A DNA stretch of 64,000 nucleotides, from NCBI RefSeq assembly GCF_022808325.1, contig NZ_JALGCL010000002.1, forward strand, positions 373,016 through 437,015, in the 5' to 3' direction. The notes beneath the pieces were generated by a model. It saw only the letters and a list, made by a program, of their open reading frames with translations. It was not told the origin of the DNA and made no database searches. Made by a program: the position numbers and the translations under genes. The stretch comes from Cognatiluteimonas sedimenti (GTDB taxonomy: Bacteria; Pseudomonadota; Gammaproteobacteria; Xanthomonadales; Xanthomonadaceae). Positions within the stretch are counted from its first letter, which is position 1. Every line of letters begins with the position of its first letter. This document shows positions 1 through 64,000 of the stretch, piece by piece.

Positions 1-1920
1 CAGCGGTCCGTTGCTGCGCCATTGCCCCGGCGCGTGCACGTCGCTGGCCGCCAGCCGGGTGGCGACGTCGGTCGTCATCTGCTGCGGCCACAGCCTGGCC
101 CAGCCCTGGAAGAACCATTGCTTGCCGGTGTCGGCGAGCGCCGGTTGCGCGGCGACCAGCGCATCCCATGCCAGCTCCACGCCCGCCAGGTCGGCGGCGT
201 TCTCTTCGCGCGTCTGCGCGCCGGGGACGAACTTGGCCTTCAGTTCCGGATAGGGATACGCGCCATATTGCGTCGCCAGTTGCGCGGTGCGCGCGTCCCA
301 CGCGGCCTTGTCGGCGGGCGTCCACCAGTCGCGGACTTCGCCGGCGGCATCGACGTTGCGGCCGACGCCGTCGAAGCCGTGGGTCAATTCGTGCCCGACC
401 AGCGCGCCGAACGCACCGTAATGCGCGGCCGCGTCCTGGGCCATGTCGAGCACCGGCGCCTGCAGCATCGCCGCGGTCACGATCAGCCGGTTCTGGGCGA
501 CGTCGTAGGCAAGCGCCGGCTGCTGCGGCAGCACGTTCCAGCGACGGTCGGCGTTGCCGCGGCCGATCCGCCGCATCTCCTCGCGGTGGCGCCAGGTCGA
601 GGCGATCAGCATGTTGCCGCCGAAACTGCCGCGGCCCATCGGCTGCACCGTGTAGTCGAGGTCGCGCGCAGGCGCGCCAACCTCGATCTTGAGCCTGGCC
701 AGCTTGGCCTTGGCCTCGGCCTTCGCGGCCGCGCTCATCCAGCTGTTGCGGTCGATGCCCCGGCCCAGCGCATCGCGTACCTGGGTGGCGATCTCGGTGG
801 CGCGCGCGCGGGTCGTGGCAGGCAGGTAGCGGCCGACGTATTCGCGGCCGAGCATCGGGCCGGCGGCGAGGTTGATCGCATCGAGCACCTGCCGTTGCCG
901 TGGCGGCGGCGCGGTCTCGCCGCGCAGGACCGTGCCGCGGAAGTCGAAATCGACGTCTCGCCAGGCCTTGGACAGGTAGGGCGCCATCGCCGCGCCGACG
1001 TGGTAGCGCAGGTAGCTCTTCCACTGCTCCGCCTTGAGCCCGCCGACCAGCGCATCGAGTTGCGCGAACAGCCGCGGGTCGGCCAGCGACACGCTGTCGT
1101 CGGCCACGCCCTGCGCCTTGAGGAATTCGTCCAGTTGCAGGGAGCGGTACTGCTTGCCCAGGCCAGCAGTCGGCACCAGCGCGTAGTTGCCACGCGGGTC
1201 GCGCAACGCGGCGAGCGGCTTCGACGCCTGCGCGATGCGCGTTTCCAGGTCGAGCACGGCCTGGGTGTCGGCCTTGAGCTGCTCGGGCTTGCTACCGGTC
1301 AGGGTGAGGATCTTGGAGACGTAATCGGTGTAGCGGCCGAGCAGCGCGCGGGAATCGGCGTCGCTGCGCGTGTAGTAGGCCGGATCGGGCAGGCCGAGGC
1401 CGCCCTGGCTGAAGTAGCCGATATGGCGGCCGAGATCGGCCAGGTCGACGTCGGGGCCGAAATTGAACAGCACCGGGATACCGACCTGGTGCAGCGCCGC
1501 AACCGCGGCCGGCACGTCCTTGCCGCGACGGATCGAGTCGATCCGCGACAGCAGCGGCGCGACCGGATTGGCGCCATCGCGTTCCACCGCCGCTTCGTCC
1601 AGTCCGCTGGCCCAGAAATCGCCGAGCAGTTTCGCCACGCCGCCCTGCGCCGACTGCATGTCGTCGTTCAGCAGGTCGATCTGCTGCTGGCGCGCGCGTT
1701 CCCCGAGTTGTGCCATCGCCGAGACCATGCCGCTGTCGGCGGAGACCTTGTTGGCGGCGAGCCAATCGGCATTGGCGTGTGAATAGAAATCGGTGCAGAC
1801 CAGGCTGGTCGTCGACTTCTTGCCGGATTTCTTTTTCGCCGCGTCGGCGGCCGGCAGTGCCAGCAGGGTGGTGGCCAGGGCCAGGCCGAGGGCAAGGGCG
1901 AGGGGACGCGGGTTCGGCAT
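1..1920 (-). CDS. M13 family zinc metallopeptidase (neprilysin/PepO-like), 3' end cut by window
   Basis: Secreted zinc endopeptidase of the neprilysin family, expected in the periplasm. The ATG at 1918-1920 opens a Sec-type signal peptide (basic start, hydrophobic core, Ala-rich end, about 27 residues). The zinc site is HELTH at about residues 508-512, with downstream ENAAD supplying the third ligand. The reading frame is open to base 1, so about 30-40 C-terminal residues are missing, including the usual Cys..Trp end. The NAxY substrate-binding motif of M13 enzymes is not intact: the aligned segment reads ALAYD instead of NAYY, so specificity probably differs from its neighbour. It lies downstream of a second M13 gene on the same strand, separated by 251 bases with a terminator, and looks like an old tandem duplication. 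Family assignment is firm; substrate unknown. Confidence 0.93.
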   Translation of the reverse strand, partial: MPNPRPLALALGLALATTLLALPAADAAKKKSGKKSTTSLVCTDFYSHANADWLAANKVSADSGMVSAMAQLGERARQQQIDLLNDDMQSAQGGVAKLLGDFWASGLDEAAVERDGANPVAPLLSRIDSIRRGKDVPAAVAALHQVGIPVLFNFGPDVDLADLGRHIGYFSQGGLGLPDPAYYTRSDADSRALLGRYTDYVSKILTLTGSKPEQLKADTQAVLDLETRIAQASKPLAALRDPRGNYALVPTAGLGKQYRSLQLDEFLKAQGVADDSVSLADPRLFAQLDALVGGLKAEQWKSYLRYHVGAAMAPYLSKAWRDVDFDFRGTVLRGETAPPPRQRQVLDAINLAAGPMLGREYVGRYLPATTRARATEIATQVRDALGRGIDRNSWMSAAAKAEAKAKLARLKIEVGAPARDLDYTVQPMGRGSFGGNMLIASTWRHREEMRRIGRGNADRRWNVLPQQPALAYDVAQNRLIVTAAMLQAPVLDMAQDAAAHYGAFGALVGHELTHGFDGVGRNVDAAGEVRDWWTPADKAAWDARTAQLATQYGAYPYPELKAKFVPGAQTREENAADLAGVELAWDALVAAQPALADTGKQWFFQGWARLWPQQMTTDVATRLAASDVHAPGQWRSNGPL

Positions 1921-2115
1921 CGTGCGAGGTCCATCCGGTGGAGTCGCGCGAGTGTAACAAGCGCCCGCGATGGGACGCTGAACGTGCACGCCACCACACG
2001 GATCGATATCGCGCGTGGGAGGCAGGATGACGCCAGGAGAACACGGCACCCCCGGCCCGACGGGCGACAGCGCCGTCCGCAGGCGCCGCCAGGCGCAGGA
2101 ATCGGGAGAAGAGTC

Positions 2116-2146
2116 AAAAAAAAGGGCCCGGATCACCGGGCCCTTC
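2116..2146 (-). terminator. Rho-independent terminator of the second M13 peptidase gene
   Basis: On the minus strand an 8-bp GC-only stem (GGGCCCGG / CCGGGCCC, 2124-2143) with a 4-base loop is followed directly by eight T residues (2123-2116). It lies 25 bases past the stop codon at 2172 and separates the two M13 genes into different transcripts. Confidence 0.93.
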
Positions 2147-2171
2147 GCGAACACTTGCGCTGCTTCGCGAC

Positions 2172-4274
2172 TTACCAGATCACCACGCGCTTGTCGTCGG
2201 GACGCACCATCGCGTCTCCAGCCTTGCACTGGAATGCGGTCGCGAACGCCGGCATGTTCGACGGCGCGCCGATCGCGCGGAAGTTCGCCGGCGCGTGCGG
2301 GTCGGTGTTCAGTCGCACCTTCAGCTCTTCCGGGTTGAAGTTGCGGCGCCACACCGTGGCCCAGTTGATGAAGAAGCGCTGGTCCTGGGTATAGCCGTCG
2401 ATCTTCTCGTCGGGCGACTTGCCGGCATCGGCCAGCGCCTTCTGCAGCGCGTCGTAGGCCACGGTCAGGCCGCCGAGGTCGGCGATGTTCTCGCCCAGGG
2501 TCAGCTCGCCCTTCACCGGCAGGTCGTCGATCGAGCGATAGTCGTCGAACTGCTTGACCAGCTTGCCGGTGCGCGCCTCGAAACCCTTCGTGTCGCTGTC
2601 CTGCCACCAGTTGGCGAGGTTGCCCTTGGCGTCGAACTGGCTGCCCTGGTCGTCGTAGCCGTGCAGCATCTCGTGGCCGATGACCGCGCCGACGCCGCCG
2701 TAGTTGAGCGCCGGATCGGCCTCGGGATCGAAGAAGGGCGGTTGCAGGATCGCGGCCGGGAACACGATTTCGTTCTGCAACGGGTTGTAGTAGGCGTTGA
2801 CCGTCTGCGGGGTCATGCCCCACTCGGTACGGTCGACCGGCTTGCCGATCTTGCCCATCTGCCAGTCGTGGTTGAACTTGGCCGCGGCCAGCACGTTCTG
2901 CACGTAGCCATCGCGCGTGGTCGCCAGGCCGTCCCAGCTGCGCCACTTGTCGGGGTAGCCGACCTTTGGCGTGAAGCTGTTCCACTTCTCGATTGCCTTG
3001 GCCTTGGTGTCCTCGCTCATCCAGTCGAGGTTTTCCAGCCGCGCCTTCAGCGACGCGCGCAGGTTGTCGACCAGCTTCTCCATCGCCACCTTGGATTCGG
3101 CCGGGAAGTACTGCTTGACGTAGATCTGGCCCAGCGCCTCGCCGACGTTGCCCTCGGTGGCGTCGAGCACGCGCTTCCAGCGCGGCTTCTGTTCCTTCTG
3201 CCCGCGCATGGTCTTGCCGAAGAAGTCGAAGCGCTCGTCGGCGAACTTGTCCGACAGGTACGGCGCCATGCCGTCGATCGCATGGATGCGCAGGTAGGCC
3301 TGCCACTGCGCCACCGGCACGTCGGCCAGCATCCTGTCGAACTCGGCGAAGAACTCCGGCTGCGACAGCGAGAAGCCCTCGACGCTCAGGCCGTTGGCCT
3401 TCATGAACTCCGACCACGGGAAGTTCGGCGAGGCCTTGTCGGCGTCGGCGACGCTGACGAAGTTGTACTGGTTGTCGGGATCGCGCAGGTCGATCGGCGA
3501 CAGCGAGGCCTTGGCCAGCCGCGTCTCGAACGCAAGCACGTCCTTTGCCTGCTGGTCGGCATCGGCGGCCGCCACGCCGGCGTTCTGCAGCTGCTTGCTG
3601 GCGTGGGCGACGTAGGCTTCGCGGATCTTCCTGTAGCTGCCGTCCTTTCCGTCTTCCAGGTAATAGGCGCGCTCGGGCAGCGAAAGGCCGTCCTGGAACG
3701 CGTATCCGATCTCCTGCGAGGAATTCTTGAAATCGGCTTCGGCGCCGAACGAGAACACCTCGCCGCGGCCGGCGGCGAACTCGTCGCGCAGGTACTGGGC
3801 GATGTCGGCCGGCGTCTTCAACGCATCGATCCGGTCGAGCATCGGCTGCAGCGGGGCGATGCCGGCGGCGTTGATCGCGGCCTCGTCCATGCCGGTGGCA
3901 TAGAAGTCGCCTACCAGCTTGGCCAGGCCGCTGGCGCTGGCGTCGTTGGCTGCGGCCTCGGCGATGTTCCTGCTGGCGGCCTCGGAGCGCTCGTCGAGCA
4001 TCTCGAAGCTGCCCCACGTGGTGCGGTCGTCGGGCACCGGGTGCGCGGCGAGCCACTTGCCGTTGACGAAGTCGGACAGGTCGGTGCAGGCGTTCTTGCT
4101 GGTGTCCAGGTCGGCGATGGCGAAGGCGGCGGTCGGCGGCAGTTCCGTCGTGCTGGCGCTGGCGGGCTTGGTCGCATCGGCGTCGGCCGGCGCGGCGGCG
4201 TCCTGTTTCGCGCAACCGGCCAGGGCGGCGGCGACCGCCAGCGACAACAACAGGGTCTGCGGTTTGTGGCTCAT
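2172..4274 (-). CDS. M13 family metallopeptidase lipoprotein (PepO-like)
   Basis: Zinc endopeptidase of about 700 residues, anchored as a lipoprotein. The N-terminus has a short basic stretch, a hydrophobic core and the lipobox LAGC, making Cys21 the lipidated residue. All M13 hallmarks are present: NAYY substrate-binding motif, zinc site HEMLH (about residues 531-535), ENIAD with the third zinc ligand, and the canonical C-terminal Cys and Trp. ATG 4274 is chosen because it gives a clean lipoprotein signal. A GTG at 4280 is possible and has better spacing (6 nt) from an upstream GGAG. A longer in-frame start at 4346 would put 24 non-signal residues in front and is rejected. Probably degrades exogenous or periplasmic peptides; the actual substrate is unknown. 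Confidence 0.95.
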   Translation of the reverse strand: MSHKPQTLLLSLAVAAALAGCAKQDAAAPADADATKPASASTTELPPTAAFAIADLDTSKNACTDLSDFVNGKWLAAHPVPDDRTTWGSFEMLDERSEAASRNIAEAAANDASASGLAKLVGDFYATGMDEAAINAAGIAPLQPMLDRIDALKTPADIAQYLRDEFAAGRGEVFSFGAEADFKNSSQEIGYAFQDGLSLPERAYYLEDGKDGSYRKIREAYVAHASKQLQNAGVAAADADQQAKDVLAFETRLAKASLSPIDLRDPDNQYNFVSVADADKASPNFPWSEFMKANGLSVEGFSLSQPEFFAEFDRMLADVPVAQWQAYLRIHAIDGMAPYLSDKFADERFDFFGKTMRGQKEQKPRWKRVLDATEGNVGEALGQIYVKQYFPAESKVAMEKLVDNLRASLKARLENLDWMSEDTKAKAIEKWNSFTPKVGYPDKWRSWDGLATTRDGYVQNVLAAAKFNHDWQMGKIGKPVDRTEWGMTPQTVNAYYNPLQNEIVFPAAILQPPFFDPEADPALNYGGVGAVIGHEMLHGYDDQGSQFDAKGNLANWWQDSDTKGFEARTGKLVKQFDDYRSIDDLPVKGELTLGENIADLGGLTVAYDALQKALADAGKSPDEKIDGYTQDQRFFINWATVWRRNFNPEELKVRLNTDPHAPANFRAIGAPSNMPAFATAFQCKAGDAMVRPDDKRVVIW

Positions 4275-4484
4275 GCTCACGAAAGGCTCCAGCTTGGGCA
4301 GGGTTCCGCGCCGGATGCCGGCAGCGGCAGCCCCGGACCGGGGCACCCGCCGACTCTAGCCTGCGCACCCGTCGACGGGGGGTGTCGAAGGTAACGAGGG
4401 ACCGGCAACGGAATCTTCACGGAAGCGACGGCTGCGGCAGGCTGCGTGCTAAGTTGCCGCGCATCCAGCACTGGGAGGCAGCAC

Positions 4485-5858
4485 ATGCGCGTGCATTTCC
4501 ACGGCGCCGCCGGGATGGTCACCGGCTCGATGCACCTGGTCGAAGCCGCCGGCAAGCGGGTGCTGCTGGACTGCGGCATGATCCAGGGCAGCCGCGACGC
4601 CGAGGCGCTCAACCTCGCCGACTTCCCGTTCGAAGTCGAAGCCATCGACGCGATCGTGGTCAGCCACGCCCACATCGACCACATCGGCCGCGTGCCGTTG
4701 CTGGTCAAGCGCGGCTATCGGGGCCCGATCTACGCGCAGGAAGCGACCGCCGACCTCATGCCGGTGATGCTGCTGGATTCGGCCTCGCTGGCCGAATCCG
4801 ACGCCGAGCGCGACAACCGCCACCGCAGGCCGGGCGAGCCGGAGGCGGTGCCGCTGTACACCCAGGCCGATGTCCACGACACGCTCGCACGGATCGAGCC
4901 GCTGCCTTACGACACCCGCACCCAGTTGCTGCCCGGCATCGAGATCGCCTTCCGCGATGCCGGCCACATCCTCGGTTCCGCCATCGTCGAACTGTGGGCC
5001 GATGGCAGGAAGCTGGTGTATTCAGGCGACCTCGGCCCCAAGGGCTCGCCGATCCTGCGCGACCCCGAAACCGTGCAACAGGCCGACCTGTTGCTGATGG
5101 AGTCCACCTACGGCGACCGCAACCATCGCGCGCGCGCCGATACCGTGGCGGAGCTCGGCGGAATCTTCGCCGACGCCTGGCGCGACCGCGGCAACGTGTG
5201 CATCCCCGCATTTGCCGTCGGGCGTTCGCAGGAATTGCTGTACTGGTTCGCCAAGCACTGGGATGACTGGCAGATGTCGCGTTGGCGGATCTTCCTCGAC
5301 AGCCCGATGGCGGCCAGGGTGGTCGCGGTCTACGACCGCCACGGCAACCTGTTCGATGCCGACGCCAGGCGGGTCTGGAAGGACAAGCCCAACCCGTTCC
5401 AGTTGCCGAACCTGCGCATCACCCGCACCCGGGACGAATCGGTGGCGATCAACAACATCGAAAGCGGCGCGATCATCATTGCCGGTTCCGGCATGGCCAA
5501 CGGTGGACGCATCCTGCACCACTTCATGCAGAACATCGGGCGGCGGCAGGCGCACGTGGTGTTCGTCGGTTACCAGGCCGACGGCACGCTTGGCCGGCGG
5601 ATCGTCGATGGCGCCAAATGGGTACGCATCCATGGCCGCGACTTCCGCGTCAATGCACAGGTGCACACCGTCGGGGGGCTGTCCGCGCATGCCGACCAGG
5701 GCGGCCTGATCGACTGGTACGAAGGCTTCACCCCGCATCCCCCGCTGGCGCTGGTGCATGGCGAGGACAAGTCGCGCGAGGCACTGGCCGGCGAGATCGG
5801 CGAGCGCGACGGCATCGAGGTCACGCTCGCCTATCCGGGGATGACGCTGGAGGTCTGA
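4485..5858 (+). CDS. MBL-fold beta-CASP metallohydrolase (RNA-processing exonuclease family)
   Basis: 457-residue protein of the YSH1/CPSF73-like metallo-beta-lactamase family, cytoplasmic. The metal site SHAHIDH (His61, His63, Asp65, His66) is followed by further MBL motifs (DAGHILGSA, YSGDLG). A beta-CASP domain with the ESTYGDR segment and a C-terminal GGLSAHADQ motif complete the fold, which is typical of ribonucleases that act on RNA 3' or 5' ends. ATG 4485 is chosen because GGGAGG lies 6 nt upstream; a longer in-frame start at 4446 lacks a ribosome site. It stands alone, divergent from the M13 lipoprotein gene and convergent with the DoxX-like gene. Activity on RNA is inferred from the family only. 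Confidence 0.92.
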   Translation: MRVHFHGAAGMVTGSMHLVEAAGKRVLLDCGMIQGSRDAEALNLADFPFEVEAIDAIVVSHAHIDHIGRVPLLVKRGYRGPIYAQEATADLMPVMLLDSASLAESDAERDNRHRRPGEPEAVPLYTQADVHDTLARIEPLPYDTRTQLLPGIEIAFRDAGHILGSAIVELWADGRKLVYSGDLGPKGSPILRDPETVQQADLLLMESTYGDRNHRARADTVAELGGIFADAWRDRGNVCIPAFAVGRSQELLYWFAKHWDDWQMSRWRIFLDSPMAARVVAVYDRHGNLFDADARRVWKDKPNPFQLPNLRITRTRDESVAINNIESGAIIIAGSGMANGGRILHHFMQNIGRRQAHVVFVGYQADGTLGRRIVDGAKWVRIHGRDFRVNAQVHTVGGLSAHADQGGLIDWYEGFTPHPPLALVHGEDKSREALAGEIGERDGIEVTLAYPGMTLEV

Positions 5859-5922
5859 GTGGTTCCGACGCGCCGGCCGGGCGGGCTGGCATCGCAAGCG
5901 CCCGGGATGGGCGCAGGGGCAC

Positions 5923-6291
5923 TCAGTAGCGGTGGCTGCGGCGCTCGCGCCCGGCGCCCGTGGCCAGCAGCAACAGGCCGCCGACGATCGCGATGTTCTT
6001 CATGAAGTGCAGCAATTGCGCGCCGCGTTCGGGCTGCGACAGCGCCCAGAACGGGTGCGACAGCAGCGCATCGGCCAGCAGCAGCAGCGCCGCCAGCGCC
6101 GCTGTCCAGCGCAGGCGCCAGCCGAACGCGACCAGCAGCCCCAACAACAGTTCCACCGCGCTGAACACCAGCGTGCCGTTGGCGATCTGCACGCCATGGC
6201 TGGCCGCCAGCAGGCGCCAGGCGCCCATCACCACGAAGACGCTGGCCAGCAGCCATCGCCCCAGGATCGTCCCGGTCGCGTCGTTGCGCAT
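5923..6291 (-). CDS. DoxX-like small integral membrane protein
   Basis: 122-residue membrane protein with about four hydrophobic helices (WLLASVFVVMGAWRLL, LVFSAVELLLGLLVAF, a third around ALAALLLLADALL, and IAIVGGLLLLATG). The HFMKN segment before the last helix is common in the DoxX/DoxD/MauE superfamily. These proteins are linked to quinone or thiol redox in the membrane, but this one has no defined substrate. ATG 6291 is preceded by GGAGGA at 5-nt spacing, which fixes the start; the frame stays open to 6363 but without a better ribosome site. It ends 65 bases from the MBL-fold gene, which is convergent. Confidence 0.82.
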   Translation of the reverse strand: MRNDATGTILGRWLLASVFVVMGAWRLLAASHGVQIANGTLVFSAVELLLGLLVAFGWRLRWTAALAALLLLADALLSHPFWALSQPERGAQLLHFMKNIAIVGGLLLLATGAGRERRSHRY

Positions 6292-6385
6292 CCGATTCCT
6301 CCGCTTCGTGCCCGCGCGATAGGGTCGCACAGCGCCGCCGGGCATGCAGGCGCCCGCGGGCACCGGTCCCGCGACGAGGCTTCTT

Positions 6386-6471
6386 GCAGGAGCGGCTTAA
6401 GCCGCGACCTTCCATGCTTGCACGGGGCCGGGGGGCGGTGGAAAAGCTCGCGGCTGAAGCCGCTCCCACAT
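6386..6471. repeat. REP-like inverted repeat pair (BIME-type)
   Basis: Two oppositely oriented copies of a palindromic element: 6386-6409 contains GGAGCGGCTTAAGCCGCGA, and 6444-6471 contains TCGCGGCTGAAGCCGCTCCC, its reverse complement with two mismatches. They are separated by about 35 bases. Each copy contains an internal dyad (GCGGCTT/AAGCCGC). The consensus GGAGCGGCTTCAGCCGCGA is a common dispersed intergenic element in Xanthomonadaceae. The pair lies between divergent genes and could form a long cruciform or RNA hairpin. No other copy was seen in this window. Confidence 0.75.
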
Positions 6472-6500
6472 TCGGCAGGGCAATGGGAGGCCAGCGGTGC

Positions 6501-6529
6501 TGGCGCGTTCAGCCGGATTCGCGTACAGT
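6501..6529 (+). promoter_or_regulatory. Candidate sigma-70 promoter of the DEAD-box helicase gene
   Basis: TGGCGC (6501-6506) and TACAGT (6524-6529) are 17 bp apart, the best sigma-70-like match upstream of the helicase. Transcription would start near 6536 and give a leader of about 300 nt. The -35 box is weak, so this is tentative. Confidence 0.35.
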
Positions 6530-6535
6530 TCGCCG

Positions 6536-6839
6536 GTTCGCGCACGGCTGATCCGTTTTCCTGGTAAGCCTGCCGCCTGGTCGGATCGTTGGAGACCTCA
6601 CTGGTCAAGGGCCCGCACGTACCCGTGTGGACTTCCAATGACACCGCCCCCCGCGGCCTTCTCTCCCCGCACGCCTTTCGTCGCGCAGACACGGCACCGG
6701 AACATCCGGCGTCGTCAAAAAGACAACTCGCAGCGCGGTTCAAGGAACGCTCCGGGTAACGCTCGCATCGACTGCCGTCGCCTGCTGGTCCATCGACCAC
6801 GGACGCCGCCGCCGTGCGGGCGCAAGAACGGAGTTCCAC
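6536..6839 (+). other. Long gene-free leader upstream of the DEAD-box helicase
   Basis: No credible gene lies between the DoxX-like gene (start 6291) and the helicase (6840). Apart from the REP-like pair, this interval is best read as a long 5' untranslated region. It holds a CCGGAACATCCGG dyad and an A-rich CAAAAAGACAA patch, and ends in GGAG 7 nt before the start codon. Long leaders are known for cold-induced DEAD-box helicase genes in other bacteria; a regulatory role here is inference. Confidence 0.4.
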
Positions 6840-8240
6840 ATGACGCTCGACCAGAACACGGCCCGCCAGGCCGCGACCGACGCCGTTGCCGACGACCACG
6901 CCGGCACGGCTTTCGAACGGCTCGGCCTGTCGCCGGCCCTGCTGCGCGCACTTGCCGAAAACAGCTACGCCACGCCCACCCCGATCCAGGTCCAGGCGAT
7001 TCCGCTGGCGCTGGCCGGCCACGACCTGCTCGGCGGCGCCCAGACCGGCACCGGCAAGACCGCTGCGTTCGGACTGCCGCTGCTGCAGCGGCTGGCCAAG
7101 GCGACGCCGCCCAATGGCCCGCGCAAGCCGCGCGCGCTGGTGCTGACCCCGACCCGCGAACTTGCGGTGCAGGTCGCCGACAGCCTCAAGACCTACGGCC
7201 GCCACCTGCGCCTCAACGTCACCACCATCTACGGTGGCGCCGGCATGGGCCCGCAGGTCGACAACCTGCGCCGCGGCGTCGACATCCTGGTGGCCACCCC
7301 CGGTCGCCTGATCGACCACCTGGAGCGCGGCAGCGCCAAGCTCGACGCGGTCGAGATCCTGGTGCTCGACGAAGCCGACCGCATGCTCGACATGGGCTTC
7401 CTGCCCGCGATCAAGCGCATCCTCAATCGCGTGCCCAAGGAGCGGCAGACGCTGCTGTTCTCGGCCACCTTCGAGGACCAGATCAAGTCGCTCGCCATGG
7501 AGTTCATGCGCAACCCGCAGCAGGTGCAGGTGACCGCGCGCAACACCATCGCCGAGACCATCGTGCACCGCGCCCACCCGGTCGACGGCTCGCGCAAGCG
7601 CGACCTGCTGATCGACATCCTGAGCAAGCGCCACACCGACCAGGTGCTGGTGTTCGGCAAGACCAAGCACGGCTGCAACCGCCTGGCCGAACAACTGGAA
7701 ACCGCCGGCCTCAAGGCCGTCGCCATCCACGGCAACAAGAGCCAGGCCCAGCGGCAGAAGGCGTTGAACCTGTTCAAGGCCGGCAAGGCCCGCGTGCTGG
7801 TGGCCACCGACGTCGCCGCGCGCGGACTCGACATCCCCAACCTGCCGCTGGTGATCAACCATGACCTGCCGATGGTCGCGGAGGACTACATCCACCGCAT
7901 CGGCCGCACCGGCCGCGCCGGCGCGCAGGGCGAGGCGCTGTCGCTGGTGTCGCCGGAGGAAGGCGGGCTGCTGCGCCAGATCCAGCGCATGCTCAAGGTG
8001 GACCTGGTGATGGACGTGGTCGATGGCTACGCCCCGAGCAAGCCGATCCGCCTGGACACGCCGATCCCGAAGAACGGCGGCGGCCAGCGCCAGGGCGGCC
8101 AGCGCCCGCCAGGTCGCAACGCCGCGGCGAAGCCCGCGCATCGCCCGCACGGCAAGCCCGCCGCGCGCACCACCGCGCACGCCGGCCCCAAGCGTTCGGG
8201 GCAGGGCGCCTGGGCCGGAAGGCGCGACACGCGCGCCTGA
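6840..8240 (+). CDS. rhlE: DEAD-box ATP-dependent RNA helicase, RhlE-type
   Basis: 466-residue RNA helicase that remodels structured RNA, typically in ribosome assembly and RNA decay at low temperature. The motifs appear in order: Q motif (FERLGL to TPIQ, residues 25-50), Walker A AQTGTGKT (67-74), PTRELA, DEAD (Asp177-Asp180), SAT, and HRIGRTGRAG at the end of the second RecA lobe. A basic Gly/Arg/Pro/Ala-rich tail of about 70 residues follows, as in RhlE proteins, and probably contacts RNA. GGAG at 7-nt spacing supports ATG 6840. It is a single-gene unit with its own leader and terminator. RhlE is preferred over DbpA or CsdA because those carry distinct C-terminal RNA-binding domains. Confidence 0.93.
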   Translation: MTLDQNTARQAATDAVADDHAGTAFERLGLSPALLRALAENSYATPTPIQVQAIPLALAGHDLLGGAQTGTGKTAAFGLPLLQRLAKATPPNGPRKPRALVLTPTRELAVQVADSLKTYGRHLRLNVTTIYGGAGMGPQVDNLRRGVDILVATPGRLIDHLERGSAKLDAVEILVLDEADRMLDMGFLPAIKRILNRVPKERQTLLFSATFEDQIKSLAMEFMRNPQQVQVTARNTIAETIVHRAHPVDGSRKRDLLIDILSKRHTDQVLVFGKTKHGCNRLAEQLETAGLKAVAIHGNKSQAQRQKALNLFKAGKARVLVATDVAARGLDIPNLPLVINHDLPMVAEDYIHRIGRTGRAGAQGEALSLVSPEEGGLLRQIQRMLKVDLVMDVVDGYAPSKPIRLDTPIPKNGGGQRQGGQRPPGRNAAAKPAHRPHGKPAARTTAHAGPKRSGQGAWAGRRDTRA

Positions 8241-8261
8241 GCAGGGCGGCACGGGCAAACG

Positions 8262-8289
8262 AAAGGGCCGGCAATGCCGGCCCTTTTTG
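8262..8289 (+). terminator. Rho-independent terminator of the helicase gene
   Basis: Stem AAAGGGCCGGC (8262-8272), 3-base loop, GCCGGCCCTTT (8276-8286), with the stem running into a T5 tract on the plus strand. It starts 21 bases after the helicase stop codon. Confidence 0.92.
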
Positions 8290-8359
8290 TTCGTGATCGA
8301 ACCCCCGGGAAGTGTGGGCTCCGTCGCGGGGCGATGTCGATTCGAACGATCGCCGGCGA

Positions 8360-8467
8360 TCAAGACGCCTCGATCTTCCAGACCGCGCGCTTGCCCAGGC
8401 GGCGATCCTCGAAACTTCCTTCGACCTGCGCGCGAGGCCCGGCCGGCAGGGCATGGATCAGAACCAC
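8360..8467 (-). CDS. Possible 35-residue small protein overlapping the upstream gene
   Basis: Minus-strand frame opening at GTG 8467 and closing with TGA at 8360, overlapping the stop of the preceding small membrane-protein gene by 10 bases. The peptide is charged and coding-like (it contains AQVEGSFEDRRLGKRAVWKIEA), and most codons end in G or C as in real genes here. No ribosome site is clear, so translation would have to be coupled to the upstream gene. It could equally be the C-terminal remnant of a decayed gene, or chance. It is the only content of the 160 bases between the helicase terminator and the next stop. Confidence 0.25.
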   Translation of the reverse strand: MVLIHALPAGPRAQVEGSFEDRRLGKRAVWKIEAS

Positions 8468-8649
8468 ACCACCAGCAACACGCTGAGCGCGGCATAGATC
8501 GCGATCAGCGTCCAGAAGCCGTTCGGGTCCTCGGTGCGCTCCCAGGTGCGGCGACCGGCGCCGCTCTTGCCGTAAACGCGGCCGCGATGAACGCTGTACG
8601 CGGTGTACAGGGCGAGCAATACGCCGAGCAGGTCGAACAGGTGCTTCAT
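8458..8649 (-). CDS. Hypothetical small membrane protein (63 aa)
   Basis: 63-residue protein with one hydrophobic segment at each end (FDLLGVLLALYTAYSV near the start, FWTLIAIYAALSVLLVVWF at the end) and a charged Gly/Arg/Lys-rich loop between, so two membrane spans are likely. The ATG overlaps the stop of the upstream gene in an ATGA junction, implying translational coupling. No family was recognised. High GC3 codon use and the conserved-looking layout support a real gene. Confidence 0.72.
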   Translation of the reverse strand: MKHLFDLLGVLLALYTAYSVHRGRVYGKSGAGRRTWERTEDPNGFWTLIAIYAALSVLLVVWF

Positions 8650-8882
8650 TGCCGCTGCAGCCACGCGATCAGCAGACGCAGGGCTCCGATGCCCAGCAGA
8701 AGGAACCCGATCGGAACCGCGACCACCATCAGGATTCCCAGGCCGATCGGGTTGCCGTCGGCCGGGCCGACCACGGTGTAGAGCAGCAGTGGGGCTGCGC
8801 CAGCCAGCATCACCAGCAGGCCGGCCTTGATGAAGGTCGCGCCGGTCCAGCGCTGCAGCAGCTTGTGTTCGAAGTCCGGCAT
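8646..8882 (-). CDS. Hypothetical small membrane protein (78 aa)
   Basis: 78-residue protein with an N-terminal amphipathic stretch (MPDFEHKLLQRW) and two hydrophobic helices (IKAGLLVMLAGAAPLLLYTVV and IGLGILMVVAVPIGFLLLGIG). ATG 8882 is chosen because a GGGGA box lies about 8 nt upstream; a longer frame to 8915 has no ribosome site. It is the first gene of a two-gene unit with the 63-residue membrane protein, joined by an ATGA overlap. No known family was recognised. Confidence 0.75.
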   Translation of the reverse strand: MPDFEHKLLQRWTGATFIKAGLLVMLAGAAPLLLYTVVGPADGNPIGLGILMVVAVPIGFLLLGIGALRLLIAWLQRQ

Positions 8883-9012
8883 GGCGCTTCCCCGGCGCGG
8901 ATGCGGTGGGGGCACGATACCAGCGGTGGGGGAGGTGTGCTTTCTCGCGCTTGGCAGCTGCGTCGGATGTGGGGATGGGTGGCTTCGGGCTGCCCCTCAC
9001 CCGCCTTCGGCA

Positions 9013-9038
9013 CCCTCTCCCCGCAGGCGGGGAGAGGG
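9013..9038. repeat. Intergenic palindrome (CCCTCTCC element)
   Basis: CCCTCTCCCCGC (9013-9024) is the perfect inverse of GCGGGGAGAGGG (9027-9038). It is flanked on the left by TGCCCCTCACCCGCC. This is the look of dispersed GGGGAGAGGG palindromes found between genes in many GC-rich Proteobacteria. It lies between the stop of the DUF885 gene and the small membrane genes and has no T-tract, so it is listed as a repeat rather than a terminator. Confidence 0.6.
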
Positions 9039-9084
9039 ACAGCAATGCCGCTGCCCCGCACGCACGCCGCGATCCGGGGGCGCT

Positions 9085-10956
9085 TTATTGCGCCGGCGCA
9101 GTCGCCGTTTTCGATGCCGGGGGTGCTGTTGCGGCCGGCGTCGCCGCCTGCTGCGCCTTGATCCAGCGGTCGATCTTGGCGTCGAGCACGTCCAGCGGGA
9201 CCGAGCCGTCCTTGAGCACCTGGGCGTGGAACTGGCGCAGGTCGAACTTCGGGCCGAGCGCCTGCTCGGCGCGCGTGCGCAGGGCTTCGATCTTCAGTTC
9301 GCCGATCTTGTAGGCCAGCGCCTGCCCGGGGATGGCGAGGTAGCGTTCGATTTCGGCGTTGGCTTCGGCCGGGGTGCCTGCAGTGTTGTCGAGCATGTAC
9401 TGCAGCGCGCGCTCACGGCTCCAGCCCTGCGCGTGCAAGCCGGTGTCGACGACCAGGCGGGTTGCGCGCCACAGCGAGTTGAGCAGGTAGCCGGCGTAAT
9501 CGTAGGGATCCTGGTACATCCCGAGCTCCTTGCCCAGCGATTCGGCGTACAGGCCCCAGCCTTCGGCGAAGGCGGTCTCGCCGCCGTTGCGGCGGAACTT
9601 TGGCAGGCCAATGAGTTCCTGCTGCAGCGCGACCTGCACGTGGTGGCCGGGGATCGCCTCGTGCAGGAACAGGTCCTCGGCTTCCCACGTGCGTCGCCGC
9701 GGCACGTCGGAGGTGTTGACGTAGAACACGCCAGGGCGCTTTCCGTCGGCGCTCGGGCCCTGGTACTCGCCCGCCGGCACGGTGGCGGCGCGGTAGGGTT
9801 CCACCGGCTGGATCTCGAGCGACGCCCTGGGCAGCGGCGAGAACAGCTTCGGCAACGCGGCCGAGACGCGCGCGCCGATGTCGCGGTAGCGCGACAGGAT
9901 CGCGCCGTCGTTCTTGTACGCGAAGCGCCTGTCGCTGCGCATGAAGCGGAAGAACTCCTGCAGCGAGCCCTTGTACCCGGCCTGCTGCATCACCTTGCGC
10001 AATTCGCCCTGGACCCGCGCCACTTCGTCCAGCCCGGTCTGGTGGATCTGCGCCGGGGTCAGGTCGGTGGTGGTGCCCTGGCGCGCGTTCCAGGCGTACC
10101 AAGCGGCGCCATTGGGCAGCGCGGCCACGCCGACGCTGGCGCGGGTATGCGCCATGTAGTCGTTGGCGATGTAGTCGCGCAGGCGGCGGTACGCGGGCGT
10201 CAGCTGCTGCGCGATCAGCTCGCGGTAGTCGGCCGTGATCCGCGCCTTGTCGGCGTCGGAGAACGACGGCGGCATGGTCTTGACCGGCGTCCAGAACAGC
10301 GTGTCCTCCGGCTTGTCGCGGATCAGCGCGTCCAGCTGCGGCACCACCCTGTCCATCAGCGCCCGTGGCTGCACCACGCCCTTGGCGACGCCTTCGCGCA
10401 TGTTGGCGATGGCCTGGTCGAAGATCGCCGGCAATTGCGCCGCGCGCTTGCGCCAGTTGTCGTAGTCGCGCACGGTACGGAACGGCTGCGCGCCGTTGCC
10501 CGAACCGAGCGTGGCGGCGAGGTTGGCGAAGTTGTAGAACTGGTTGACCGGCAGCATCCAGCCGGGGAACTGCTCGCCCTGCAGCGCGTAGCCCGCGTCG
10601 TGGACGAAGATCTCGTAGCTGATCAGGTCCTGGCCGTCGAGCCCGGCCGGGCCCAGCGCCTGCACCTTCTTCAGCCAGCGCGCGTTGAAATCGTGGGTGC
10701 GCTTGCGGTAGTCGGCCGAGAGCAGGTTGGGCAGTTCGTCGTTGTAGCGCGCGTCGCCCTGGAAGGTGGCCTGCAGCGGGTTGAGCTCGAGGCCTTCCTG
10801 CCAGAACTGCTCGTAGAGGCGGTCGAGCGTGGCCGCCTTGTCGCGGGACGCGATGTTGCCGCGGGTGCCGCCGCCGGTCGAAGTGGTCGCGCAACCCGCG
10901 AGCACGGTGGCCACGGCGACCAGCAAGGCGATGGGGAGCGACCGGCATGGGTGCAT
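9085..10956 (-). CDS. DUF885 family lipoprotein, putative metallopeptidase
   Basis: 623-residue secreted lipoprotein. The signal peptide ends in the lipobox LAGC (Cys22), so it is membrane-anchored on the periplasmic side. The DUF885 signature HEAIPGHH lies at about residues 433-440, and its HExxxGH layout matches zinc-binding helices; a distal EGWGLYAE segment supplies the usual acidic ligand. Members are regarded as metallopeptidases on sequence grounds. ATG 10956 is preferred to the upstream in-frame ATG at 11016 because of the clean lipoprotein signal and an AGGA box 7 nt upstream. The last 20 residues are Ala/Thr/Pro-rich. Monocistronic as far as can be seen. Confidence 0.9.
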   Translation of the reverse strand: MHPCRSLPIALLVAVATVLAGCATTSTGGGTRGNIASRDKAATLDRLYEQFWQEGLELNPLQATFQGDARYNDELPNLLSADYRKRTHDFNARWLKKVQALGPAGLDGQDLISYEIFVHDAGYALQGEQFPGWMLPVNQFYNFANLAATLGSGNGAQPFRTVRDYDNWRKRAAQLPAIFDQAIANMREGVAKGVVQPRALMDRVVPQLDALIRDKPEDTLFWTPVKTMPPSFSDADKARITADYRELIAQQLTPAYRRLRDYIANDYMAHTRASVGVAALPNGAAWYAWNARQGTTTDLTPAQIHQTGLDEVARVQGELRKVMQQAGYKGSLQEFFRFMRSDRRFAYKNDGAILSRYRDIGARVSAALPKLFSPLPRASLEIQPVEPYRAATVPAGEYQGPSADGKRPGVFYVNTSDVPRRRTWEAEDLFLHEAIPGHHVQVALQQELIGLPKFRRNGGETAFAEGWGLYAESLGKELGMYQDPYDYAGYLLNSLWRATRLVVDTGLHAQGWSRERALQYMLDNTAGTPAEANAEIERYLAIPGQALAYKIGELKIEALRTRAEQALGPKFDLRQFHAQVLKDGSVPLDVLDAKIDRWIKAQQAATPAATAPPASKTATAPAQ

Positions 10957-11142
10957 CGATGTTCCTGGCAAGCGGCGGAAAACCGCTGCGCAGGGTAACG
11001 CCACGCGCGCTTGCATTCCGTTAACCGCGGGCCGCGGGCGTCGTGCTGTGGCGCAGGCAGGAACGTGACTCCTGGACCGTGGCGCCGCGAAGGAGCAACG
11101 CCTGCCTTCCTCCGGCAGGGAGGGAGGAGGATGCGCAACGCA

Positions 11143-11955
11143 TCAACCCGCGGCGGCATGCTCGCGCAGTTCGTCGGCGCGCGCGCGACCGAGGTAGCGG
11201 TGGATGCCGGCCCGCGCCAGGTACAGCAGCGGGATCAGCGCGATCGCGGCCGCCATCTTGTAGAGGTAATTGAGCGTGCCCACCGCCAGGAACAGCGAGG
11301 TGGGCCAGTGCTGCGGGCCGAGCACGAAGGCGATGTACAGCACCACGAAGCTGTCCACCAGTTGCGACACCGCGGTCGAGCCGGTCGCGCGCAGCCAGGC
11401 GTGGCGCTCGCCGGTGGCGCGACGGATACGATGGAAGATGTTGACGTCGATCAGCTGGCCGATGATGAAGGCGACCAGCGAGCCCCAGATCGTCCACAAC
11501 CCCTGCCCGAACACCGCCGCGAACGCGGCCTGGTAATCCGGTACGCCGTGCTCCTGGGCCACGGTCACCCACCACGATGCCGGCGCGAGGTGGATGGCGA
11601 CGAACGCGAACGCGAAGCCGTAGATGATCAGGCCCGCCGCCAGCCAGCTGATGAAGCGCACGCCGCGGCGGCCGTAATATTCGTTGACCGTGTCGGTCAT
11701 GATGAACACGATCGGCCACAGCAGCGTGCCTGCGGTGAAGTTGAGCGAGCCGGCCTGGCCGAACAGGTTCCACTCCAGCGGCCGGATCCCGAGCGTGTCT
11801 TCCAGCGCGAAGATCTTGACGCCGATGAACTCCGCCAGCACCGCATTGACGCAGAAGAACCCGGCCAGGCCGATGAACAGTCGCGACGCGCGGTCGTTGA
11901 GCAGCCACAGGCCGGTGCGGCGCAGGTTGGAATCGGCGCTTTCGGTGGCGTGCAT
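11143..11955 (-). CDS. yhhQ: Queuosine precursor transporter (YhhQ/DUF165 family)
   Basis: 270-residue inner-membrane protein of the VUT/YhhQ family, which imports 7-deazaguanine precursors (preQ0/preQ1) for queuosine modification of tRNA. Family features seen are the segment FIGVKIFALED near the first helix, FIMTDTVNEYYGRRGVR between helices, and VAFIIGQLIDVNIFHRI near the middle, with about six hydrophobic helices. ATG 11955 starts the family-like N-terminus; the frame extends upstream to 12069 without a ribosome site. It is a few hundred bases downstream of the DUF502 gene on the same strand and probably has its own transcript. Confidence 0.88.
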   Translation of the reverse strand: MHATESADSNLRRTGLWLLNDRASRLFIGLAGFFCVNAVLAEFIGVKIFALEDTLGIRPLEWNLFGQAGSLNFTAGTLLWPIVFIMTDTVNEYYGRRGVRFISWLAAGLIIYGFAFAFVAIHLAPASWWVTVAQEHGVPDYQAAFAAVFGQGLWTIWGSLVAFIIGQLIDVNIFHRIRRATGERHAWLRATGSTAVSQLVDSFVVLYIAFVLGPQHWPTSLFLAVGTLNYLYKMAAAIALIPLLYLARAGIHRYLGRARADELREHAAAG

Positions 11956-12071
11956 GCAGCGGGGTCCTGTCGTGGTTGCGCGTCTCCAGCGCGTTGTTCC
12001 CGCAAAGCGGGGCTTCTCCGCAGGCGCATGCCAGTCCATCCGCTTGCGCTGCAGTTTTCCGGCCAGCAAGG

Positions 12072-12091
12072 ATGCCCGCTATCGCGGGCAT
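12072..12091. repeat. Palindromic hairpin (ATGCCCGC..GCGGGCAT) after the DUF502 gene
   Basis: ATGCCCGC (12072-12079), loop TATC, GCGGGCAT (12084-12091). This is a perfect 8-bp dyad 5 bases beyond the DUF502 stop codon. The sequence GATGCCCGCTATCGCGGGCATGA resembles dispersed palindromic elements frequent in Xanthomonadales genomes. It may stabilise the 3' end of the mRNA; there is no T-run. Confidence 0.55.
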
Positions 12092-12096
12092 GACGA

Positions 12097-12786
12097 TCAG
12101 AAATCGTCGGGCCGCTTGGCCACGCCTTTCGGCGGCGCGAACGGGATCGACTCCGGCGAGACCGCGCCACCGGAGATGATGAAGCTCATGGCCTGGTCCA
12201 CGGTCCAGTCCGTCGGCGTGATCTTCTCGATCGGCACGATTTCGAGGTAACCGGAGGTGGGGTTGGGCGTGGTCGGCACGTAGACCGCGGCCAGTTCGCG
12301 GCCAGTGCCCTGTTCGCGGATCACCCGGGTGACGAAGCCGACCGATTTCATTTCCGCGTGCGGGAAATCGATCAGCACCACGCGCTGGGTGCCGTCGGGC
12401 TGGGTCTGCAGGATGTCGAGCAGCTTGCGCGCGCTGCCGTAGATCGTGCTGGCCAGCGGCACGCGCGCGACCAGCGCTTCGAACCAGCGCAGCAACCGCT
12501 GGCCGAACACGCGCCGCGCCATCCAGCCCGCCAGCAGGATCACCGCGAGCGTCGCCAGCAGCGCGAACGCGGTCTGCACCCAGGGATCGTCGAGCCAGCG
12601 CAGCGCCGGGCCGTCGCTCGCCGCCAGGTTGTGCAGCAGCGGACCGATCAGCGGCCGGCTGGTGTCCGACAGCAGCACGAACACGAACTTGACCACGACC
12701 CAGGTCAGCCAGATGGGCAGCAGGGTCAGCAGGCCGGTGAGGAACAGTCGTTGCAGGCGTTGGCCTGTCGAAAGGGGTGGGCGCAT
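12097..12786 (-). CDS. DUF502 family inner-membrane protein
   Basis: 229-residue protein of the DUF502 family. Two transmembrane helices near the N-terminus (FLTGLLTLLPIWLTWVVVKFVFVLL; VQTAFALLATLAVILLAGWMA) are followed by a soluble domain with the family pattern VPLASTIYGSARKLLDIL and FPHAEMKSVGFVT. The protein ends in charged residues. Function is unknown across the family. ATG 12786 is preceded by only a TACAAT hexamer ending 6 nt before it and no Shine-Dalgarno sequence, so a leaderless transcript is possible. It starts about 70 bases from the kinase gene stop on the same strand. Confidence 0.88.
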   Translation of the reverse strand: MRPPLSTGQRLQRLFLTGLLTLLPIWLTWVVVKFVFVLLSDTSRPLIGPLLHNLAASDGPALRWLDDPWVQTAFALLATLAVILLAGWMARRVFGQRLLRWFEALVARVPLASTIYGSARKLLDILQTQPDGTQRVVLIDFPHAEMKSVGFVTRVIREQGTGRELAAVYVPTTPNPTSGYLEIVPIEKITPTDWTVDQAMSFIISGGAVSPESIPFAPPKGVAKRPDDF

Positions 12787-12792
12787 GCGCGG

Positions 12793-12798
12793 ATTGTA
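12793..12798 (-). promoter_or_regulatory. Candidate -10 box for a leaderless DUF502 transcript
   Basis: TACAAT on the minus strand, with 6 nt between its end and the ATG. A start 6-7 nt downstream of a -10 hexamer places transcription initiation at the start codon. No good -35 box was found, so support is partial. Confidence 0.35.
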
Positions 12799-12854
12799 GG
12801 GGAGCGGGATGGCCGGCAGCGGCGACGCTGGCGAAACCCGGCTTGGCCGCCGCG

Positions 12855-14906
12855 CTACAGCTCGCGCACCAGGCGGAAGCCGACGTCGTCGTAGCCGCGG
12901 CTGGCGTCGCGCGGCGCGGGCGCGCCGCGCCAGCTGCGGCCGGCAGTGGCGCGCTGGCTGCAGTCGCCGCTGCATTCGCGCAGCCACTCGGACACCGCCC
13001 GCGCGCCACCGCCGGCCGGCAATGCGCGCGCCTCGGCCGCACTCGGCAGGCGATAGCGACGGCCGCTGCGCTGGCTCATCCAGCGCGCGTAGGCGTCGGC
13101 GTCGGACCAGGACACGCAGACCACCGGCTGTCCCGGCGATTGCGTGAAGCCCGGTTCCTGCCACGAGATCGGCTTGACGATCCGCAACGGCGACAGGCGC
13201 TCGCGGCACAGCGCCGCGGCGCGGCCGGTGGCGGCGGCGAACCGCGCGTAGTCGGAACGGTTCACTTCGTTGCGCGAGGCCGCGATCATGTCGCCGCCGA
13301 CCTGCGCCAGGCGCATGCCCGGTTCGCCGGGCAAGGGATCGCCGGCCTGGGGGATCGCCCGTGCCCGCGCCTGCAGCGATTGCGTGGTCGCGGCGTCGAT
13401 GCCGAGCGTTTCGGCGCTTGCGGCGGTCCGCAACGCGGTGTCACGGTCGTAGTGCGATGCGGCTTCGGCGATGCGCGCCTCCAGCGCCTTGGCGACGCGG
13501 GCCTGCAATTGCGCCATCCAGGCCGGGTCGCCGCGGGGCGCGGCCGCGGCCAGTCGCCTGGCGCGGTCGACGTAGTCGCGCGCGCGCTCGATATCCCCGG
13601 AGCGGATGCGGCGCCCGGCTTCGTCGGCGAAGGCGGCGATCAGCGCCGCGGTCGCCGCCGGCAGGCGCGGATGCGCGGCGTCGGCTTTCCAGGCCGTCAG
13701 CAGGCTGTCGTAGGCGTTGCCGTCCCCGGGGGTGGTCAGGTTCCGCGCGCGCAGCTGCTGCTCGGCGGCGGCGATCCAGCGCTCGGCCGGCGAGACCGGC
13801 AACGGCCGCAGCATCGGGTCGGTGATGTCGGCGATCGCGCCCGGGCCCGCGCCCGCCGTCGCGTTGCGAGCGCCACCCGGCACGCGGAAGAAGCCGTCGC
13901 CGTCGGCGCCCTGGCGCAGCGCAATGCCCAGCCCGGCAGCCACCACCAGCACGACCGCGATCCAGGCGCCGCGTGGCCAGCGCCGGATGCGCGCGATGCC
14001 ATGGCGCAGCGCCGCGGCCGCGCGCACCATGGGCTGGCCGCCACGCTGCGGAACCCGGTCCAGCGCTTCGCGCATCTGCTGCGCGCTGCGGAAGCGTTGC
14101 GCCGGCGATTTCGCCAGCGCCTTGTCGAGGAAGCGTTGCCAGTGTCGCAGGTGCCGTGGCAACCGCGGGATCGGGTCCTGGGCGTGCATCACCGCCATCG
14201 ACAACGCGTCCCCGGCCATGTACGGCAGGCGGCCGGTGAGCATCTCCCAGGCCAGCACGCCGACGCTGTAGAGGTCGGCACGGGCATCGACTTCCTCGCC
14301 GCGCGCCTGCTCCGGGGCCATGTAGGCGGTGCTGCCCACGGCCATGCCCGCGGTGGTGACGCGCGGGCCGAAGCCGCGGCGCAGGGCGATGCCGAAGTCG
14401 GCCAGCAGCGGACGTTCGGCTTCGTCGAACAGCACGTTCTCGGCCTTGACGTCGCGATGCACGACGCCGCGCGCGTGCGCGTAGTCCAGCGCCGACAACA
14501 GCGCGTGCAGGATCTGGCGCACGCGGGCATGGCCGTTGTCGTGCCCGTCCTGCGCGAATTCGCGCTGGCCGAGGTGGCCGCGGGCAAGGTAGGGCATGGC
14601 GTAGTAGGGCAGGCCGCCGCGGGTGCGGCCGACCTCGAAGATGCCGACGATGTGCGGATGCTCCAGCCGCGCGATGGTGCGCGCCTCGTTCTCGAAGCGG
14701 CGGCGGCTGACCTCGTCGGCCAGCGCCTCGGGCAGCATCACCTTGATCGCGACTTCGCGCCCCAGCGATTGCTGCTCGCCCAGGTACACGGTCGACATGC
14801 CGCCATCGCCGATCGCCCGCGACAGCGCGTAGCCGGCGATTTCCGGCAAGGGCGCGCCCGCCTGCGCAGGCGTGCCGTCGTCGCGGTCGGGCGGAATCGC
14901 GGACAT
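12855..14906 (-). CDS. Membrane Ser/Thr protein kinase fused to an FGE-sulfatase-like domain
   Basis: 683-residue protein. Residues 26-290 form a Hanks-type kinase with glycine loop GDGGMSTVY, ATP-binding Lys55, catalytic HRDVKAEN (Asp152), DFG 170-172 and APEQ. A single transmembrane helix (314-330, WIAVVLVVAAGLGIAL) follows a basic stretch, so the kinase is cytoplasmic and the rest periplasmic. Residues 340-560 are helical and TPR-like, and the last 125 residues match the formylglycine-generating-enzyme fold (PVVCVSWSDADAYARWM, RRYRLPSAAEA, GFRLVRE). Enzyme-type FGE cysteines are not in the standard positions, so this end is probably a ligand-binding module. ATG 14906 has a GGGGG box 4 nt upstream. 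Signal and substrate are unknown. Confidence 0.9.
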   Translation of the reverse strand: MSAIPPDRDDGTPAQAGAPLPEIAGYALSRAIGDGGMSTVYLGEQQSLGREVAIKVMLPEALADEVSRRRFENEARTIARLEHPHIVGIFEVGRTRGGLPYYAMPYLARGHLGQREFAQDGHDNGHARVRQILHALLSALDYAHARGVVHRDVKAENVLFDEAERPLLADFGIALRRGFGPRVTTAGMAVGSTAYMAPEQARGEEVDARADLYSVGVLAWEMLTGRLPYMAGDALSMAVMHAQDPIPRLPRHLRHWQRFLDKALAKSPAQRFRSAQQMREALDRVPQRGGQPMVRAAAALRHGIARIRRWPRGAWIAVVLVVAAGLGIALRQGADGDGFFRVPGGARNATAGAGPGAIADITDPMLRPLPVSPAERWIAAAEQQLRARNLTTPGDGNAYDSLLTAWKADAAHPRLPAATAALIAAFADEAGRRIRSGDIERARDYVDRARRLAAAAPRGDPAWMAQLQARVAKALEARIAEAASHYDRDTALRTAASAETLGIDAATTQSLQARARAIPQAGDPLPGEPGMRLAQVGGDMIAASRNEVNRSDYARFAAATGRAAALCRERLSPLRIVKPISWQEPGFTQSPGQPVVCVSWSDADAYARWMSQRSGRRYRLPSAAEARALPAGGGARAVSEWLRECSGDCSQRATAGRSWRGAPAPRDASRGYDDVGFRLVREL

Positions 14907-14976
14907 CTGGCCCCCTGTTGCCAAGCCGCGAGCATACGCCGCGCGGGCTGGGCGGGTGAACCCGTGGCCGCCAGCT

Positions 14977-15444
14977 TCAGCGGGCGCGCTTGCGCCGCAG
15001 GTACAGCTGCTTGCGCACCCGCGCGACCAGATCGTGATCGGCGTCGCGAATCGCGGTGTCGAACCAGCGCAGGACCTTGTCGCCGTCGGCGGTGGCGGCG
15101 CGCAGTTCCTCGAGAACGGCATCGTCGAGGTTGAATTCGGCGACCACGGTGCCGCGCCCGGGTTTCTCGAAATCGATCGCCGCGGCGCGATCCCAGACGA
15201 TGTGGTCGTCGCCGATCGCGTTCATCACCAGCAGCATCCAGAACGGATCGGTCATCGCGAACAGGGAGCCGCCGAAATGGCTGCCGACGTAGTTTCGGTT
15301 CCAGGGCCGCATCCGCAACTCGACCCGGGCATGGCGCCAGTCGTCGGCGATGGCGACGACGTGGATGCCTGCGAACAGGAATGGCGGCCACAGGTTGAGC
15401 GCCCGGCGCAGGGTGCGCGCGGAGAGCCTGCGCAGCGTGGTCAT
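14977..15444 (-). CDS. DUF4442 hotdog-fold protein (thioesterase-like)
   Basis: 155-residue cytoplasmic protein of the DUF4442/PaaI-like hotdog group. Typical segments are WPPFLFAGIHV near the start, RPWNRNYVGSHFGGSLFAM (the central helix region of the fold) and DKVLRWFDTAIRDAD. Hotdog proteins of this type are suspected acyl-CoA or acyl-ACP thioesterases, but no substrate can be assigned. The ATG overlaps the stop of the CnoX-like gene (ATGA), so the two are translationally coupled; the polycation RRKRAR closes the protein. Confidence 0.85.
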   Translation of the reverse strand: MTTLRRLSARTLRRALNLWPPFLFAGIHVVAIADDWRHARVELRMRPWNRNYVGSHFGGSLFAMTDPFWMLLVMNAIGDDHIVWDRAAAIDFEKPGRGTVVAEFNLDDAVLEELRAATADGDKVLRWFDTAIRDADHDLVARVRKQLYLRRKRAR

Positions 15445-16319
15445 ACCAGCAGCAGCGAGGACATCTTCCTGCGATAGCGGCCGACCAGGTCCTCGTCGTC
15501 GACGACGCGGAAGGCGTCGATCAGCGCCTTCTTCGGCAGCCCGTCCTCGAACCCGCGGTTGCGGCGCAGCATCTCGATGAACTGTTCCAGCCCGGCCTCG
15601 GCGTCGCCGGCGACGATCCGCTGCACGCCCAGCAGGTGGCGCGCGCGCAGGTCGTCGGGGTTGGCGGCGATCGCCGCCTGCAGGGTTTCCGCCGGCGGCG
15701 CGTCCTTGAGCAGCGCGGCGAATCCCAGCCGCGCCCGCGCCTTGACCGCGCGGTCGTCGGTGGAGAGGTTGGCCGGCAGCGCGTCGAGCAGCTGCCCGGC
15801 CTCGTGCGCGCCGCCGGTGGCGAGCAGGGCCAGGGCGAGGTCGAGTTTCAGTTCGGCCTTGTCCGGCTCGGTTTCGATCGCCTTGCGCAGGCGCAGCACC
15901 TCGGCATGCGGGTCGACCGGCGCGGCGGCCTGCTCCGGCAGCGGCTCCTGCTCGGCCGGCACGCCGGGCTGGATGTCGTGGTGGGCGAGGAACTCGCGCA
16001 GCTGCGCTTCCGGCAGCGCGCCGGGGAAGCCGTCGACCAGTTGCCCGTCCTTGACCAGCATCACCGTCGGAATCGAGCGGATCTGGAACGCGGCGGCCAG
16101 CTGCTGCTCCTTGTCGACATCGACCTTGGCCAGCTCGAACGCGCCGTGGTAGTCGGCGGCTAGCTTCTCCAGCAGCGGACCGAGTTGCTTGCAGGGCCCG
16201 CACCATTCGGCCCAGAAATCCACCAGCACCGGAACCTGCAGCGACCTCTGGATGACGCTGGTTTCGAAGGTCTCGGTGGTGGCATCGAAAACGTGGGCGG
16301 GGCTGGCGGCAATGGACAT
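15441..16319 (-). CDS. cnoX: Thioredoxin-TPR chaperone (CnoX/YbbN-like)
   Basis: 292-residue protein with an N-terminal thioredoxin domain (residues 10-112, active site WCGPCK, cis-Pro in SIPTVM) followed by an Ala/Glu/Pro linker and about 160 residues of TPR-like helices. This is the CnoX architecture: a holdase that protects proteins during oxidative or hypochlorous stress and hands them to GroEL or DnaK. Unlike E. coli CnoX, which has lost the first cysteine, this one keeps both, as reported for the Caulobacter protein, so thioredoxin activity is likely retained. Start 16319 has GGGA about 8 nt upstream. First gene of a two-gene operon with the DUF4442 protein. Confidence 0.9.
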   Translation of the reverse strand: MSIAASPAHVFDATTETFETSVIQRSLQVPVLVDFWAEWCGPCKQLGPLLEKLAADYHGAFELAKVDVDKEQQLAAAFQIRSIPTVMLVKDGQLVDGFPGALPEAQLREFLAHHDIQPGVPAEQEPLPEQAAAPVDPHAEVLRLRKAIETEPDKAELKLDLALALLATGGAHEAGQLLDALPANLSTDDRAVKARARLGFAALLKDAPPAETLQAAIAANPDDLRARHLLGVQRIVAGDAEAGLEQFIEMLRRNRGFEDGLPKKALIDAFRVVDDEDLVGRYRRKMSSLLLV

Positions 16320-16348
16320 GGCGGATCCCGGGAGGCGTTCAGCCTGAG

Positions 16349-16357
16349 ATTGTGCCA
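16349..16357 (-). promoter_or_regulatory. Candidate extended -10 promoter of the cnoX-DUF4442 operon
   Basis: On the minus strand TGGCACAAT reads as an extended -10 element (TG, one base, CACAAT at 16354-16349). A start near 16342 would leave a leader of about 22 nt before ATG 16319. The -35 region is not clear. Confidence 0.4.
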
Positions 16358-16387
16358 GCGGCCCCCGAATCCAACCGCCACGACCAG

Positions 16388-16439
16388 ATGTAAAAAATAC
16401 TTGACATCACGACAACCGAATGTAATGTACACCTTACAT
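16388..16439 (+). promoter_or_regulatory. Promoter and ATGTAA/TTACAT operator boxes of the membrane protein-XRE operon
   Basis: TTGACA at 16401-16406 is a perfect -35 box, and TAATGT at 16423-16428 (16-bp spacing) is the likely -10. Three copies of one hexamer surround it: ATGTAA at 16388-16393, ATGTAA at 16420-16425 and its inverse TTACAT at 16434-16439. The last two form a dyad with an 8-base spacer that overlaps the -10 box. The sites sit exactly where a repressor would block RNA polymerase, and the operon's third gene encodes a small HTH protein, so autoregulation is inferred. The unusual AT-rich patch contrasts with its GC-rich surroundings. Confidence 0.65.
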
Positions 16440-16456
16440 CGAGATGGGGGTTGTCC

Positions 16457-17086
16457 ATGTCACTGCATCGCTGGGGAATCGCCGGGCTGCTGGCCGGCGC
16501 GGGAGTCGCGTTCTGGCTGCTGCTGGCCGGGCCGTCGAGGTTGCTTGGCGTGGATGCCGGGCAGGCAGGCACTGCGTTGCTGGTGACGGTGGCCTGGGTG
16601 TCGATGTACCGGGTTTCGCGGCTGCCGGGCGACGAACTCGGCGCAGCCGCGTCGCCGGCGGAATGGAAGGCCTGGATCGGCGCCGGCTTCATGTTGGCCG
16701 CGATCGTCTACTTCCTGGCGAAGATCGAGGTGTTCGCGGCGGCCGGGGTATTCGCCGACGCCGATGCCAGCGCGGTGGCGCGCAACCTGGTGCTGTTGCT
16801 GGTCGCCTGGTCGGTCCTGTCCACGGTGCTCGCGTCGCGCTGGAAGGGCGCGGTCGAGGAAGACGAACGCGACCGCGCCATCGCAGCGCGCGCCGCCGCC
16901 TGGGGCCGTGGCGCGCTTGTGGTCGCGGTGATCATGCTGGCGGTGGCGCTGGGACTGTCGCCGGCATCGCGGCTGCAATGGGCGAGTCATTTCATGGTCG
17001 CCAACCTGCTGGTGTTGGCGGTGATGTGGGGCTGCCTGTTCGAGTACGCGGCCGGGGCCGTGCTGCACTGGAGGGCGCGGCGATGA
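16457..17086 (+). CDS. Hypothetical membrane protein, first gene of an XRE-controlled operon
   Basis: 209-residue integral membrane protein with about six hydrophobic segments. A cytoplasmic-looking loop EEDERDRAIAARAAAWGRG precedes the fifth segment and resembles the D-E-R-D-x-x-I motif of DUF2178-type proteins, which often sit beside small Cro/XRE regulators. ATG 16457 is chosen because GGGGG lies 6 nt upstream; a TTG at 16451 is less likely. It overlaps the next gene by 4 bases (ATGA). No enzymatic motif was seen. Confidence 0.82.
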   Translation: MSLHRWGIAGLLAGAGVAFWLLLAGPSRLLGVDAGQAGTALLVTVAWVSMYRVSRLPGDELGAAASPAEWKAWIGAGFMLAAIVYFLAKIEVFAAAGVFADADASAVARNLVLLLVAWSVLSTVLASRWKGAVEEDERDRAIAARAAAWGRGALVVAVIMLAVALGLSPASRLQWASHFMVANLLVLAVMWGCLFEYAAGAVLHWRARR

Positions 17087-17541
17087 GCAGGCTGCCCATG
17101 GGCATCGTGGAAATGGGCAAGCGCGAAGGCATGGCCTGGCTGGGTTGCGGCGCCGCGGTCCTGGCGTCGGCCTACCTGGGCTGGCTGCTGTTCGGGCATT
17201 GGCCGGACACGGGGTACTTCGAGGCGCGCCACGAGGCGCTCACGCAGCCGCTGTACATCGGCTTCAATGCCGTGATCTTTGCCGTCGTCGCCATGCAGCG
17301 CTGGCGCCCGCACGAGCCGCTTGCCGATGAGCGCGACCAGCGCATCGAAGGCCAGGCGGCGAAATTCGGGTTCTACGCGCTGGCGCTGCTGAACGTGGTG
17401 GCGGGCGTCGCCTTGCTGGGCGACCCGGGGTTGCCGGCACGGCTGGGCGTGGAATGGATGCGCTATTGCCTGCTGTGGATGGTGATGCTCGCGCTCGTGG
17501 TGTTCACCGGTTACCAGCTGTACCGCTACCGGCGCGGCTGA
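17083..17541 (+). CDS. DUF2178-like membrane protein
   Basis: 152-residue membrane protein with four hydrophobic helices. Between helices two and three is [19 protein letters not shown], matching the DERD..I..KA pattern of DUF2178-type proteins. The first gene of the operon has a similar loop, so the two may be distant paralogues forming a complex. It starts in an ATGA overlap with the upstream gene and ends in a TGATG overlap with the XRE gene. Function unknown. Confidence 0.82.
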
Positions 17542-17759
17542 TGGCCGGTACCCCGATCGACAACGCGATCCGCGCGCTGCGCGTCGTGCACGGCGACATG
17601 ACCCAGGAGGCGTTGGCGCGCGAATGCGGGGTGACGCGGCAGACGATCATCGCGCTGGAAGCCGGCCGCTACGCGCCGTCGCTGGAGCTGGCGTTCCGGA
17701 TCGCGCGTGCGTTCCGGGTCGGCGTCGAGGACGTGTTCCAGTGGAAGGAGGGCGCATGA
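17541..17759 (+). CDS. Small XRE/Cro-type HTH transcriptional regulator (YozG-like)
   Basis: 72-residue DNA-binding protein consisting of a single helix-turn-helix domain: [29 protein letters not shown] carries the first two helices and the recognition helix, and [19 protein letters not shown] the last helices. Such minimal regulators are typically encoded next to membrane proteins and repress their own operon. The likely operators are the ATGTAA/TTACAT boxes at 16388-16439. It overlaps its neighbours on both sides (TGATG before, ATGA after). Confidence 0.93.
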
Positions 17760-18400
17760 ACGGTTCACGGCTGGCACGCATGGGGATGCACGCCGGCTGG
17801 GTCGCCGGCATGGTGTTCGCCGTGGCGCTTTTGTGGCTGGGGGCGGTCGTGCCGGGCTACGAACACGCGCACATGCCGGTCAGCTTCCTCGGCATGCGCG
17901 GCGTGGCGCTGGCGCCGTGCTGGAACGTGGCCGGGTTCATCGTCCCGGGTCTGCTGGTCGCCTGGTTCGCGCTGTCGCTGCAGCCACCGCTGGGGCGCGA
18001 CGGCACCGGCGCGCAGGCCCGCATCGGTACCTGGCTGCTGCTGATCTCCGGGCTGGCATTCGCCGGCAACGGCGTGTTCGCCTACGACCTGGCCGAACCC
18101 GACGGCATGGCGTCGAAGCTGCACGTGGCGATGCTGACGATCGCGCTGCTCGGGTTCCTGCCGTCGGCGTTGCTGCTGGCGCTGGCACTGCGGCGCCGGC
18201 CGGCATGGCGCGCCCTGGTCGCGGGCGGAGCCTTGCTGGCGCTGGCGACCCTGGCCAGCGTCATGCAACGCATGGGCGACTGGCTGCCGCTGTTGCACGA
18301 CAACCCGGGCTACGCGCAGCGGGTCACGCTGGCGCTCTATTTCCTCTGGCTGGCGTTGGCGTCGCGGGTGGCGCTGCGCAGCGGGGCGACGCGCGGCTGA
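17756..18400 (+). CDS. DUF998-like seven-helix membrane protein
   Basis: 214-residue integral membrane protein with six to seven helices. The N-terminal pattern (a long first helix, then [33 protein letters not shown]) is characteristic of DUF998 proteins: a conserved loop resembling Y-S...P-V-S-xLG, then N-x-x-F near helix two. Function is unknown. It is the last gene of the four-gene operon, joined to the XRE gene by an ATGA overlap, and converges on the SemiSWEET gene with only 22 bases between the stops. Confidence 0.8.
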
Positions 18401-18422
18401 CGCGGCCTACGCGCGTTTCGGC

Positions 18423-18668
18423 TCATCCGTGCTTCAACTTAAGCACGAGGATCGTCGCCGCCAGCGCGAAGGTGACGATGTTGGACAGGATCATCGGCCA
18501 GGAGCCCAGCGCCACCCCGTAACCGAACCAGCAGGCGATACCCAGGGTGAACACCACGTACATGGCCAGCGAGATGCCGCCGGTGTCGCGGCTGCGGATC
18601 GTCTTCAGCGCCTGCGGCACGAAGGCGACCGTGGTCAGCAGCGCGGCGAGGTAGCCCATCCATTCCAT
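18423..18668 (-). CDS. SemiSWEET family sugar transporter
   Basis: 81-residue protein with three transmembrane helices and the PQ-loop motif FVPQALKTIRSRDTGGIS near the end of helix one, matching bacterial SemiSWEETs (half-size SWEET sugar facilitators that work as dimers). Helix two (MYVVFTLGIACWFGYGV) and helix three (MILSNIVTFALAATILVLKL, with the conserved Asn of SemiSWEETs) are as expected. The length is typical (80-100 residues). Starts at ATG 18668; a second ATG three codons later is possible. Sugar specificity cannot be told from sequence. Confidence 0.9.
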   Translation of the reverse strand: MEWMGYLAALLTTVAFVPQALKTIRSRDTGGISLAMYVVFTLGIACWFGYGVALGSWPMILSNIVTFALAATILVLKLKHG

Positions 18669-18702
18669 GTCGACGCCCGCGGGAAGTTTGGTCGGATGAT
18701 AG

Positions 18703-21624
<2,922 letters not shown>

Positions 21625-21680
21625 ATGGCGTCCGCGCCGCCCGGCTTGCCGCTGTTGCCGACCTCGTCCAGACTGCGCCG

Positions 21681-22355
21681 ATGACCAGACAAGCCCTGAC
21701 CGCGACCTTGGCGATGCTCCTGCTGCTGGGCCTGGCAGCCTGCGGCTTCCACCTGCGCGACGCGCTCTTGCTGCCGCCGGACCTGGGGCCGATCCGGCTG
21801 GTTGCGCGCAACCCCGACAGTGCGCTGGCGCTGGCGCTGGGGCAGGCGCTGGAACGCGCCGGCGCGACCATGGCGGCGGACGACGCGACCGACGTCGCGA
21901 CCCTGAACCTGGTCGGCGAGCGCTGGGGCAATACCCCGATCAGCGTCGACCAGTTCGGTCGCGCGCAGGAGTTCACCCTGCGCTATGCGGCGATCTTCAG
22001 CCTGCGCCGCGCCGATGGCAGCGACCTGGTACCGCAGCAGGCGATCGAACTGTCGCGCGATTACATCTCGGTGCCGACGCGTTCGGAAGGCACCGACGAC
22101 GAACGCGAGATCCTGTCGCGCGAGATGCGCCGCGACATGGTGGCGTCGATCCTGCGCCGGATCGATGCGGTTTCGCGCATGTCGCAGGCGCAGGGCGTCG
22201 GCCCCGCTGCGCCTGCGGGCGCCGAAGCTGCCGGCCTCGATTCCGCAGGATCCGAGTCCGCGACCACCGCGCCGGTCGAGCCGCCTGCGACGGCGCCCAC
22301 GGTGGAAACACCCGCCACCGCCGAACCCGAGCCGGCGCCCGTCCCGGCGCCCTGA
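21681..22355 (+). CDS. lptE: LPS-assembly lipoprotein LptE
   Basis: 224-residue outer-membrane lipoprotein that plugs and assists LptD during insertion of lipopolysaccharide. The lipobox LAAC gives lipidated Cys21, directly followed by GFHLR, the classical LptE start. The core domain (to about residue 165) is normal in length, but it carries an extra 50-60 residue tail rich in Ala, Pro, Thr and Glu that typical LptE proteins lack. It is 56 bases downstream of leuS and 16 bases upstream of holA, so in one operon. Confidence 0.92.
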   Translation: MTRQALTATLAMLLLLGLAACGFHLRDALLLPPDLGPIRLVARNPDSALALALGQALERAGATMAADDATDVATLNLVGERWGNTPISVDQFGRAQEFTLRYAAIFSLRRADGSDLVPQQAIELSRDYISVPTRSEGTDDEREILSREMRRDMVASILRRIDAVSRMSQAQGVGPAAPAGAEAAGLDSAGSESATTAPVEPPATAPTVETPATAEPEPAPVPAP

Positions 22356-22371
22356 CGGCGCGCCACGGCGC

Positions 22372-23424
22372 ATGGAATCCACTCCCGAGCAGCTCGCGAC
22401 CCGTGTCGGCCGTGAACCCCTGGCGCCGGCCTACCTCATAGCGGGCCAGGAACCGTTGCGCGTGCTCGAAGCCGCTGATGCGGTCCGCGCGGCGGCGCGC
22501 GCACAGGGCATCGCCGAGCGCGAAGTGTTCATGGCCGAGGGCAACCAGCGCGAACCGGACTGGGACGCGCTGGCCGCCAGCCTGCGCGCGCCCAGCCTGT
22601 TTGCCAGCCGGCGCCTGCTCGAACTGAGGCTGCCTACCGGCAAGCCGGGCACCGAGGGCGGCAAGGTCATCGTCGAGTTCTGCAGCGAGCCGCCGGCCGA
22701 TGTCTGCCTGCTGGTGACCTGCGGCGAATGGAGCAACAAGCACGGCGGCAAGTGGAGCGAGGCAATCGGACGCATCGGCGCGATTGCCGTCGCATGGGCG
22801 ATCAAGCCCCACGAGTTGCCCGACTGGATCGATCGCCGCCTGCGCGCACGCGGCCTGGTCGCCGACCGCGCCGCGGTGCAACGCCTGGCGGAGCGGGTCG
22901 AGGGCAACCTGCTGGCGGCCGCGCAGGAAATCGACAAGCTGGCGCTGCTCGCCGACGGCCAGCCACTGGACGTGGAACGCATGGATGCACTGGTCGCCGA
23001 CGCCGCGCGCTTCGACGTGTTCCGGCTGGTCGATGCGGCGATGAATGGCCACGGCGCGCAGGTCTCGCGCATGCTGCACGGGCTGCGCGCCGAAGGCGAG
23101 GCGGTGCCGGCGCTGCTGGGCATGGTCGCGATGGAACTGCAGCGCGCCGCGGCGCTGGCACGGGTGCGCGCGCGCGGCGGCAACCTCAATGCCGAGTTCA
23201 AGGCGCAGCGGATCTGGGATGCCAGGCAGGCGATGTACACGCGTGCGCTGGGCCGGCATCCGCCCGCGCGCTGGGAACGTTTCGTCGCCGAGGTCGGGCG
23301 CGTGGACCGCATCGCCAAGGGGCGCGGCCGCCCCGGCATCGAATCGCCCGACGCCTGGCTGCAACTGGAGCGCCTGCTGCTGGCGGTCGCCGAGCCCCGG
23401 GCGGCGGCGTTGCTGGCCGGTTGA
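22372..23424 (+). CDS. holA: DNA polymerase III subunit delta
   Basis: 350-residue clamp-loader subunit. It opens the beta sliding clamp as part of the delta-gamma-delta' complex. Family features include the N-terminal LAPAYLIAGQEPLRVLEAADAVR, a central helical part with HELPDWIDRRL and EGNLLAAAQEIDKLALL, and the C-terminal WDARQAMYTRAL collar region. The length is as usual (340-350). ATG 22372 follows lptE by 16 bases. Embedded in the leuS-lptE-holA-nadD order shared by many gammaproteobacteria. Confidence 0.95.
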   Translation: MESTPEQLATRVGREPLAPAYLIAGQEPLRVLEAADAVRAAARAQGIAEREVFMAEGNQREPDWDALAASLRAPSLFASRRLLELRLPTGKPGTEGGKVIVEFCSEPPADVCLLVTCGEWSNKHGGKWSEAIGRIGAIAVAWAIKPHELPDWIDRRLRARGLVADRAAVQRLAERVEGNLLAAAQEIDKLALLADGQPLDVERMDALVADAARFDVFRLVDAAMNGHGAQVSRMLHGLRAEGEAVPALLGMVAMELQRAAALARVRARGGNLNAEFKAQRIWDARQAMYTRALGRHPPARWERFVAEVGRVDRIAKGRGRPGIESPDAWLQLERLLLAVAEPRAAALLAG

Positions 23425-23430
23425 GCGGTG

Positions 23431-24111
23431 ATGCCGGGATTGTTCGTCCTCTACGGCGGCACCTTCGATCCGGTACACAACGGCCACATCGCCATTGCCC
23501 GCGCCGCGCATGCCGCCCTGGGCAGCGAAATCCACATGGTGCCCGCCGCCGACCCGCCGCACCGGCCGCCGCCGGGCGCCGCGGCCGAGCATCGCGCGGC
23601 GATGCTGCAACGGGCGGTCGCCGCCGAATCGGGCCTGGTGCCGGACCTGCGCGAACTGCGGCGCCACGCCATCGACGACACGCGACGTTCATACAGCGTC
23701 GACACCTTGCGCGAGCTGCGTGCCGAACGCGGCGCCGATGCACCGATCGCATTGCTGGTGGGCGCCGACAGCTTCATCGGGCTGCCGACCTGGAAATGCT
23801 GGCGCGAGCTGTTCGACCTGGCCCATTTCGTCGTGGCAAGCCGCGCCGGCAGCCCGCTGGATGCCGAGCTGCCGCCAGTGCTGTCCGCGGCAATGCAGGG
23901 CCGCGAAGCCTCCTCGCCGGATTCGCTGCACGGCCAGCCCGCCGGTCGCGTGCTGTACCTGCGCCAGCCGTTGCAGGCGCAGTCGGCCACCGACATACGC
24001 CACCGCATCGCCGCGGGCTTGCCCTGGCGCGGGCTGGTGCCGCCCGCGGTGGCCGATTACATTCGCGGCCACGGCCTGTACGGAATTCACGGCGGCGTCA
24101 TCGGGCCGTGA
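23431..24111 (+). CDS. nadD: Nicotinate-nucleotide adenylyltransferase
   Basis: 226-residue enzyme that couples nicotinate mononucleotide with ATP to give deamido-NAD in NAD synthesis. The nucleotidyltransferase signature GGTFDPVHNGH is at residues 8-18 and the C-terminal QSATDIRHRIAAG (the ISSTxIR motif) is present. ATG 23431 is preferred; a GTG codon immediately before (23428) would add one residue. It lies 6 bases after the holA stop. No insertions or odd residues. Confidence 0.95.
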   Translation: MPGLFVLYGGTFDPVHNGHIAIARAAHAALGSEIHMVPAADPPHRPPPGAAAEHRAAMLQRAVAAESGLVPDLRELRRHAIDDTRRSYSVDTLRELRAERGADAPIALLVGADSFIGLPTWKCWRELFDLAHFVVASRAGSPLDAELPPVLSAAMQGREASSPDSLHGQPAGRVLYLRQPLQAQSATDIRHRIAAGLPWRGLVPPAVADYIRGHGLYGIHGGVIGP

Positions 24112-24123
24112 CCGGGCGCCGGT

Positions 24124-24129
24124 TATAAT
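24124..24129 (+). promoter_or_regulatory. Candidate -10 box upstream of rsfS
   Basis: A perfect TATAAT hexamer in the short gap after nadD, about 29 nt before the TTG start of rsfS. No good -35 box is visible at 16-18 bp upstream, so the promoter would rely on the -10 alone. Confidence 0.45.
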
Positions 24130-24158
24130 CGCCGCCGATTCCCCAGCCGCAGACGCCC

Positions 24159-24581
24159 TTGACCAGCCAAGCCCAGGTCATCAAGACCCAGTTGCCGAAC
24201 CCGCCGCCGCCGATCGGGGTGTTGCTCGAGACCGTGCATGCCGCGATCGCGGAACTCAAGGCCAGGGACGTCGTCGAGATCGACGTGCGCGGCAAGAGCA
24301 GCGTCACCGACTACATGGTCATCGTTTCGGGCACGTCGTCGCGGCACGTCAAGTCGATCGCCGACGAGGTGGTCAAGTTCGCCAAGAAGCTCGACGTGAT
24401 GCCACTGGGCGTGGAAGGCGAGCGCGAGGCCGAGTGGGTACTGGTGGACCTGGGCGATGTCGTGGTCCACGTGATGCTGCCGCGGGTGCGCGAGTTCTAT
24501 GCGCTCGAGCGCCTGTGGACAGTTGGCGACCAGCCGCCGGAAGGCATCGACGAATACGGCGATACCGCGGCCGCCTCCTGA
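24159..24581 (+). CDS. rsfS: Ribosome silencing factor RsfS
   Basis: 140-residue RsfS/YbeB protein. It binds uL14 on the large ribosomal subunit and blocks joining of the subunits during starvation. Conserved stretch [35 protein letters not shown] is complete, as is the C-terminal [21 protein letters not shown]. The TTG start at 24159 gives an N-terminal 22-residue extension ([12 protein letters not shown]) that is reasonable for this family; a GTG at 24219 is the alternative for a shorter protein. Followed after 249 bases by rlmH. Confidence 0.93.
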
Positions 24582-24815
24582 GGTCCGCATGCCCGGCGGG
24601 TAGCGGTTGCCGGGGTCAAGGCTTCGGCATCCCGCGGCCAGCGCCGGCAGGCACATGCCCGGGCGATCGCCTGCGGAAGGTTCCGCGAGTGCCCTGGACG
24701 CCATCGCCCGTCAAGTCGCAGCATCCATCCCGCCCACGTCTGCACGCTGCTGCTCAATCGAGTGCCTGAAAGCCGGCACCCCGCTTTGCCATGGCGCAAG
24801 GCGCGACTTCCGGAT

Positions 24816-24824
24816 TGGTACGAT
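24816..24824 (+). promoter_or_regulatory. Extended -10 promoter of a leaderless rlmH transcript
   Basis: TGGTACGAT is an extended -10 element (TG, one base, TACGAT at 24819-24824). Only 6 nt separate it from the ATG at 24831, so the first transcribed base would be at or next to the start codon. No Shine-Dalgarno sequence precedes the ATG, which fits leaderless initiation. Confidence 0.45.
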
Positions 24825-24830
24825 GCCCGC

Positions 24831-25301
24831 ATGAAAGCACGCTTGCTGGCGGTCGGAGAACGCGCACCCGCATGGGTTGCCCAGGGATTCGCCGAGTACC
24901 AGAAGCGGCTGTCGCACTGGTTGCCGCTGGAACTGGTGGAGATCGAACCCGGCCTGCGTGGAAAGGGCCGTGATCCGGCGCGCGCGACCGCGGACGAAGG
25001 CGCGCGCGTGCTGGCGGCGTTGCCCAAATCCGCCCATGTGGTTGCGCTCGATGGCCGCGGCAAGCCATGGTCGTCGGAACAACTGGCGCAGCGCCTCGAA
25101 CACTGGCGCGGCGGCGGCCGCGACCTCGCCCTGCTCATCGGCGGGCCGGAAGGCCACGCCGCCGACGTGCTGGCGGTTGCCGACGAAACCTGGTCGCTGG
25201 GCCCGCTGACGCTCCCGCACATGCTGGTGCGGCTGGTCGCGGCCGAGCAGTTGTATCGCGCCGCGGCGCTGCTGGCCAACCATCCCTACCACCGCGGCTG
25301 A
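24831..25301 (+). CDS. rlmH: 23S rRNA pseudouridine-1915 N3-methyltransferase RlmH
   Basis: 156-residue SPOUT-class methyltransferase that methylates pseudouridine 1915 in helix 69 of 23S rRNA. Conserved blocks seen: MKARLLAVGERAPAW, HVVALDGRGKPWSSEQLAQRL, the SAM-binding LLIGGPEGH and the C-terminal LTLPHMLVRLVAAEQLYRA..NHPYHRG. The length and last residues match the family exactly. Start ATG 24831; the frame extends to 24762 but those residues are not conserved. rsfS and rlmH are neighbours in many bacteria. Confidence 0.96.
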   Translation: MKARLLAVGERAPAWVAQGFAEYQKRLSHWLPLELVEIEPGLRGKGRDPARATADEGARVLAALPKSAHVVALDGRGKPWSSEQLAQRLEHWRGGGRDLALLIGGPEGHAADVLAVADETWSLGPLTLPHMLVRLVAAEQLYRAAALLANHPYHRG

Positions 25302-25379
25302 GCTGCGGAGTCTCGCAGCGGGCATGCTCCGCGCCTGGCGCCGTGTGATGCGGCGTCGAAGGCAGATGACCACGAAGAG

Positions 25380-25401
25380 GCCCGCACCTCCGTGTGCGGG
25401 C
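25380..25401 (-). terminator. Hairpin after the TonB-like gene
   Basis: GCCCGCAC (25380-25387), 6-base loop, GTGCGGGC (25394-25401): an 8-bp stem 17 bases past the minus-strand stop at 25418. On the minus strand it is followed by CTCTTCGT, a weak T-tract. It could serve rlmH on the other strand as well. Confidence 0.5.
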
Positions 25402-25417
25402 GTCGCCGGGGATGCGC

Positions 25418-26116
25418 TCAGCGATCGAGGCTGAAATCGATGGGTACCAGCCCGATCGCCTGCACGGCCTGGCCATCGCGCAGCGCCGGGCGGAAACGCC
25501 AATGCCGGAGGACCTGGTCGCGGGCCGCGACATCCAGGCGACGGTCGCCGCTGCTGCGGCTGACGTCGACCTGCAGTGGCCGGCCGTCGATATCCACCAG
25601 CACCTGCAGCAGCACGGTGCCCTCGGCGCCGGCCCGCAGCGCCGCGCGCGGATAGGTGGGCGCGGGCGCCTGCGCGTACTCCAGCCGGACGCCGGGCATC
25701 GGTGCCGCCGGAACCTGGATCGTGGGCGCGACCGGGACGTCGGGCGCATCGGGCACCTCGGGCGCAAGCTCGCCCTGTTCCGAGAACACGGGCGGCTGCG
25801 GCTGCGTTTCCACGGTTCGCGGCGCCGTCGTGGACGGCGGTTGCGGCCTGGGCTTTTCGATGGTCGCCGGCAGCGGCGGTTGCGGTGGTGGCGTTTCGCG
25901 CAGGATCCAGCGGATTGGCTGGGTGATGTCCGGCTGCTCCAGTGCCGGCGGCGCGCGCAGCGGCACCAGCAACAGCAGCAGCATCGCGGCGTTGAAGGTG
26001 ATCGCCACGGCATAGCCGGCAATGCGGTTTACGTCCGGGTGCCGGGGTGGCCACGGGCGTGGCGAAGCCGAGTGCGAAAGCGAAGACCGCGACGGAACCT
26101 GGATTGCATGCACCAT
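25418..26116 (-). CDS. TonB family protein (energy transducer)
   Basis: 232-residue TonB-like protein. An N-terminal cytoplasmic stretch leads into one helix (IAGYAVAITFNAAMLLLLLV), then a Pro/Glu/Gln-rich periplasmic spacer, and a C-terminal TonB domain (about residues 150-232) with YPRAALRAGAEGTVLLQVLVDIDG and WRFRPALRDGQAV. It would carry proton-motive energy to outer-membrane receptors, presumably with ExbB/ExbD encoded elsewhere. ATG 26116 is fixed by a perfect AGGAGG 6 nt upstream. A dyad (26130-26161) lies just before the ribosome site. Convergent with rlmH. Confidence 0.9.
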   Translation of the reverse strand: MVHAIQVPSRSSLSHSASPRPWPPRHPDVNRIAGYAVAITFNAAMLLLLLVPLRAPPALEQPDITQPIRWILRETPPPQPPLPATIEKPRPQPPSTTAPRTVETQPQPPVFSEQGELAPEVPDAPDVPVAPTIQVPAAPMPGVRLEYAQAPAPTYPRAALRAGAEGTVLLQVLVDIDGRPLQVDVSRSSGDRRLDVAARDQVLRHWRFRPALRDGQAVQAIGLVPIDFSLDR

Positions 26117-26129
26117 GGGCCACCTCCTG

Positions 26130-26161
26130 GTTGACGGTTGCGTTCCGGGGAACGCGTCAAC
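26130..26161 (-). promoter_or_regulatory. Nested dyad upstream of the TonB-like gene
   Basis: GCGTTCC (26140-26146) and GGAACGC (26149-26155) form a perfect 7-bp inverted repeat with a 2-base centre. It is flanked by GTTGAC (26130-26135) and GTCAAC (26156-26161), another inverted pair. It ends 14 bases before the start codon. It could be a repressor site or an mRNA hairpin next to the ribosome site. Confidence 0.4.
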
Positions 26162-26355
26162 GGCGGCAGCGGGGTTGCGAGCATCGTTCCCGAGACGCCG
26201 CAATCCGGGACTGCGCCGTGGCGATGCGTATGGAAGGTAAAGTCGAGCCACCCGACTTCTGCAAGGATGCTGCCAGGAGGGCGCAACGCCCCGCCCACTG
26301 GGCGGCGATTCCGTCCAAGGCGTACCCCGATCGACGCCAGACTCCGCAGTAGAAA

Positions 26356-26379
26356 CAAGGCCCGCGAAAGCGGGCCTTG
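26356..26379 (-). terminator. Rho-independent terminator of the SIMPL-domain gene
   Basis: CAAGGCCCGC (26356-26365), loop GAAA, GCGGGCCTTG (26370-26379): a 10-bp stem. On the minus strand it is followed by TTTCT. It begins 24 bases beyond the stop codon at 26403. Confidence 0.85.
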
Positions 26380-26402
26380 CCGGTATCGCGTGGACGGGCC
26401 GG

Positions 26403-27134
26403 TTATCGCCCGAGTTCGAACACCACGTCCAGGTTGGCTGCCAGCGTGGTCTCGCCAGGCGACACCGCGGTGTCGGCTTCGGCCTTGCCACGCGCCATCG
26501 CCATCATCGGCACGGGCATCGGCGGCTGGAACCCGCCACCCTCGCTGATGCTGACGATCCGGCGCACGCGCATGCCCAGGGTCTCGGCGTACATGCTTGC
26601 GCGCGCCCGCGCCTTGTCCAGCGCGGCGCGGCGGGCCTCGTCGTAGGCGGTCTCCGGCTGGTCGATCTCGAAGCTCGGCCCGTTGACCTGGTTGGCGCCG
26701 CTGGCGACCAGTGCATCCAGCACCTTGCCGAGCCTGGCGATGTCGCGGACCTTGAGGTTGACCGTGTTGCTGGCCTGGTAACCGGTGATCGCGGGGGCCT
26801 GGTTTTCGACGTACCTGTACTGCGGGTTGAGGTTGACGCCGCTGGTCTGGATGTCGCGTTCGGCGATGCCGGCGGCTCGGATCGCGGCCATCACCTTGTC
26901 CATCTGGACGGCGTTGGCGCGCATCGCGGCATTGGCGTCGGCAGCCTGGGTGACCACCCCGGCGGAGATCGTGGCCACGTCCGGCACGCGCCTGGCTTCG
27001 GCCTGCGCCGAGACCGACAGCAGCGTGCCGTCGCTGCCGGCAAAGGCGGCGGGTGCGGAGGTCTGGGCGGATGCGGTCATGGCGATGGCGCTCAAGGCGA
27101 GGGCGGACGCGAGCAGGAACGGGCGCAGGGTCAT
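26403..27134 (-). CDS. SIMPL domain-containing periplasmic protein (DUF541)
   Basis: 243-residue secreted protein. The signal peptide ([25 protein letters not shown]) is followed by a SIMPL/DUF541 domain: [63 protein letters not shown] and the conserved region [22 protein letters not shown]. coli YggE, the best-known relative, lowers oxidative stress by an unknown mechanism. ATG 27134 has GGAG 6 nt upstream. Monocistronic, with a strong terminator. Confidence 0.92.
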
Positions 27135-27240
27135 CGTGTTCTCCGGTGGATGGGGCAGGGTGTTGGGACAGGGGTGAACGGCCGGTGAGCCACAACGGGG
27201 TCGATCGGTCATGTCCGGGGTGGGGGCCACGGCCGCGGGG

Positions 27241-27246
27241 TATTCT
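27241..27246 (+). promoter_or_regulatory. Candidate -10 box for a leaderless maf transcript
   Basis: TATTCT ends 7 nt before the ATG of maf (27254). This is the same spacing seen before rlmH and DUF502. No -35 match was found. Confidence 0.3.
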
Positions 27247-27253
27247 TCCGTGG

Positions 27254-27823
27254 ATGCTGTATCTCGCCTCGCAATCCCCGCGCCGCCGCGAACTGCTGGC
27301 CCATCTCGGGCGGCCGTTCGGGACGCTCGACATCGATGTACCGGAACACCGCCAGCCCGGGGAGCCGCCCGAGGACTACGTGCGCCGGGTCGCGCGTGAA
27401 AAAGCCGGCGCCGGGCTGCTGAAGGTGGTCGCGGTTCCCGGGGCGCGCGTGCTCGGCGCCGATACCGAGGTGGTGCTGGGCGATGAGGTGTTCGGCAAAC
27501 CGAGCGACGCCGACGACGCCGCGGCGATGCTGCGGCGCCTGTCCGGACGCACCCACCGTGTCGTCTCCGTGGTCTGGCTGCTCTCGGCTTCGCGCGAAGC
27601 GCAGGCGGTCTCGATCTCGGAAGTGACCTTCGCCGCGCTGGATGACGCGGTCATCGCCGCCTACATCGCCACCGGGGAATGGCAGGGCAAGGCCGGCGCG
27701 TACGGGATCCAGGGCGCGGCCCAGGCCTTCGTCGCCCATTTGTCCGGCAGCCACTCCGGCGTCATGGGCTTGCCGCTGTACGAGACCGCGCGACTGCTGC
27801 GCGACGATGGAGCGATGCCATGA
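27254..27823 (+). CDS. maf: Maf family nucleoside triphosphate pyrophosphatase (YhdE-like)
   Basis: 189-residue cytoplasmic house-cleaning enzyme that hydrolyses dTTP/UTP and modified nucleotides. Motifs are [10 protein letters not shown] at residues 7-16, VLGADTEV (the catalytic Asp region), [21 protein letters not shown] and [14 protein letters not shown] near the C-terminus, all typical of the YhdE (dTTPase/UTPase) subgroup. Its stop overlaps the start of rng (ATGA). This maf-rng-yhdP-tldD order is standard in gammaproteobacteria. Confidence 0.94.
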
Positions 27824-29328
27824 CCGAGGAGATCCTGGTCAACGTCACCCCGCGCGAAACCCGCGTCGCGGTGGTCGAGAACGGCATGCTGCAGGAGCTG
27901 CACATCGAACGCGGCTGGTCGCGCGGCGTGGTCGGCAACATCTACAAGGGCAAGGTGCAGCGGGTGATGCCGGGGATGCAGGCCGCGTTCGTCGAGATCG
28001 GCCTGGACCGCGCAGCGTTCCTGCATGCCAACGACATCCAGCGCGCGCAACCGGTGCGCGACGACGGTGCCGCCGACGCGTTCCCGGTGCCGGCCCCGGT
28101 GCCCCTGATCACCGAACTGCTGCGCGAAGGGCAGGACATCGTGGTGCAGGTGGTCAAGGACCCGATCGGCAGCAAGGGCGCGCGCCTGACCACGCAGATC
28201 AGCATTCCTTCGCGCTACCTGGTGCTGCTGCCGCAATCGCGCGTGGTCGGCGTCTCGGCGCGGATCGAGGACGAGGGCGAACGCGCGCGGCTCAAGGGGC
28301 TGGTGACCGAACTCGCGATCCCGGTCGGCAGCCCCGGCTACATCGTGCGCACCAACGCCGAGGGCCAGCCGGCCGAAGCGCTGGCCGAGGACGTGGCCTA
28401 CCTCGGGCGCGCCTGGGCGCTGGTCGAACGGCAGGTCCGCGATGCCGCGGTCGGCAGTTGCGTGTACGAAGACCTCAGCCTGCCGATGCGCGCGGTGCGC
28501 GACCTGATGCGGCGCGACGTCGAGAAGGTCAAGGTCGACTCGCGCGAGACCTGCGAGCGCCTGCGCGCATTCGCCGCGCAATACATGCCTGCGCTGGGCC
28601 CGGCCGAAGCGGGCCTGGCGGAAAAGATAGAGCACTACGGCGGCGCGCGCCCGGTGTTCGACCTGTACGGCGTCGAGGACGAGATCAAGCGCGCGCTGGA
28701 AAAGGAGGTGCCGCTGAAATCCGGCGGCTACCTGGTGATCGACCAGACCGAGGCGATGACCACGGTCGACGTCAACACCGGCTCGTTCCTGGGCCAGCGC
28801 AACCTCGAGGAAACCGTCTATCGCACCAACCTGGAAGCGGCGCAGGCGGTGGCGCGCCAACTGCGCCTGCGCAACCTGGGCGGCATCATCATCATCGACT
28901 TCATCGACATGCACGACGCCGAGCACCGGCGCCAGGTGCTGCGTACGCTGGAGAAGTCGCTGGCCCGCGACCACGCCAAGACCACCGTCTACGACTTCTC
29001 GCCGCTGGGACTGGTGGAGATGACGCGCAAGCGCACGGTCGAGTCGCTGGAACGGCAGTTGTGCGAGCCGTGCCACGAATGCGGCGGCCGCGGCATGCTC
29101 AAGACCGCCGAAACCGTGACCTACGAGATCTTCCGCGAGATCACCCGTGCCGTGCGCCAGTTCGAGGCCGCGCGGCTGCTGGTGATCGCCTCGCCCAAGG
29201 TGGTCGCGCGCATCACCGACGAGGAGTCGGCCACGGTGGTCGAACTGGAGGAATTCCTCGGCAAGTCGATCCGGTTCCAGGCCGACACGCAATACCTGCA
29301 GGAACAGTTCGATGTCGTGCTGCTTTGA
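27820..29328 (+). CDS. rng: Ribonuclease G
   Basis: 502-residue endoribonuclease that matures the 5' end of 16S rRNA and degrades some mRNAs. An S1 domain lies at about residues 35-130. The catalytic Mg-binding aspartates are Asp317 (in TTVDVNTG) and Asp360 (in IIDFIDM), 43 residues apart as in E. coli RNase E. The zinc-link region [11 protein letters not shown] has Cys415, Cys418 and Cys421. It lacks the long RNase E scaffold tail, so it is RNase G. Translationally coupled to maf by an ATGA overlap. Confidence 0.95.
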
Positions 29329-29430
29329 CGCCGGCATCCAGGCTTCGGGCCCCGGAGCGAGGAATCTCCTGGACCGCGACAGTCGCGCCAGCGCTCGCAA
29401 GGAAGGGATGGCGCGGCCCGGGGTGTCGGC

Positions 29431-32400
29431 ATGACCACGCCCATGCGTCGCCGCCTGCGGCTCGCGCGACGCGGGCTGTGGTACGCCGCGGCGGTCGCGT
29501 TGGTGCTGGCGGCGCTGGTCGTCGGCACGCTCAGCCAGGTGTTGCCGCTGGCCGAACGCCATCCCGAGCGCATCGCCGCATGGCTGAGCGAGCGCGCCGG
29601 GCGGCCTGTGGCCTTCGACAGGGTCGAGACGCAGTGGACCCGGCGCGGTCCGTTGCTGCGCCTGGATGGCCTGCGCATCGGCGAAGGCAGCCACGCGTTC
29701 ACCATCGGCGACGCCGAAATGCTGGTGTCGCAATACGCGGGACTGCTGCCGGGGCGTTCGTTCACCGAACTGCGGCTGCGCGGCCTCGACCTGACCCTGG
29801 AGCGCGGCGAAGACGGCCGCTGGCAGGTGCGCGGGCTGCCGGGACAGCAGCAGTCGGGCGGCGATCCGTTCGCGGCGCTGGAGGGGCTCGGCGAGTTGCA
29901 GGTGATCGGCGGCAAGCTGGCGATCATCGCGCCGGGGCTGCAGATCGACGCGCGCTTGCCGCGGGTCGACGTGCGCCTGCGGGTGGAGGGCGACCGTGTG
30001 CGCGCGGGCATGCGGGCGTGGATGCGGGTGGGGAAGTCGCCGTTGCAGGCGGCCTTCGATTTCGATCGCGCGCGTGGCGATGGCCGCGCCTATGTCGCGG
30101 CCAGGCAGGTCGACCTCGCGGTCTGGGCGCCGTTGTTGCACGTGGCCGGCGTCGCCGCGGAGTCCGGTCACGGGCGTGGTGAGGCATGGGCGCAGTTGCG
30201 CGACCATCGTGTCGCCGCGCTCACCGTCGATGCCGCGCTGGACGCGATCACCCTGCGTGGCGCCGCACTGGCCGATGGCAGCGTGCCGCGCGCCGGGTTC
30301 GAGCACTTGCGCACGCGCGCGCAATGGCGCGCCATCCCCGGCGGCTGGCGCATGGATGCGCCGCAATTGCGGATCGGCACCGGCGCCGCCGTGCAGGCGC
30401 TGGATGGCCTGGTGCTGGCCGGCGGCGAGCGCAATGCGCTGCTGGCGCGGCGGATCGATGCCGGGCCGTTGTTGGCGGTCGCCGCACTGAGCGACCGCAC
30501 GGCGCCCGGGCTGCGACAGTGGATCGCCGCGGCGAAACCGCAGGCCCGCGCCAGCAACCTGGTCTTCGCTGCCGCGCGCAACGGCGGCATGCGCGCCAGC
30601 GTCCGCATCGACGGACTGGGTTTCGAGGCGGTCGGCAATGCGCCCGGGCTCAGCGGCCTGGCCGGCACGCTGCGGGGCGATGGCGACGGTTTCGCGCTGG
30701 CACTGGATCCAAAGGCGCCGTTCCGTTTCAACTGGCCTCGCGGATTCGGCGTCGTCCACGCCGCCAGCCTGGACGGCACCATCGCCGGCTGGCGCGAGGG
30801 CGCGGGCTGGCGCGTGGGCACGCCCGGACTGCGCATCCGCGGCACCGGCTTCGGTGTCGACGTGCGCGGCGGCTTGTGGTTCCAGGGCGACGGCACGCGT
30901 CCGTGGATCGACCTGGCCGCGCAGATCGAACCGACCGCGGTCACCGCGGCCAAAGGCTTCTGGATCCACCACCTGATGTCGCCCCACACGGTGCGCTGGC
31001 TCGACCAGGCGCTGGTCGGCGGCCGGCTCGAAAACGGCCTCGCGCTGGTCTCCGGCGACCTCGACGACTGGCCGTTCCGCAACCACGATGGCCGCTTCGA
31101 GGCGCGCGCGCGGATCCGCGATGCAACCCTGAAGTTCCAGGCCGACTGGCCCGCGGCCGAGCATGTCGACGCCGACCTGGCCTTCATCGCCGACGGATTC
31201 AGCGTCGCGGGCAAGGGCGTCCTCGCCGGCGTGGGCATCCGCCATTTCGATGCCGGCATCGAGCATTTCGGCAAGGCCGATCTCACCGTGCAGGCGCAGG
31301 GCGGAGGCGATGCCTCGACCCTGCTTGGCCTGCTGCGGCAAAGCCCGCTGCAGAAGGAGCATCGCGAGACGCTCGACAACCTCGAAGCCAGCGGCCTGGC
31401 GGCGGTCACCTTCAACCTCGACTTGCCGCTGCATGCCGCAGGCGGCGCCTCGAAGCTGGGCGGTACGGTTGCGCTGGCCGGCGCCAGGCTCAGGGAAAAG
31501 CGCTGGAAGCTTGCGTTCGAGGACGTGCGCGGCCGCGCCGAGTACGGCAACCGCGGTTTCGCCGCCGAACGCCTGGCGGTGCGCCACGGCGGCCAGCCCG
31601 GGCGCCTGTCGCTGCGCGCCGGCGATTACGCGCGCGACCGGCGCCAGGCGTTCGAGGCCGAGTTGGAAGCGAGCCTGCCCGCCGACGAGTTGCTCGCACG
31701 CGTGCCCGAACTGGCCTGGCTCAAGCCGTACGTGGCGGGGCGCTCCCAGTGGACGGCGATGGTCGCAATTCCCAGGACGACGGCGGCCGCGGCCGCGGCG
31801 CCCAGCCGGCTGCAACTGCGCTCCAGCCTGGTCGGCACGGCATTGTCGTTGCCGGCGCCGTTGCGCAAGGGCGCCGACGCGGCGTTGCCGGCGAGCATCG
31901 ACACCGCCTTGCCGGTGGGCAGCGGCGAGGTGCGGGTGGCACTGGGCAAGCGCATGGCGCTGCGTGCCCGCAGTGCCGCGCAGACCGGCGTGCGCGCGGT
32001 GCTCGGCAGCGACAGCGTCGCCGAGGCGCCGCCCGCTTCCGGGTTGATCGTGACCGGGCGCGCGCCCGAGCTCGATGCGCTGGACTGGATCGCGGTCGCC
32101 AAGGGCGGCGACCCGGCCGGAGAGGGGTCCGGCGGGGACCTGAAGCTGCGCCGGATCGATGTCGTTGCCGAACGCCTGCTGCTGCTGGGTGCGGCATTTC
32201 CCGTCACCCGCCTGCAACTGGCGCCGACGCCAGGGGCGCTGGTGGCGCAGGTGCAGGGCGAGGCGCTCAGCGGCAGCGTGCGCGTGCCCGACCCCGATGG
32301 TGCGACCATCTCCGGCGATTTCGCGCGCGTGCACTGGCGCAGCGCCGCGCCGCCCGGCGCGGATTCCGCGATTGCGCCTGCCAACCCGCGCGCCGAGGCG

Positions 32401-33267
32401 GACACGATCGATCCGGCCAAGGTGCCGCCACTCGCATTCGACATCGCCGAGCTGCGCGTGGGCGATGCCGCGCTCGGCAGCGCCACGCTGCGCACGCAGC
32501 CATTGGCGCTGGGGATGCGCATCGCGCAGCTGCAGACGCGGGCGCCGCGGCAACGCATCGACGTCAGCGGCGACTGGCTCGGTCGCGGCAGCGCCCAGCG
32601 CACTCGCCTGGACCTGGGCATCGACAGCGACGATTTCGGCGCCCTGCTCGACGGGTTCGGCTATGGCGGCCAGCTCAACGATGGCGAAGGCCATGCATCG
32701 CTGGCGGCGACCTGGCCGGGCAGCCCGGCCGCGTTCGCGCTGGCCACGCTCGACGGCACGCTCAAGCTCGACGCGCGCGATGGCCAGCTGGTCGAGCTCG
32801 AACCCGGCGCCGGCCGCGTGCTCGGGCTGCTCAGCATCGCGCAGCTGCCGCGCCGGCTGACACTGGATTTCCGCGACCTGTTCTCCAAGGGCTTCGCCTT
32901 CGACAAGCTCGCCGGGAACGTGCGCATTGCCGCCGGCAAGGCCAGCACGGATGACCTGCTGATCGACGGGCCGGCCGCCGAGATCCGCATCCACGGCAAT
33001 GCCAACCTGCGTGCGCAGACCTTCAACCAGACCATCGAAGTGCTGCCACGCGCCGGCAACCTGCTGGCGGTGGCCGGCGCGATCGCCGGCGGACCGGTCG
33101 GCGCGGCGATCGGCGCCGCCGCCAACGCGGTGCTGCGCAAGCCGCTGGGGCAGCTCGCGGCCAAGACCTACCGCGTCACCGGGCCGTGGAAGGACCCGAA
33201 GGTCGAGGTGATCAGCCGCGAGCAGTCCCGGATCACGGCCGCGCAGGACAGGCCGCCCGCGGGTTGA
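29431..33267 (+). CDS. yhdP: YhdP family AsmA-like envelope protein (DUF3971)
   Basis: 1278-residue protein anchored by one N-terminal helix (about residues 16-38) and extending through the periplasm. It is the YhdP-type AsmA-like protein that with TamB and YdbH moves phospholipids to the outer membrane. The N-terminal [20 protein letters not shown] is the AsmA-like start. The middle holds the DUF3971 region with [19 protein letters not shown], and the end carries the [27 protein letters not shown] and [12 protein letters not shown]-type family motifs. The length (about 1270) matches. It is 102 bases after rng and 61 bases before tldD. Confidence 0.93.
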
Positions 33268-33328
33268 TTCACGCGCCTGCCGCCCGCAAATCTCCCGTTC
33301 ACCCGCGCTTTTCCCGGACTATTGCCGC

Positions 33329-34771
33329 ATGACGCTCCCCCTCCAGCTCGCCGAATCCCGCCTGTTGCTGCCCGCGGGCCTGGATACCGGCGGGCTGGAC
33401 CGCACCTTCGGCGCGCTGCTCGGCCCCGGTGTCGATTACGGCGACCTGTACTTCCAGCACGCGCGGCGCGAGAGCTGGACCGTGGAGGACGGCATCGTCA
33501 AGGACGGCGCGCATTCGATCGAACAGGGCGTCGGCGTGCGCGCGGTCAGCGGCGAGAAGACCGGCTTCGCCTATTCCGACGACATCAACGCGCAGGCGCT
33601 GATGGAGGCCGCCGCTTCGGCGCGCGCCATCGCCCGCGAAGGCAACGCGCAGGGGGCGCGCACGCTGGTGGCGGGCGGCGGCCACGCCCTGTACCCGGCC
33701 ACCGATCCGATCGACGGGCTCGGCAACGAGGACAAGGTCGAGGCGCTGCGAACGCTCGACCGGCTGCTGCGCGCCGCCGACCCGCGCGTGCAGCAGGTGG
33801 TGGTGAGCCTGGCCGGGGGCGTCGACACGGTGCTGGTCGCGCGCAGCGACGGCGTGCTCGCCGCCGACGTGCGGCCGCTGGTGCGGATCAACGTGCAGGT
33901 GATCGTCGAGCAGGGCGGGCGGCGCGAGAGCGGCTATGCCGGTGGCGGCGGCCGCTACGGCTATGCGCAGCTGTTCGCCGACGGCAAGCCGGAGAAGTTC
34001 GCGCGCGAGGCGCTGCGGCAGGCACTGGTGAACCTGGAAGCGGTCGACGCGCCGGCCGGCGCGATGCCGGTGGTGCTCGGCCCCGGCTGGCCCGGGGTCC
34101 TGCTGCACGAGGCGGTCGGCCACGGCCTGGAAGGCGACTTCAACCGCAAGGGCACCTCGACCTACGCCGGCCGCATCGGCCAGCGCGTGGCGTCGCCCGG
34201 CGTCACCATCGTCGACGACGGCACGCTGGAGGGCCGCCGCGGCTCGCTCAACATCGACGACGAAGGCACGCCGACGCGCTGCACCACGCTGATCGAGGAC
34301 GGCGTGCTGGTGGGTTACATGCAGGACAGCCTGAACGCGCGCCTGATGGGCATGCAGCCGACCGGCAACGGCCGCCGCGAATCCTTCGCCCACCTGCCGA
34401 TGCCGCGCATGACCAATACCTACATGCGCGCCGGCAGCCACGACCCGGAGGAAATGATCCGCTCGGTCAAACGCGGCCTGTACGCGGTCAACTTCGGCGG
34501 CGGCCAGGTCGACATCACTTCCGGCAAGTACGTGTTCTCCGCGACCGAGGCCTACCTGATCGAGGACGGCAGGGTCACCGCGCCGGTGAAGGGGGCGACG
34601 CTCATCGGCAACGGCCCGGAAACCATGCAGCGGGTGCGGATGATCGGCAATGACCTGGCGCTGGACGAAGGCGTCGGCGTCTGCGGCAAGGACGGGCAGT
34701 CGGTGCCGGTCGGCGTCGGCCAGCCGTCGCTGCTGATCGATCAGATCACCGTCGGCGGGACCAGGGCATGA
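33329..34771 (+). CDS. tldD: Metalloprotease TldD
   Basis: 480-residue catalytic subunit of the TldD-TldE (PmbA) protease, which processes modified peptides such as microcin precursors and is needed for CcdA turnover. The zinc site [11 protein letters not shown] has His260, Glu261 and His265 (HExxxH), with a further Cys in a C-terminal [20 protein letters not shown] motif. All of the family signature regions (Gx[16 protein letters not shown]) are present. It is followed by convergent yjgA and then pmbA, the usual arrangement. Confidence 0.95.
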
Positions 34772-34881
34772 CCGCAATCGCGCGCCGTTCCCGCGGAAGC
34801 GGGCGTGGGTGGACGCTGCGCCCGGTGCAGGCAACGGGAATGCGGGCTTCGCCGGTTGCCCCTTCCAGCGCCACGGCGCAC

Positions 34882-35454
34882 TCAGTCGTCGGCGTCGGGC
34901 GCTGCTTCCGCCTCGCCTCCGGTTGCGGCCTCGTCCTGCGCCAGCAATTCGCGCAGTTCGCGGAACAGTTCGCGGAAGGCGTGCGGCGGCTTGTTGCGGG
35001 CGCGTTCCTCCGCGGTGTTGCGCACCAGTTGCCGCAGGCGCTGGCGGTCGGCGCCCGGATGCGCGGCGAGCAGTTCCGCGAGCGCGGCGTCGCCGTCGGC
35101 AAGCAGGCGCACGCGCCAGGATTCGACCCGGTGCAGGTGCGCGGCCTCGCGCCTTGCCGCCGCACCGCCGGCGTCGAGCCCGTCGCGGATCGCATCGAGC
35201 GTGGCATCGTCCTCGCGCCGCATCTGCTTGGCCAGGAAGGCCAGCTGGCGCTTGTGGGCGACGTGCGAGGTGATGCGCTGGGTTTCGCGGATGTGCGGCA
35301 GCAGCGTTTCCGGGATCGGCAGCTTCGCCAGCTGGGTGGGACTCAACGCCACCAGCTTCTCGCCCAATGCCAGCACGTCCAGGGCCGCGCGCCGTTGTTC
35401 GCTGCGGCTGGGGCCGAGGAAATCGCCGCTGTCGGCGTCGCGCGCTCTGGTCAT
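34882..35454 (-). CDS. darP: Ribosome biogenesis factor DarP (YjgA)
   Basis: 190-residue cytoplasmic protein (DUF615) that associates with the large ribosomal subunit late in assembly. Family stretches: [60 protein letters not shown] and [27 protein letters not shown] Glu/Ala/Asp-rich tail closes it. ATG 35454 gives the conserved N-terminus; upstream in-frame residues are not conserved. It is convergent with tldD and divergent from pmbA with 47 bases between. Confidence 0.93.
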
Positions 35455-35501
35455 TCTCGATTCCCGGCCCGCGCTGGCGGGGCCCTGACAATGGGACAGG
35501 C

Positions 35502-36890
35502 ATGAAGGATAAGCCATTGAACGCAGTCGCCCCCGTCGGCGCCGACGACAGCCTGTCGCGGCTGGACCACCTGGCGGGCATCGCGCAGCGCCTGCTCGAT
35601 CGTTGTCGCGAACGCGGCGCCAGCCAGGCCGAGGTCAGCTGCAACGAGGAGCGCGGGCTCAGCGTGGACGTGCGCATGGGTGCGGTCGAGACGGTCGAGT
35701 CCACCCGCGACCGCGGCATCGCCGTGACCGTGTACTTCGGCCATCGCAAGGGCAGCGCCAGCACCGCCGACCTGCGCGAGGAGAGCCTGGACGCGACCGT
35801 CGAACAGGCCTGCGCGATCGCGCGCTACACCGAGGACGATCCGGCTGCGGGCCTGGCCGATGCGGCGCTGATGGCGCGGGCGCCGGCCGGTGGCTTTCCC
35901 GGTTTCGACGCCTGGCATCCGTGGGTGCTGGACGCCGATCGTGCGATCGACCTGGCGCTGGCCTGCGAGGCCGCCGGCCGCGACAGCGATGCGCGCATCG
36001 CCAACTCCGACGGTGCGTCGGTCGGCAGCAGCGCGGCGCTGGGCGTGTACGCCAACTCGCACGGCTTCGTCGGCCGCGAGCGCAGCACCCAGCACACCAT
36101 CGGCTGTGCGTTGATCGCCGGCCAGGGCGAAGCGATGCAGCGTGACGGCTGGTACACGACCGCGCTGGCGGCCGAGGACCTCGAAGCAGCGGCTGCCGTC
36201 GGCCGCCATGCCGCCGAGCGCACCGCCGCGCGCCTGCAGCCTCGCTCGATCGCCACCGGGCAGATGCCCGTGCTGTTCGCGGCCGAGGTTGCGCGCTCGC
36301 TGGTCGGGCACCTGGTCGGCGCGGTGTCCGGTGGCGCGTTGTACCGCAAGGCCAGCTTCCTGGTCGACGCCGCGGGCACGCGGCTGTTCCCCGACTGGTT
36401 CGGGATCGAAGAATTGCCGTTCCTGGCGCGCGGCTTCCGCTCCGCGGCGTTCGATGCCGAAGGCGTCGCCACCCGGGAAGCGCCACTGGTGCGCGACGGC
36501 GTGCTGCAGCGCTACGTGCTGGGCAGCTATTCGGCGCGCAAGCTGGGGCTGGCCACCACCGCCAACGCCGGTGGCGTGCACAACCTGCAGGTCGTCGCCA
36601 ATGCCGGTGGCCTGCAGGACATGCTGCATGGCATGCGACGAGGCCTGCTGGTCACCGAACTGATGGGGCAGGGCGTGAACGCGGTCACCGGCGACTATTC
36701 GCGCGGCGCGGCCGGCTTCTGGATCGAGGATGGGCAGCTCGCCTATCCGGTCGACGGCATCACCGTGGCCGGCAACCTCAAGGCGATGTTCGGCGCGATC
36801 GAGGCGGTCGGCAACGACGTCGATCCCCGTTCCCATGTCCGCACCGGTTCGATCCTCGTTGGCGGCATGACGGTGGCCGGGGCCGGCTGA
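35502..36890 (+). CDS. pmbA: PmbA/TldE metalloprotease partner
   Basis: 462-residue TldE/PmbA subunit that pairs with TldD. It has the same fold but no HExxxH motif, as is normal, since only TldD is catalytic. Conserved blocks: [44 protein letters not shown], the [19 protein letters not shown] region, and the C-terminal [21 protein letters not shown] with VTVAGNL-type ending. ATG 35502 has GGGACAGG just upstream. The start codon region is divergent from darP. Confidence 0.94.
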
Positions 36891-36909
36891 TGGCCGGGAC
36901 CCCGTCGGC

Positions 36910-36938
36910 TTGACTGGACGGCCATGGCCGTCGACAGT
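36910..36938 (+). promoter_or_regulatory. Promoter with a 16-bp palindrome in its spacer, upstream of DUF4870 gene
   Basis: TTGACT (36910-36915) and GACAGT (36933-36938) are 17 bp apart. The spacer contains the perfect 16-bp palindrome GACGGCCATGGCCGTC (36917-36932), which starts one base after the -35 and ends exactly at the -10. Transcription near 36945 would give a 36-nt leader carrying the AGGGGAC ribosome site. A dimeric regulator bound here would lie between the two promoter elements. Confidence 0.55.
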
Positions 36939-36980
36939 TGGGCACTGGCGCCGAGGGGGCGCCGGACAAGAGGGGACACC

Positions 36981-37394
36981 ATGAACGATATCAACCCGGC
37001 GCCGACTGGCGCCGAGAGTGGCATTTCCGCGGAAGAGCGGCAGTGGGCGATGTTCGCGCACCTGTCGGCGCTGGCCGGCGGCCTGCTGACGTCCGCGGTC
37101 GGTGGCTGGGGCTTTTTCATCGGCCCGCTGGTGATCTGGCTGATGAAGAAGGACACCATGCCCTTCGTCGACGACCAGGCCAAGGAAGCGTTGAACTTCA
37201 ACATCATGGTCACGGCAATCTTCGTGATCCTGCTGATCCTGACCATCCTCAGCCTGGGCATCGGTGCGCTGCTGACGGTGCCGGTGATGCTGATCGTGGG
37301 CATCGGGGCGCTGGTGTTCGTCATCATCGCCGCGATGAAGGCCAACCAGGGCATCGCCTACCGTTACCCGGTGAACGTGCGCCTGATCAAGTGA
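36981..37394 (+). CDS. DUF4870 membrane protein (first of a tandem pair)
   Basis: 137-residue protein with the DUF4870/Tic20-like layout: an N-terminal soluble SAEERQWAMFAHLSALAGG, then three to four hydrophobic helices, with the conserved cytoplasmic stretch MKKDTMPFVDDQAKEALNFNI between helices one and two. Function is unknown. AGGGGAC lies about 6 nt upstream of ATG 36981. The next gene is a paralogue of similar layout, separated by a strong hairpin. Confidence 0.9.
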   Translation: MNDINPAPTGAESGISAEERQWAMFAHLSALAGGLLTSAVGGWGFFIGPLVIWLMKKDTMPFVDDQAKEALNFNIMVTAIFVILLILTILSLGIGALLTVPVMLIVGIGALVFVIIAAMKANQGIAYRYPVNVRLIK

Positions 37395-37450
37395 ACCCGT
37401 AGTCGTCACGCCATCCGACGGACCTAGGCCGTTGGTTGGGTTGCACCTTC

Positions 37451-37482
37451 CCGGCCTGCCCCCATCATCGAGGGCAGGCCGG
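37451..37482 (+). terminator. Long hairpin between the two DUF4870 genes
   Basis: CCGGCCTGCCC (37451-37461), 10-base loop, GGGCAGGCCGG (37472-37482): an 11-bp perfect stem. It is followed by ATCGTTTCC, too weak for a full terminator, and then by the ribosome site of the second gene. It may terminate partially, protect the upstream message, or set the ratio of the two products. Confidence 0.55.
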
Positions 37483-37505
37483 ATCGTTTCCGGCGGGAGT
37501 CGATG

Positions 37506-37955
37506 ATGAACGCGACCACGCAATCCCTGTCCACCACGTCCCCGACCTCCAGCGAGCGGCAGTGGGCCGCGGGCGCGCACCTGGCGGCGCTGCTGCTGGC
37601 GTTGTGCACCAGCTGGATCGCCGGGGCCGCCGGCATGCTCGGCGCCGGGATGGTCTACCTGGTCAAGCGCGACGATTCGGCGTTCGCGGCCGAACACGCC
37701 CGCGAGGCCTTCAACTTCAACCTCAGCATGTTCATCTATGCCTGCATCGCGGTGGCGGTCGCGGTGGCGCTGGTTGGCGCGACCGTGCTGACGCTGGGGC
37801 TGGGCATCATCCTGACCGCGCCGGCCGGGCTGTTGCTGCTGCTCGCGGTGGCCGCGATCGCGGTGCTTTGGCTGGCGTGCAGCATCATCGCCACGGTCAA
37901 GGCCTGGAACGGCGAGCACTATCGCTACCCGCTGACGCTGCGCCTGCTGCGCTGA
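37506..37955 (+). CDS. DUF4870 membrane protein (second of a tandem pair)
   Basis: 149-residue paralogue of the upstream gene: SSERQWAAGAHLAALLLAL corresponds to its N-terminal block and VKRDDSAFAAEHAREAFNFNLSM to its VDDQAKEALNFNI block. There are three to four hydrophobic helices. Function is unknown. Two ATG codons are adjacent (37503 and 37506); the second has better spacing (6 nt) from the GGGAG box. It converges on the M48 peptidase gene. Confidence 0.88.
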   Translation: MNATTQSLSTTSPTSSERQWAAGAHLAALLLALCTSWIAGAAGMLGAGMVYLVKRDDSAFAAEHAREAFNFNLSMFIYACIAVAVAVALVGATVLTLGLGIILTAPAGLLLLLAVAAIAVLWLACSIIATVKAWNGEHYRYPLTLRLLR

Positions 37956-38021
37956 TTGGCGGGCGTCCCGATGGGCCGCGCGGCAGGCGCCGCGTGGCCC
38001 TGCAGCGCGCGGTTCGCTGCG

Positions 38022-39371
38022 TCAGTTGCGCTGCGTGTACTGCTGCAGGCTGGCGCCGCGGCGGTCGATCCGGTCCAGGCGGTCGTCCAGCGCTGGGTGG
38101 CTCTTCACAAGTTGCGCCAGGGCGGGCGATTGCGTGCCCAGCGCGGACATCTTCTGCAGCACCGGGTACAGCGCCAGCGGATTGAAGCCCGAGCGCGCGA
38201 GGTAGACCTGCGAGGCCTCGTCGGCGTGGAATTCGGCCTCCCGGTCCAGCCGCGTCAGCATCACCGTGGCGCCATGGCGACGCACGTAGTCCTTGGCCAG
38301 GTTGGCGGCGAGATCGCCGCCGACGTTGACGTGGCCGGCGACGATATTTTCGCCGGTCTCGGTGATCGCCTGCTTGCGGATCACGTTGTAGTGGTCGCGC
38401 TGCACCACATGGCCGATCTCGTGGCCGAGCACCGCGGCGACCTCGGCGTCGTCGGCCAGCAGTTCGTACAGTCCGCGCGTCACCAGGACGTAGCCACCGG
38501 GCGCGGCGAAGGCGTTGACCTCGGGCGAGTCGATGACGCCGAAGCTCCACGGCAGCTCCGGGCGCGTGGTCTGCGACGCCAGCCAGCGGCCGATCATGTT
38601 GACCCGGCGCTGCGCTTCGGGATCGTCCAGCAGCGGCGCCGCGCCAAGGATGCGGCCGGCGATCTCCGGCCCCAACGCAAGTTCCTCCGCCGCCAGTTCG
38701 TCCTCGGACTTGCCGGTGGCAGCGTCGGCGACGTCCATCGCCTCGCTGGCATGGCCGCCGAACAGGCCGCCGCCGATCTGCGACAACAGCCCGCGCGCGG
38801 CCGACAGCGTGCTGCGCTTTTCCGCTTGCGTGCTGCCGCCGCGGACGCCAGGGTGCGCCTCGCTGGCGAAGGCCACGCTGGTGGCGCTCCAGCCCTCCGT
38901 GCGCGCCCGTGCAGCGGCGGCCTCCGGCGCGACCCGGTACGACTCCAGTGCCGCGATCTGCGCGCCGTCGTAGGCGGCCGATTGCAGCGTGCTCTCGTCG
39001 AGCCCGCGCACGCCCGCGGTCTCGGTGACGCGGCCCTTGCCGGCCTGGCCGCCGAACAGCGCGCGCACGCCGGAGGCGGAACCCGCTGCGCGGGCGGGCG
39101 CCATGCGCACGTCGTTGACGCGCACGAAGCCGAACTGCCCCGCCGTCAGCTCGACCCGGAACCACAGTCCCTGCTGGCCGGCGACGCTGACCGCTGCATC
39201 GCGCTTGAGCGTGGCGATCGCCGGCGCCTTGAAGTCCGGCGCGCTGTGGACCTCGACCGTGGGCTTGTGCACCACCGCCGCCATGTTCCCGGCGCGTGCG
39301 GCGGGCACCGCGAGCGCGGCGGCAAGCACCATCGCCGAAAGGATGGCGGAACGCAAAGCGGTGGGATGCAT
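38022..39371 (-). CDS. Secreted M48 family metalloprotease with SH3-like N-terminal domain
   Basis: 449-residue periplasmic protease. A signal peptide (AMVLAAALAVPAARA, about 27 residues) is followed by an SH3b-like domain (residues 30-90, with VHSAPDFKAPAIATLKRDAAVSV and GLWFRVE). A Thr/Ala-rich linker leads to the M48 domain. It has zinc site HEIGH near residues 315-320, the third ligand in EFHADE, and PGGYVLVTRGLYELL before the site. ATG 39371 has GGAG 9 nt upstream. It resembles BepA/LoiP-type peptidases that maintain the outer membrane, but the SH3b fusion differs from BepA, which has C-terminal TPRs. Confidence 0.9.
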   Translation of the reverse strand: MHPTALRSAILSAMVLAAALAVPAARAGNMAAVVHKPTVEVHSAPDFKAPAIATLKRDAAVSVAGQQGLWFRVELTAGQFGFVRVNDVRMAPARAAGSASGVRALFGGQAGKGRVTETAGVRGLDESTLQSAAYDGAQIAALESYRVAPEAAAARARTEGWSATSVAFASEAHPGVRGGSTQAEKRSTLSAARGLLSQIGGGLFGGHASEAMDVADAATGKSEDELAAEELALGPEIAGRILGAAPLLDDPEAQRRVNMIGRWLASQTTRPELPWSFGVIDSPEVNAFAAPGGYVLVTRGLYELLADDAEVAAVLGHEIGHVVQRDHYNVIRKQAITETGENIVAGHVNVGGDLAANLAKDYVRRHGATVMLTRLDREAEFHADEASQVYLARSGFNPLALYPVLQKMSALGTQSPALAQLVKSHPALDDRLDRIDRRGASLQQYTQRN

Positions 39372-39516
39372 GCGGAAAGCTCCGTACGGGAACGCTGTTG
39401 CCAGCCGGGTCTCAAGACAGGATCAAACGCGATTCTGGCGCGAAAAAGGCCAACATCTGCATTCAAGCGCGTGGTGGTTGACGCTGGCAAGCTGCGCCGC
39501 AACGTCGATCGCGTAT

Positions 39517-41409
39517 TCAGGCTGGCGGCGATGCGGGCCTTGCGGTTGCACGGAGCTCGCTACCGGCTTCGTCGTCGGCGGAGAACGAGTCGTGCGCCGA
39601 CAACGGTCGTTCGTCGGTGCTCGCAAGCAGGCGGCCGAGCACCGAGCACACGCGGGCGCGGGTCTGCGCGATCGGTTCGTCCTGCGCGACTGCGACGCTG
39701 ATCAGGCTGGCTACGCGCACGCTGCCGTCGTCGGGCAACACGTCGTCGTGCCCCGCAAGGTGCTCGCGCAACGCCTGGAGTTCACGCTGCGCGGTGGCGG
39801 CCACGGTGTCGCGATCCGGCCCGCCCCACATCAGCACGGTGACATCGACCAGCGATTCCCACAGCCAGCTTTTGTATTCGACCACGCCTTCCAGCGCGGC
39901 AGCCTCGGTGCCGCGGTACAGCCAGCCACGCAGGCGCCGCCGGTATTCGCGGATGCGGCGGCCGAGCGCGCGCCGGTCCAGGCCGGGGTCGGGCTCGAAG
40001 CGCAAGCGGGCCAGCGCCAGCCAGCGGTCGCGTTCGGGGTCGAACTGCGGGCGGTAATCGTCGTTGCCGACCGCGCGCCCGCGCTGGGTGGCGGCGTACA
40101 CGCGACACAGGCCGAAGCACAGGCTGACGAAGCCCAGCGCGGCGAAGATGTCGAAGAAGACGCCGAATGCGGTCAGGCCGACGAATGCAACCACTAACAG
40201 CGCCAGGTTGCTGGCGACGAAGACTTCATCGATCTCCCATGCCGGCTCGCCGCGCCAGAAGGCGAATCCGCTGAGCAGCACGAGGACCGCGGCGAGCAGG
40301 TACTTGAAGCCCGCCGGCGGCATCCAGATCGCGGTGCCGGCGAGCAGCGCCTCGACCGCTTCGGCGTGGACCTCGACCCCGGGCATGGCCGGATTGACCG
40401 GTGTCGGCTTGGCGTCGTTGAGGCCGGCGGCGGTATAGCCGACCACCGCGGTGCGGCCGTCCAGGGCCGCCATCGCACCGCCGCGATCGCAGACCGCGCG
40501 GCCCTCGATCAGGTCGGCGGCGCTGGCGTAGGGAAGCTGGCCATGCGTGCGCCAGTTCACGCGGATCGATTCCGGGTAGCCGGCCAAGGGCCGATGCTGG
40601 ACGCCGGCGGCCAACCGCAGCGACAACGATGGCAGCGCCCAGTCGCCGATGGCCTTGCGCAGCGGGATGTCGCGCAACACGCCGTCGCTGTCGCGGGTGA
40701 TGTCCAGCAGCGCGCTGTTGCGTGCCATCGCCTCGCCATACGGCTGCAGCAGCGCCACGCGCGGCCCCGGGCGGCGTGGCTGCGTGGCCAGGGCGAATGC
40801 GCCGGGCGCCTGCGATACCGGCAGCGCGCCGGGGGAATCATCGAAGCCCGCGGGCGTGCGGGTCGAGCCGAACACGAAGCGGCCACGGCCGCCGGCGGCC
40901 ATCGCCTCCAGCGTGGCGTCGCCGATCGGGTCGCTGTTGGATGGCTCGATGAACTGCACGTCGTAGCCGACCGCGCGGGCGCCGGCGCGGTCCAGCGCAT
41001 CCAGCAGGTCGGCATGGCGTTGCCTGCTCCATGGCCAGCCGCCTTCGCCGAGACGGCGGTAATACTCGATCGAGCAATCGTCGATCTCGACCACGACCAC
41101 CTTGCCCGACGGCTTCGGCTCCCACGGCCGCAGCTTGATCACCTGGTCGAAGATCGCGTTCTCGGCCGACGCGAGGCTGCGCTCGTGGTTCCAGTCCCAG
41201 GCCAGCCATCCCAGCGCGACCAGCACCAGCAGCGGGTAGAACGCGAACCGCAGGCGCAGAGCGAACCGTGCATACGGGCGCCGGTAGCCGCGCTCGAACG
41301 CGCCCCAGCGGTTGACGAAGGTGTAGCCGAGCCATGCGAACGCCGACTCCAGCCATGACAGCATTCGTTCGTGCCGGTGCCTGCCCATCCCCATCCCGTG
41401 CATCCCCAT
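39517..41409 (-). CDS. CHASE2 domain membrane protein without recognisable output domain
   Basis: 630-residue protein. An N-terminal helix at about 54-72 leads to a periplasmic CHASE2 sensor domain (about 80-340; VVVVEIDDCSIEYYRRLGEGGWPWSR, ARAVGYDVQFIEPS, AVVGYTAAGLNDAKPTPVNPAMPGVEVHAEAVEALL). Three or four helices follow (345-440). Proteins of this type usually end in an adenylate cyclase, kinase or GGDEF domain. Here the last 190 residues lack any such motif. The start is uncertain: a Met/His-rich stretch (GMHGMGMG) precedes another in-frame ATG 15 codons later. Sits between ispA and the M48 gene. Confidence 0.85.
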   Translation of the reverse strand: MGMHGMGMGRHRHERMLSWLESAFAWLGYTFVNRWGAFERGYRRPYARFALRLRFAFYPLLVLVALGWLAWDWNHERSLASAENAIFDQVIKLRPWEPKPSGKVVVVEIDDCSIEYYRRLGEGGWPWSRQRHADLLDALDRAGARAVGYDVQFIEPSNSDPIGDATLEAMAAGGRGRFVFGSTRTPAGFDDSPGALPVSQAPGAFALATQPRRPGPRVALLQPYGEAMARNSALLDITRDSDGVLRDIPLRKAIGDWALPSLSLRLAAGVQHRPLAGYPESIRVNWRTHGQLPYASAADLIEGRAVCDRGGAMAALDGRTAVVGYTAAGLNDAKPTPVNPAMPGVEVHAEAVEALLAGTAIWMPPAGFKYLLAAVLVLLSGFAFWRGEPAWEIDEVFVASNLALLVVAFVGLTAFGVFFDIFAALGFVSLCFGLCRVYAATQRGRAVGNDDYRPQFDPERDRWLALARLRFEPDPGLDRRALGRRIREYRRRLRGWLYRGTEAAALEGVVEYKSWLWESLVDVTVLMWGGPDRDTVAATAQRELQALREHLAGHDDVLPDDGSVRVASLISVAVAQDEPIAQTRARVCSVLGRLLASTDERPLSAHDSFSADDEAGSELRATARPASPPA

Positions 41410-41470
41410 GCAGGTGCGGCGCTCGCCGCGGGCTTGCGTCGAGGATCATTCCCGCCTCGTGCGGGTGTCA

Positions 41471-41492
41471 AGCGCGCGCCGGCACGCGCGCT
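41471..41492. repeat. Hairpin downstream of ispA
   Basis: AGCGCGCG (41471-41478), loop CCGGCA, CGCGCGCT (41485-41492): an 8-bp stem 13 bases beyond the ispA stop on the minus strand. With no T-tract it is at best a processing or stabilising element that marks the end of the accA-tilS-xseB-ispA run. Confidence 0.4.
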
Positions 41493-41504
41493 GGAGCGTT
41501 CGCT

Positions 41505-42395
41505 TCAGCGATCGCGCTGGATCGCCTCGCGTCCCAGTGCGGCGAGTGCATCGGTGCGCGAGCCGTACGGCGCCAGCGCCTCCTGCATCGACGCCTGCAG
41601 TTCGCGCAGCCGCGCGCGCGAGGCCTCGATGCCGAGCAGGGCCGGAAAGGTGGCCTTGTCCTGGGCGACGTCCTTGCCGGCGGTCTTGCCAAGGGTGGCG
41701 CTGTCGCCCTCGATGTCGAGCAGGTCGTCGCGGATCTGGAACGCAAGGCCGAGGGCGTCGGCGAAGCGGTCCAGCCCGGCGGCGGTCCCGGCCTCCACGC
41801 CGGCGGCGAGCGCGCCCAGGCGCACCGACGCGCGCAGCAACGCACCGGTCTTGAGTGCGTGCAGGCGCTGCAGTTCGTCGATGTCGATCCGTTGCCCCGT
41901 CGCCTCGATGTCCAGCGCCTGGCCGCCGCACATGCCGCGCGCGCCGGCGGCGGACGCCAGTTCCCGCAACATCGCCACCCGCGCCTGCGCCGGTTGCGGC
42001 GCTCGCGCCAGCAGCTCGAACGCCAGCGACTGCAGCGCATCGCCGGCGAGGATCGCGGTGGCCTCGTCGAAGGCGACGTGCACGGTCGGCTTGCCACGAC
42101 GCAGCTCGTCGTCGTCCATCGCCGGCAGGTCGTCGTGCACCAGCGAATAGGCGTGGACCAGTTCGACCGCGGCGGCGGCGTGGTCCAGCGCGGCATCGTC
42201 GCAACCGAACGCGCCGCCGGTGGCGTACACCAGCAACGGCCGCATGCGCTTGCCGCCATCGAGCGTGGCATGGTGCATCGCCGCGTGCAGGTGCCGCGGC
42301 GGCGCTTCGGCGGCAGGCAATGCCGCGAGCAGCGTGGCTTCGACCCGCGCGCGCCAGCGTGCCGGGCGCGCGTCGGGGACCGGCGGCTCAGGCAT
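41505..42395 (-). CDS. ispA: (2E,6E)-farnesyl diphosphate synthase
   Basis: 296-residue prenyltransferase that makes farnesyl diphosphate from IPP and DMAPP/GPP. First aspartate-rich motif [14 protein letters not shown] (Asp88, Asp89, Asp94-96) and the second DDLLDIEGD are present, as is [14 protein letters not shown]. Its start overlaps the xseB stop by 8 bases. No dxs gene follows as in E. coli; instead the CHASE2 gene does. It supplies the precursor used by UppS, encoded 18 kb away in this window. Confidence 0.95.
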
Positions 42396-42660
42396 CCGGG
42401 GACGCGGCTGGCGCGGTGCCCGGGAACGGCTCGCCGCCGGCGGGGTCTTCCGGGTCGGTGAGCAGGCGCACGCGCAGTTCGGCCTGTTCCAGCGCGCCCT
42501 GGCAGCGGCGGTAGAGGCCGACGCCGCGTTCGTACGCGGCCAGCGATTCCTCCAGGCTCATGTCACCGTGCTCCATCTTCTCGACCAGCTGCTCGAGCGC
42601 ATCGAGCGAGGCTTCGAAATCGGCGACCGGGGACGCATCGGATGTTGTCTTGCGGGCCAT
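42388..42660 (-). CDS. xseB: Exodeoxyribonuclease VII small subunit
   Basis: 90-residue small subunit of exonuclease VII. The conserved block [53 protein letters not shown] is complete. The tail is a short Pro/Ala/Glu-rich stretch. It overlaps ispA by 8 bases, the usual xseB-ispA coupling. The large subunit is not in this window. Confidence 0.95.
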
Positions 42661-42691
42661 GCGGCAAGTGTGCGGCGCGGGTTCGCGGGGG

Positions 42692-44032
42692 TCAATGCGC
42701 GGGCGATCCGTGCCCGGGGGGCGCTGCTGCCTGCGCAATCTGCGACCACACCAGCTTCGCGCCGCGCGCGCCCAGCCATTGCGCGAATTCGGCCGAAAGG
42801 ATGCGGTCGCCGGCGGCCAGCAGCCGGCCCTCGGCGCTGGACAGCAGCGGCAGCCGTTCGCGCCGCCATGGCGGCATGCCGGCGTCCTGCAGCACGTGCT
42901 TGAGCGCATGCGTGTGCTTGCGTCCGGGCAGGGCGATGCGCTCGCCGCCGCGGCGCGCGTGGACGACCAGCGTATCGTCGAAGCCCGCGGCGCCTTCCAG
43001 CTGCAGCAGGCCGCCATCGGGAAGCGGCAGCGGCACGCTGCCGTCCCAAGGGCATCGCCAGCCAGCGGCCAGCGGGGCGCTTTGCCGCCCGGCATGCAGC
43101 AGGTTGCGCCAGCGCCGCACCACTGCCCCGGACCAGGCGAAGCGGGCTTCGTCGCCCGGCGCCGCCCGCAGCAGGTCGGCCTCGATCCGGTCGACGCCGG
43201 TTGCGGGCAGGGGCGGCAGGCCGCAGGCTTCGATCCAGCGCCGGAGCACGCGTGCCCGGCGCGCAGCGGGAAGGCGTGCCAGCACGTCGACGTCGAGCAC
43301 CCGCGGGTCGTCGCCGCGGGCGCCTGCCAGCGCCCTCGCATCTTCTTCGTCGAGGAGGTCGGCGGCGGCGGCGCTCAATGCGGCGCTGCGCGCGAATGCC
43401 GCGCTTGCCTGCGGCCAGCGCCGTCGCAGCAGCGGCAGCACTTCGTGGCGCAGGAAATTGCGGTCCGGCGCGCTGTCCCGGTTGGCAGGGTCCTCGATCC
43501 AGCGCAATCCATGCCGTTGCGCATGCGCAAGCAGCTCGCCACGCGACAGCGCCAGCAACGGCCGCCACAGCCAGCCGCGGCCATGGCGCCGCCACGGCCG
43601 CATTGCCGCCAGGCCGTCGGGCCCGGAGGCACGCAATGCGCGCAGCAGGAAGGTTTCTGCCTGGTCGTCGCGATGGTGGGCGAGCGCGAGCACTTCGTCG
43701 TCGCGCAGTTCGGCCGCGAAGGCGGCATGGCGGGCGCTGCGCGCGGCGGCCTCGGGTCCGCCGCCACCCGTTCGGTCGACGTCCACGCGCACGACCTGCA
43801 GCGGGATCGACCAGTCAGCGCAGACCGCCCGGCAGTGTCGCACCCATGCATCGGCCTGGGCCTGCAGCCCGTGGTGGACGTGGATCGCGCGCAGCCCGCC
43901 ATGCAACGTCGGTGCGGCGCAGGCCAGCAGGTGCAACAGCACGGTGGAATCCAGGCCGCCGCTGAAACCGACCAGGACCGGTCGCGCGGGGCCCGGCGGC
44001 GGCAACAGGCTGGGCGACGGAGGCTTGTCCAC
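42692..44032 (-). CDS. tilS: tRNA(Ile)-lysidine synthase
   Basis: 446-residue enzyme that modifies C34 of tRNA-Ile(CAU) to lysidine, so it reads AUA. The PP-loop SGGLDS is at residues 24-29. [19 protein letters not shown] and [19 protein letters not shown] are typical, and a C-terminal TilS substrate-binding domain is present. The start is uncertain: GTG 44032 is the best candidate between the accA stop (44055) and the PP-loop. No ATG lies in that interval. Confidence 0.92.
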
Positions 44033-44054
44033 GGCCGCGGCGTGGCAGCGCGGA

Positions 44055-45014
44055 TCAGGCCGCTTCGTAGGCGCCGTAGGCGCGCAGGCGCTGGTAGCGG
44101 CGTTGCAGCAACTGGTCGAGCGGCAGGTCCTGCAGCATGTCGAGTTCATTGAGCAGCACGGCCTTGAGCCGCTTTGCCATCTGCATCGGGTTGCGGTGGG
44201 CGCCGCCGATCGGTTCCCGCACCACCTTGTCGACCAGGCCGAGCTCTTTCAGCCGCCGCGCGGTCAGGCCGAGCTGTTCGGCCGCATCCTTGGCCTTGTC
44301 GGCGGTTTTCCACAGGATCGAGGCGCAGCCTTCGGGCGTGATCACCGAATAGGTGCTGTACTCGAGCATGTTGGTGATGTCGCCGACGCCGATCGCCAGC
44401 GCTCCGCCGGAGCCACCCTCGCCGATCACGGTGCAGATGATCGGCGTGCGCAGCTCCGCCATCTCCAGCAGGTTGCGCGCGATCGCCTCGGACTGGCCGC
44501 GCTCCTCCGCGCCGATGCCGGGGTAGGCGCCCATGGTGTCGATGAAGGTCAGCAGCGGCAGCCCGAAGCGCTCGGCCAGCTTCATCAGCCGCAGCGCCTT
44601 GCGATAGCCCTCCGGGCGCGGCATGCCGAAATTGCGCTTGAGCTTGGCCTTGGTGTCGCGGCCCTTCTCATGGCCGATCACCACCACGCTGCGGCCATCG
44701 ATCCGCGCCAGGCCGCCGACGATGGCGGCGTCGTCCGCGTACGCGCGGTCGCCGGCCAGTTCCTGGAACTCGTCGCAGATCACCCGCAGGTAATCCAGGG
44801 TGTAGGGCCGTGCAGGATGGCGGGACAGCTGCGAGACCTGCCACGGGGTCAGGTCGCGGAAGATGTGCGCGGTGCGCTGGCGCAGCTTGTCCTGCAGCGC
44901 ATGCACTTCGGCATCGATGTTGACCGCGGGGCCATGGCTGGCATGGCGCAGTTCCTGGATCTTGGCTTCCAGATCGGCGATGGGCTGCTCGAAATCGAGG
45001 TAGTTGGGATTCAT
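44055..45014 (-). CDS. accA: Acetyl-CoA carboxylase carboxyltransferase subunit alpha
   Basis: 319-residue alpha subunit of the carboxyltransferase half of acetyl-CoA carboxylase, first step of fatty acid synthesis. Conserved blocks: [74 protein letters not shown] and [14 protein letters not shown]. The length is as expected. It follows dnaE by 94 bases with a candidate promoter in between, the common dnaE-accA-tilS order. Confidence 0.96.
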
Positions 45015-45041
45015 GCGCGGCCGGCGGGCGAAAAGGGGGAC

Positions 45042-45047
45042 AGTTTA
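45042..45047 (-). promoter_or_regulatory. Candidate -10 box of accA
   Basis: TAAACT on the minus strand, about 27 nt before the accA ATG, in the 94-base gap after dnaE. It may allow accA transcription independent of dnaE. No convincing -35 box. Confidence 0.35.
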
Positions 45048-45108
45048 GCCCAGCGCCGGTGCGGCTTCGGGCGGCGGGCCGGGGCCGGTCCTGCGCGGCC
45101 CCGGCTGC

Positions 45109-48100
45109 CTAGCTGGCCCAGGGCTTGGCGATCGAGAGCCGGACCGCGCGCACCCCGGGGAGGCTGCGCAGCAGCCCCGGCAGTGCGGCATCCACGCGCA
45201 CGCCCTGGCCGCCGTTGATGCTCAGGCGCCCGACCGCGTCGCGGGTGATCGCCTCCAGCAGCAGCGGCGTACTGCCGGCATGGCCGTCCAGGGCGCGGGT
45301 GAATGGACCGAGCGCGTCGCCCGCGCGCAGGTCGAGCTTCACCGACAGCCGTTGCGCGTGCTGCCTGCAGACTTCGGCATAGTCCCAGCAGCGGCGCGCG
45401 CGCAGCGAGAAACCGCCACTGAATTCGTCCTCGCGCAGCCCGCCCTCGACCACCAGGATGCGGTCGCGGCTCAGCAGGTGCGCATGCTCGTGCCAGGCCT
45501 CGGAGAAGAACGCGCATTCGATGCGGCCGTGCCCGTCTTCCAGCTGCACGAAGGCCTGCGAGTCGCCGCGCTTGCGCAGGCCGGTGACCTGCCCCGCGAC
45601 CACCACGGTCGCTTCCTGGCGCCAGCCGCGGCGCTCGTCCTCGGGGCGTTCGCTCCACAGCCGGTCCAGGTCGCCGAGGTCGTGGCCAAGCAACGCCCGC
45701 AGCTCGTCGCGATACGGATCCAGCGGATGGCCGCTGAGGTAGTGGCCGAGCGTGTCGCGCTCGCCTTGCAGGCGCTGCAGCAGCGGCCAGTCGTCCGCCT
45801 GCGGCAGGTCGAGCCGCAGCTCCGGGGCCGCGGCGGCCCCGCCGCCGAACAGCGAGACCTGGCCGGCGTCGCGTTCGCGCGCCAGCTGCTCGGTGGCCTT
45901 CAGCACTTCCGGCAACTGCAGCATCAGCGAGGCGCGGTTGCGGCCCAGCGCGTCCAGCGCGCCGGCATTGACCAACGCTTCCAGCGCGCGCTTGTTGAGC
46001 TTGTTCGAATCCACCCGCTTGCAGAAATCCAGCAGGTCGGTGAACACGCCGCCGCGCGCGCGCTCCGCGGCGATCGCCTCGCAGGCGCCGCGGCCGACGC
46101 CCTTCACCGCGCCGAGGCCGTAGCGGATGGTGTCGGCCGCGCGTGCGCCCGCCGCCGCGCCGGCCTCGATGGCCTCGAACATGTAGCTCGAGGCGTTCAC
46201 GTCCGGTGGCAGTACCGCGAGCCCCATCGCGCGCGCCTCGTCGAGGAAGCCGACCACCTTGTCGGTGTTGTCCATGTCCGAGGACAGCACCGCGGCCATG
46301 AACTGCGCCGGGTAATGCGCCTTCAGCCATGCCGTCTGGTAGGCCACCAGGGCGTAGGCGGCGGCGTGCGACTTGTTGAAGCCGTAGCCGGCGAATTTCT
46401 CCATCAGGTCGAAGATCGACGACGCCTGCCGCGCCGGCACGCCGCGCTCGGCCGCGCCGGCCTCGAACTTGGCGCGCTCCTTGGCCATCTCCTCGACTTT
46501 CTTCTTGCCCATCGCCCGCCGCAGCAGGTCGGCGCCGCCCAGCGAGTAGCCGGCCAGCACCTGGGCGATCTGCATCACCTGTTCCTGGTACACGATCACG
46601 CCGTAGGTCGGCGCCAGCACCGGTTCCAGCGCCGGATGCGGATAGCTGACTTGCGCGCGCCCGTGCTTGCGCTCGATGAAGTCGGGGATCAGGTCCATCG
46701 GCCCGGGACGGAACAGCGACACCAGCGCGATCAGGTCGCCGAAACGGTCCGGCTGCGCGCGCTTGAGCAATTCGCGCATGCCGCGCGATTCGAACTGGAA
46801 CACCGCCACGGTATCGCCGCGCGCGAACAGTTCGTAGGTGCTGGCATCGTCGAGCGGGATCGCGGTGATGTCGAGCGGGCGCGGCGACTCCGCATCCACG
46901 CCCGCGGCGCCATCCCCCGCGGACGGGCGCGGCGAGGGCCGCCGGTTGATCGCCTTGACCGCCCAATCGATGATCGTCAGCGTCCGCAGGCCGAGGAAGT
47001 CGAACTTCACCAGCCCGATCGTCTCGACGTCGTCCTTGTCGAACTGGGTCACCGGGTTGCGGCCGCCGCCGTGGCCGTCGTGTTCGGCGAACAGCGGGCA
47101 GAAATCCGACAGCGGCGAGGGCGCGATCACCACGCCGCCGGCGTGCTTGCCGGCATTGCGGGTGAGGTCCTCGAGCTGCAGCGCCAGTTCGATCAGGTCG
47201 CGGACGTCGTCCTCGGCCTGGTAGCGGGCGATCAGCTCGTCCGAACGCCAGTCGTCGTTGCTGCGCGACTTCTCGGTGCGGCCGAGCGCGTCGTCCAGCG
47301 AGATCCCCAGCGTCATCGGCACCAGCTTGGCGATGCCGTCGACGAAGCCGTAGGGGAAGCCGAGCACGCGCCCGGCGTCGCGCACCACCGCCTTCGCCGC
47401 CATGGTGCCGTAGGTGATGATCTGGCTGACGCGGTCGCGGCCGTACTTGCCGGCGACGTAGTCGATCACCTCGTCGCGGCGATCCATGCAGAAGTCGATG
47501 TCGAAGTCCGGCATCGACACGCGTTCGGGGTTGAGGAAGCGCTCGAACAGCAGGTCGTAGGGCAGCGGGTCGAGGTCGGTGATGCCCAGCGCCCAGGCCA
47601 CCAGCGAGCCGGCGCCGGAACCGCGGCCGGGGCCGACCGGGATGTCATGGTCCTTGGCCCAGTTGATGAAGTCGGCCACGATCAGGAAGTAGCCGGGGAA
47701 GCCCATCTCGACGATCACGTCGAGTTCGGATTCCAGCCGCTGTTCGTAGGGCGAGCGGCCGTGCTCGGGCGGCGGTGGGTGCTTGTCGAGCCGTTTCTCC
47801 AGGCCGGCGCGGGCCTGGCTGCGGATCCAGCTCTCCAGGGTCTCGTCGGCGGGCACCGGGAACGCGGGCAGGTAATAGGTGCCCAGCGCGAGTTCCAGGT
47901 TGCAGCGCATCGCCAGTGCGGTGGCGTTGTCGATCGCGTCGGGCACGTCGGCGAACAGCGCCGCCATTTCTTCGGTCGATTTCAGGAACTGCTCGGCGCT
48001 GTAGTCGCGCGGGCGCCTGGGATCGTCCAGCACGCGCCCGCTGGAAATGCAGACGCGGGCCTCGTGCGCGTTGAAGCCGGCGGCATCCAGGAAGCGCACG

Positions 48101-48690
48101 TCGTTGCTGGCGACCAGCGGGATGCCGCGCTGCGCCGATGCGTGCAGCGCGAAGGCGTGGAAGGCGTCCTCGCCGTCGCGGCCGCTGCGGGTGAGTTCCA
48201 GGTGCAGGCGTTCGCCGGTATGGCGTTGCCAGTCGGCCAGCCACTGTTCGGCGAGATCGTGCCTGCCCGCCGCGGTCAGGCGTCCGGCTTCGCTGTGGCG
48301 GCCGGCCAGCGCGAACAGCCCCGTGTTGTTGTCGCGCAGCCAGTCCGGGCGGACCACGACGCCGTCATGGCGCTGGCCTTCCATCCAGGCGCGGCTCAGC
48401 AGCCGCGACAGCGCCAGGTAGCCGTCGCGGTCGCGGCACAACAGCGTCAGCCGCCAGGGCGCCTCGTCGGCGTCGGCCAGCAGGATGTCGGCACCGGCGA
48501 TGGGCTTGATCCCGGCCGCCTCGGCGGCCTTGTAGAACTTGACCAGCGCGAAAAGGTTGTTGTGGTCGGTGACCGCCACCGCGGGCTGGCCCAGCGCCAC
48601 GCACCGCTCGACGAGATCCGGGATCCGGATCGTCGAGTCGATCAGCGAATATTCGCTGTGCAGGTGCAGGTGGACGAAGCGGGCGGACAT
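45109..48690 (-). CDS. dnaE: DNA polymerase III alpha subunit
   Basis: 1193-residue replicative polymerase. An N-terminal PHP domain (FVHLHLHSEYSLIDS at the start) is followed by the polymerase domain with catalytic aspartates in MPDFDIDFCMD (about residues 393-402), then helix-hairpin-helix, OB-fold and tau-binding regions. This is the DnaE1 type without exonuclease. Length is normal. Start at ATG 48690 with GGGAAGG about 3 nt upstream. Preceded by a sigma-70-like promoter. Confidence 0.97.
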   Translation of the reverse strand: MSARFVHLHLHSEYSLIDSTIRIPDLVERCVALGQPAVAVTDHNNLFALVKFYKAAEAAGIKPIAGADILLADADEAPWRLTLLCRDRDGYLALSRLLSRAWMEGQRHDGVVVRPDWLRDNNTGLFALAGRHSEAGRLTAAGRHDLAEQWLADWQRHTGERLHLELTRSGRDGEDAFHAFALHASAQRGIPLVASNDVRFLDAAGFNAHEARVCISSGRVLDDPRRPRDYSAEQFLKSTEEMAALFADVPDAIDNATALAMRCNLELALGTYYLPAFPVPADETLESWIRSQARAGLEKRLDKHPPPPEHGRSPYEQRLESELDVIVEMGFPGYFLIVADFINWAKDHDIPVGPGRGSGAGSLVAWALGITDLDPLPYDLLFERFLNPERVSMPDFDIDFCMDRRDEVIDYVAGKYGRDRVSQIITYGTMAAKAVVRDAGRVLGFPYGFVDGIAKLVPMTLGISLDDALGRTEKSRSNDDWRSDELIARYQAEDDVRDLIELALQLEDLTRNAGKHAGGVVIAPSPLSDFCPLFAEHDGHGGGRNPVTQFDKDDVETIGLVKFDFLGLRTLTIIDWAVKAINRRPSPRPSAGDGAAGVDAESPRPLDITAIPLDDASTYELFARGDTVAVFQFESRGMRELLKRAQPDRFGDLIALVSLFRPGPMDLIPDFIERKHGRAQVSYPHPALEPVLAPTYGVIVYQEQVMQIAQVLAGYSLGGADLLRRAMGKKKVEEMAKERAKFEAGAAERGVPARQASSIFDLMEKFAGYGFNKSHAAAYALVAYQTAWLKAHYPAQFMAAVLSSDMDNTDKVVGFLDEARAMGLAVLPPDVNASSYMFEAIEAGAAAGARAADTIRYGLGAVKGVGRGACEAIAAERARGGVFTDLLDFCKRVDSNKLNKRALEALVNAGALDALGRNRASLMLQLPEVLKATEQLARERDAGQVSLFGGGAAAAPELRLDLPQADDWPLLQRLQGERDTLGHYLSGHPLDPYRDELRALLGHDLGDLDRLWSERPEDERRGWRQEATVVVAGQVTGLRKRGDSQAFVQLEDGHGRIECAFFSEAWHEHAHLLSRDRILVVEGGLREDEFSGGFSLRARRCWDYAEVCRQHAQRLSVKLDLRAGDALGPFTRALDGHAGSTPLLLEAITRDAVGRLSINGGQGVRVDAALPGLLRSLPGVRAVRLSIAKPWAS

Positions 48691-48732
48691 GCCTTCCCGG
48701 GAGGAAGCGAGGAGTGCTGCAGGGATTGTGGC

Positions 48733-48761
48733 AGCCTAGCCCCGGCCCCGCGGGCGGACAA
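48733..48761 (-). promoter_or_regulatory. Candidate sigma-70 promoter of dnaE
   Basis: On the minus strand TTGTCC (48761-48756), 17-bp spacer, TAGGCT (48738-48733). Transcription would start near 48726, about 36 nt before the ATG at 48690. The -10 hexamer equals that of the leuS promoter. Confidence 0.55.
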
Positions 48762-48858
48762 GGCTTGACAGCCCGCCGAACCGCGGCGCCGCCGCACGCC
48801 ACGCCACGACCGCGCCGCGGGGCGCACGCGGCGCTGGCAGCAGTGCTGGAACGGCCGT

Positions 48859-49488
48859 TCAGAGGATGTGGAACAGCTCTCGCGGTCGCGCGCTGTCGCT
48901 GGCGTAGCGGCTGTCGTTGACGCGCAGGTGGTGGCGCCAGAGCGCGATCTCGGCCAGGCGGTCGCGGATCCAGGCGCCGCGTTGCGCCGACCCGTCGCCG
49001 ATCGGGTGCGCCTCGTCGCGATAGGCGCAAAAGTCGCGGTAGTCCTCGGCTTCCGCCACGAACGCCGGCCACGCCAGTTCGATCAGCAGCACGTCGTCGA
49101 GCTTGCCGATGAGCGGCTCGTGGTCCGGGATCAGGTCGTCGTCGTGGTCGATGTAGCCGAACAGCATGCGCAGGCGCGCGCGGGTCGCGTCGTCGGCGTC
49201 CCAGTCGGCGTCGTCGAGCATCGCGCGCAGTTCCTCCATGCGGCACAGGCGCCGGTCGAGGGCGTCCTTCGCGGCGTCCGGCGGCAGCGATGCCAGCCAC
49301 ACGCAGAGGTTGCGCACGCGCGGCGGATCCACGCGCAAGGCATCGGGATTGAGTTCGTGCAGCAACGCGTCGAAGCGCGCGACCGCATCCTCGCGCAGCG
49401 ACAATCCGGGTGGCGACGGCGAATCGGATTCGAAGGTGCCCGGGAACGGCAACGGTTCTTCGGTCGGAGTGGGGATGGCAGCACGCAT
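48859..49488 (-). CDS. DUF1232 (YkvA-like) domain protein
   Basis: 209-residue protein. The region FGYIDHDDDLIPDHEPLIGKLDDVLLIELAWPAF (residues 110-145) matches the DUF1232 core, in which short hydrophobic pieces surround a DxxPD...G.LDD pattern. The first 100 residues are charged and helical. Function is unknown; the domain is found in bacterial membrane-associated and plant RNF170-type proteins. A GAGGTG box lies 4 nt before ATG 49488. It stands between rnhB and dnaE on the same strand, where most relatives have nothing. Confidence 0.75.
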   Translation of the reverse strand: MRAAIPTPTEEPLPFPGTFESDSPSPPGLSLREDAVARFDALLHELNPDALRVDPPRVRNLCVWLASLPPDAAKDALDRRLCRMEELRAMLDDADWDADDATRARLRMLFGYIDHDDDLIPDHEPLIGKLDDVLLIELAWPAFVAEAEDYRDFCAYRDEAHPIGDGSAQRGAWIRDRLAEIALWRHHLRVNDSRYASDSARPRELFHIL

Positions 49489-49758
49489 GGCACACCTCGC
49501 TCATGCCGGCCCCGGGTCGATGCGGTGCGCGTGGCCGGCGTGCACGACCGCGATCCGGGACCTCGGCGAGGCCCGCGGGCCAGCAGGCCCGCGCGCGGAG
49601 CGGGAAGCGGTCCCGGTCCGGCGGTGCGGACCCGCGCGGCGGGCCCGCGGCCGACCACGCCAGGAGGGGGCGGTCGACCTGCATTGGATGCAGCCCGAGC
49701 ATGCGCCGTTGCAGCGCGTTTGTCCTGCGCCGGAAGTCGGGGTGACCTTGGGTGCGGT
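49489..49758. other. Gene-free interval between rnhB and the DUF1232 gene
   Basis: 270 bases of GC-rich sequence with no credible reading frame on either strand. It contains several short GC dyads (for example around CGGTCCCGGTCCGGCGGTGCGGACC at 49610-49633), but no T-tract, promoter pair or repeat copy that could be defended. Confidence 0.5.
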
Positions 49759-50421
49759 TCAGGCCGGGACGGGATCCTGCGCGTATTCAGCGAACAGGTC
49801 GGGACCCTGCGACAGCGCGCGCACCGGCGCGAAGCTGCGGCGGTGCGCCTCGCATGGCCCGAACCGCCGCAATGCCGCCCGGTGCGCCGGCGTGGCATAG
49901 CCCTTGTGCTCGTCGAAGCCGTACTCCGGCCAGCGCTGGTGCAACCCCTGCATGTGGCGGTCGCGCGCGACCTTGGCCAGGATCGAGGCTGCCATGATCG
50001 CGCGGTCGCTGGCGTCGCCACCGACGATGGCTTCGGCCGGGCACGGCAGCCCGGGCGGCACCACGTTGCCGTCGATCCGCGCCAGCAGCGCATCGGCCGC
50101 CGTGGCCGCGGTCAGCACGCCCTGCAGTGCGCGGCGCATGCCCAGCAGGGTGGCCTGGTAGATGTTGATGCGGTCGATTTCATCGACCTCGATGAATACG
50201 ACATGCCAGGCCAGCGCGCGCTCGACGATGCGCGGATACAGCGCCTCGCGGCGCTGCGCGCTGAGTTGCTTGGAGTCGTCGAGCCCGTTCACCGGGGTGC
50301 GACCGGGTGCGAAGACCACCGCGGCAACCACCACCGGGCCGGCGAGCGGGCCGCGGCCGGCTTCGTCGATCCCGGCGACCAGGCGCGGGGGGCCGGGGCG
50401 GCCTGCGCAAGCCTCGCTCAT
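49759..50421 (-). CDS. rnhB: Ribonuclease HII
   Basis: 220-residue enzyme that removes ribonucleotides from DNA. Catalytic residues Asp18 and Glu19 ([15 protein letters not shown]), the DDSKQLS block, the third Asp region [23 protein letters not shown] and the [14 protein letters not shown] end are all present. Its start overlaps the lpxB stop by 4 bases (ATGA). Last gene of the lipid A run, the usual lpxB-rnhB order. Confidence 0.96.
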
Positions 50422-51593
50422 GCTGTTTCCCCGCTTGGCGCATCCGCGCGGGTTGCGTCCGCCAGCACCTCGGCCACGGCGTCGGCGGCGCGTTCCGACG
50501 CGGCGCAGCGCAGGGATTCATGGATCGCGCGGAAACGCGGGCGCAGCGCGGCCACAGCCTCGGGCTCGCCGAACCACTGCAGCACCGCCGCCGCGAGGTT
50601 GGCCGGCGTGCAGGCATCCTGCAGCAGTTCCGGCACGAGTTCCTCGCCGGCCAGCACGTTCGGCAGGCTGACGTGATGCGACTTCAGCAAGCCCAGTGCC
50701 CGGACGATGCGGTAGGTGGTCGCGGAGATGCGATGGCCCACGACCATCGGCCGCTTGCACAGCATCGCTTCCAGCGCGGCGGTGCCGGAGGCCAGCAACA
50801 CCACGTCGGCGGCGATCATCGCCGCCTGCGCCTGGCCATCCAGCAGCACGGCTTCCGGACCGTCGGATGCCGCAAGCAGGCGCTCGATGGCGACGCGACA
50901 GCCGCGATTGGCGGCGGGGATCACCAGCTGCAGGTCGGGGATCTTGCCGGCGACGAGCGCCGCGGCCTCCAGGAACACCGGCAGCATGCGTTCGATCTCG
51001 CCCAGGCGGCTGCCGGGCAGCATCGCCAGCAGCGGCGCGTGGTAGGGCACGCCGATCGCGGCACGTGCGGCGGCGCGGTCCGGATCGAGCGCGATCGCAT
51101 CGGCCAGCGGATGGCCGACGAAGCGCGCGTCGACGCCGTGGCGGGCGTAGATCGCCGGTTCCATCGGGAACAGGCACAGCACGCGCTCGGCGCTGCGGCC
51201 GATCCTGCCGGCGCGGGATTCGCGCCACGCCCATACCGACGGGCTGACGTAGTGCACGGTGCGCACGCCACGTTGCTTGAGCCAGCGCTCGACGCCGAGG
51301 TTGAAATCGGGGGCATCGATGCCGATGAACACGTCAGGCTTCCACGCCAACGCGCGTTGGCGCAGGTTGCGTCGCAATCGCAGCAGGCGCGGCAGGTGCG
51401 CCAGCACCTCGGACAGGCCCATCACCGCCAGTTCGGAAGCGTCGAACCATGCCTCGACCCCGGCCGCGCGCATCGCCGGGCCGCCGATGCCGGCGAATTC
51501 GGCTTGCGGGAAGCGCCGTCGCAAGGCCTCGACCAGGCCGGCACCGAGCAGGTCGCCGGAGGCTTCGCCCGCAACCAGTGCGATCCGGGTCAT
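50418..51593 (-). CDS. lpxB: Lipid-A-disaccharide synthase
   Basis: 391-residue glycosyltransferase that joins UDP-2,3-diacylglucosamine and lipid X to form the lipid A disaccharide. N-terminal [61 protein letters not shown] and [11 protein letters not shown] are family motifs. Translationally coupled to rnhB; follows lpxA by 10 bases. Confidence 0.96.
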
Positions 51594-51603
51594 CGCGGCG
51601 GCC

Positions 51604-52389
51604 TCAACGCAACAACGGGCGTTCGCCGCGCTCGATGAACTCGAGCAGCGCGCGCACGTCGTCGCTGTCGCGGGCCAGGTCGGCCAGCTGGGCGCGGGCC
51701 TGGTCGAGCTTGGCGCCCGACAGGTACAGCGCCCGATAGGCGCGCTTGATGGCGGCGATGCGCTCGCCGTCGAAGCCGCGCCGTTTCAGGCCCTCGGCAT
51801 TGATCCCGCGCGGGCGGCCATAGCCTTCCTGCGCGACCAGCACGTAGGGCGGCACGTCGCCATTGACGAACGCGCCCATGCCGATGAAGGCGTGCGCGCC
51901 GATCCGGCAGAACTGGTGCACGCCGACGAAGCCGCTGAGGATCACGTGGTCGCCGATCTCGACGTGCCCGGCCAGCGTCGCGTTGTTGGAAAACACGCAA
52001 TGGTTGCCGACCTGGCAGTCATGGGCGACGTGGACATAGGCCAGCAGCCAGTTGTCGTCGCCGATGCGGGTAGTGCCGCCCCCGTTGCCGGTGCCGCGGC
52101 TGATGGTGGCGAATTCCCGGATCACGTTGCGGTCGCCGAGCACCAGCTCGGTGCGCTCGCCTTCGAACTTCTTGTCCTGGGGGTCGCCGCCGATGGCGGC
52201 ATGGCCGTGGATGCGGTTGTCGCGACCCATGCGCGTGGGACCCTGGATGCTGCAGTGCGCGCCGACCGTGGTGCCGTCGCCGATCTCCACGTCCGCGCCA
52301 ACGACCGTGAACGCGCCGATTGCGACGCCGGCGCCGATCCGGGCCGACGGATCGACCACGGCGGTGGCGTGGATCGCGGCCGTGCTCAT
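51604..52389 (-). CDS. lpxA: Acyl-ACP--UDP-N-acetylglucosamine O-acyltransferase
   Basis: 261-residue left-handed beta-helix enzyme, first step of lipid A synthesis. Hexapeptide repeats run from residue 8 to about 185. The active-site His lies in [15 protein letters not shown], and the C-terminal helical part [19 protein letters not shown] is typical. Only one base lies between the fabZ stop and its ATG (52389). Confidence 0.96.
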
Positions 52390-52390
52390 G

Positions 52391-52840
52391 TCACTGCGCC
52401 ACTTCCGCGCAAAGCACGTCCGCGCAAGCGACCTGCTCGCCGTCGACGCGCGCGACGCAGGCGTACATCGCCATGTTGCGGATGGTGCGCTTGAGTTCGA
52501 CCACCAGTTCCAGCTGGTCGCCCGGCACCACCATGCGGCTGAACTTGGCGTTGTCGATCTTGACCAGGTAGAACAACTTGCCGTCGGCATCGGCGCCGTG
52601 CGAAAGCTGGGTGAGCAGGCCGCCGGCCTGCGCCAGCGCCTCGATCACCAGCACCCCGGGCATCACCGGATGGCCCGGGAAATGGCCCTGGAAGTAGGGC
52701 TCGTTGATCGAGACGTTCTTGATCCCGACGATGCGCTTGTGCGGTTCAAGTTCCAGCACCCGGTCCACCAGAAGGAACGGGTAGCGGTGCGGAAGCAGCT
52801 TCTGGATGGTGATGACGTCGATGGGCAATTGCGGTTGCAC
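52391..52840 (-). CDS. fabZ: 3-hydroxyacyl-ACP dehydratase FabZ
   Basis: 149-residue hotdog dehydratase of fatty acid elongation. Catalytic His53 ([11 protein letters not shown]) and Glu67 (VIEALAQ) are 14 residues apart as in the family. The start is GTG 52840; the ATG nearby is in another frame. Sits between lpxD and lpxA, where it competes with LpxA and LpxD for 3-hydroxyacyl-ACP. There is an 87-base gap to lpxD with a small hairpin. Confidence 0.94.
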
Positions 52841-52927
52841 GTTGGATTCATCCGTGGATGTGGTGCGAGTGCTGTCGCGAACGCCAGCGCCGGGAAAGCT
52901 GGCGCGGGCCCTGGATCCCGCGCGGAA

Positions 52928-53935
52928 TCAATTATCGCGCAAAGCGCCGAGGCGGCGGGCGAGCGCATCCAGCTGCTTGAAGCGCGCGGCGCTCTTGCGC
53001 CAGCTGCGGTTGTCCATCAGCGGCGTGCCCGAGGAGTATTCCCCGGGTTCGCGGATCGAATGCGTGACCAGGCTCATCGCGGTCACGATCACGCGATCGC
53101 ACAGCTCCAGGTGGCCCAGCACGCCGGCGCCGCCGCCGATCAGGCAGTAGCGGCCGATGCGGGCGCTGCCCGCGACCGCGGAACAGCCAGCCATGGCGGT
53201 ATGGGCACCGATGTGGACGTTGTGGCCGATCTGGATCTGGTTGTCCAGCCGCACGTCGTCCTCGAGCACGGTATCGTCGAGCGCGCCGCGGTCGATTGTG
53301 GTGTTGGCGCCGACCTCGCAGTCGTCGCCGACCACCACGCCGCCCAGTTGCGGCACCTTGAGCCAGCGTCCGGCGTCCATGGCCAGCCCGAAGCCATCCG
53401 CACCGAGCACCGCGCCGGGATGGATCAGCACCCGCCTGCCCAGGCGCACGCGCCGGACCAGGGTGACGCGCGCGCCGAGTTCGCAGTCCGCGCCGACCAC
53501 GCAGTCCTCGCCGACCACGCAGCCCGGGCCGAGCACCGCCCCGGACTCGACGACGCTGCGCGCACCGATGCTGGCGAAGGCGCCGACCTGCGCGCCCGGA
53601 TGCACCACCGCGGCCGGGTCGATCGCCGCGCTGGCATGGATGCCGGGTGCAGGGGCGACCCGCGCCTCGAACAGCGCCGCCGCCCTGGCGAAGGCGACGT
53701 AAGGGTCGGTGGCGACCAGCGCGGTGCCGGTGTAGCCCTCCGCGTCGGCAGCGCCCATCACCACGATGCCGGCCTGGGTTTCGGCCAGCTGCGGGCGATA
53801 CCGCGGGTTGGCGAGGAAGCCGAGCGAGGCGCGCGTCGCCCGCGCCAGGGTGGCGACCCCGGACACCCGGATGTCCGGATCGCCATGCACGGCCAGGTCC
53901 AGGCGGCGTGCGAGTTCGGCGGCGCTGAACTGCAT
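52928..53935 (-). CDS. lpxD: UDP-3-O-(3-hydroxyacyl)glucosamine N-acyltransferase
   Basis: 335-residue left-handed beta-helix enzyme that N-acylates lipid A precursor. An N-terminal uridine-binding domain (FSAAELARRLDLAVHGDPDIRVSGVATL) precedes the hexapeptide repeats. The active-site His lies in QIGHNVHIGAHTAMAG, and a C-terminal helix RSWRKSAARFKQLDALARRL follows. It starts 13 bases after bamA with no skp gene in between. Confidence 0.96.
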   Translation of the reverse strand: MQFSAAELARRLDLAVHGDPDIRVSGVATLARATRASLGFLANPRYRPQLAETQAGIVVMGAADAEGYTGTALVATDPYVAFARAAALFEARVAPAPGIHASAAIDPAAVVHPGAQVGAFASIGARSVVESGAVLGPGCVVGEDCVVGADCELGARVTLVRRVRLGRRVLIHPGAVLGADGFGLAMDAGRWLKVPQLGGVVVGDDCEVGANTTIDRGALDDTVLEDDVRLDNQIQIGHNVHIGAHTAMAGCSAVAGSARIGRYCLIGGGAGVLGHLELCDRVIVTAMSLVTHSIREPGEYSSGTPLMDNRSWRKSAARFKQLDALARRLGALRDN

Positions 53936-53948
53936 GGCGCCGCCGCGG

Positions 53949-56459
53949 CTAGAACTGGCCGCCGAAGGAGAACTGCAGGCGCTCGGTCTCGTCGAATGGT
54001 TCGGTGCGCAGGGGGATCGCGTAGCTGATCGAGATCGGGCCCATCGGCGAGCGCCACAGCAGCGCCACGCCTGCCGACGCGCGCAGCAGGCTTGCGTCGA
54101 AGCTGGCCCAGTCCTTGTACACGTTGCCGAAATCCAGGAACGCCGAGATGCGCGCGGCCTTGGTGTCGAACAGTTGCGGGAAGAACAGTTCCAGCGAACC
54201 GACGGTCTTGACCGAACCGCCGATCGGGCGGCTGAAACCGAAGGTGCTAGCGGCACGCGGACCGAGGGTGTTGTCGACGAAGCCGCGCACGCGGCCACCG
54301 GAACTGATGCCGCCGGCGTAGAAATTCTCGAAGAACGGCAAGCCGTCCGCGGTCACCGTCTTGATGTAGTCGGGCGAAGTGCCGGCGATGCAGGGATCGC
54401 TGGGCGGGGGCGGGGGCGGCGGAGTCGGGTTGGCGGTCGTCGGCGGGGTCGGCGGGGTGTAGCACAGGTCGCGGACCACGGGGTTGCCGTAGCTGTCGCC
54501 GTAGCCCAGGTTGACGCCGGTGCGCAGGATCAGCGATGGGCTCAAGGGCCAGTACTTGGAGAACTCGTATTCGAGCTTGTAGTACTCGGCGGTGGAACCC
54601 GGCAGGGCGATTTCCCCCGAGATGCGCTGGTAGGTGCCGGCGCTGGGCATGAAGTAGTCGTTGCGGGTGTCGCGGGCCCAGGCCAGTTGCCCGCGCCAGG
54701 TATGGAAGGTGCGGTTGCCGATGGCATTGATGTAGTCGACGATCTCGTCGGGGGTGCTGCCCGGGAAGGCGAGGATTTCGTTGGTGTCGACGCCGAACAA
54801 CGCCGATACCGTGTCCCACTCGCTGATCGGCAGGCCCATCACCACCTGCGCCGCGCCGCTGTTGGTCGAGTACTGGGCGACGTTGAAGTTCGAGTAGTCG
54901 AACTCGCGCCACCACAGGTTGTAGCCCAGCGACATGCCTTCGTCGGTGAAATACGGGTTGGTGAACGAGAAGTCGTAGCGCTTCTGGTAGGTGCTGCGTT
55001 GCGCGGCGACCGACACGCGGTTGCCCGTGCCCAGGAAGTTGTTTTCCGACAGCTGCACCGACGTGTTGAGGCCGCTCAGCTGCGAGTAGCCGATTCCGAA
55101 CATGAAGCTGCCGGAAGTGGTTTCCTTGACGGTATAGACGACGTCGACCTCGTCATTGCTGCCGGGCACGGGGACGTTCTCGACGTCCACGGTCTCGAAA
55201 TAGCCCAGTTGCTGCAGGCGGATCTTGGAGCGGTCGAGCGCGGCCTGCGAGTACCAGGCGCCCTCGAACTGGCGCATCTCGCGGCGCAGCACCTCGTCGG
55301 AGGTACGGGAGTTGCCCTTGAACTCCACGCGGCGGACGGTGACGCGTGGCCCGGGGACGACGTTGAAGGTGATGCCGACGGTGCGGTCGGTGCGATTGAC
55401 GTCGGGTTGCACGTCCACCTTGGCGAACGCATAGCCGATGTTCGACAGCGAGAGGCTGATCGCATCGGACGTCAGGTCGAGCAGGCGGCGGGAGAAGACT
55501 TGCCCCGGGACCACGCGGAGGCGCTTCTCCACCTGTTCCTTCGGCAATACCGTGTCGCCGGTGAGGTTGACCTCGGAGATCGTGTACTGCTCGCCCTCGG
55601 TCAGCCCCGCGGTGATGAACATGTCGCGCTTGTCCGGGCTGATCTCGACCTGGGTGCTGTCGAGGCTGAAATCGACGTAGCCGCGGTCCAGGTAGAAGGA
55701 GTTCAGCTTCTCCAGGTCGCCGGACAGCTTCTCGCGCGAATACTGGTCGTCGTTGCGGTACCAGCTCAGCCAGTTGCCTTCCCGTGATTCCCACCTGTCG
55801 GTGATCGCTTCCTGCTCGAACTTCTCGTTGCCGACCAGGTTGATGTGGCGGATCTTTGCCGCCTTGCCTTCCTTGACGTCGATGTTGATGTCGACGCGGT
55901 TGCGGTCCAGGCGCGTCACCGTCGGGGTGATCACGACGTTGTACTTGCCGCGGTTGTTGTACTGGCGGACCAGTTCCTGGGTCACGCGGTCCAGGTTCAT
56001 GCGGTCGAAGGTGCCGCCCTCGGACAGGCCGATGTCGGCCAGGCCCTTCATCAGGTCCGCGGTCTTGATGTCCTTGTTGCCGACCAGGGTCAGCTTGTTG
56101 ATCGCCGGGCGCTCGGCCACGGTGACCACCAGGATGTCGCCCTGGCGGTCCAGGCGCACGTCCTCGAAGAAGCCGGTCTTGTACAGCGCGCGGATCGCCT
56201 CGGCGGCGCGGCCCGGGTCCACGCTGTCGCCGCGCTCGATCGGCAGGTAGGTGAACACGGTGCCGGCGGAAATGCGCTGCAGGCCTTCGATGCGGATGTC
56301 GCTGACGGTGAACGCCCCCGGCAGCGCGGTGGCCGGGCTGGCGGCGGGCGCCGGCAAGGCGAATGGATTGGCCGTTTGTGCCAACGCGGGAAGCGCCGTC
56401 GCGGTCAACGCCGAGGCCAGGGCGAGGGCGAGCAGGCGGCGAGGGGGGAGTCGCGTCAT
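53949..56459 (-). CDS. bamA: Outer membrane protein assembly factor BamA
   Basis: 836-residue outer-membrane barrel protein that folds and inserts beta-barrels. A signal peptide (LLALALASALTATALPALA) leads to five POTRA domains (about residues 50-450) and a 16-strand barrel. VRGF (about 721-724) is the lid-loop signature, and the C-terminal Phe is conserved. Residues 666-690 hold a Pro-rich insert between two Cys, before VRGF. ATG 56459 has GGAAG at 5-nt spacing; two start codons lie directly upstream (56462, 56465). Confidence 0.96.
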   Translation of the reverse strand: MTRLPPRRLLALALASALTATALPALAQTANPFALPAPAASPATALPGAFTVSDIRIEGLQRISAGTVFTYLPIERGDSVDPGRAAEAIRALYKTGFFEDVRLDRQGDILVVTVAERPAINKLTLVGNKDIKTADLMKGLADIGLSEGGTFDRMNLDRVTQELVRQYNNRGKYNVVITPTVTRLDRNRVDINIDVKEGKAAKIRHINLVGNEKFEQEAITDRWESREGNWLSWYRNDDQYSREKLSGDLEKLNSFYLDRGYVDFSLDSTQVEISPDKRDMFITAGLTEGEQYTISEVNLTGDTVLPKEQVEKRLRVVPGQVFSRRLLDLTSDAISLSLSNIGYAFAKVDVQPDVNRTDRTVGITFNVVPGPRVTVRRVEFKGNSRTSDEVLRREMRQFEGAWYSQAALDRSKIRLQQLGYFETVDVENVPVPGSNDEVDVVYTVKETTSGSFMFGIGYSQLSGLNTSVQLSENNFLGTGNRVSVAAQRSTYQKRYDFSFTNPYFTDEGMSLGYNLWWREFDYSNFNVAQYSTNSGAAQVVMGLPISEWDTVSALFGVDTNEILAFPGSTPDEIVDYINAIGNRTFHTWRGQLAWARDTRNDYFMPSAGTYQRISGEIALPGSTAEYYKLEYEFSKYWPLSPSLILRTGVNLGYGDSYGNPVVRDLCYTPPTPPTTANPTPPPPPPPSDPCIAGTSPDYIKTVTADGLPFFENFYAGGISSGGRVRGFVDNTLGPRAASTFGFSRPIGGSVKTVGSLELFFPQLFDTKAARISAFLDFGNVYKDWASFDASLLRASAGVALLWRSPMGPISISYAIPLRTEPFDETERLQFSFGGQF

Positions 56460-56529
56460 CATCACTTCCGGTTGGGGGTCGAAACCATCGCGGGCGCAAT
56501 GGTACCTGTCGTCGTCGGGTGGCCGGGCA

Positions 56530-57879
56530 TCAGCGCAGCAGTTGCAGGATGTCGTTGTAGAACGCCAGGCCCATCAACCCGGCCAACAACGCCAGTCCGA
56601 CGTATTGCCCGGCAACCATCGCGCGTTCGCTCAAAGGGCTGCCCTTGGCCAGCTCGATAAGGTAATACAGCAGGTGGCCGCCGTCCAAGACGGGGATCGG
56701 CAGCAGGTTGATGATGGCCAGGCTCAGCGAAAGCAGGGCCAGGAAGTTCAGGAACCAGGCCGGCCCGAGCTGGGCCGAGGCATTGGCGTAGCGGGCGATG
56801 GTGATCGGCCCGGAGACGTTGTCGACCGACGCACGGCCGCTGGCGAGGCGCCCGATCATCGCCACCGAGTCCCGCGCCAGCTTCCAGGTTTCCCGCAGTG
56901 CCGCCGGTACCGCCGCCAGCGGGCCGTAATGCAGCGCCGCGTCGTACGGCGGCAGCGGCGCCATCGCCGGTGCGATGCCCAACGCCCAGTAGGCGCCGCG
57001 CTGCGGATCCACGCGACGACGCGGCGCCAGCTCCAACGCCAGCCGGTCGCCGTCGCGCTCGACCTCGACCATGGCCTTGCGTTCGCCGATCCGCTGTACC
57101 AGCGGACCGATCTCGTCGAAAGTGGAGATGGGCGTGCCGTCGATCGCGGTCAGCCTGTCGTCCTCGGCCAGCACCCCCCAGGCGGCGGTGCCCGGCTCGA
57201 TCCGCCCGATCACCGGCGGCAACAGCTGGTGGCGCGGCGTCAGGCCGATCCGGGCGATCGCATGCGACTGCCCGGTGTCGGCCGGCAGCCGCGAGAGAGG
57301 CAAGGTGCGCGTGGCCTCGTTGCCGGAGCGCGTGCGCACGCGCAGCACGGTGTCCTGGTGGTCCATCGCCGCCGTGGCCAGTGCCAGCGCCGCTTCGCTC
57401 CAGGTCGGGGTCTGGCGGTCGCCGACGGCCAGCAGGGTATCGCCGCGCTGCAACCCGGCGGCCGCGGCGATGCCTTCGGCCTGGCCCACGACCGGGGCGA
57501 AATCCGGGCGCCCGATCACGAACATGCCCCACAGCAGCGCCACGCACAACACCAGGTTGGCGACCGGGCCGGCGGCCACGATCGCGATCCGGCGCCCGAC
57601 TGGTTGGCGATTGAAGGCCTGCGGCGCATCGGCTGGGGCGACCTCGCCCTCGCGCTCGTCGAGCATCTTGACGTAACCGCCCAGGGGCAGCGCCGCGACC
57701 ACGTATTCGGTGCCGTCGCGGCCCGTGCGCGACCACAGCGCCTTGCCGAACCCGACCGAGAACCGCAGCACCTTGACCCCGCAGCGGCGCGCGACCCAGT
57801 AGTGGCCGTATTCGTGGAAGGTCACCAGCACGCCGAGGCTGACGATCATCCACCACACCGAACCCAGGAAAGTGCTCAT
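56530..57879 (-). CDS. rseP: RIP metalloprotease RseP
   Basis: 449-residue intramembrane site-2 protease that cleaves anti-sigma-E RseA after DegS in envelope stress. Zinc site HEYGH (His22, Glu23, His26), two PDZ domains (about residues 110-290), and a third-ligand Asp in [14 protein letters not shown] near the C-terminus. Four transmembrane helices. Its start overlaps the dxr stop (ATGA), so the two are coupled. Confidence 0.95.
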
Positions 57880-59096
57880 TGCTGCCTGGCCATGGGGGCG
57901 CCGCCTTGCGAGATCGCGTGTTCGGCGTGGCGGCGCGCCTGCGCGTCGGCGGCCAGCAGCGCCTGCAGCGAATCGGCCGCGGCGACGGGGAGCGCTGCCA
58001 GGGTGTCCTCGACCAGCGCGGGAATCGACAGGAAACCGATGCGGCCCTGAAGGAAGGATGAAACCGCGACTTCGTTGGCGGCGTTGAGCATCGCCGGCGC
58101 GGTGCCACCTGCGGCAAGCGCATCGTATGCCAGCCGCAGGCAGGGGAAGGCTTCAAGGTCCGGCGGCTCGAACTCCAGCGTGCCGTGCTCGAGCAGGTCG
58201 AGCCCTCCGACCCCTGACTCGATCCGTTGCGGCCAGCCCAGGCCGACCGCCAGCGCGGTGCGCATGTCCGGCAGGCCGAGCTGCGCCAGGGTGGAACCGT
58301 CGACGAATTCCACCAGCGAATGCACCAGGCTCTGCGGATGCACGAGCACGCCGATGCTGTCGCCCGGCAGGCCGAACAGATGGTGTGCCTCGATCACTTC
58401 CAGCCCCTTGTTCATCAGCGTGGCCGAGTCGACCGATATCTTCGGGCCCATCGACCACTTCGGGTGCGCGACCGCCTGCGCCGGCGTGACCGCGGCCAGT
58501 TGCCCGCGGCCGCGGCCGCGGAACGGGCCGCCCGAGGCGGTGAGGAAGATGCGTCGCAGCCCGGCACGCGCGTGCGCGTCGGGCAGGCACTGGAAGATCG
58601 CGTTGTGCTCGCTGTCGATCGGCACCACCTGCGCGCCGCCCTCGCGCGCGGCCGTGGTCAGCAATTCGCCGGCCAGCACCAGCGACTCCTTGTTGGCCAG
58701 CAGCAGGCGCTTGCCGGCGCGCGCGGCAGCGAGCGTCGACGGCAGCCCGGCGGCGCCGACGATGGCCGCAACCACGGTGTCGCAGGCATCGCCGGCGACC
58801 AGCGCCTGCAGCGCGTCGTCGCCGCAGTGCGCCTGCGTCGACACGCCCGCGTCGCGCAAACCATCGCGCAATGCGGGGAAGGCCGACGGTTCGGCGACCA
58901 CCGCGTGCCGCGGTTGGTGCCGGCGGCACAGGTCGAGCAAAGCCTCGACATTGCGGCCGGCAGCCAGCACGCCGGCTCGCAGGCGCCCGGGGTGGCGTGC
59001 GATCACGTCCAGCGCCGAGGTGCCGATCGAGCCTGTCGCGCCCAGCACGGCAACTTCCCGGGCGCCCTCGGCCTGGATATCCACGGACCGCGTCAT
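57876..59096 (-). CDS. dxr: 1-deoxy-D-xylulose 5-phosphate reductoisomerase
   Basis: 406-residue MEP-pathway enzyme that makes 2-C-methylerythritol 4-phosphate. The NADPH loop [18 protein letters not shown] is at the N-terminus. [68 protein letters not shown] and the C-terminal [13 protein letters not shown] are all present. A long in-frame extension upstream (to 59546) is antisense-like junk; ATG 59096 is the start. Two bases from the cdsA stop. Confidence 0.96.
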
Positions 59097-59098
59097 CT

Positions 59099-59935
59099 TC
59101 AGAACCCGAGCCAGGCCTTCCCGAGGGCGAACACCGGCAGCGCGGCGACGACCCCGTCGATCCGGTCGAGGATGCCGCCATGGCCGGGAATCAGGTCCCC
59201 GGAATCCTTGGCGCCGACGTGGCGCTTGAGCAGGCTTTCGAACAGGTCGCCGACCACCGAGAACGCGACCGCCACCAGCGCCACCAGGGCCACCGCCGGC
59301 AGTTGCGCCAGCGTCGCGCCGGCCAGCGGCGCGAACGCCAGCGCCACCGCGAGCCCGCACGCCAGTCCGCCGGCCAGGCCTTCCACGGTCTTGTTGGGGC
59401 TGATCCGCGGGCTGAGCTTGCGCCGGCCGTAGTGGCGGCCGACGAAGTAGGCGCCGGAATCGGCGGCCCAGACGATCGCCAGGGCCACGAACAGCCAGCG
59501 GTGGCCGTAGGGTTGCGCGCCGTGGATCACGCCCATCGCGCACCATGCCGGCAGGATCGCCAGCGTCCCGGCGGCGAGCTTGAACACCCGCGCGTGGGTG
59601 TCATGGTCCGAGGCGAAGTCGTAGTGCTTCAGCCACAGTCCCGCCAGCAGCCACCAGATGACGCCGACCACCACCATGATCTGCAGCAGCACGTAGCTGA
59701 AACCCTGGTGGGTGCGCGAGGCCCAGACGATCGCCACCATCAGCGCCAGGTTGACCACCAGCAGAACGCTGCGGGCCAGCGTGTCGTCGATGTCGGCGAG
59801 CCGGAACCACTCCCACAGGCCGGCCAGGAAGATGACGGCCGCCAGCGCCACCAGCCATGGAGTCGGCAGCAGCAGGATCGCCGCGATCGCCAACGGGGTC
59901 AGCACCAGCGCTGCGATCACGCGTGTCCGGGTCAT
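59099..59935 (-). CDS. cdsA: Phosphatidate cytidylyltransferase
   Basis: 278-residue membrane enzyme that makes CDP-diacylglycerol from phosphatidate. It has about eight helices. The family signature is [36 protein letters not shown] near the C-terminus, with the usual conserved Asp and Lys residues. It overlaps the uppS stop (ATGA). Confidence 0.95.
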
Positions 59936-60693
59936 GCGGGAGTCTCTTCTTGGGAGCCTGCGACCTGCGCGCCGGTGAGGCCGAAGCGGCGTTCACGGCT
60001 GGCGTAGTCGTCGAGGGCGCGCCGCAGTGTGGCGGCATCGAGCTCCGGCCACAACGTCTCGGTGAACCACAGTTCGGTGTAGGCAAGCTGCCAGAGCAGG
60101 AAATTGCTGATCCGGAAGTCGCCGCCGGTGCGGATGAACAGGTCCGGCGGCGGCAGGTCGGCCAGCGCCACGCGGCTGGCGAACAGGGCCTCGTCGATGG
60201 CCTGCGGCTGCAACCGCCCCGCGGCGACGTCGGCGGCCAGGCTGCGCGCGGCGGCGGCGATGTCCTGGCGGCCGCCATAGCTGGCGGCGATGTTCAATGC
60301 CAGCCGCGTGTTGCCCCCGGTCAGCGCCTCGGCCTGGGCCATGCGGGCGCTGATCGCGCCGGGGAAGCGCGTGCGTTCGCCGATGAAACGGATGCGCACG
60401 CCGCGGCGATGCAGTTCGGCGACTTCGCGTTCCAGCGCGTTCATGAACAGCTTCATGAGCGCGCCGACCTCGTCCTCGGGGCGGCCCCAGTTTTCGCTGG
60501 AGAACGCGAACAGGGTCAGCGCGGCGATGCCCTGGTCCAGGCAGAAGTCGATGCACAGGTTGACGGCGCGCGCGCCGGCGCGATGGCCGACGGCCCGCGG
60601 GCGGCGGCGTTGCTGCGCCCAGCGGCCGTTGCCGTCCATGATCACGGCAAGGTGGCGCGGGATGCGGTTCGGCGCAGGCGGCGGGGTACTCAT
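59932..60693 (-). CDS. uppS: Polyprenyl diphosphate synthase (UPP synthase)
   Basis: 253-residue cis-prenyltransferase that extends farnesyl diphosphate to undecaprenyl diphosphate, the lipid carrier for peptidoglycan. HLAVIMDGNGRWAQQR (catalytic Asp), FAFSSENWGRP, LALNIAASYGGR and DLFIRTGGDFRISNFLLWQLAYTELWF are the family blocks. ATG 60693 is chosen; 14 bases after frr, so in the frr operon. Confidence 0.96.
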   Translation of the reverse strand: MSTPPPAPNRIPRHLAVIMDGNGRWAQQRRRPRAVGHRAGARAVNLCIDFCLDQGIAALTLFAFSSENWGRPEDEVGALMKLFMNALEREVAELHRRGVRIRFIGERTRFPGAISARMAQAEALTGGNTRLALNIAASYGGRQDIAAAARSLAADVAAGRLQPQAIDEALFASRVALADLPPPDLFIRTGGDFRISNFLLWQLAYTELWFTETLWPELDAATLRRALDDYASRERRFGLTGAQVAGSQEETPA

Positions 60694-60707
60694 GCGGGCG
60701 GCGCCGG

Positions 60708-61265
60708 TCAGACCGCCATCAGCTCCTGTTCCTTGGCCTTGACCACTTCGTCGACGCCTCTGATCGCGGTGTCGGTGAGCTTCTGGATCTCGGTTTCGCT
60801 TCGGCTGGCCTCGTCCTCGGTGATCTGCTTGTCCTTCAGCAGTTCCTTGACCTGGTGGTTGGCGTCGCGGCGGATGTTGCGGATCGCGACCTTGGTGTCC
60901 TCGCCCTCGCCATGCACCACCTTGGACAGTTCCTTGCGGCGCTCCTCGGTCAGCGCCGGCAGGTTGAGGCGGATCACGGTGCCGGAAGTGTTCGGGGTCA
61001 GGCCCAGGTCGGAGCCCAGGATCGCCTTTTCCACCGCGCCCACGATCTGCTTTTCCCACGGGGAGATCGTCAGCGACCGCGCATCGGTGACGGCGACGCT
61101 GGCCACCTGCGACAGGGGCACGTCGGAACCGTAGTAGTTGACCTTGATGTGCTCCACCAGCGCGGTCGATGCGCGGCCGGTGCGGACCTTGACCAGGGTG
61201 TGGCGCAGGGCGTCGATGCTCTTGGCCATGCGCGCCTGCGCGTCGTTCTGGATCTCGTTGATCAT
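60708..61265 (-). CDS. frr: Ribosome recycling factor
   Basis: 185-residue factor that with EF-G splits post-termination ribosomes. Blocks seen: MINEIQNDAQARMAKSIDALRHTLVKVRTGRAS, PLSQVASVAVTDARSLTISPWEK, LNLPALTEERRKELSKVVH and DEASRSETEIQKLTDTAIRGVDEVVKAKEQELMAV. Length 185 is canonical. ATG 61265 has GGAG 7 nt upstream. It has its own likely promoter (TATACT) and is separated from pyrH by a CDF transporter gene. Confidence 0.97.
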   Translation of the reverse strand: MINEIQNDAQARMAKSIDALRHTLVKVRTGRASTALVEHIKVNYYGSDVPLSQVASVAVTDARSLTISPWEKQIVGAVEKAILGSDLGLTPNTSGTVIRLNLPALTEERRKELSKVVHGEGEDTKVAIRNIRRDANHQVKELLKDKQITEDEASRSETEIQKLTDTAIRGVDEVVKAKEQELMAV

Positions 61266-61297
61266 CGCTGGCTCCGGCGCCAATCCGTCAGCCCGGA

Positions 61298-61303
61298 AGT
61301 ATA
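61298..61303 (-). promoter_or_regulatory. Candidate -10 box of the frr operon
   Basis: TATACT on the minus strand (61303-61298), preceded by TTTCGC and followed after about 32 nt by the frr ATG. It lies downstream of the CDF transporter stop, so frr-uppS-cdsA and the genes after it would have their own transcript. The -35 region overlaps a GGCCGG/CCGGCC dyad (61321-61335). Confidence 0.45.
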
Positions 61304-61343
61304 GCGAAAGGCCGCCGCGGGGCCGGTTTCCGGCCGTGCGTGC

Positions 61344-62249
61344 TCAGCGCGCGCCGTGCGGGGCGCGGTCGTGGCGATCGTGTTCGCAGGCCTCGCCACG
61401 CTCGATCTGCAGGGTCGGGTGGTTGATGCCGAAGCGCTGGTCGAGCTGGTCGGCGACGCGATCAAGGAACGCATCGTGGTCGTCGTCCAGCGGCCGTACC
61501 AGGTGCGCGGTCATCGCCACCTCGTCGGCCCCCAGCGACCAGATATGCACGTGGTGCACTTCGCTGACGCCCTCCTGCGCAGCCAGCCAGGTCCGGACCT
61601 GCGCCTGGTCGATCGCGGTCGGCACCGCATCCATCGCCGCGTTGAAGGCGTCGCGCAGCAGCCCGAAGGCACCCAGCGCGACCACCGCGCCGACGAGCAG
61701 CCCGGTCGCCGGATCCAGCCACCGCCAGCCGAACTGCAGCATGCCGATGCCGGCGAGCACCGCCGCCAGCGAGACCCCGGCATCGGCGAGCAGGTGCAGG
61801 TAGGCACCGCGGCGATTGAGGTCGTGGCTGTGGCCCTCGCGCATCAGCCAGGCCGCGCCGAGGTTGACGGCGATGCCGACCGCCGCGACCACGATCACCG
61901 GCATGGCCGGGATCTGCGGTGGCGCGCCGAGCCGGCGCAGCGCCTCCCATGACAAGGCGCCGGCGAACCCCACCAGCAGCACCGCGTTGGCCAGAGGCGA
62001 AAGCAGGGTGGCGCGGCGCCAGCCATAGGTGTGTTTGTCCGTCGGGGCGCGCCGCGCCATCACCGCCGCGCCCCAGGCCAGGCCCAGGCCGAGGACGTCG
62101 CCGAGGTTGTGCAGCGCATCGGACAGCAGCGCCAGCGAATCGGTGGCGAAGCCGTAGCCGGCTTCGACGACGGTATAGGCGAGGTTGATCAGGGTGACCA
62201 CCGCGAACGCGCGGGTGGTCGAGCCGTGGTGATGGTCGTGGCCGTGCAT
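61344..62249 (-). CDS. CDF family cation transporter
   Basis: 301-residue cation diffusion facilitator, probably exporting Zn2+ or a similar metal. A His-rich N-terminus (MHGHDHHHGS) is followed by six helices. SLALLSDALHNLGDVLGLGLAW and the second H-x-x-x-D pair (HLLADAGVSLAAVLAG) supply metal ligands. The C-terminal cytoplasmic domain has VSEVHHVHIWSLG. Start ATG 62249 is chosen; the frame extends to 62282. It sits between pyrH and frr, where most gammaproteobacteria have no gene. Confidence 0.92.
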   Translation of the reverse strand: MHGHDHHHGSTTRAFAVVTLINLAYTVVEAGYGFATDSLALLSDALHNLGDVLGLGLAWGAAVMARRAPTDKHTYGWRRATLLSPLANAVLLVGFAGALSWEALRRLGAPPQIPAMPVIVVAAVGIAVNLGAAWLMREGHSHDLNRRGAYLHLLADAGVSLAAVLAGIGMLQFGWRWLDPATGLLVGAVVALGAFGLLRDAFNAAMDAVPTAIDQAQVRTWLAAQEGVSEVHHVHIWSLGADEVAMTAHLVRPLDDDHDAFLDRVADQLDQRFGINHPTLQIERGEACEHDRHDRAPHGAR

Positions 62250-62342
62250 GCGGTTATCGTGGCATGCGCCGGGAACGGACACTATTCCGCCGGCGTGCCT
62301 GGCCTGGCCTGGCCGGCCCGCGACGCCGCCGGGAAAGCGCCG

Positions 62343-63065
62343 TCAGTCGCGCCCCTGCACCAGGGTGCCGATGTCCTCGCCGCGCAGGATCCGCAGCAAG
62401 GTGCCAGGCTGGGACATGTCGAAGACGCGCAGCGGCAGGTCGCTGTCGCGCGCCAGCGCGAACGCGGCGGTGTCCATCACCTGCAGGTTGCGGGCGATGA
62501 CCTCGTTGTAGCTGAGCTTCTGGTAGCGGGTGGCGTCCGGGTGCTTCTTCGGATCCTTGTCGTACACGCCATCGACCTTGGTCGCCTTCAGCAGCAGGTC
62601 GGCGCCGATCTCGATCGCGCGCAGCGCGGCGCCCGAGTCGGTGGTGAAGAACGGGCTGCCGACGCCGGCGGCGAAGATCACCAGCCGGCCCTTTTCCAGG
62701 TGCCGGATCGCGCGACGCCGGATGTAGTCCTCGCAGACGTCGTTGATCTTGATCGCGCTCATCACCCGCGCCTTGGCGCCGAGCTTCTCCAGCGCGTCCT
62801 GCATCGCCAGCGCGTTGATCACGGTGGCCAGCATGCCCATCTGGTCGCCGGTGACCCGGTCCATGCCGCCGGCCGCCAGGCCGGCGCCGCGGAAGATGTT
62901 GCCGCCGCCGATCACCAGCGCGACCTCCGCCCCGGCCTGCTGCGCCTCGATCACCTCGCGCGCCAGGCGCCCGATCACCTTGGGATCGATGCCGTAGTCC
63001 TCGTCGCCCATCAACGCTTCGCCGGACAGCTTCAACAGGATGCGGCGATAGGCGAGTTGGGGCAT
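62343..63065 (-). CDS. pyrH: UMP kinase
   Basis: 240-residue hexameric kinase that phosphorylates UMP to [13 protein letters not shown] at the N-terminus, [67 protein letters not shown] and [14 protein letters not shown] are the family motifs. ATG 63065 has GGAG about 8 nt upstream. A -10 box TAGAAT lies upstream. rpsB and tsf, its usual upstream neighbours, are not between it and the LysR gene. Confidence 0.97.
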
Positions 63066-63100
63066 GCGGGGGCTCCGGGCAGTGGTGTGCGGCAGACGGA

Positions 63101-63106
63101 ATTCTA
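63101..63106 (-). promoter_or_regulatory. Candidate -10 box of pyrH
   Basis: TAGAAT on the minus strand, about 36 nt before the pyrH ATG and 20 bases past the LysR stop. A weak TGATCG lies 17 bp upstream and would overlap the LysR stop codon. Confidence 0.45.
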
Positions 63107-63126
63107 GTCGATGGCCCGGGTCGCGA

Positions 63127-64000
63127 TCAGGCGGCTTCGGCCTCCGCTTCTTCCCCGGCCCCGACGGGCAGGCCCGCCTGGCTGGCGACCGCGCGCGCCA
63201 CTTCCGCCTGCGAGGTCGCCGCGGCCACCCGCATCGCGTCGCAGCATTCGCCGCTGTCCGGGCAGGCGGTGCGCATGAAGTCGACCTCGAACCTGAGCCG
63301 TTCCACCAGGAAGTCGACGAAGGCGCGGATCTTGGGCGATTGCGCCTGGCCACGCGGGAACACGGCATTGAAGTCCATCATCGGCCCGCTCCATCCGGCC
63401 AGGACGCGGCGCAGCAGCCCCTTCTCGACGTAGGGCTTGGCGCTGACCTCGCTCAGGAGCATCAGCCCTTCGCCCGACAGCAGCGGTTCGGTCAGTGCGC
63501 TGGGATCGTTGGCCACGATGACCGGCTCGACCCGGTATTCCTGTTCGCGCGCGCCGTCGCCGAGCGGCCAGTAATAGTTGCCGTTGCGGGCGAACTTGGG
63601 GAACGCGAAGGTCCGGTGCGCCGCCAGTTCGTCCGGATGCCTGGGTTCGCCGTGCAGGTCCAGGTAACGCCCACTGGCGAACACCTGGGTGCGGAACCGG
63701 CCCAGCCGGCGCGCCACCAGGCTCGAATCGGCCAATGGGCCGATCCGCAGCGCGATGTCGATTTCCTTGTCGATCAGGTCGAGCTTCTCGTTGGTCAGGA
63801 CCATCTCGACCCTCACCTCCGGATGGCGCGCGCGGAATTCGGCCAGCAGCGGCGCGATCCAGATCACCCCGGCGCTGTAAGGCGAGGTGAAGCGCAACCA
63901 GCCCCGCGGGCCGTCCTGCAACTGGCTGATCGCGCTTTCGGCCTCGTCGAGGTCGCGGGCGATACCGCGGCAATGCTCGAAATAGATGTTGCCGGCCTCG
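63127..64000 (-). CDS. LysR family transcriptional regulator, 5' part cut by window
   Basis: The C-terminal 291 residues of a LysR-type regulator. The end of the linker ([19 protein letters not shown]) leads into the type 2 periplasmic-binding-like effector domain ([38 protein letters not shown], then LVARRLG and [14 protein letters not shown]). The N-terminal HTH lies beyond base 64000. The domain ends near [15 protein letters not shown] and is followed by about 48 extra residues that contain three Cys and a Glu/Ala-rich end, which typical LysR proteins lack. It is upstream of pyrH on the same strand. Confidence 0.9.

Follow-up and report, generated by a model that had tools for sequence, protein, structure and literature searches.

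The window analysed here, the whole stretch of 64,000 nucleotides from Cognatiluteimonas sedimenti, contains a four-gene operon (16457-18400, all genes on the + strand) whose promoter is overlain by two 20-bp dyads, and these dyads recur upstream of the same small regulatory gene in 67 genomes of the family. From these comparisons, the regulator encoded by the third gene, a 72-residue protein of the XRE type, very probably represses its own operon through the two predicted operators. We give a probability of roughly 0.55 to a fuller reading, followed as far as the membrane step, in which this CylR2-like self-repressor would receive its signal through a relay of membrane proteins that share a DERD loop.

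Organization of the operon

The genes concerned are listed below, together with the divergent gene next to them.

16457-17086, + strand: TM1, a 209-aa membrane protein, the type A DERD protein, with six long helices in its model
17083-17541, + strand: TM2, a 152-aa membrane protein, the type B DERD protein, a distant paralogue of TM1
17541-17759, + strand: HTH, a 72-aa Cro/C1-type (HTH_3) regulator, CylR2-like
17756-18400, + strand: DUF998 membrane protein, 214 aa
15441-16319, - strand: thioredoxin-TPR gene (by Pfam), divergent, the usual syntenic neighbour, outside the operon

Consecutive genes overlap by 4 bp (TM1/TM2, 17083-17086), 1 bp (TM2/HTH, 17541) and 4 bp (HTH/DUF998, 17756-17759). 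A previous sequence-only reading of this DNA had described four genes with overlaps of 1 or 4 bases, encoding three membrane proteins plus an XRE protein, and was correct in both respects. Its assignment of the genes to known DUF families holds for the fourth protein, which passes Pfam DUF998 (PF06197) with 47.1 bits against a cut-off of 30, but not for TM1 and TM2, which reach 15.2 and 17.8 bits against the DUF2178 (PF09946) cut-off of 22.8. At E<=0.01, DUF2178 was matched by 11 of the 27 members of an alignment of TM1 sequences (A1). TM2 also missed the MauE cut-off (23.1 against 27), and no NCBIfam model was found for TM1 or TM2 at E<=0.1.

Two dyads overlap the promoter

The predicted control elements upstream of TM1 are the following.

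16388-16407, + strand: predicted operator O1, a 20-bp dyad ATGTAA-N7-TTGACAT, ATGTAAAAAATACTTGACAT; columns 1-4 and 17-20 invariant in 67 aligned sites
16401-16406, + strand: -35 hexamer TTGACA, within the right arm of O1
16420-16439, + strand: predicted operator O2, a 20-bp dyad ATGTAA-N8-TTACAT, ATGTAATGTACACCTTACAT; 32 bp from O1
16423-16428, + strand: -10 hexamer TAATGT (family consensus TAANNT), after a 16-bp spacer, in and beside the left arm of O2

Three ATGTAA/TTACAT boxes had been noticed at this promoter. The literal boxes are there, since ATGTAA occurs on the + strand of the window at 16388 and 16420 only and TTACAT at 16434 (and at three other places), but a fourth half-site, TTGACAT at 16401-16407, had been overlooked, and with it the real unit becomes two dyads, 16388-16407 and 16420-16439, whose 32-bp distance corresponds to about three turns of DNA. 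In this predicted arrangement the -35 is covered by O1, and the -10 and the start region by O2. The perfect TTGACA attributed to the promoter lies at 16401, with two other occurrences in the window when both strands are counted, and the patch described as AT-rich is indeed so, as the GC fraction is 0.379 at 16380-16445 compared to 0.703 for the window, and a fraction of 1.6e-5 of the 66-bp windows is equally low.

When the window was searched for the dyad pattern with up to one mismatch, O1 and O2 were the only matches, compared to 0.13 expected, and 2 of 100 shuffles also reached two matches. For both dyads taken as one pattern, with three mismatches allowed, O1/O2 was the only place matched on either strand of the window (0.00 expected). 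Across the own genome O1 and O2 are the only exact dyads, with one-mismatch matches at three further places.

The alignment of the 67 sites shows that the promoter itself belongs to what is conserved. At column 16, which holds the G of the O1 TTGACA, 66 of the 67 sites have G; this letter breaks the symmetry of the dyad and gives a perfect -35, and complementarity between columns 5 and 16 is accordingly limited to 13 sites. Column 41, located outside the dyad arms, is T in 64 of the 67 and completes the -10 TAANNT with its 16-bp spacer. As one of these letters is kept despite the dyad and the other outside it, the constraint includes the promoter. A generic scan for consensus promoters gave this promoter no score; its -10 agrees with TATAAT at 3 of 6 letters.

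The predicted operators are conserved with the HTH gene

Conservation was examined in 296 whole genomes of the family, scanned with the joined two-dyad pattern at up to two mismatches and with the reversed pattern as a control. The pattern was found in 67 of the 296 genomes, at one site in each, and in 14 of 52 genera, and the reversed pattern had no match in any of the 296. An HTH orthologue, oriented so that the site matches, lies at most 3.4 kb downstream of every one of the 67 sites; a stricter HTH motif recovered 66 of these, missing the one in genome G085, which was seen by tblastn. Conservation of the box positions upstream of orthologous operons, which had been proposed as a check, was thus observed at all 67 sites. 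Moreover, the HTH protein itself (E<=1e-16) was detected in 98 of the 296 genomes, including all 67 with the pattern, so that the pattern is present in 67 of 98 genomes with the protein and in none of 198 without it (Fisher 1e-42, a value that ignores kinship). This comparison of sequences strongly supports the earlier proposal that the minimal XRE protein is autoregulatory. Pairwise identity among the 67 aligned sites averages 0.94 for the arms and 0.30 for the 12-bp spacer.

TM1 (E<=1e-10) was found in 59 of the 296 genomes, all 59 of which have HTH. The pattern is present in 50 of these 59 genomes, and another 17 pattern genomes, all with HTH, have no TM1 match, which indicates that the operator tracks the HTH gene and not TM1. 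The 59 named loci at which TM1 was found include representatives of Lysobacter, Pseudoxanthomonas, Luteimonas, Arenimonas and Thermomonas; 56 of them have at least one exact dyad and 39 have two or more, counts that may be one too low (locus L161). A larger set of 99 scored loci, made up of these 59 and 40 others with some genomes counted twice, was used for spacing: where exactly two exact dyads were present, they were 32 bp apart in 59 loci and 34 bp apart in 3. The regulator thus has a single predicted target in each genome, and its predicted 52-bp operator is defined at every base by the comparison of 67 genomes.

The regulator is a bare helix-turn-helix domain

HTH consists of little more than an HTH_3 domain (Pfam PF01381; 57.3 bits against a cut-off of 23, residues 10-64 of 72), and its nearest solved relatives are 9k3w (E 1.3e-13) and CylR2 (1utx; phmmer E 1.6e-8, residues 19-69). 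Small XRE genes beside uncharacterised membrane proteins are common. Restriction-modification control (C) proteins are likewise small XRE proteins whose own promoter contains two operators, though of a different sequence and spacing from O1/O2; no restriction-modification gene was noticed beside the operon. HTH matches the PADLOC Control_protein profile (E 7.4e-7), one of 16 PADLOC families that it matched, with HTH_VI as the best (5.8e-10) and capH and RmrA among the others. All 16 were read as general XRE similarity and a role in anti-phage defence was rejected; no PADLOC family was found for the three membrane proteins. A phage origin was likewise rejected, the membrane proteins having no PHROG match. 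Of 43 HTH sequences, 35 have a cysteine immediately ahead of the recognition helix; redox sensing through this residue was rejected, since loci L008 and L052 lack the cysteine and have both dyads, which makes it dispensable for the operator.

The DERD membrane proteins

The motif DERDxxI occurs in both TM1 (P0002, EEDERDRAI) and TM2 (P0001, LADERDQRI). The suspicion that the two proteins share this loop and are paralogues was confirmed by hhalign, which aligned the 27-sequence TM1 alignment A1 with TM2 at a probability of 92.9 and E 3.6e-7. The residues DERD, E69, G38 and W118 are invariant in all 27 aligned type A proteins. A structure search with an AlphaFold2 model of TM1 (mean pLDDT 83) found nothing in the PDB at E<=0.001, and the best Z of 7.3 in a further structure comparison is of a size that is uninformative for helical bundles. 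The DERD loop is probably cytosolic, as it and the C-terminus are rich in K+R (means of 4.8 and 2.8, versus 0.5-1.2 in loops 1, 3 and 5), an argument weakened by the mean D+E of 5.4 in the same loop, which exceeds its K+R.

There are at least three types of DERD protein: A (TM1), B (TM2) and C, the last with about 150-165 aa and the motif xxEDERDxx. Divergent proteins of type C were seen at loci L088, L091, L092, L097 and L115, and the one from L097, the sole one tried, had no Pfam match. Counted by DER[DNE] motifs within hydrophobic surroundings, the number of DERD genes between operator and HTH in the 67 units is one in 43, two in 13, three in 3 and none in 8. Among these last eight units, G002 has a type B gene after HTH and G115 has a variant with DEHDRH.

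Genes downstream of the regulator

What follows the HTH gene varies: DUF998, sometimes preceded by a BAAT_C-type hydrolase, and sometimes neither. A DUF998 gene lies within 3 kb in 43 of the 59 named TM1 loci. The protein encoded in the window is a helical membrane protein whose AlphaFold2 model has a mean pLDDT of 90, and no PDB match was found for this model at E<=0.001; in the extract of PMC10584675 considered here, DUF998 is reported to be structurally like Frag1/DRAM/Sfk1. We consider the chances about even that DUF998 is the effector of the module. An alpha/beta hydrolase with a hydrophobic N-terminus was seen between HTH and DUF998 at loci L011, L012, L113 and L178, and the one from L178 matched Pfam BAAT_C/Abhydrolase_1.

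Comparison with known systems

The nearest studied system is CylR1/CylR2, the regulatory pair of the enterococcal cytolysin operon. In the extract of PMC3709268 considered here, CylR1 is a predicted membrane protein with three predicted helices that is needed for induction, and CylR2 is a protein of 66 aa that regulates an oppositely transcribed lantibiotic operon; according to the same extract, how such a minimal repressor receives its signal is not understood even for this pair. The pair is described again in an extract of a preprint on bibacillin (PMC11343131). As in CylR1/CylR2, a small Cro/C1-type XRE protein homologous to CylR2 is encoded beside a membrane protein. In contrast to CylR2, a single promoter here drives the membrane proteins, the regulator and the DUF998 protein, with two spaced dyads. 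The extract (PMC3709268) mentions no DERD loop for CylR1, whereas TM1 and TM2 both carry one.

A second comparison is with the LytTR Regulatory Systems (LRS) HdrRM and BrsRM, in which, in the extract of PMC6193735, an activator is associated with direct repeats upstream of the -35. The operon resembles LRS in combining a membrane protein and a soluble regulator in one self-regulated operon. The Pfam matches of the operon regulator include no LytTR model, HTH_3 being found instead, and there are no direct repeats just upstream of the -35, as the dyads overlap the -35 and the -10.

Literature searches returned nothing for DUF998 with helix-turn-helix or for DUF2178, the matches listed for YozG/YoaS were irrelevant, and neither CylR2-like terms nor, in a separate search, the letters of the boxes gave anything on this system among the matches listed. 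Thus, among the matches listed for its families, for CylR2-like regulators and for the box letters, we found no published description of the operon system.

Proposed mechanism and alternatives

In the reading that we prefer, a dimer of the 72-residue protein would bind at each dyad, at O1 over the -35 and at O2 over the -10 and start, and the two sites would be occupied on the same face of the DNA in a cooperative manner, keeping RNA polymerase off the regulator's own promoter. As HTH has no room for a ligand domain, the signal would have to come from a partner. By analogy with CylR1, we lean towards the DERD proteins as this partner; they would contact HTH through the DERD loop and, upon a change in the membrane or in a ligand, would take HTH off the operators. 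Release would then induce the DERD proteins, the repressor and a variable effector, which in this operon may be DUF998, and since the repressor is induced as well the response would be self-limiting. A membrane stress or development unit had been suggested, for which we found no support, as nothing in the analysis identifies the signal. Control of a bare HTH protein by a membrane protein becomes directly testable in this system, as natural variants exist with none, one, two or three DERD genes ahead of the regulator.

The operators would also serve a homeostatic autorepressor, that is, an XRE protein that represses its own operon without any partner, the membrane proteins being cargo held at a low level. 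A 72-aa protein can set such a level without a ligand and, in addition, in 6 of the 67 units, which have the order operator, HTH, DUF998, no DERD gene was detected in the stretch from operator to HTH, so the operon need not include a DERD protein. However, 59 of the 67 units do have one to three DERD genes at this place, and in 39 of these 59 the last one overlaps the start of HTH by 4 bp (starts being set by distance from the motif). In the named TM1 loci the HTH gene is found at most 2 kb downstream of the TM1 match in 59 of 59 cases and within 60 nt in 45, a tighter association than cargo requires. As, moreover, the layout is repeated by a different membrane/XRE pair (see below) and CylR1 is required for induction in the extract of PMC3709268, we regard homeostasis without a partner as less likely.

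A circuit of positive feedback, with membrane proteins restraining an activator until the freed HTH switches on the operon, has the same genetic logic as LRS, namely a regulator, a membrane inhibitor and repeats at their own promoter (extract of PMC6193735). It appears improbable for this operon, because the LRS repeats lie upstream of the -35 whereas dyads over the -35 and -10 are where repression is expected, and because the regulator is of the HTH_3 and not the LytTR kind.

That the boxes serve the divergent thioredoxin-TPR gene, the usual neighbour, whose start codon is 69 bp from the start of O1, and adjoin the operon by chance is very improbable, given that no site was found in the 198 genomes without HTH, that in G033, G085, G090, G178, G222 and G246 the site precedes an HTH unit and the 0.85-1.5 kb of flank covered contains no thioredoxin-TPR match, that this gene is about 1 kb away in G234 and about 0.7 kb in G023 and G119, and that the -35/-10 fit on the operon strand. 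By eye, letters within 16345-16385 (ATCCAA, GATTGTGCC) resemble a conserved thioredoxin-TPR promoter, seen next to O1 in several relatives; an additional effect of the HTH protein on the thioredoxin-TPR gene is therefore possible.

A similar membrane-protein/XRE pair elsewhere in the genome

The layout of the operon has a counterpart elsewhere in the own genome, at locus L002 (C3:199241-202426, minus strand). There, a small XRE protein 49% identical to HTH is preceded by a 190-aa membrane protein with DELQRQI, and the promoter contains two TGTCAAG-N4-CTTGACA dyads 44 bp apart. TTGACA again falls within the first dyad's right arm, here as part of the half-site itself. The plan is thus like that of the operon, whereas the half-site and the dyad spacing are different. 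A scan for the exact TGTCAAG dyad found it in 17 of 60 genomes, the own one included. In 16 of these 17, a dyad pair is spaced by 43-46 bp (44 in nine), often with one mismatch in one member, and these 16 pairs are followed by genes for a hydrophobic protein, whose loop resembles DELQRRI, and for a small XRE protein; no XRE motif was seen at one locus, L220.

A second pair with paired dyads of its own looks like a general design. We therefore tentatively propose, at somewhat less than even odds, an undescribed class of phosphorelay-free membrane signalling in Lysobacteraceae and beyond, in which a small CylR2-like XRE repressor and a membrane partner whose loop is acidic-basic (DERDxxI or DELQRRI) would go with a pair of dyads that overlie their own promoter at an almost constant distance, the half-site being particular to each subfamily (ATGTAA with a distance of 32 bp, TGTCAAG with one of about 44 bp). 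If so, a separate half-site per subfamily would allow several modules to work in parallel within a genome and without cross-talk. The second pair is a built-in specificity control for the first.

Exceptions and distant relatives

The two-dyad pattern was absent, at up to two mismatches, from 31 of the 98 genomes with HTH. Twenty regions from 19 of these 31 genomes were inspected, in addition to G008 and G255. Dyad pairs at other or nearby distances were present in four of the 20 regions (31 bp in G063, 33 bp in G091, 34 bp in G020 and G320), and G118, a more distant relative, has a pair at 21 bp. A single dyad with 9 or 10 of 10 letters was found in ten regions (G064, G172, G188, G215 C1, G162, G184, G035, G010, G133 and G195), and a dyad at 9 of 10 letters was absent in five (G122, G029, G215 C6, G135 and G240). 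G008 has no dyad and G255 has one.

In a class-wide search the HTH protein was found in 7 of 184 genomes. Two of these, L196 and L199, showed no motif by script. Beyond the family, a pair of exact dyads at a distance of 45 bp was seen in L195, followed by a membrane gene with DERE and an XRE gene, and L019 has three dyads (9, 9 and 10 of 10 letters) at 21-bp steps upstream of a DERD gene; the dyads of these two indicate that the half-site extends further than the 32-bp layout. Two ATGTAA dyads at a 21-bp step were also seen in L214, a distant relative.
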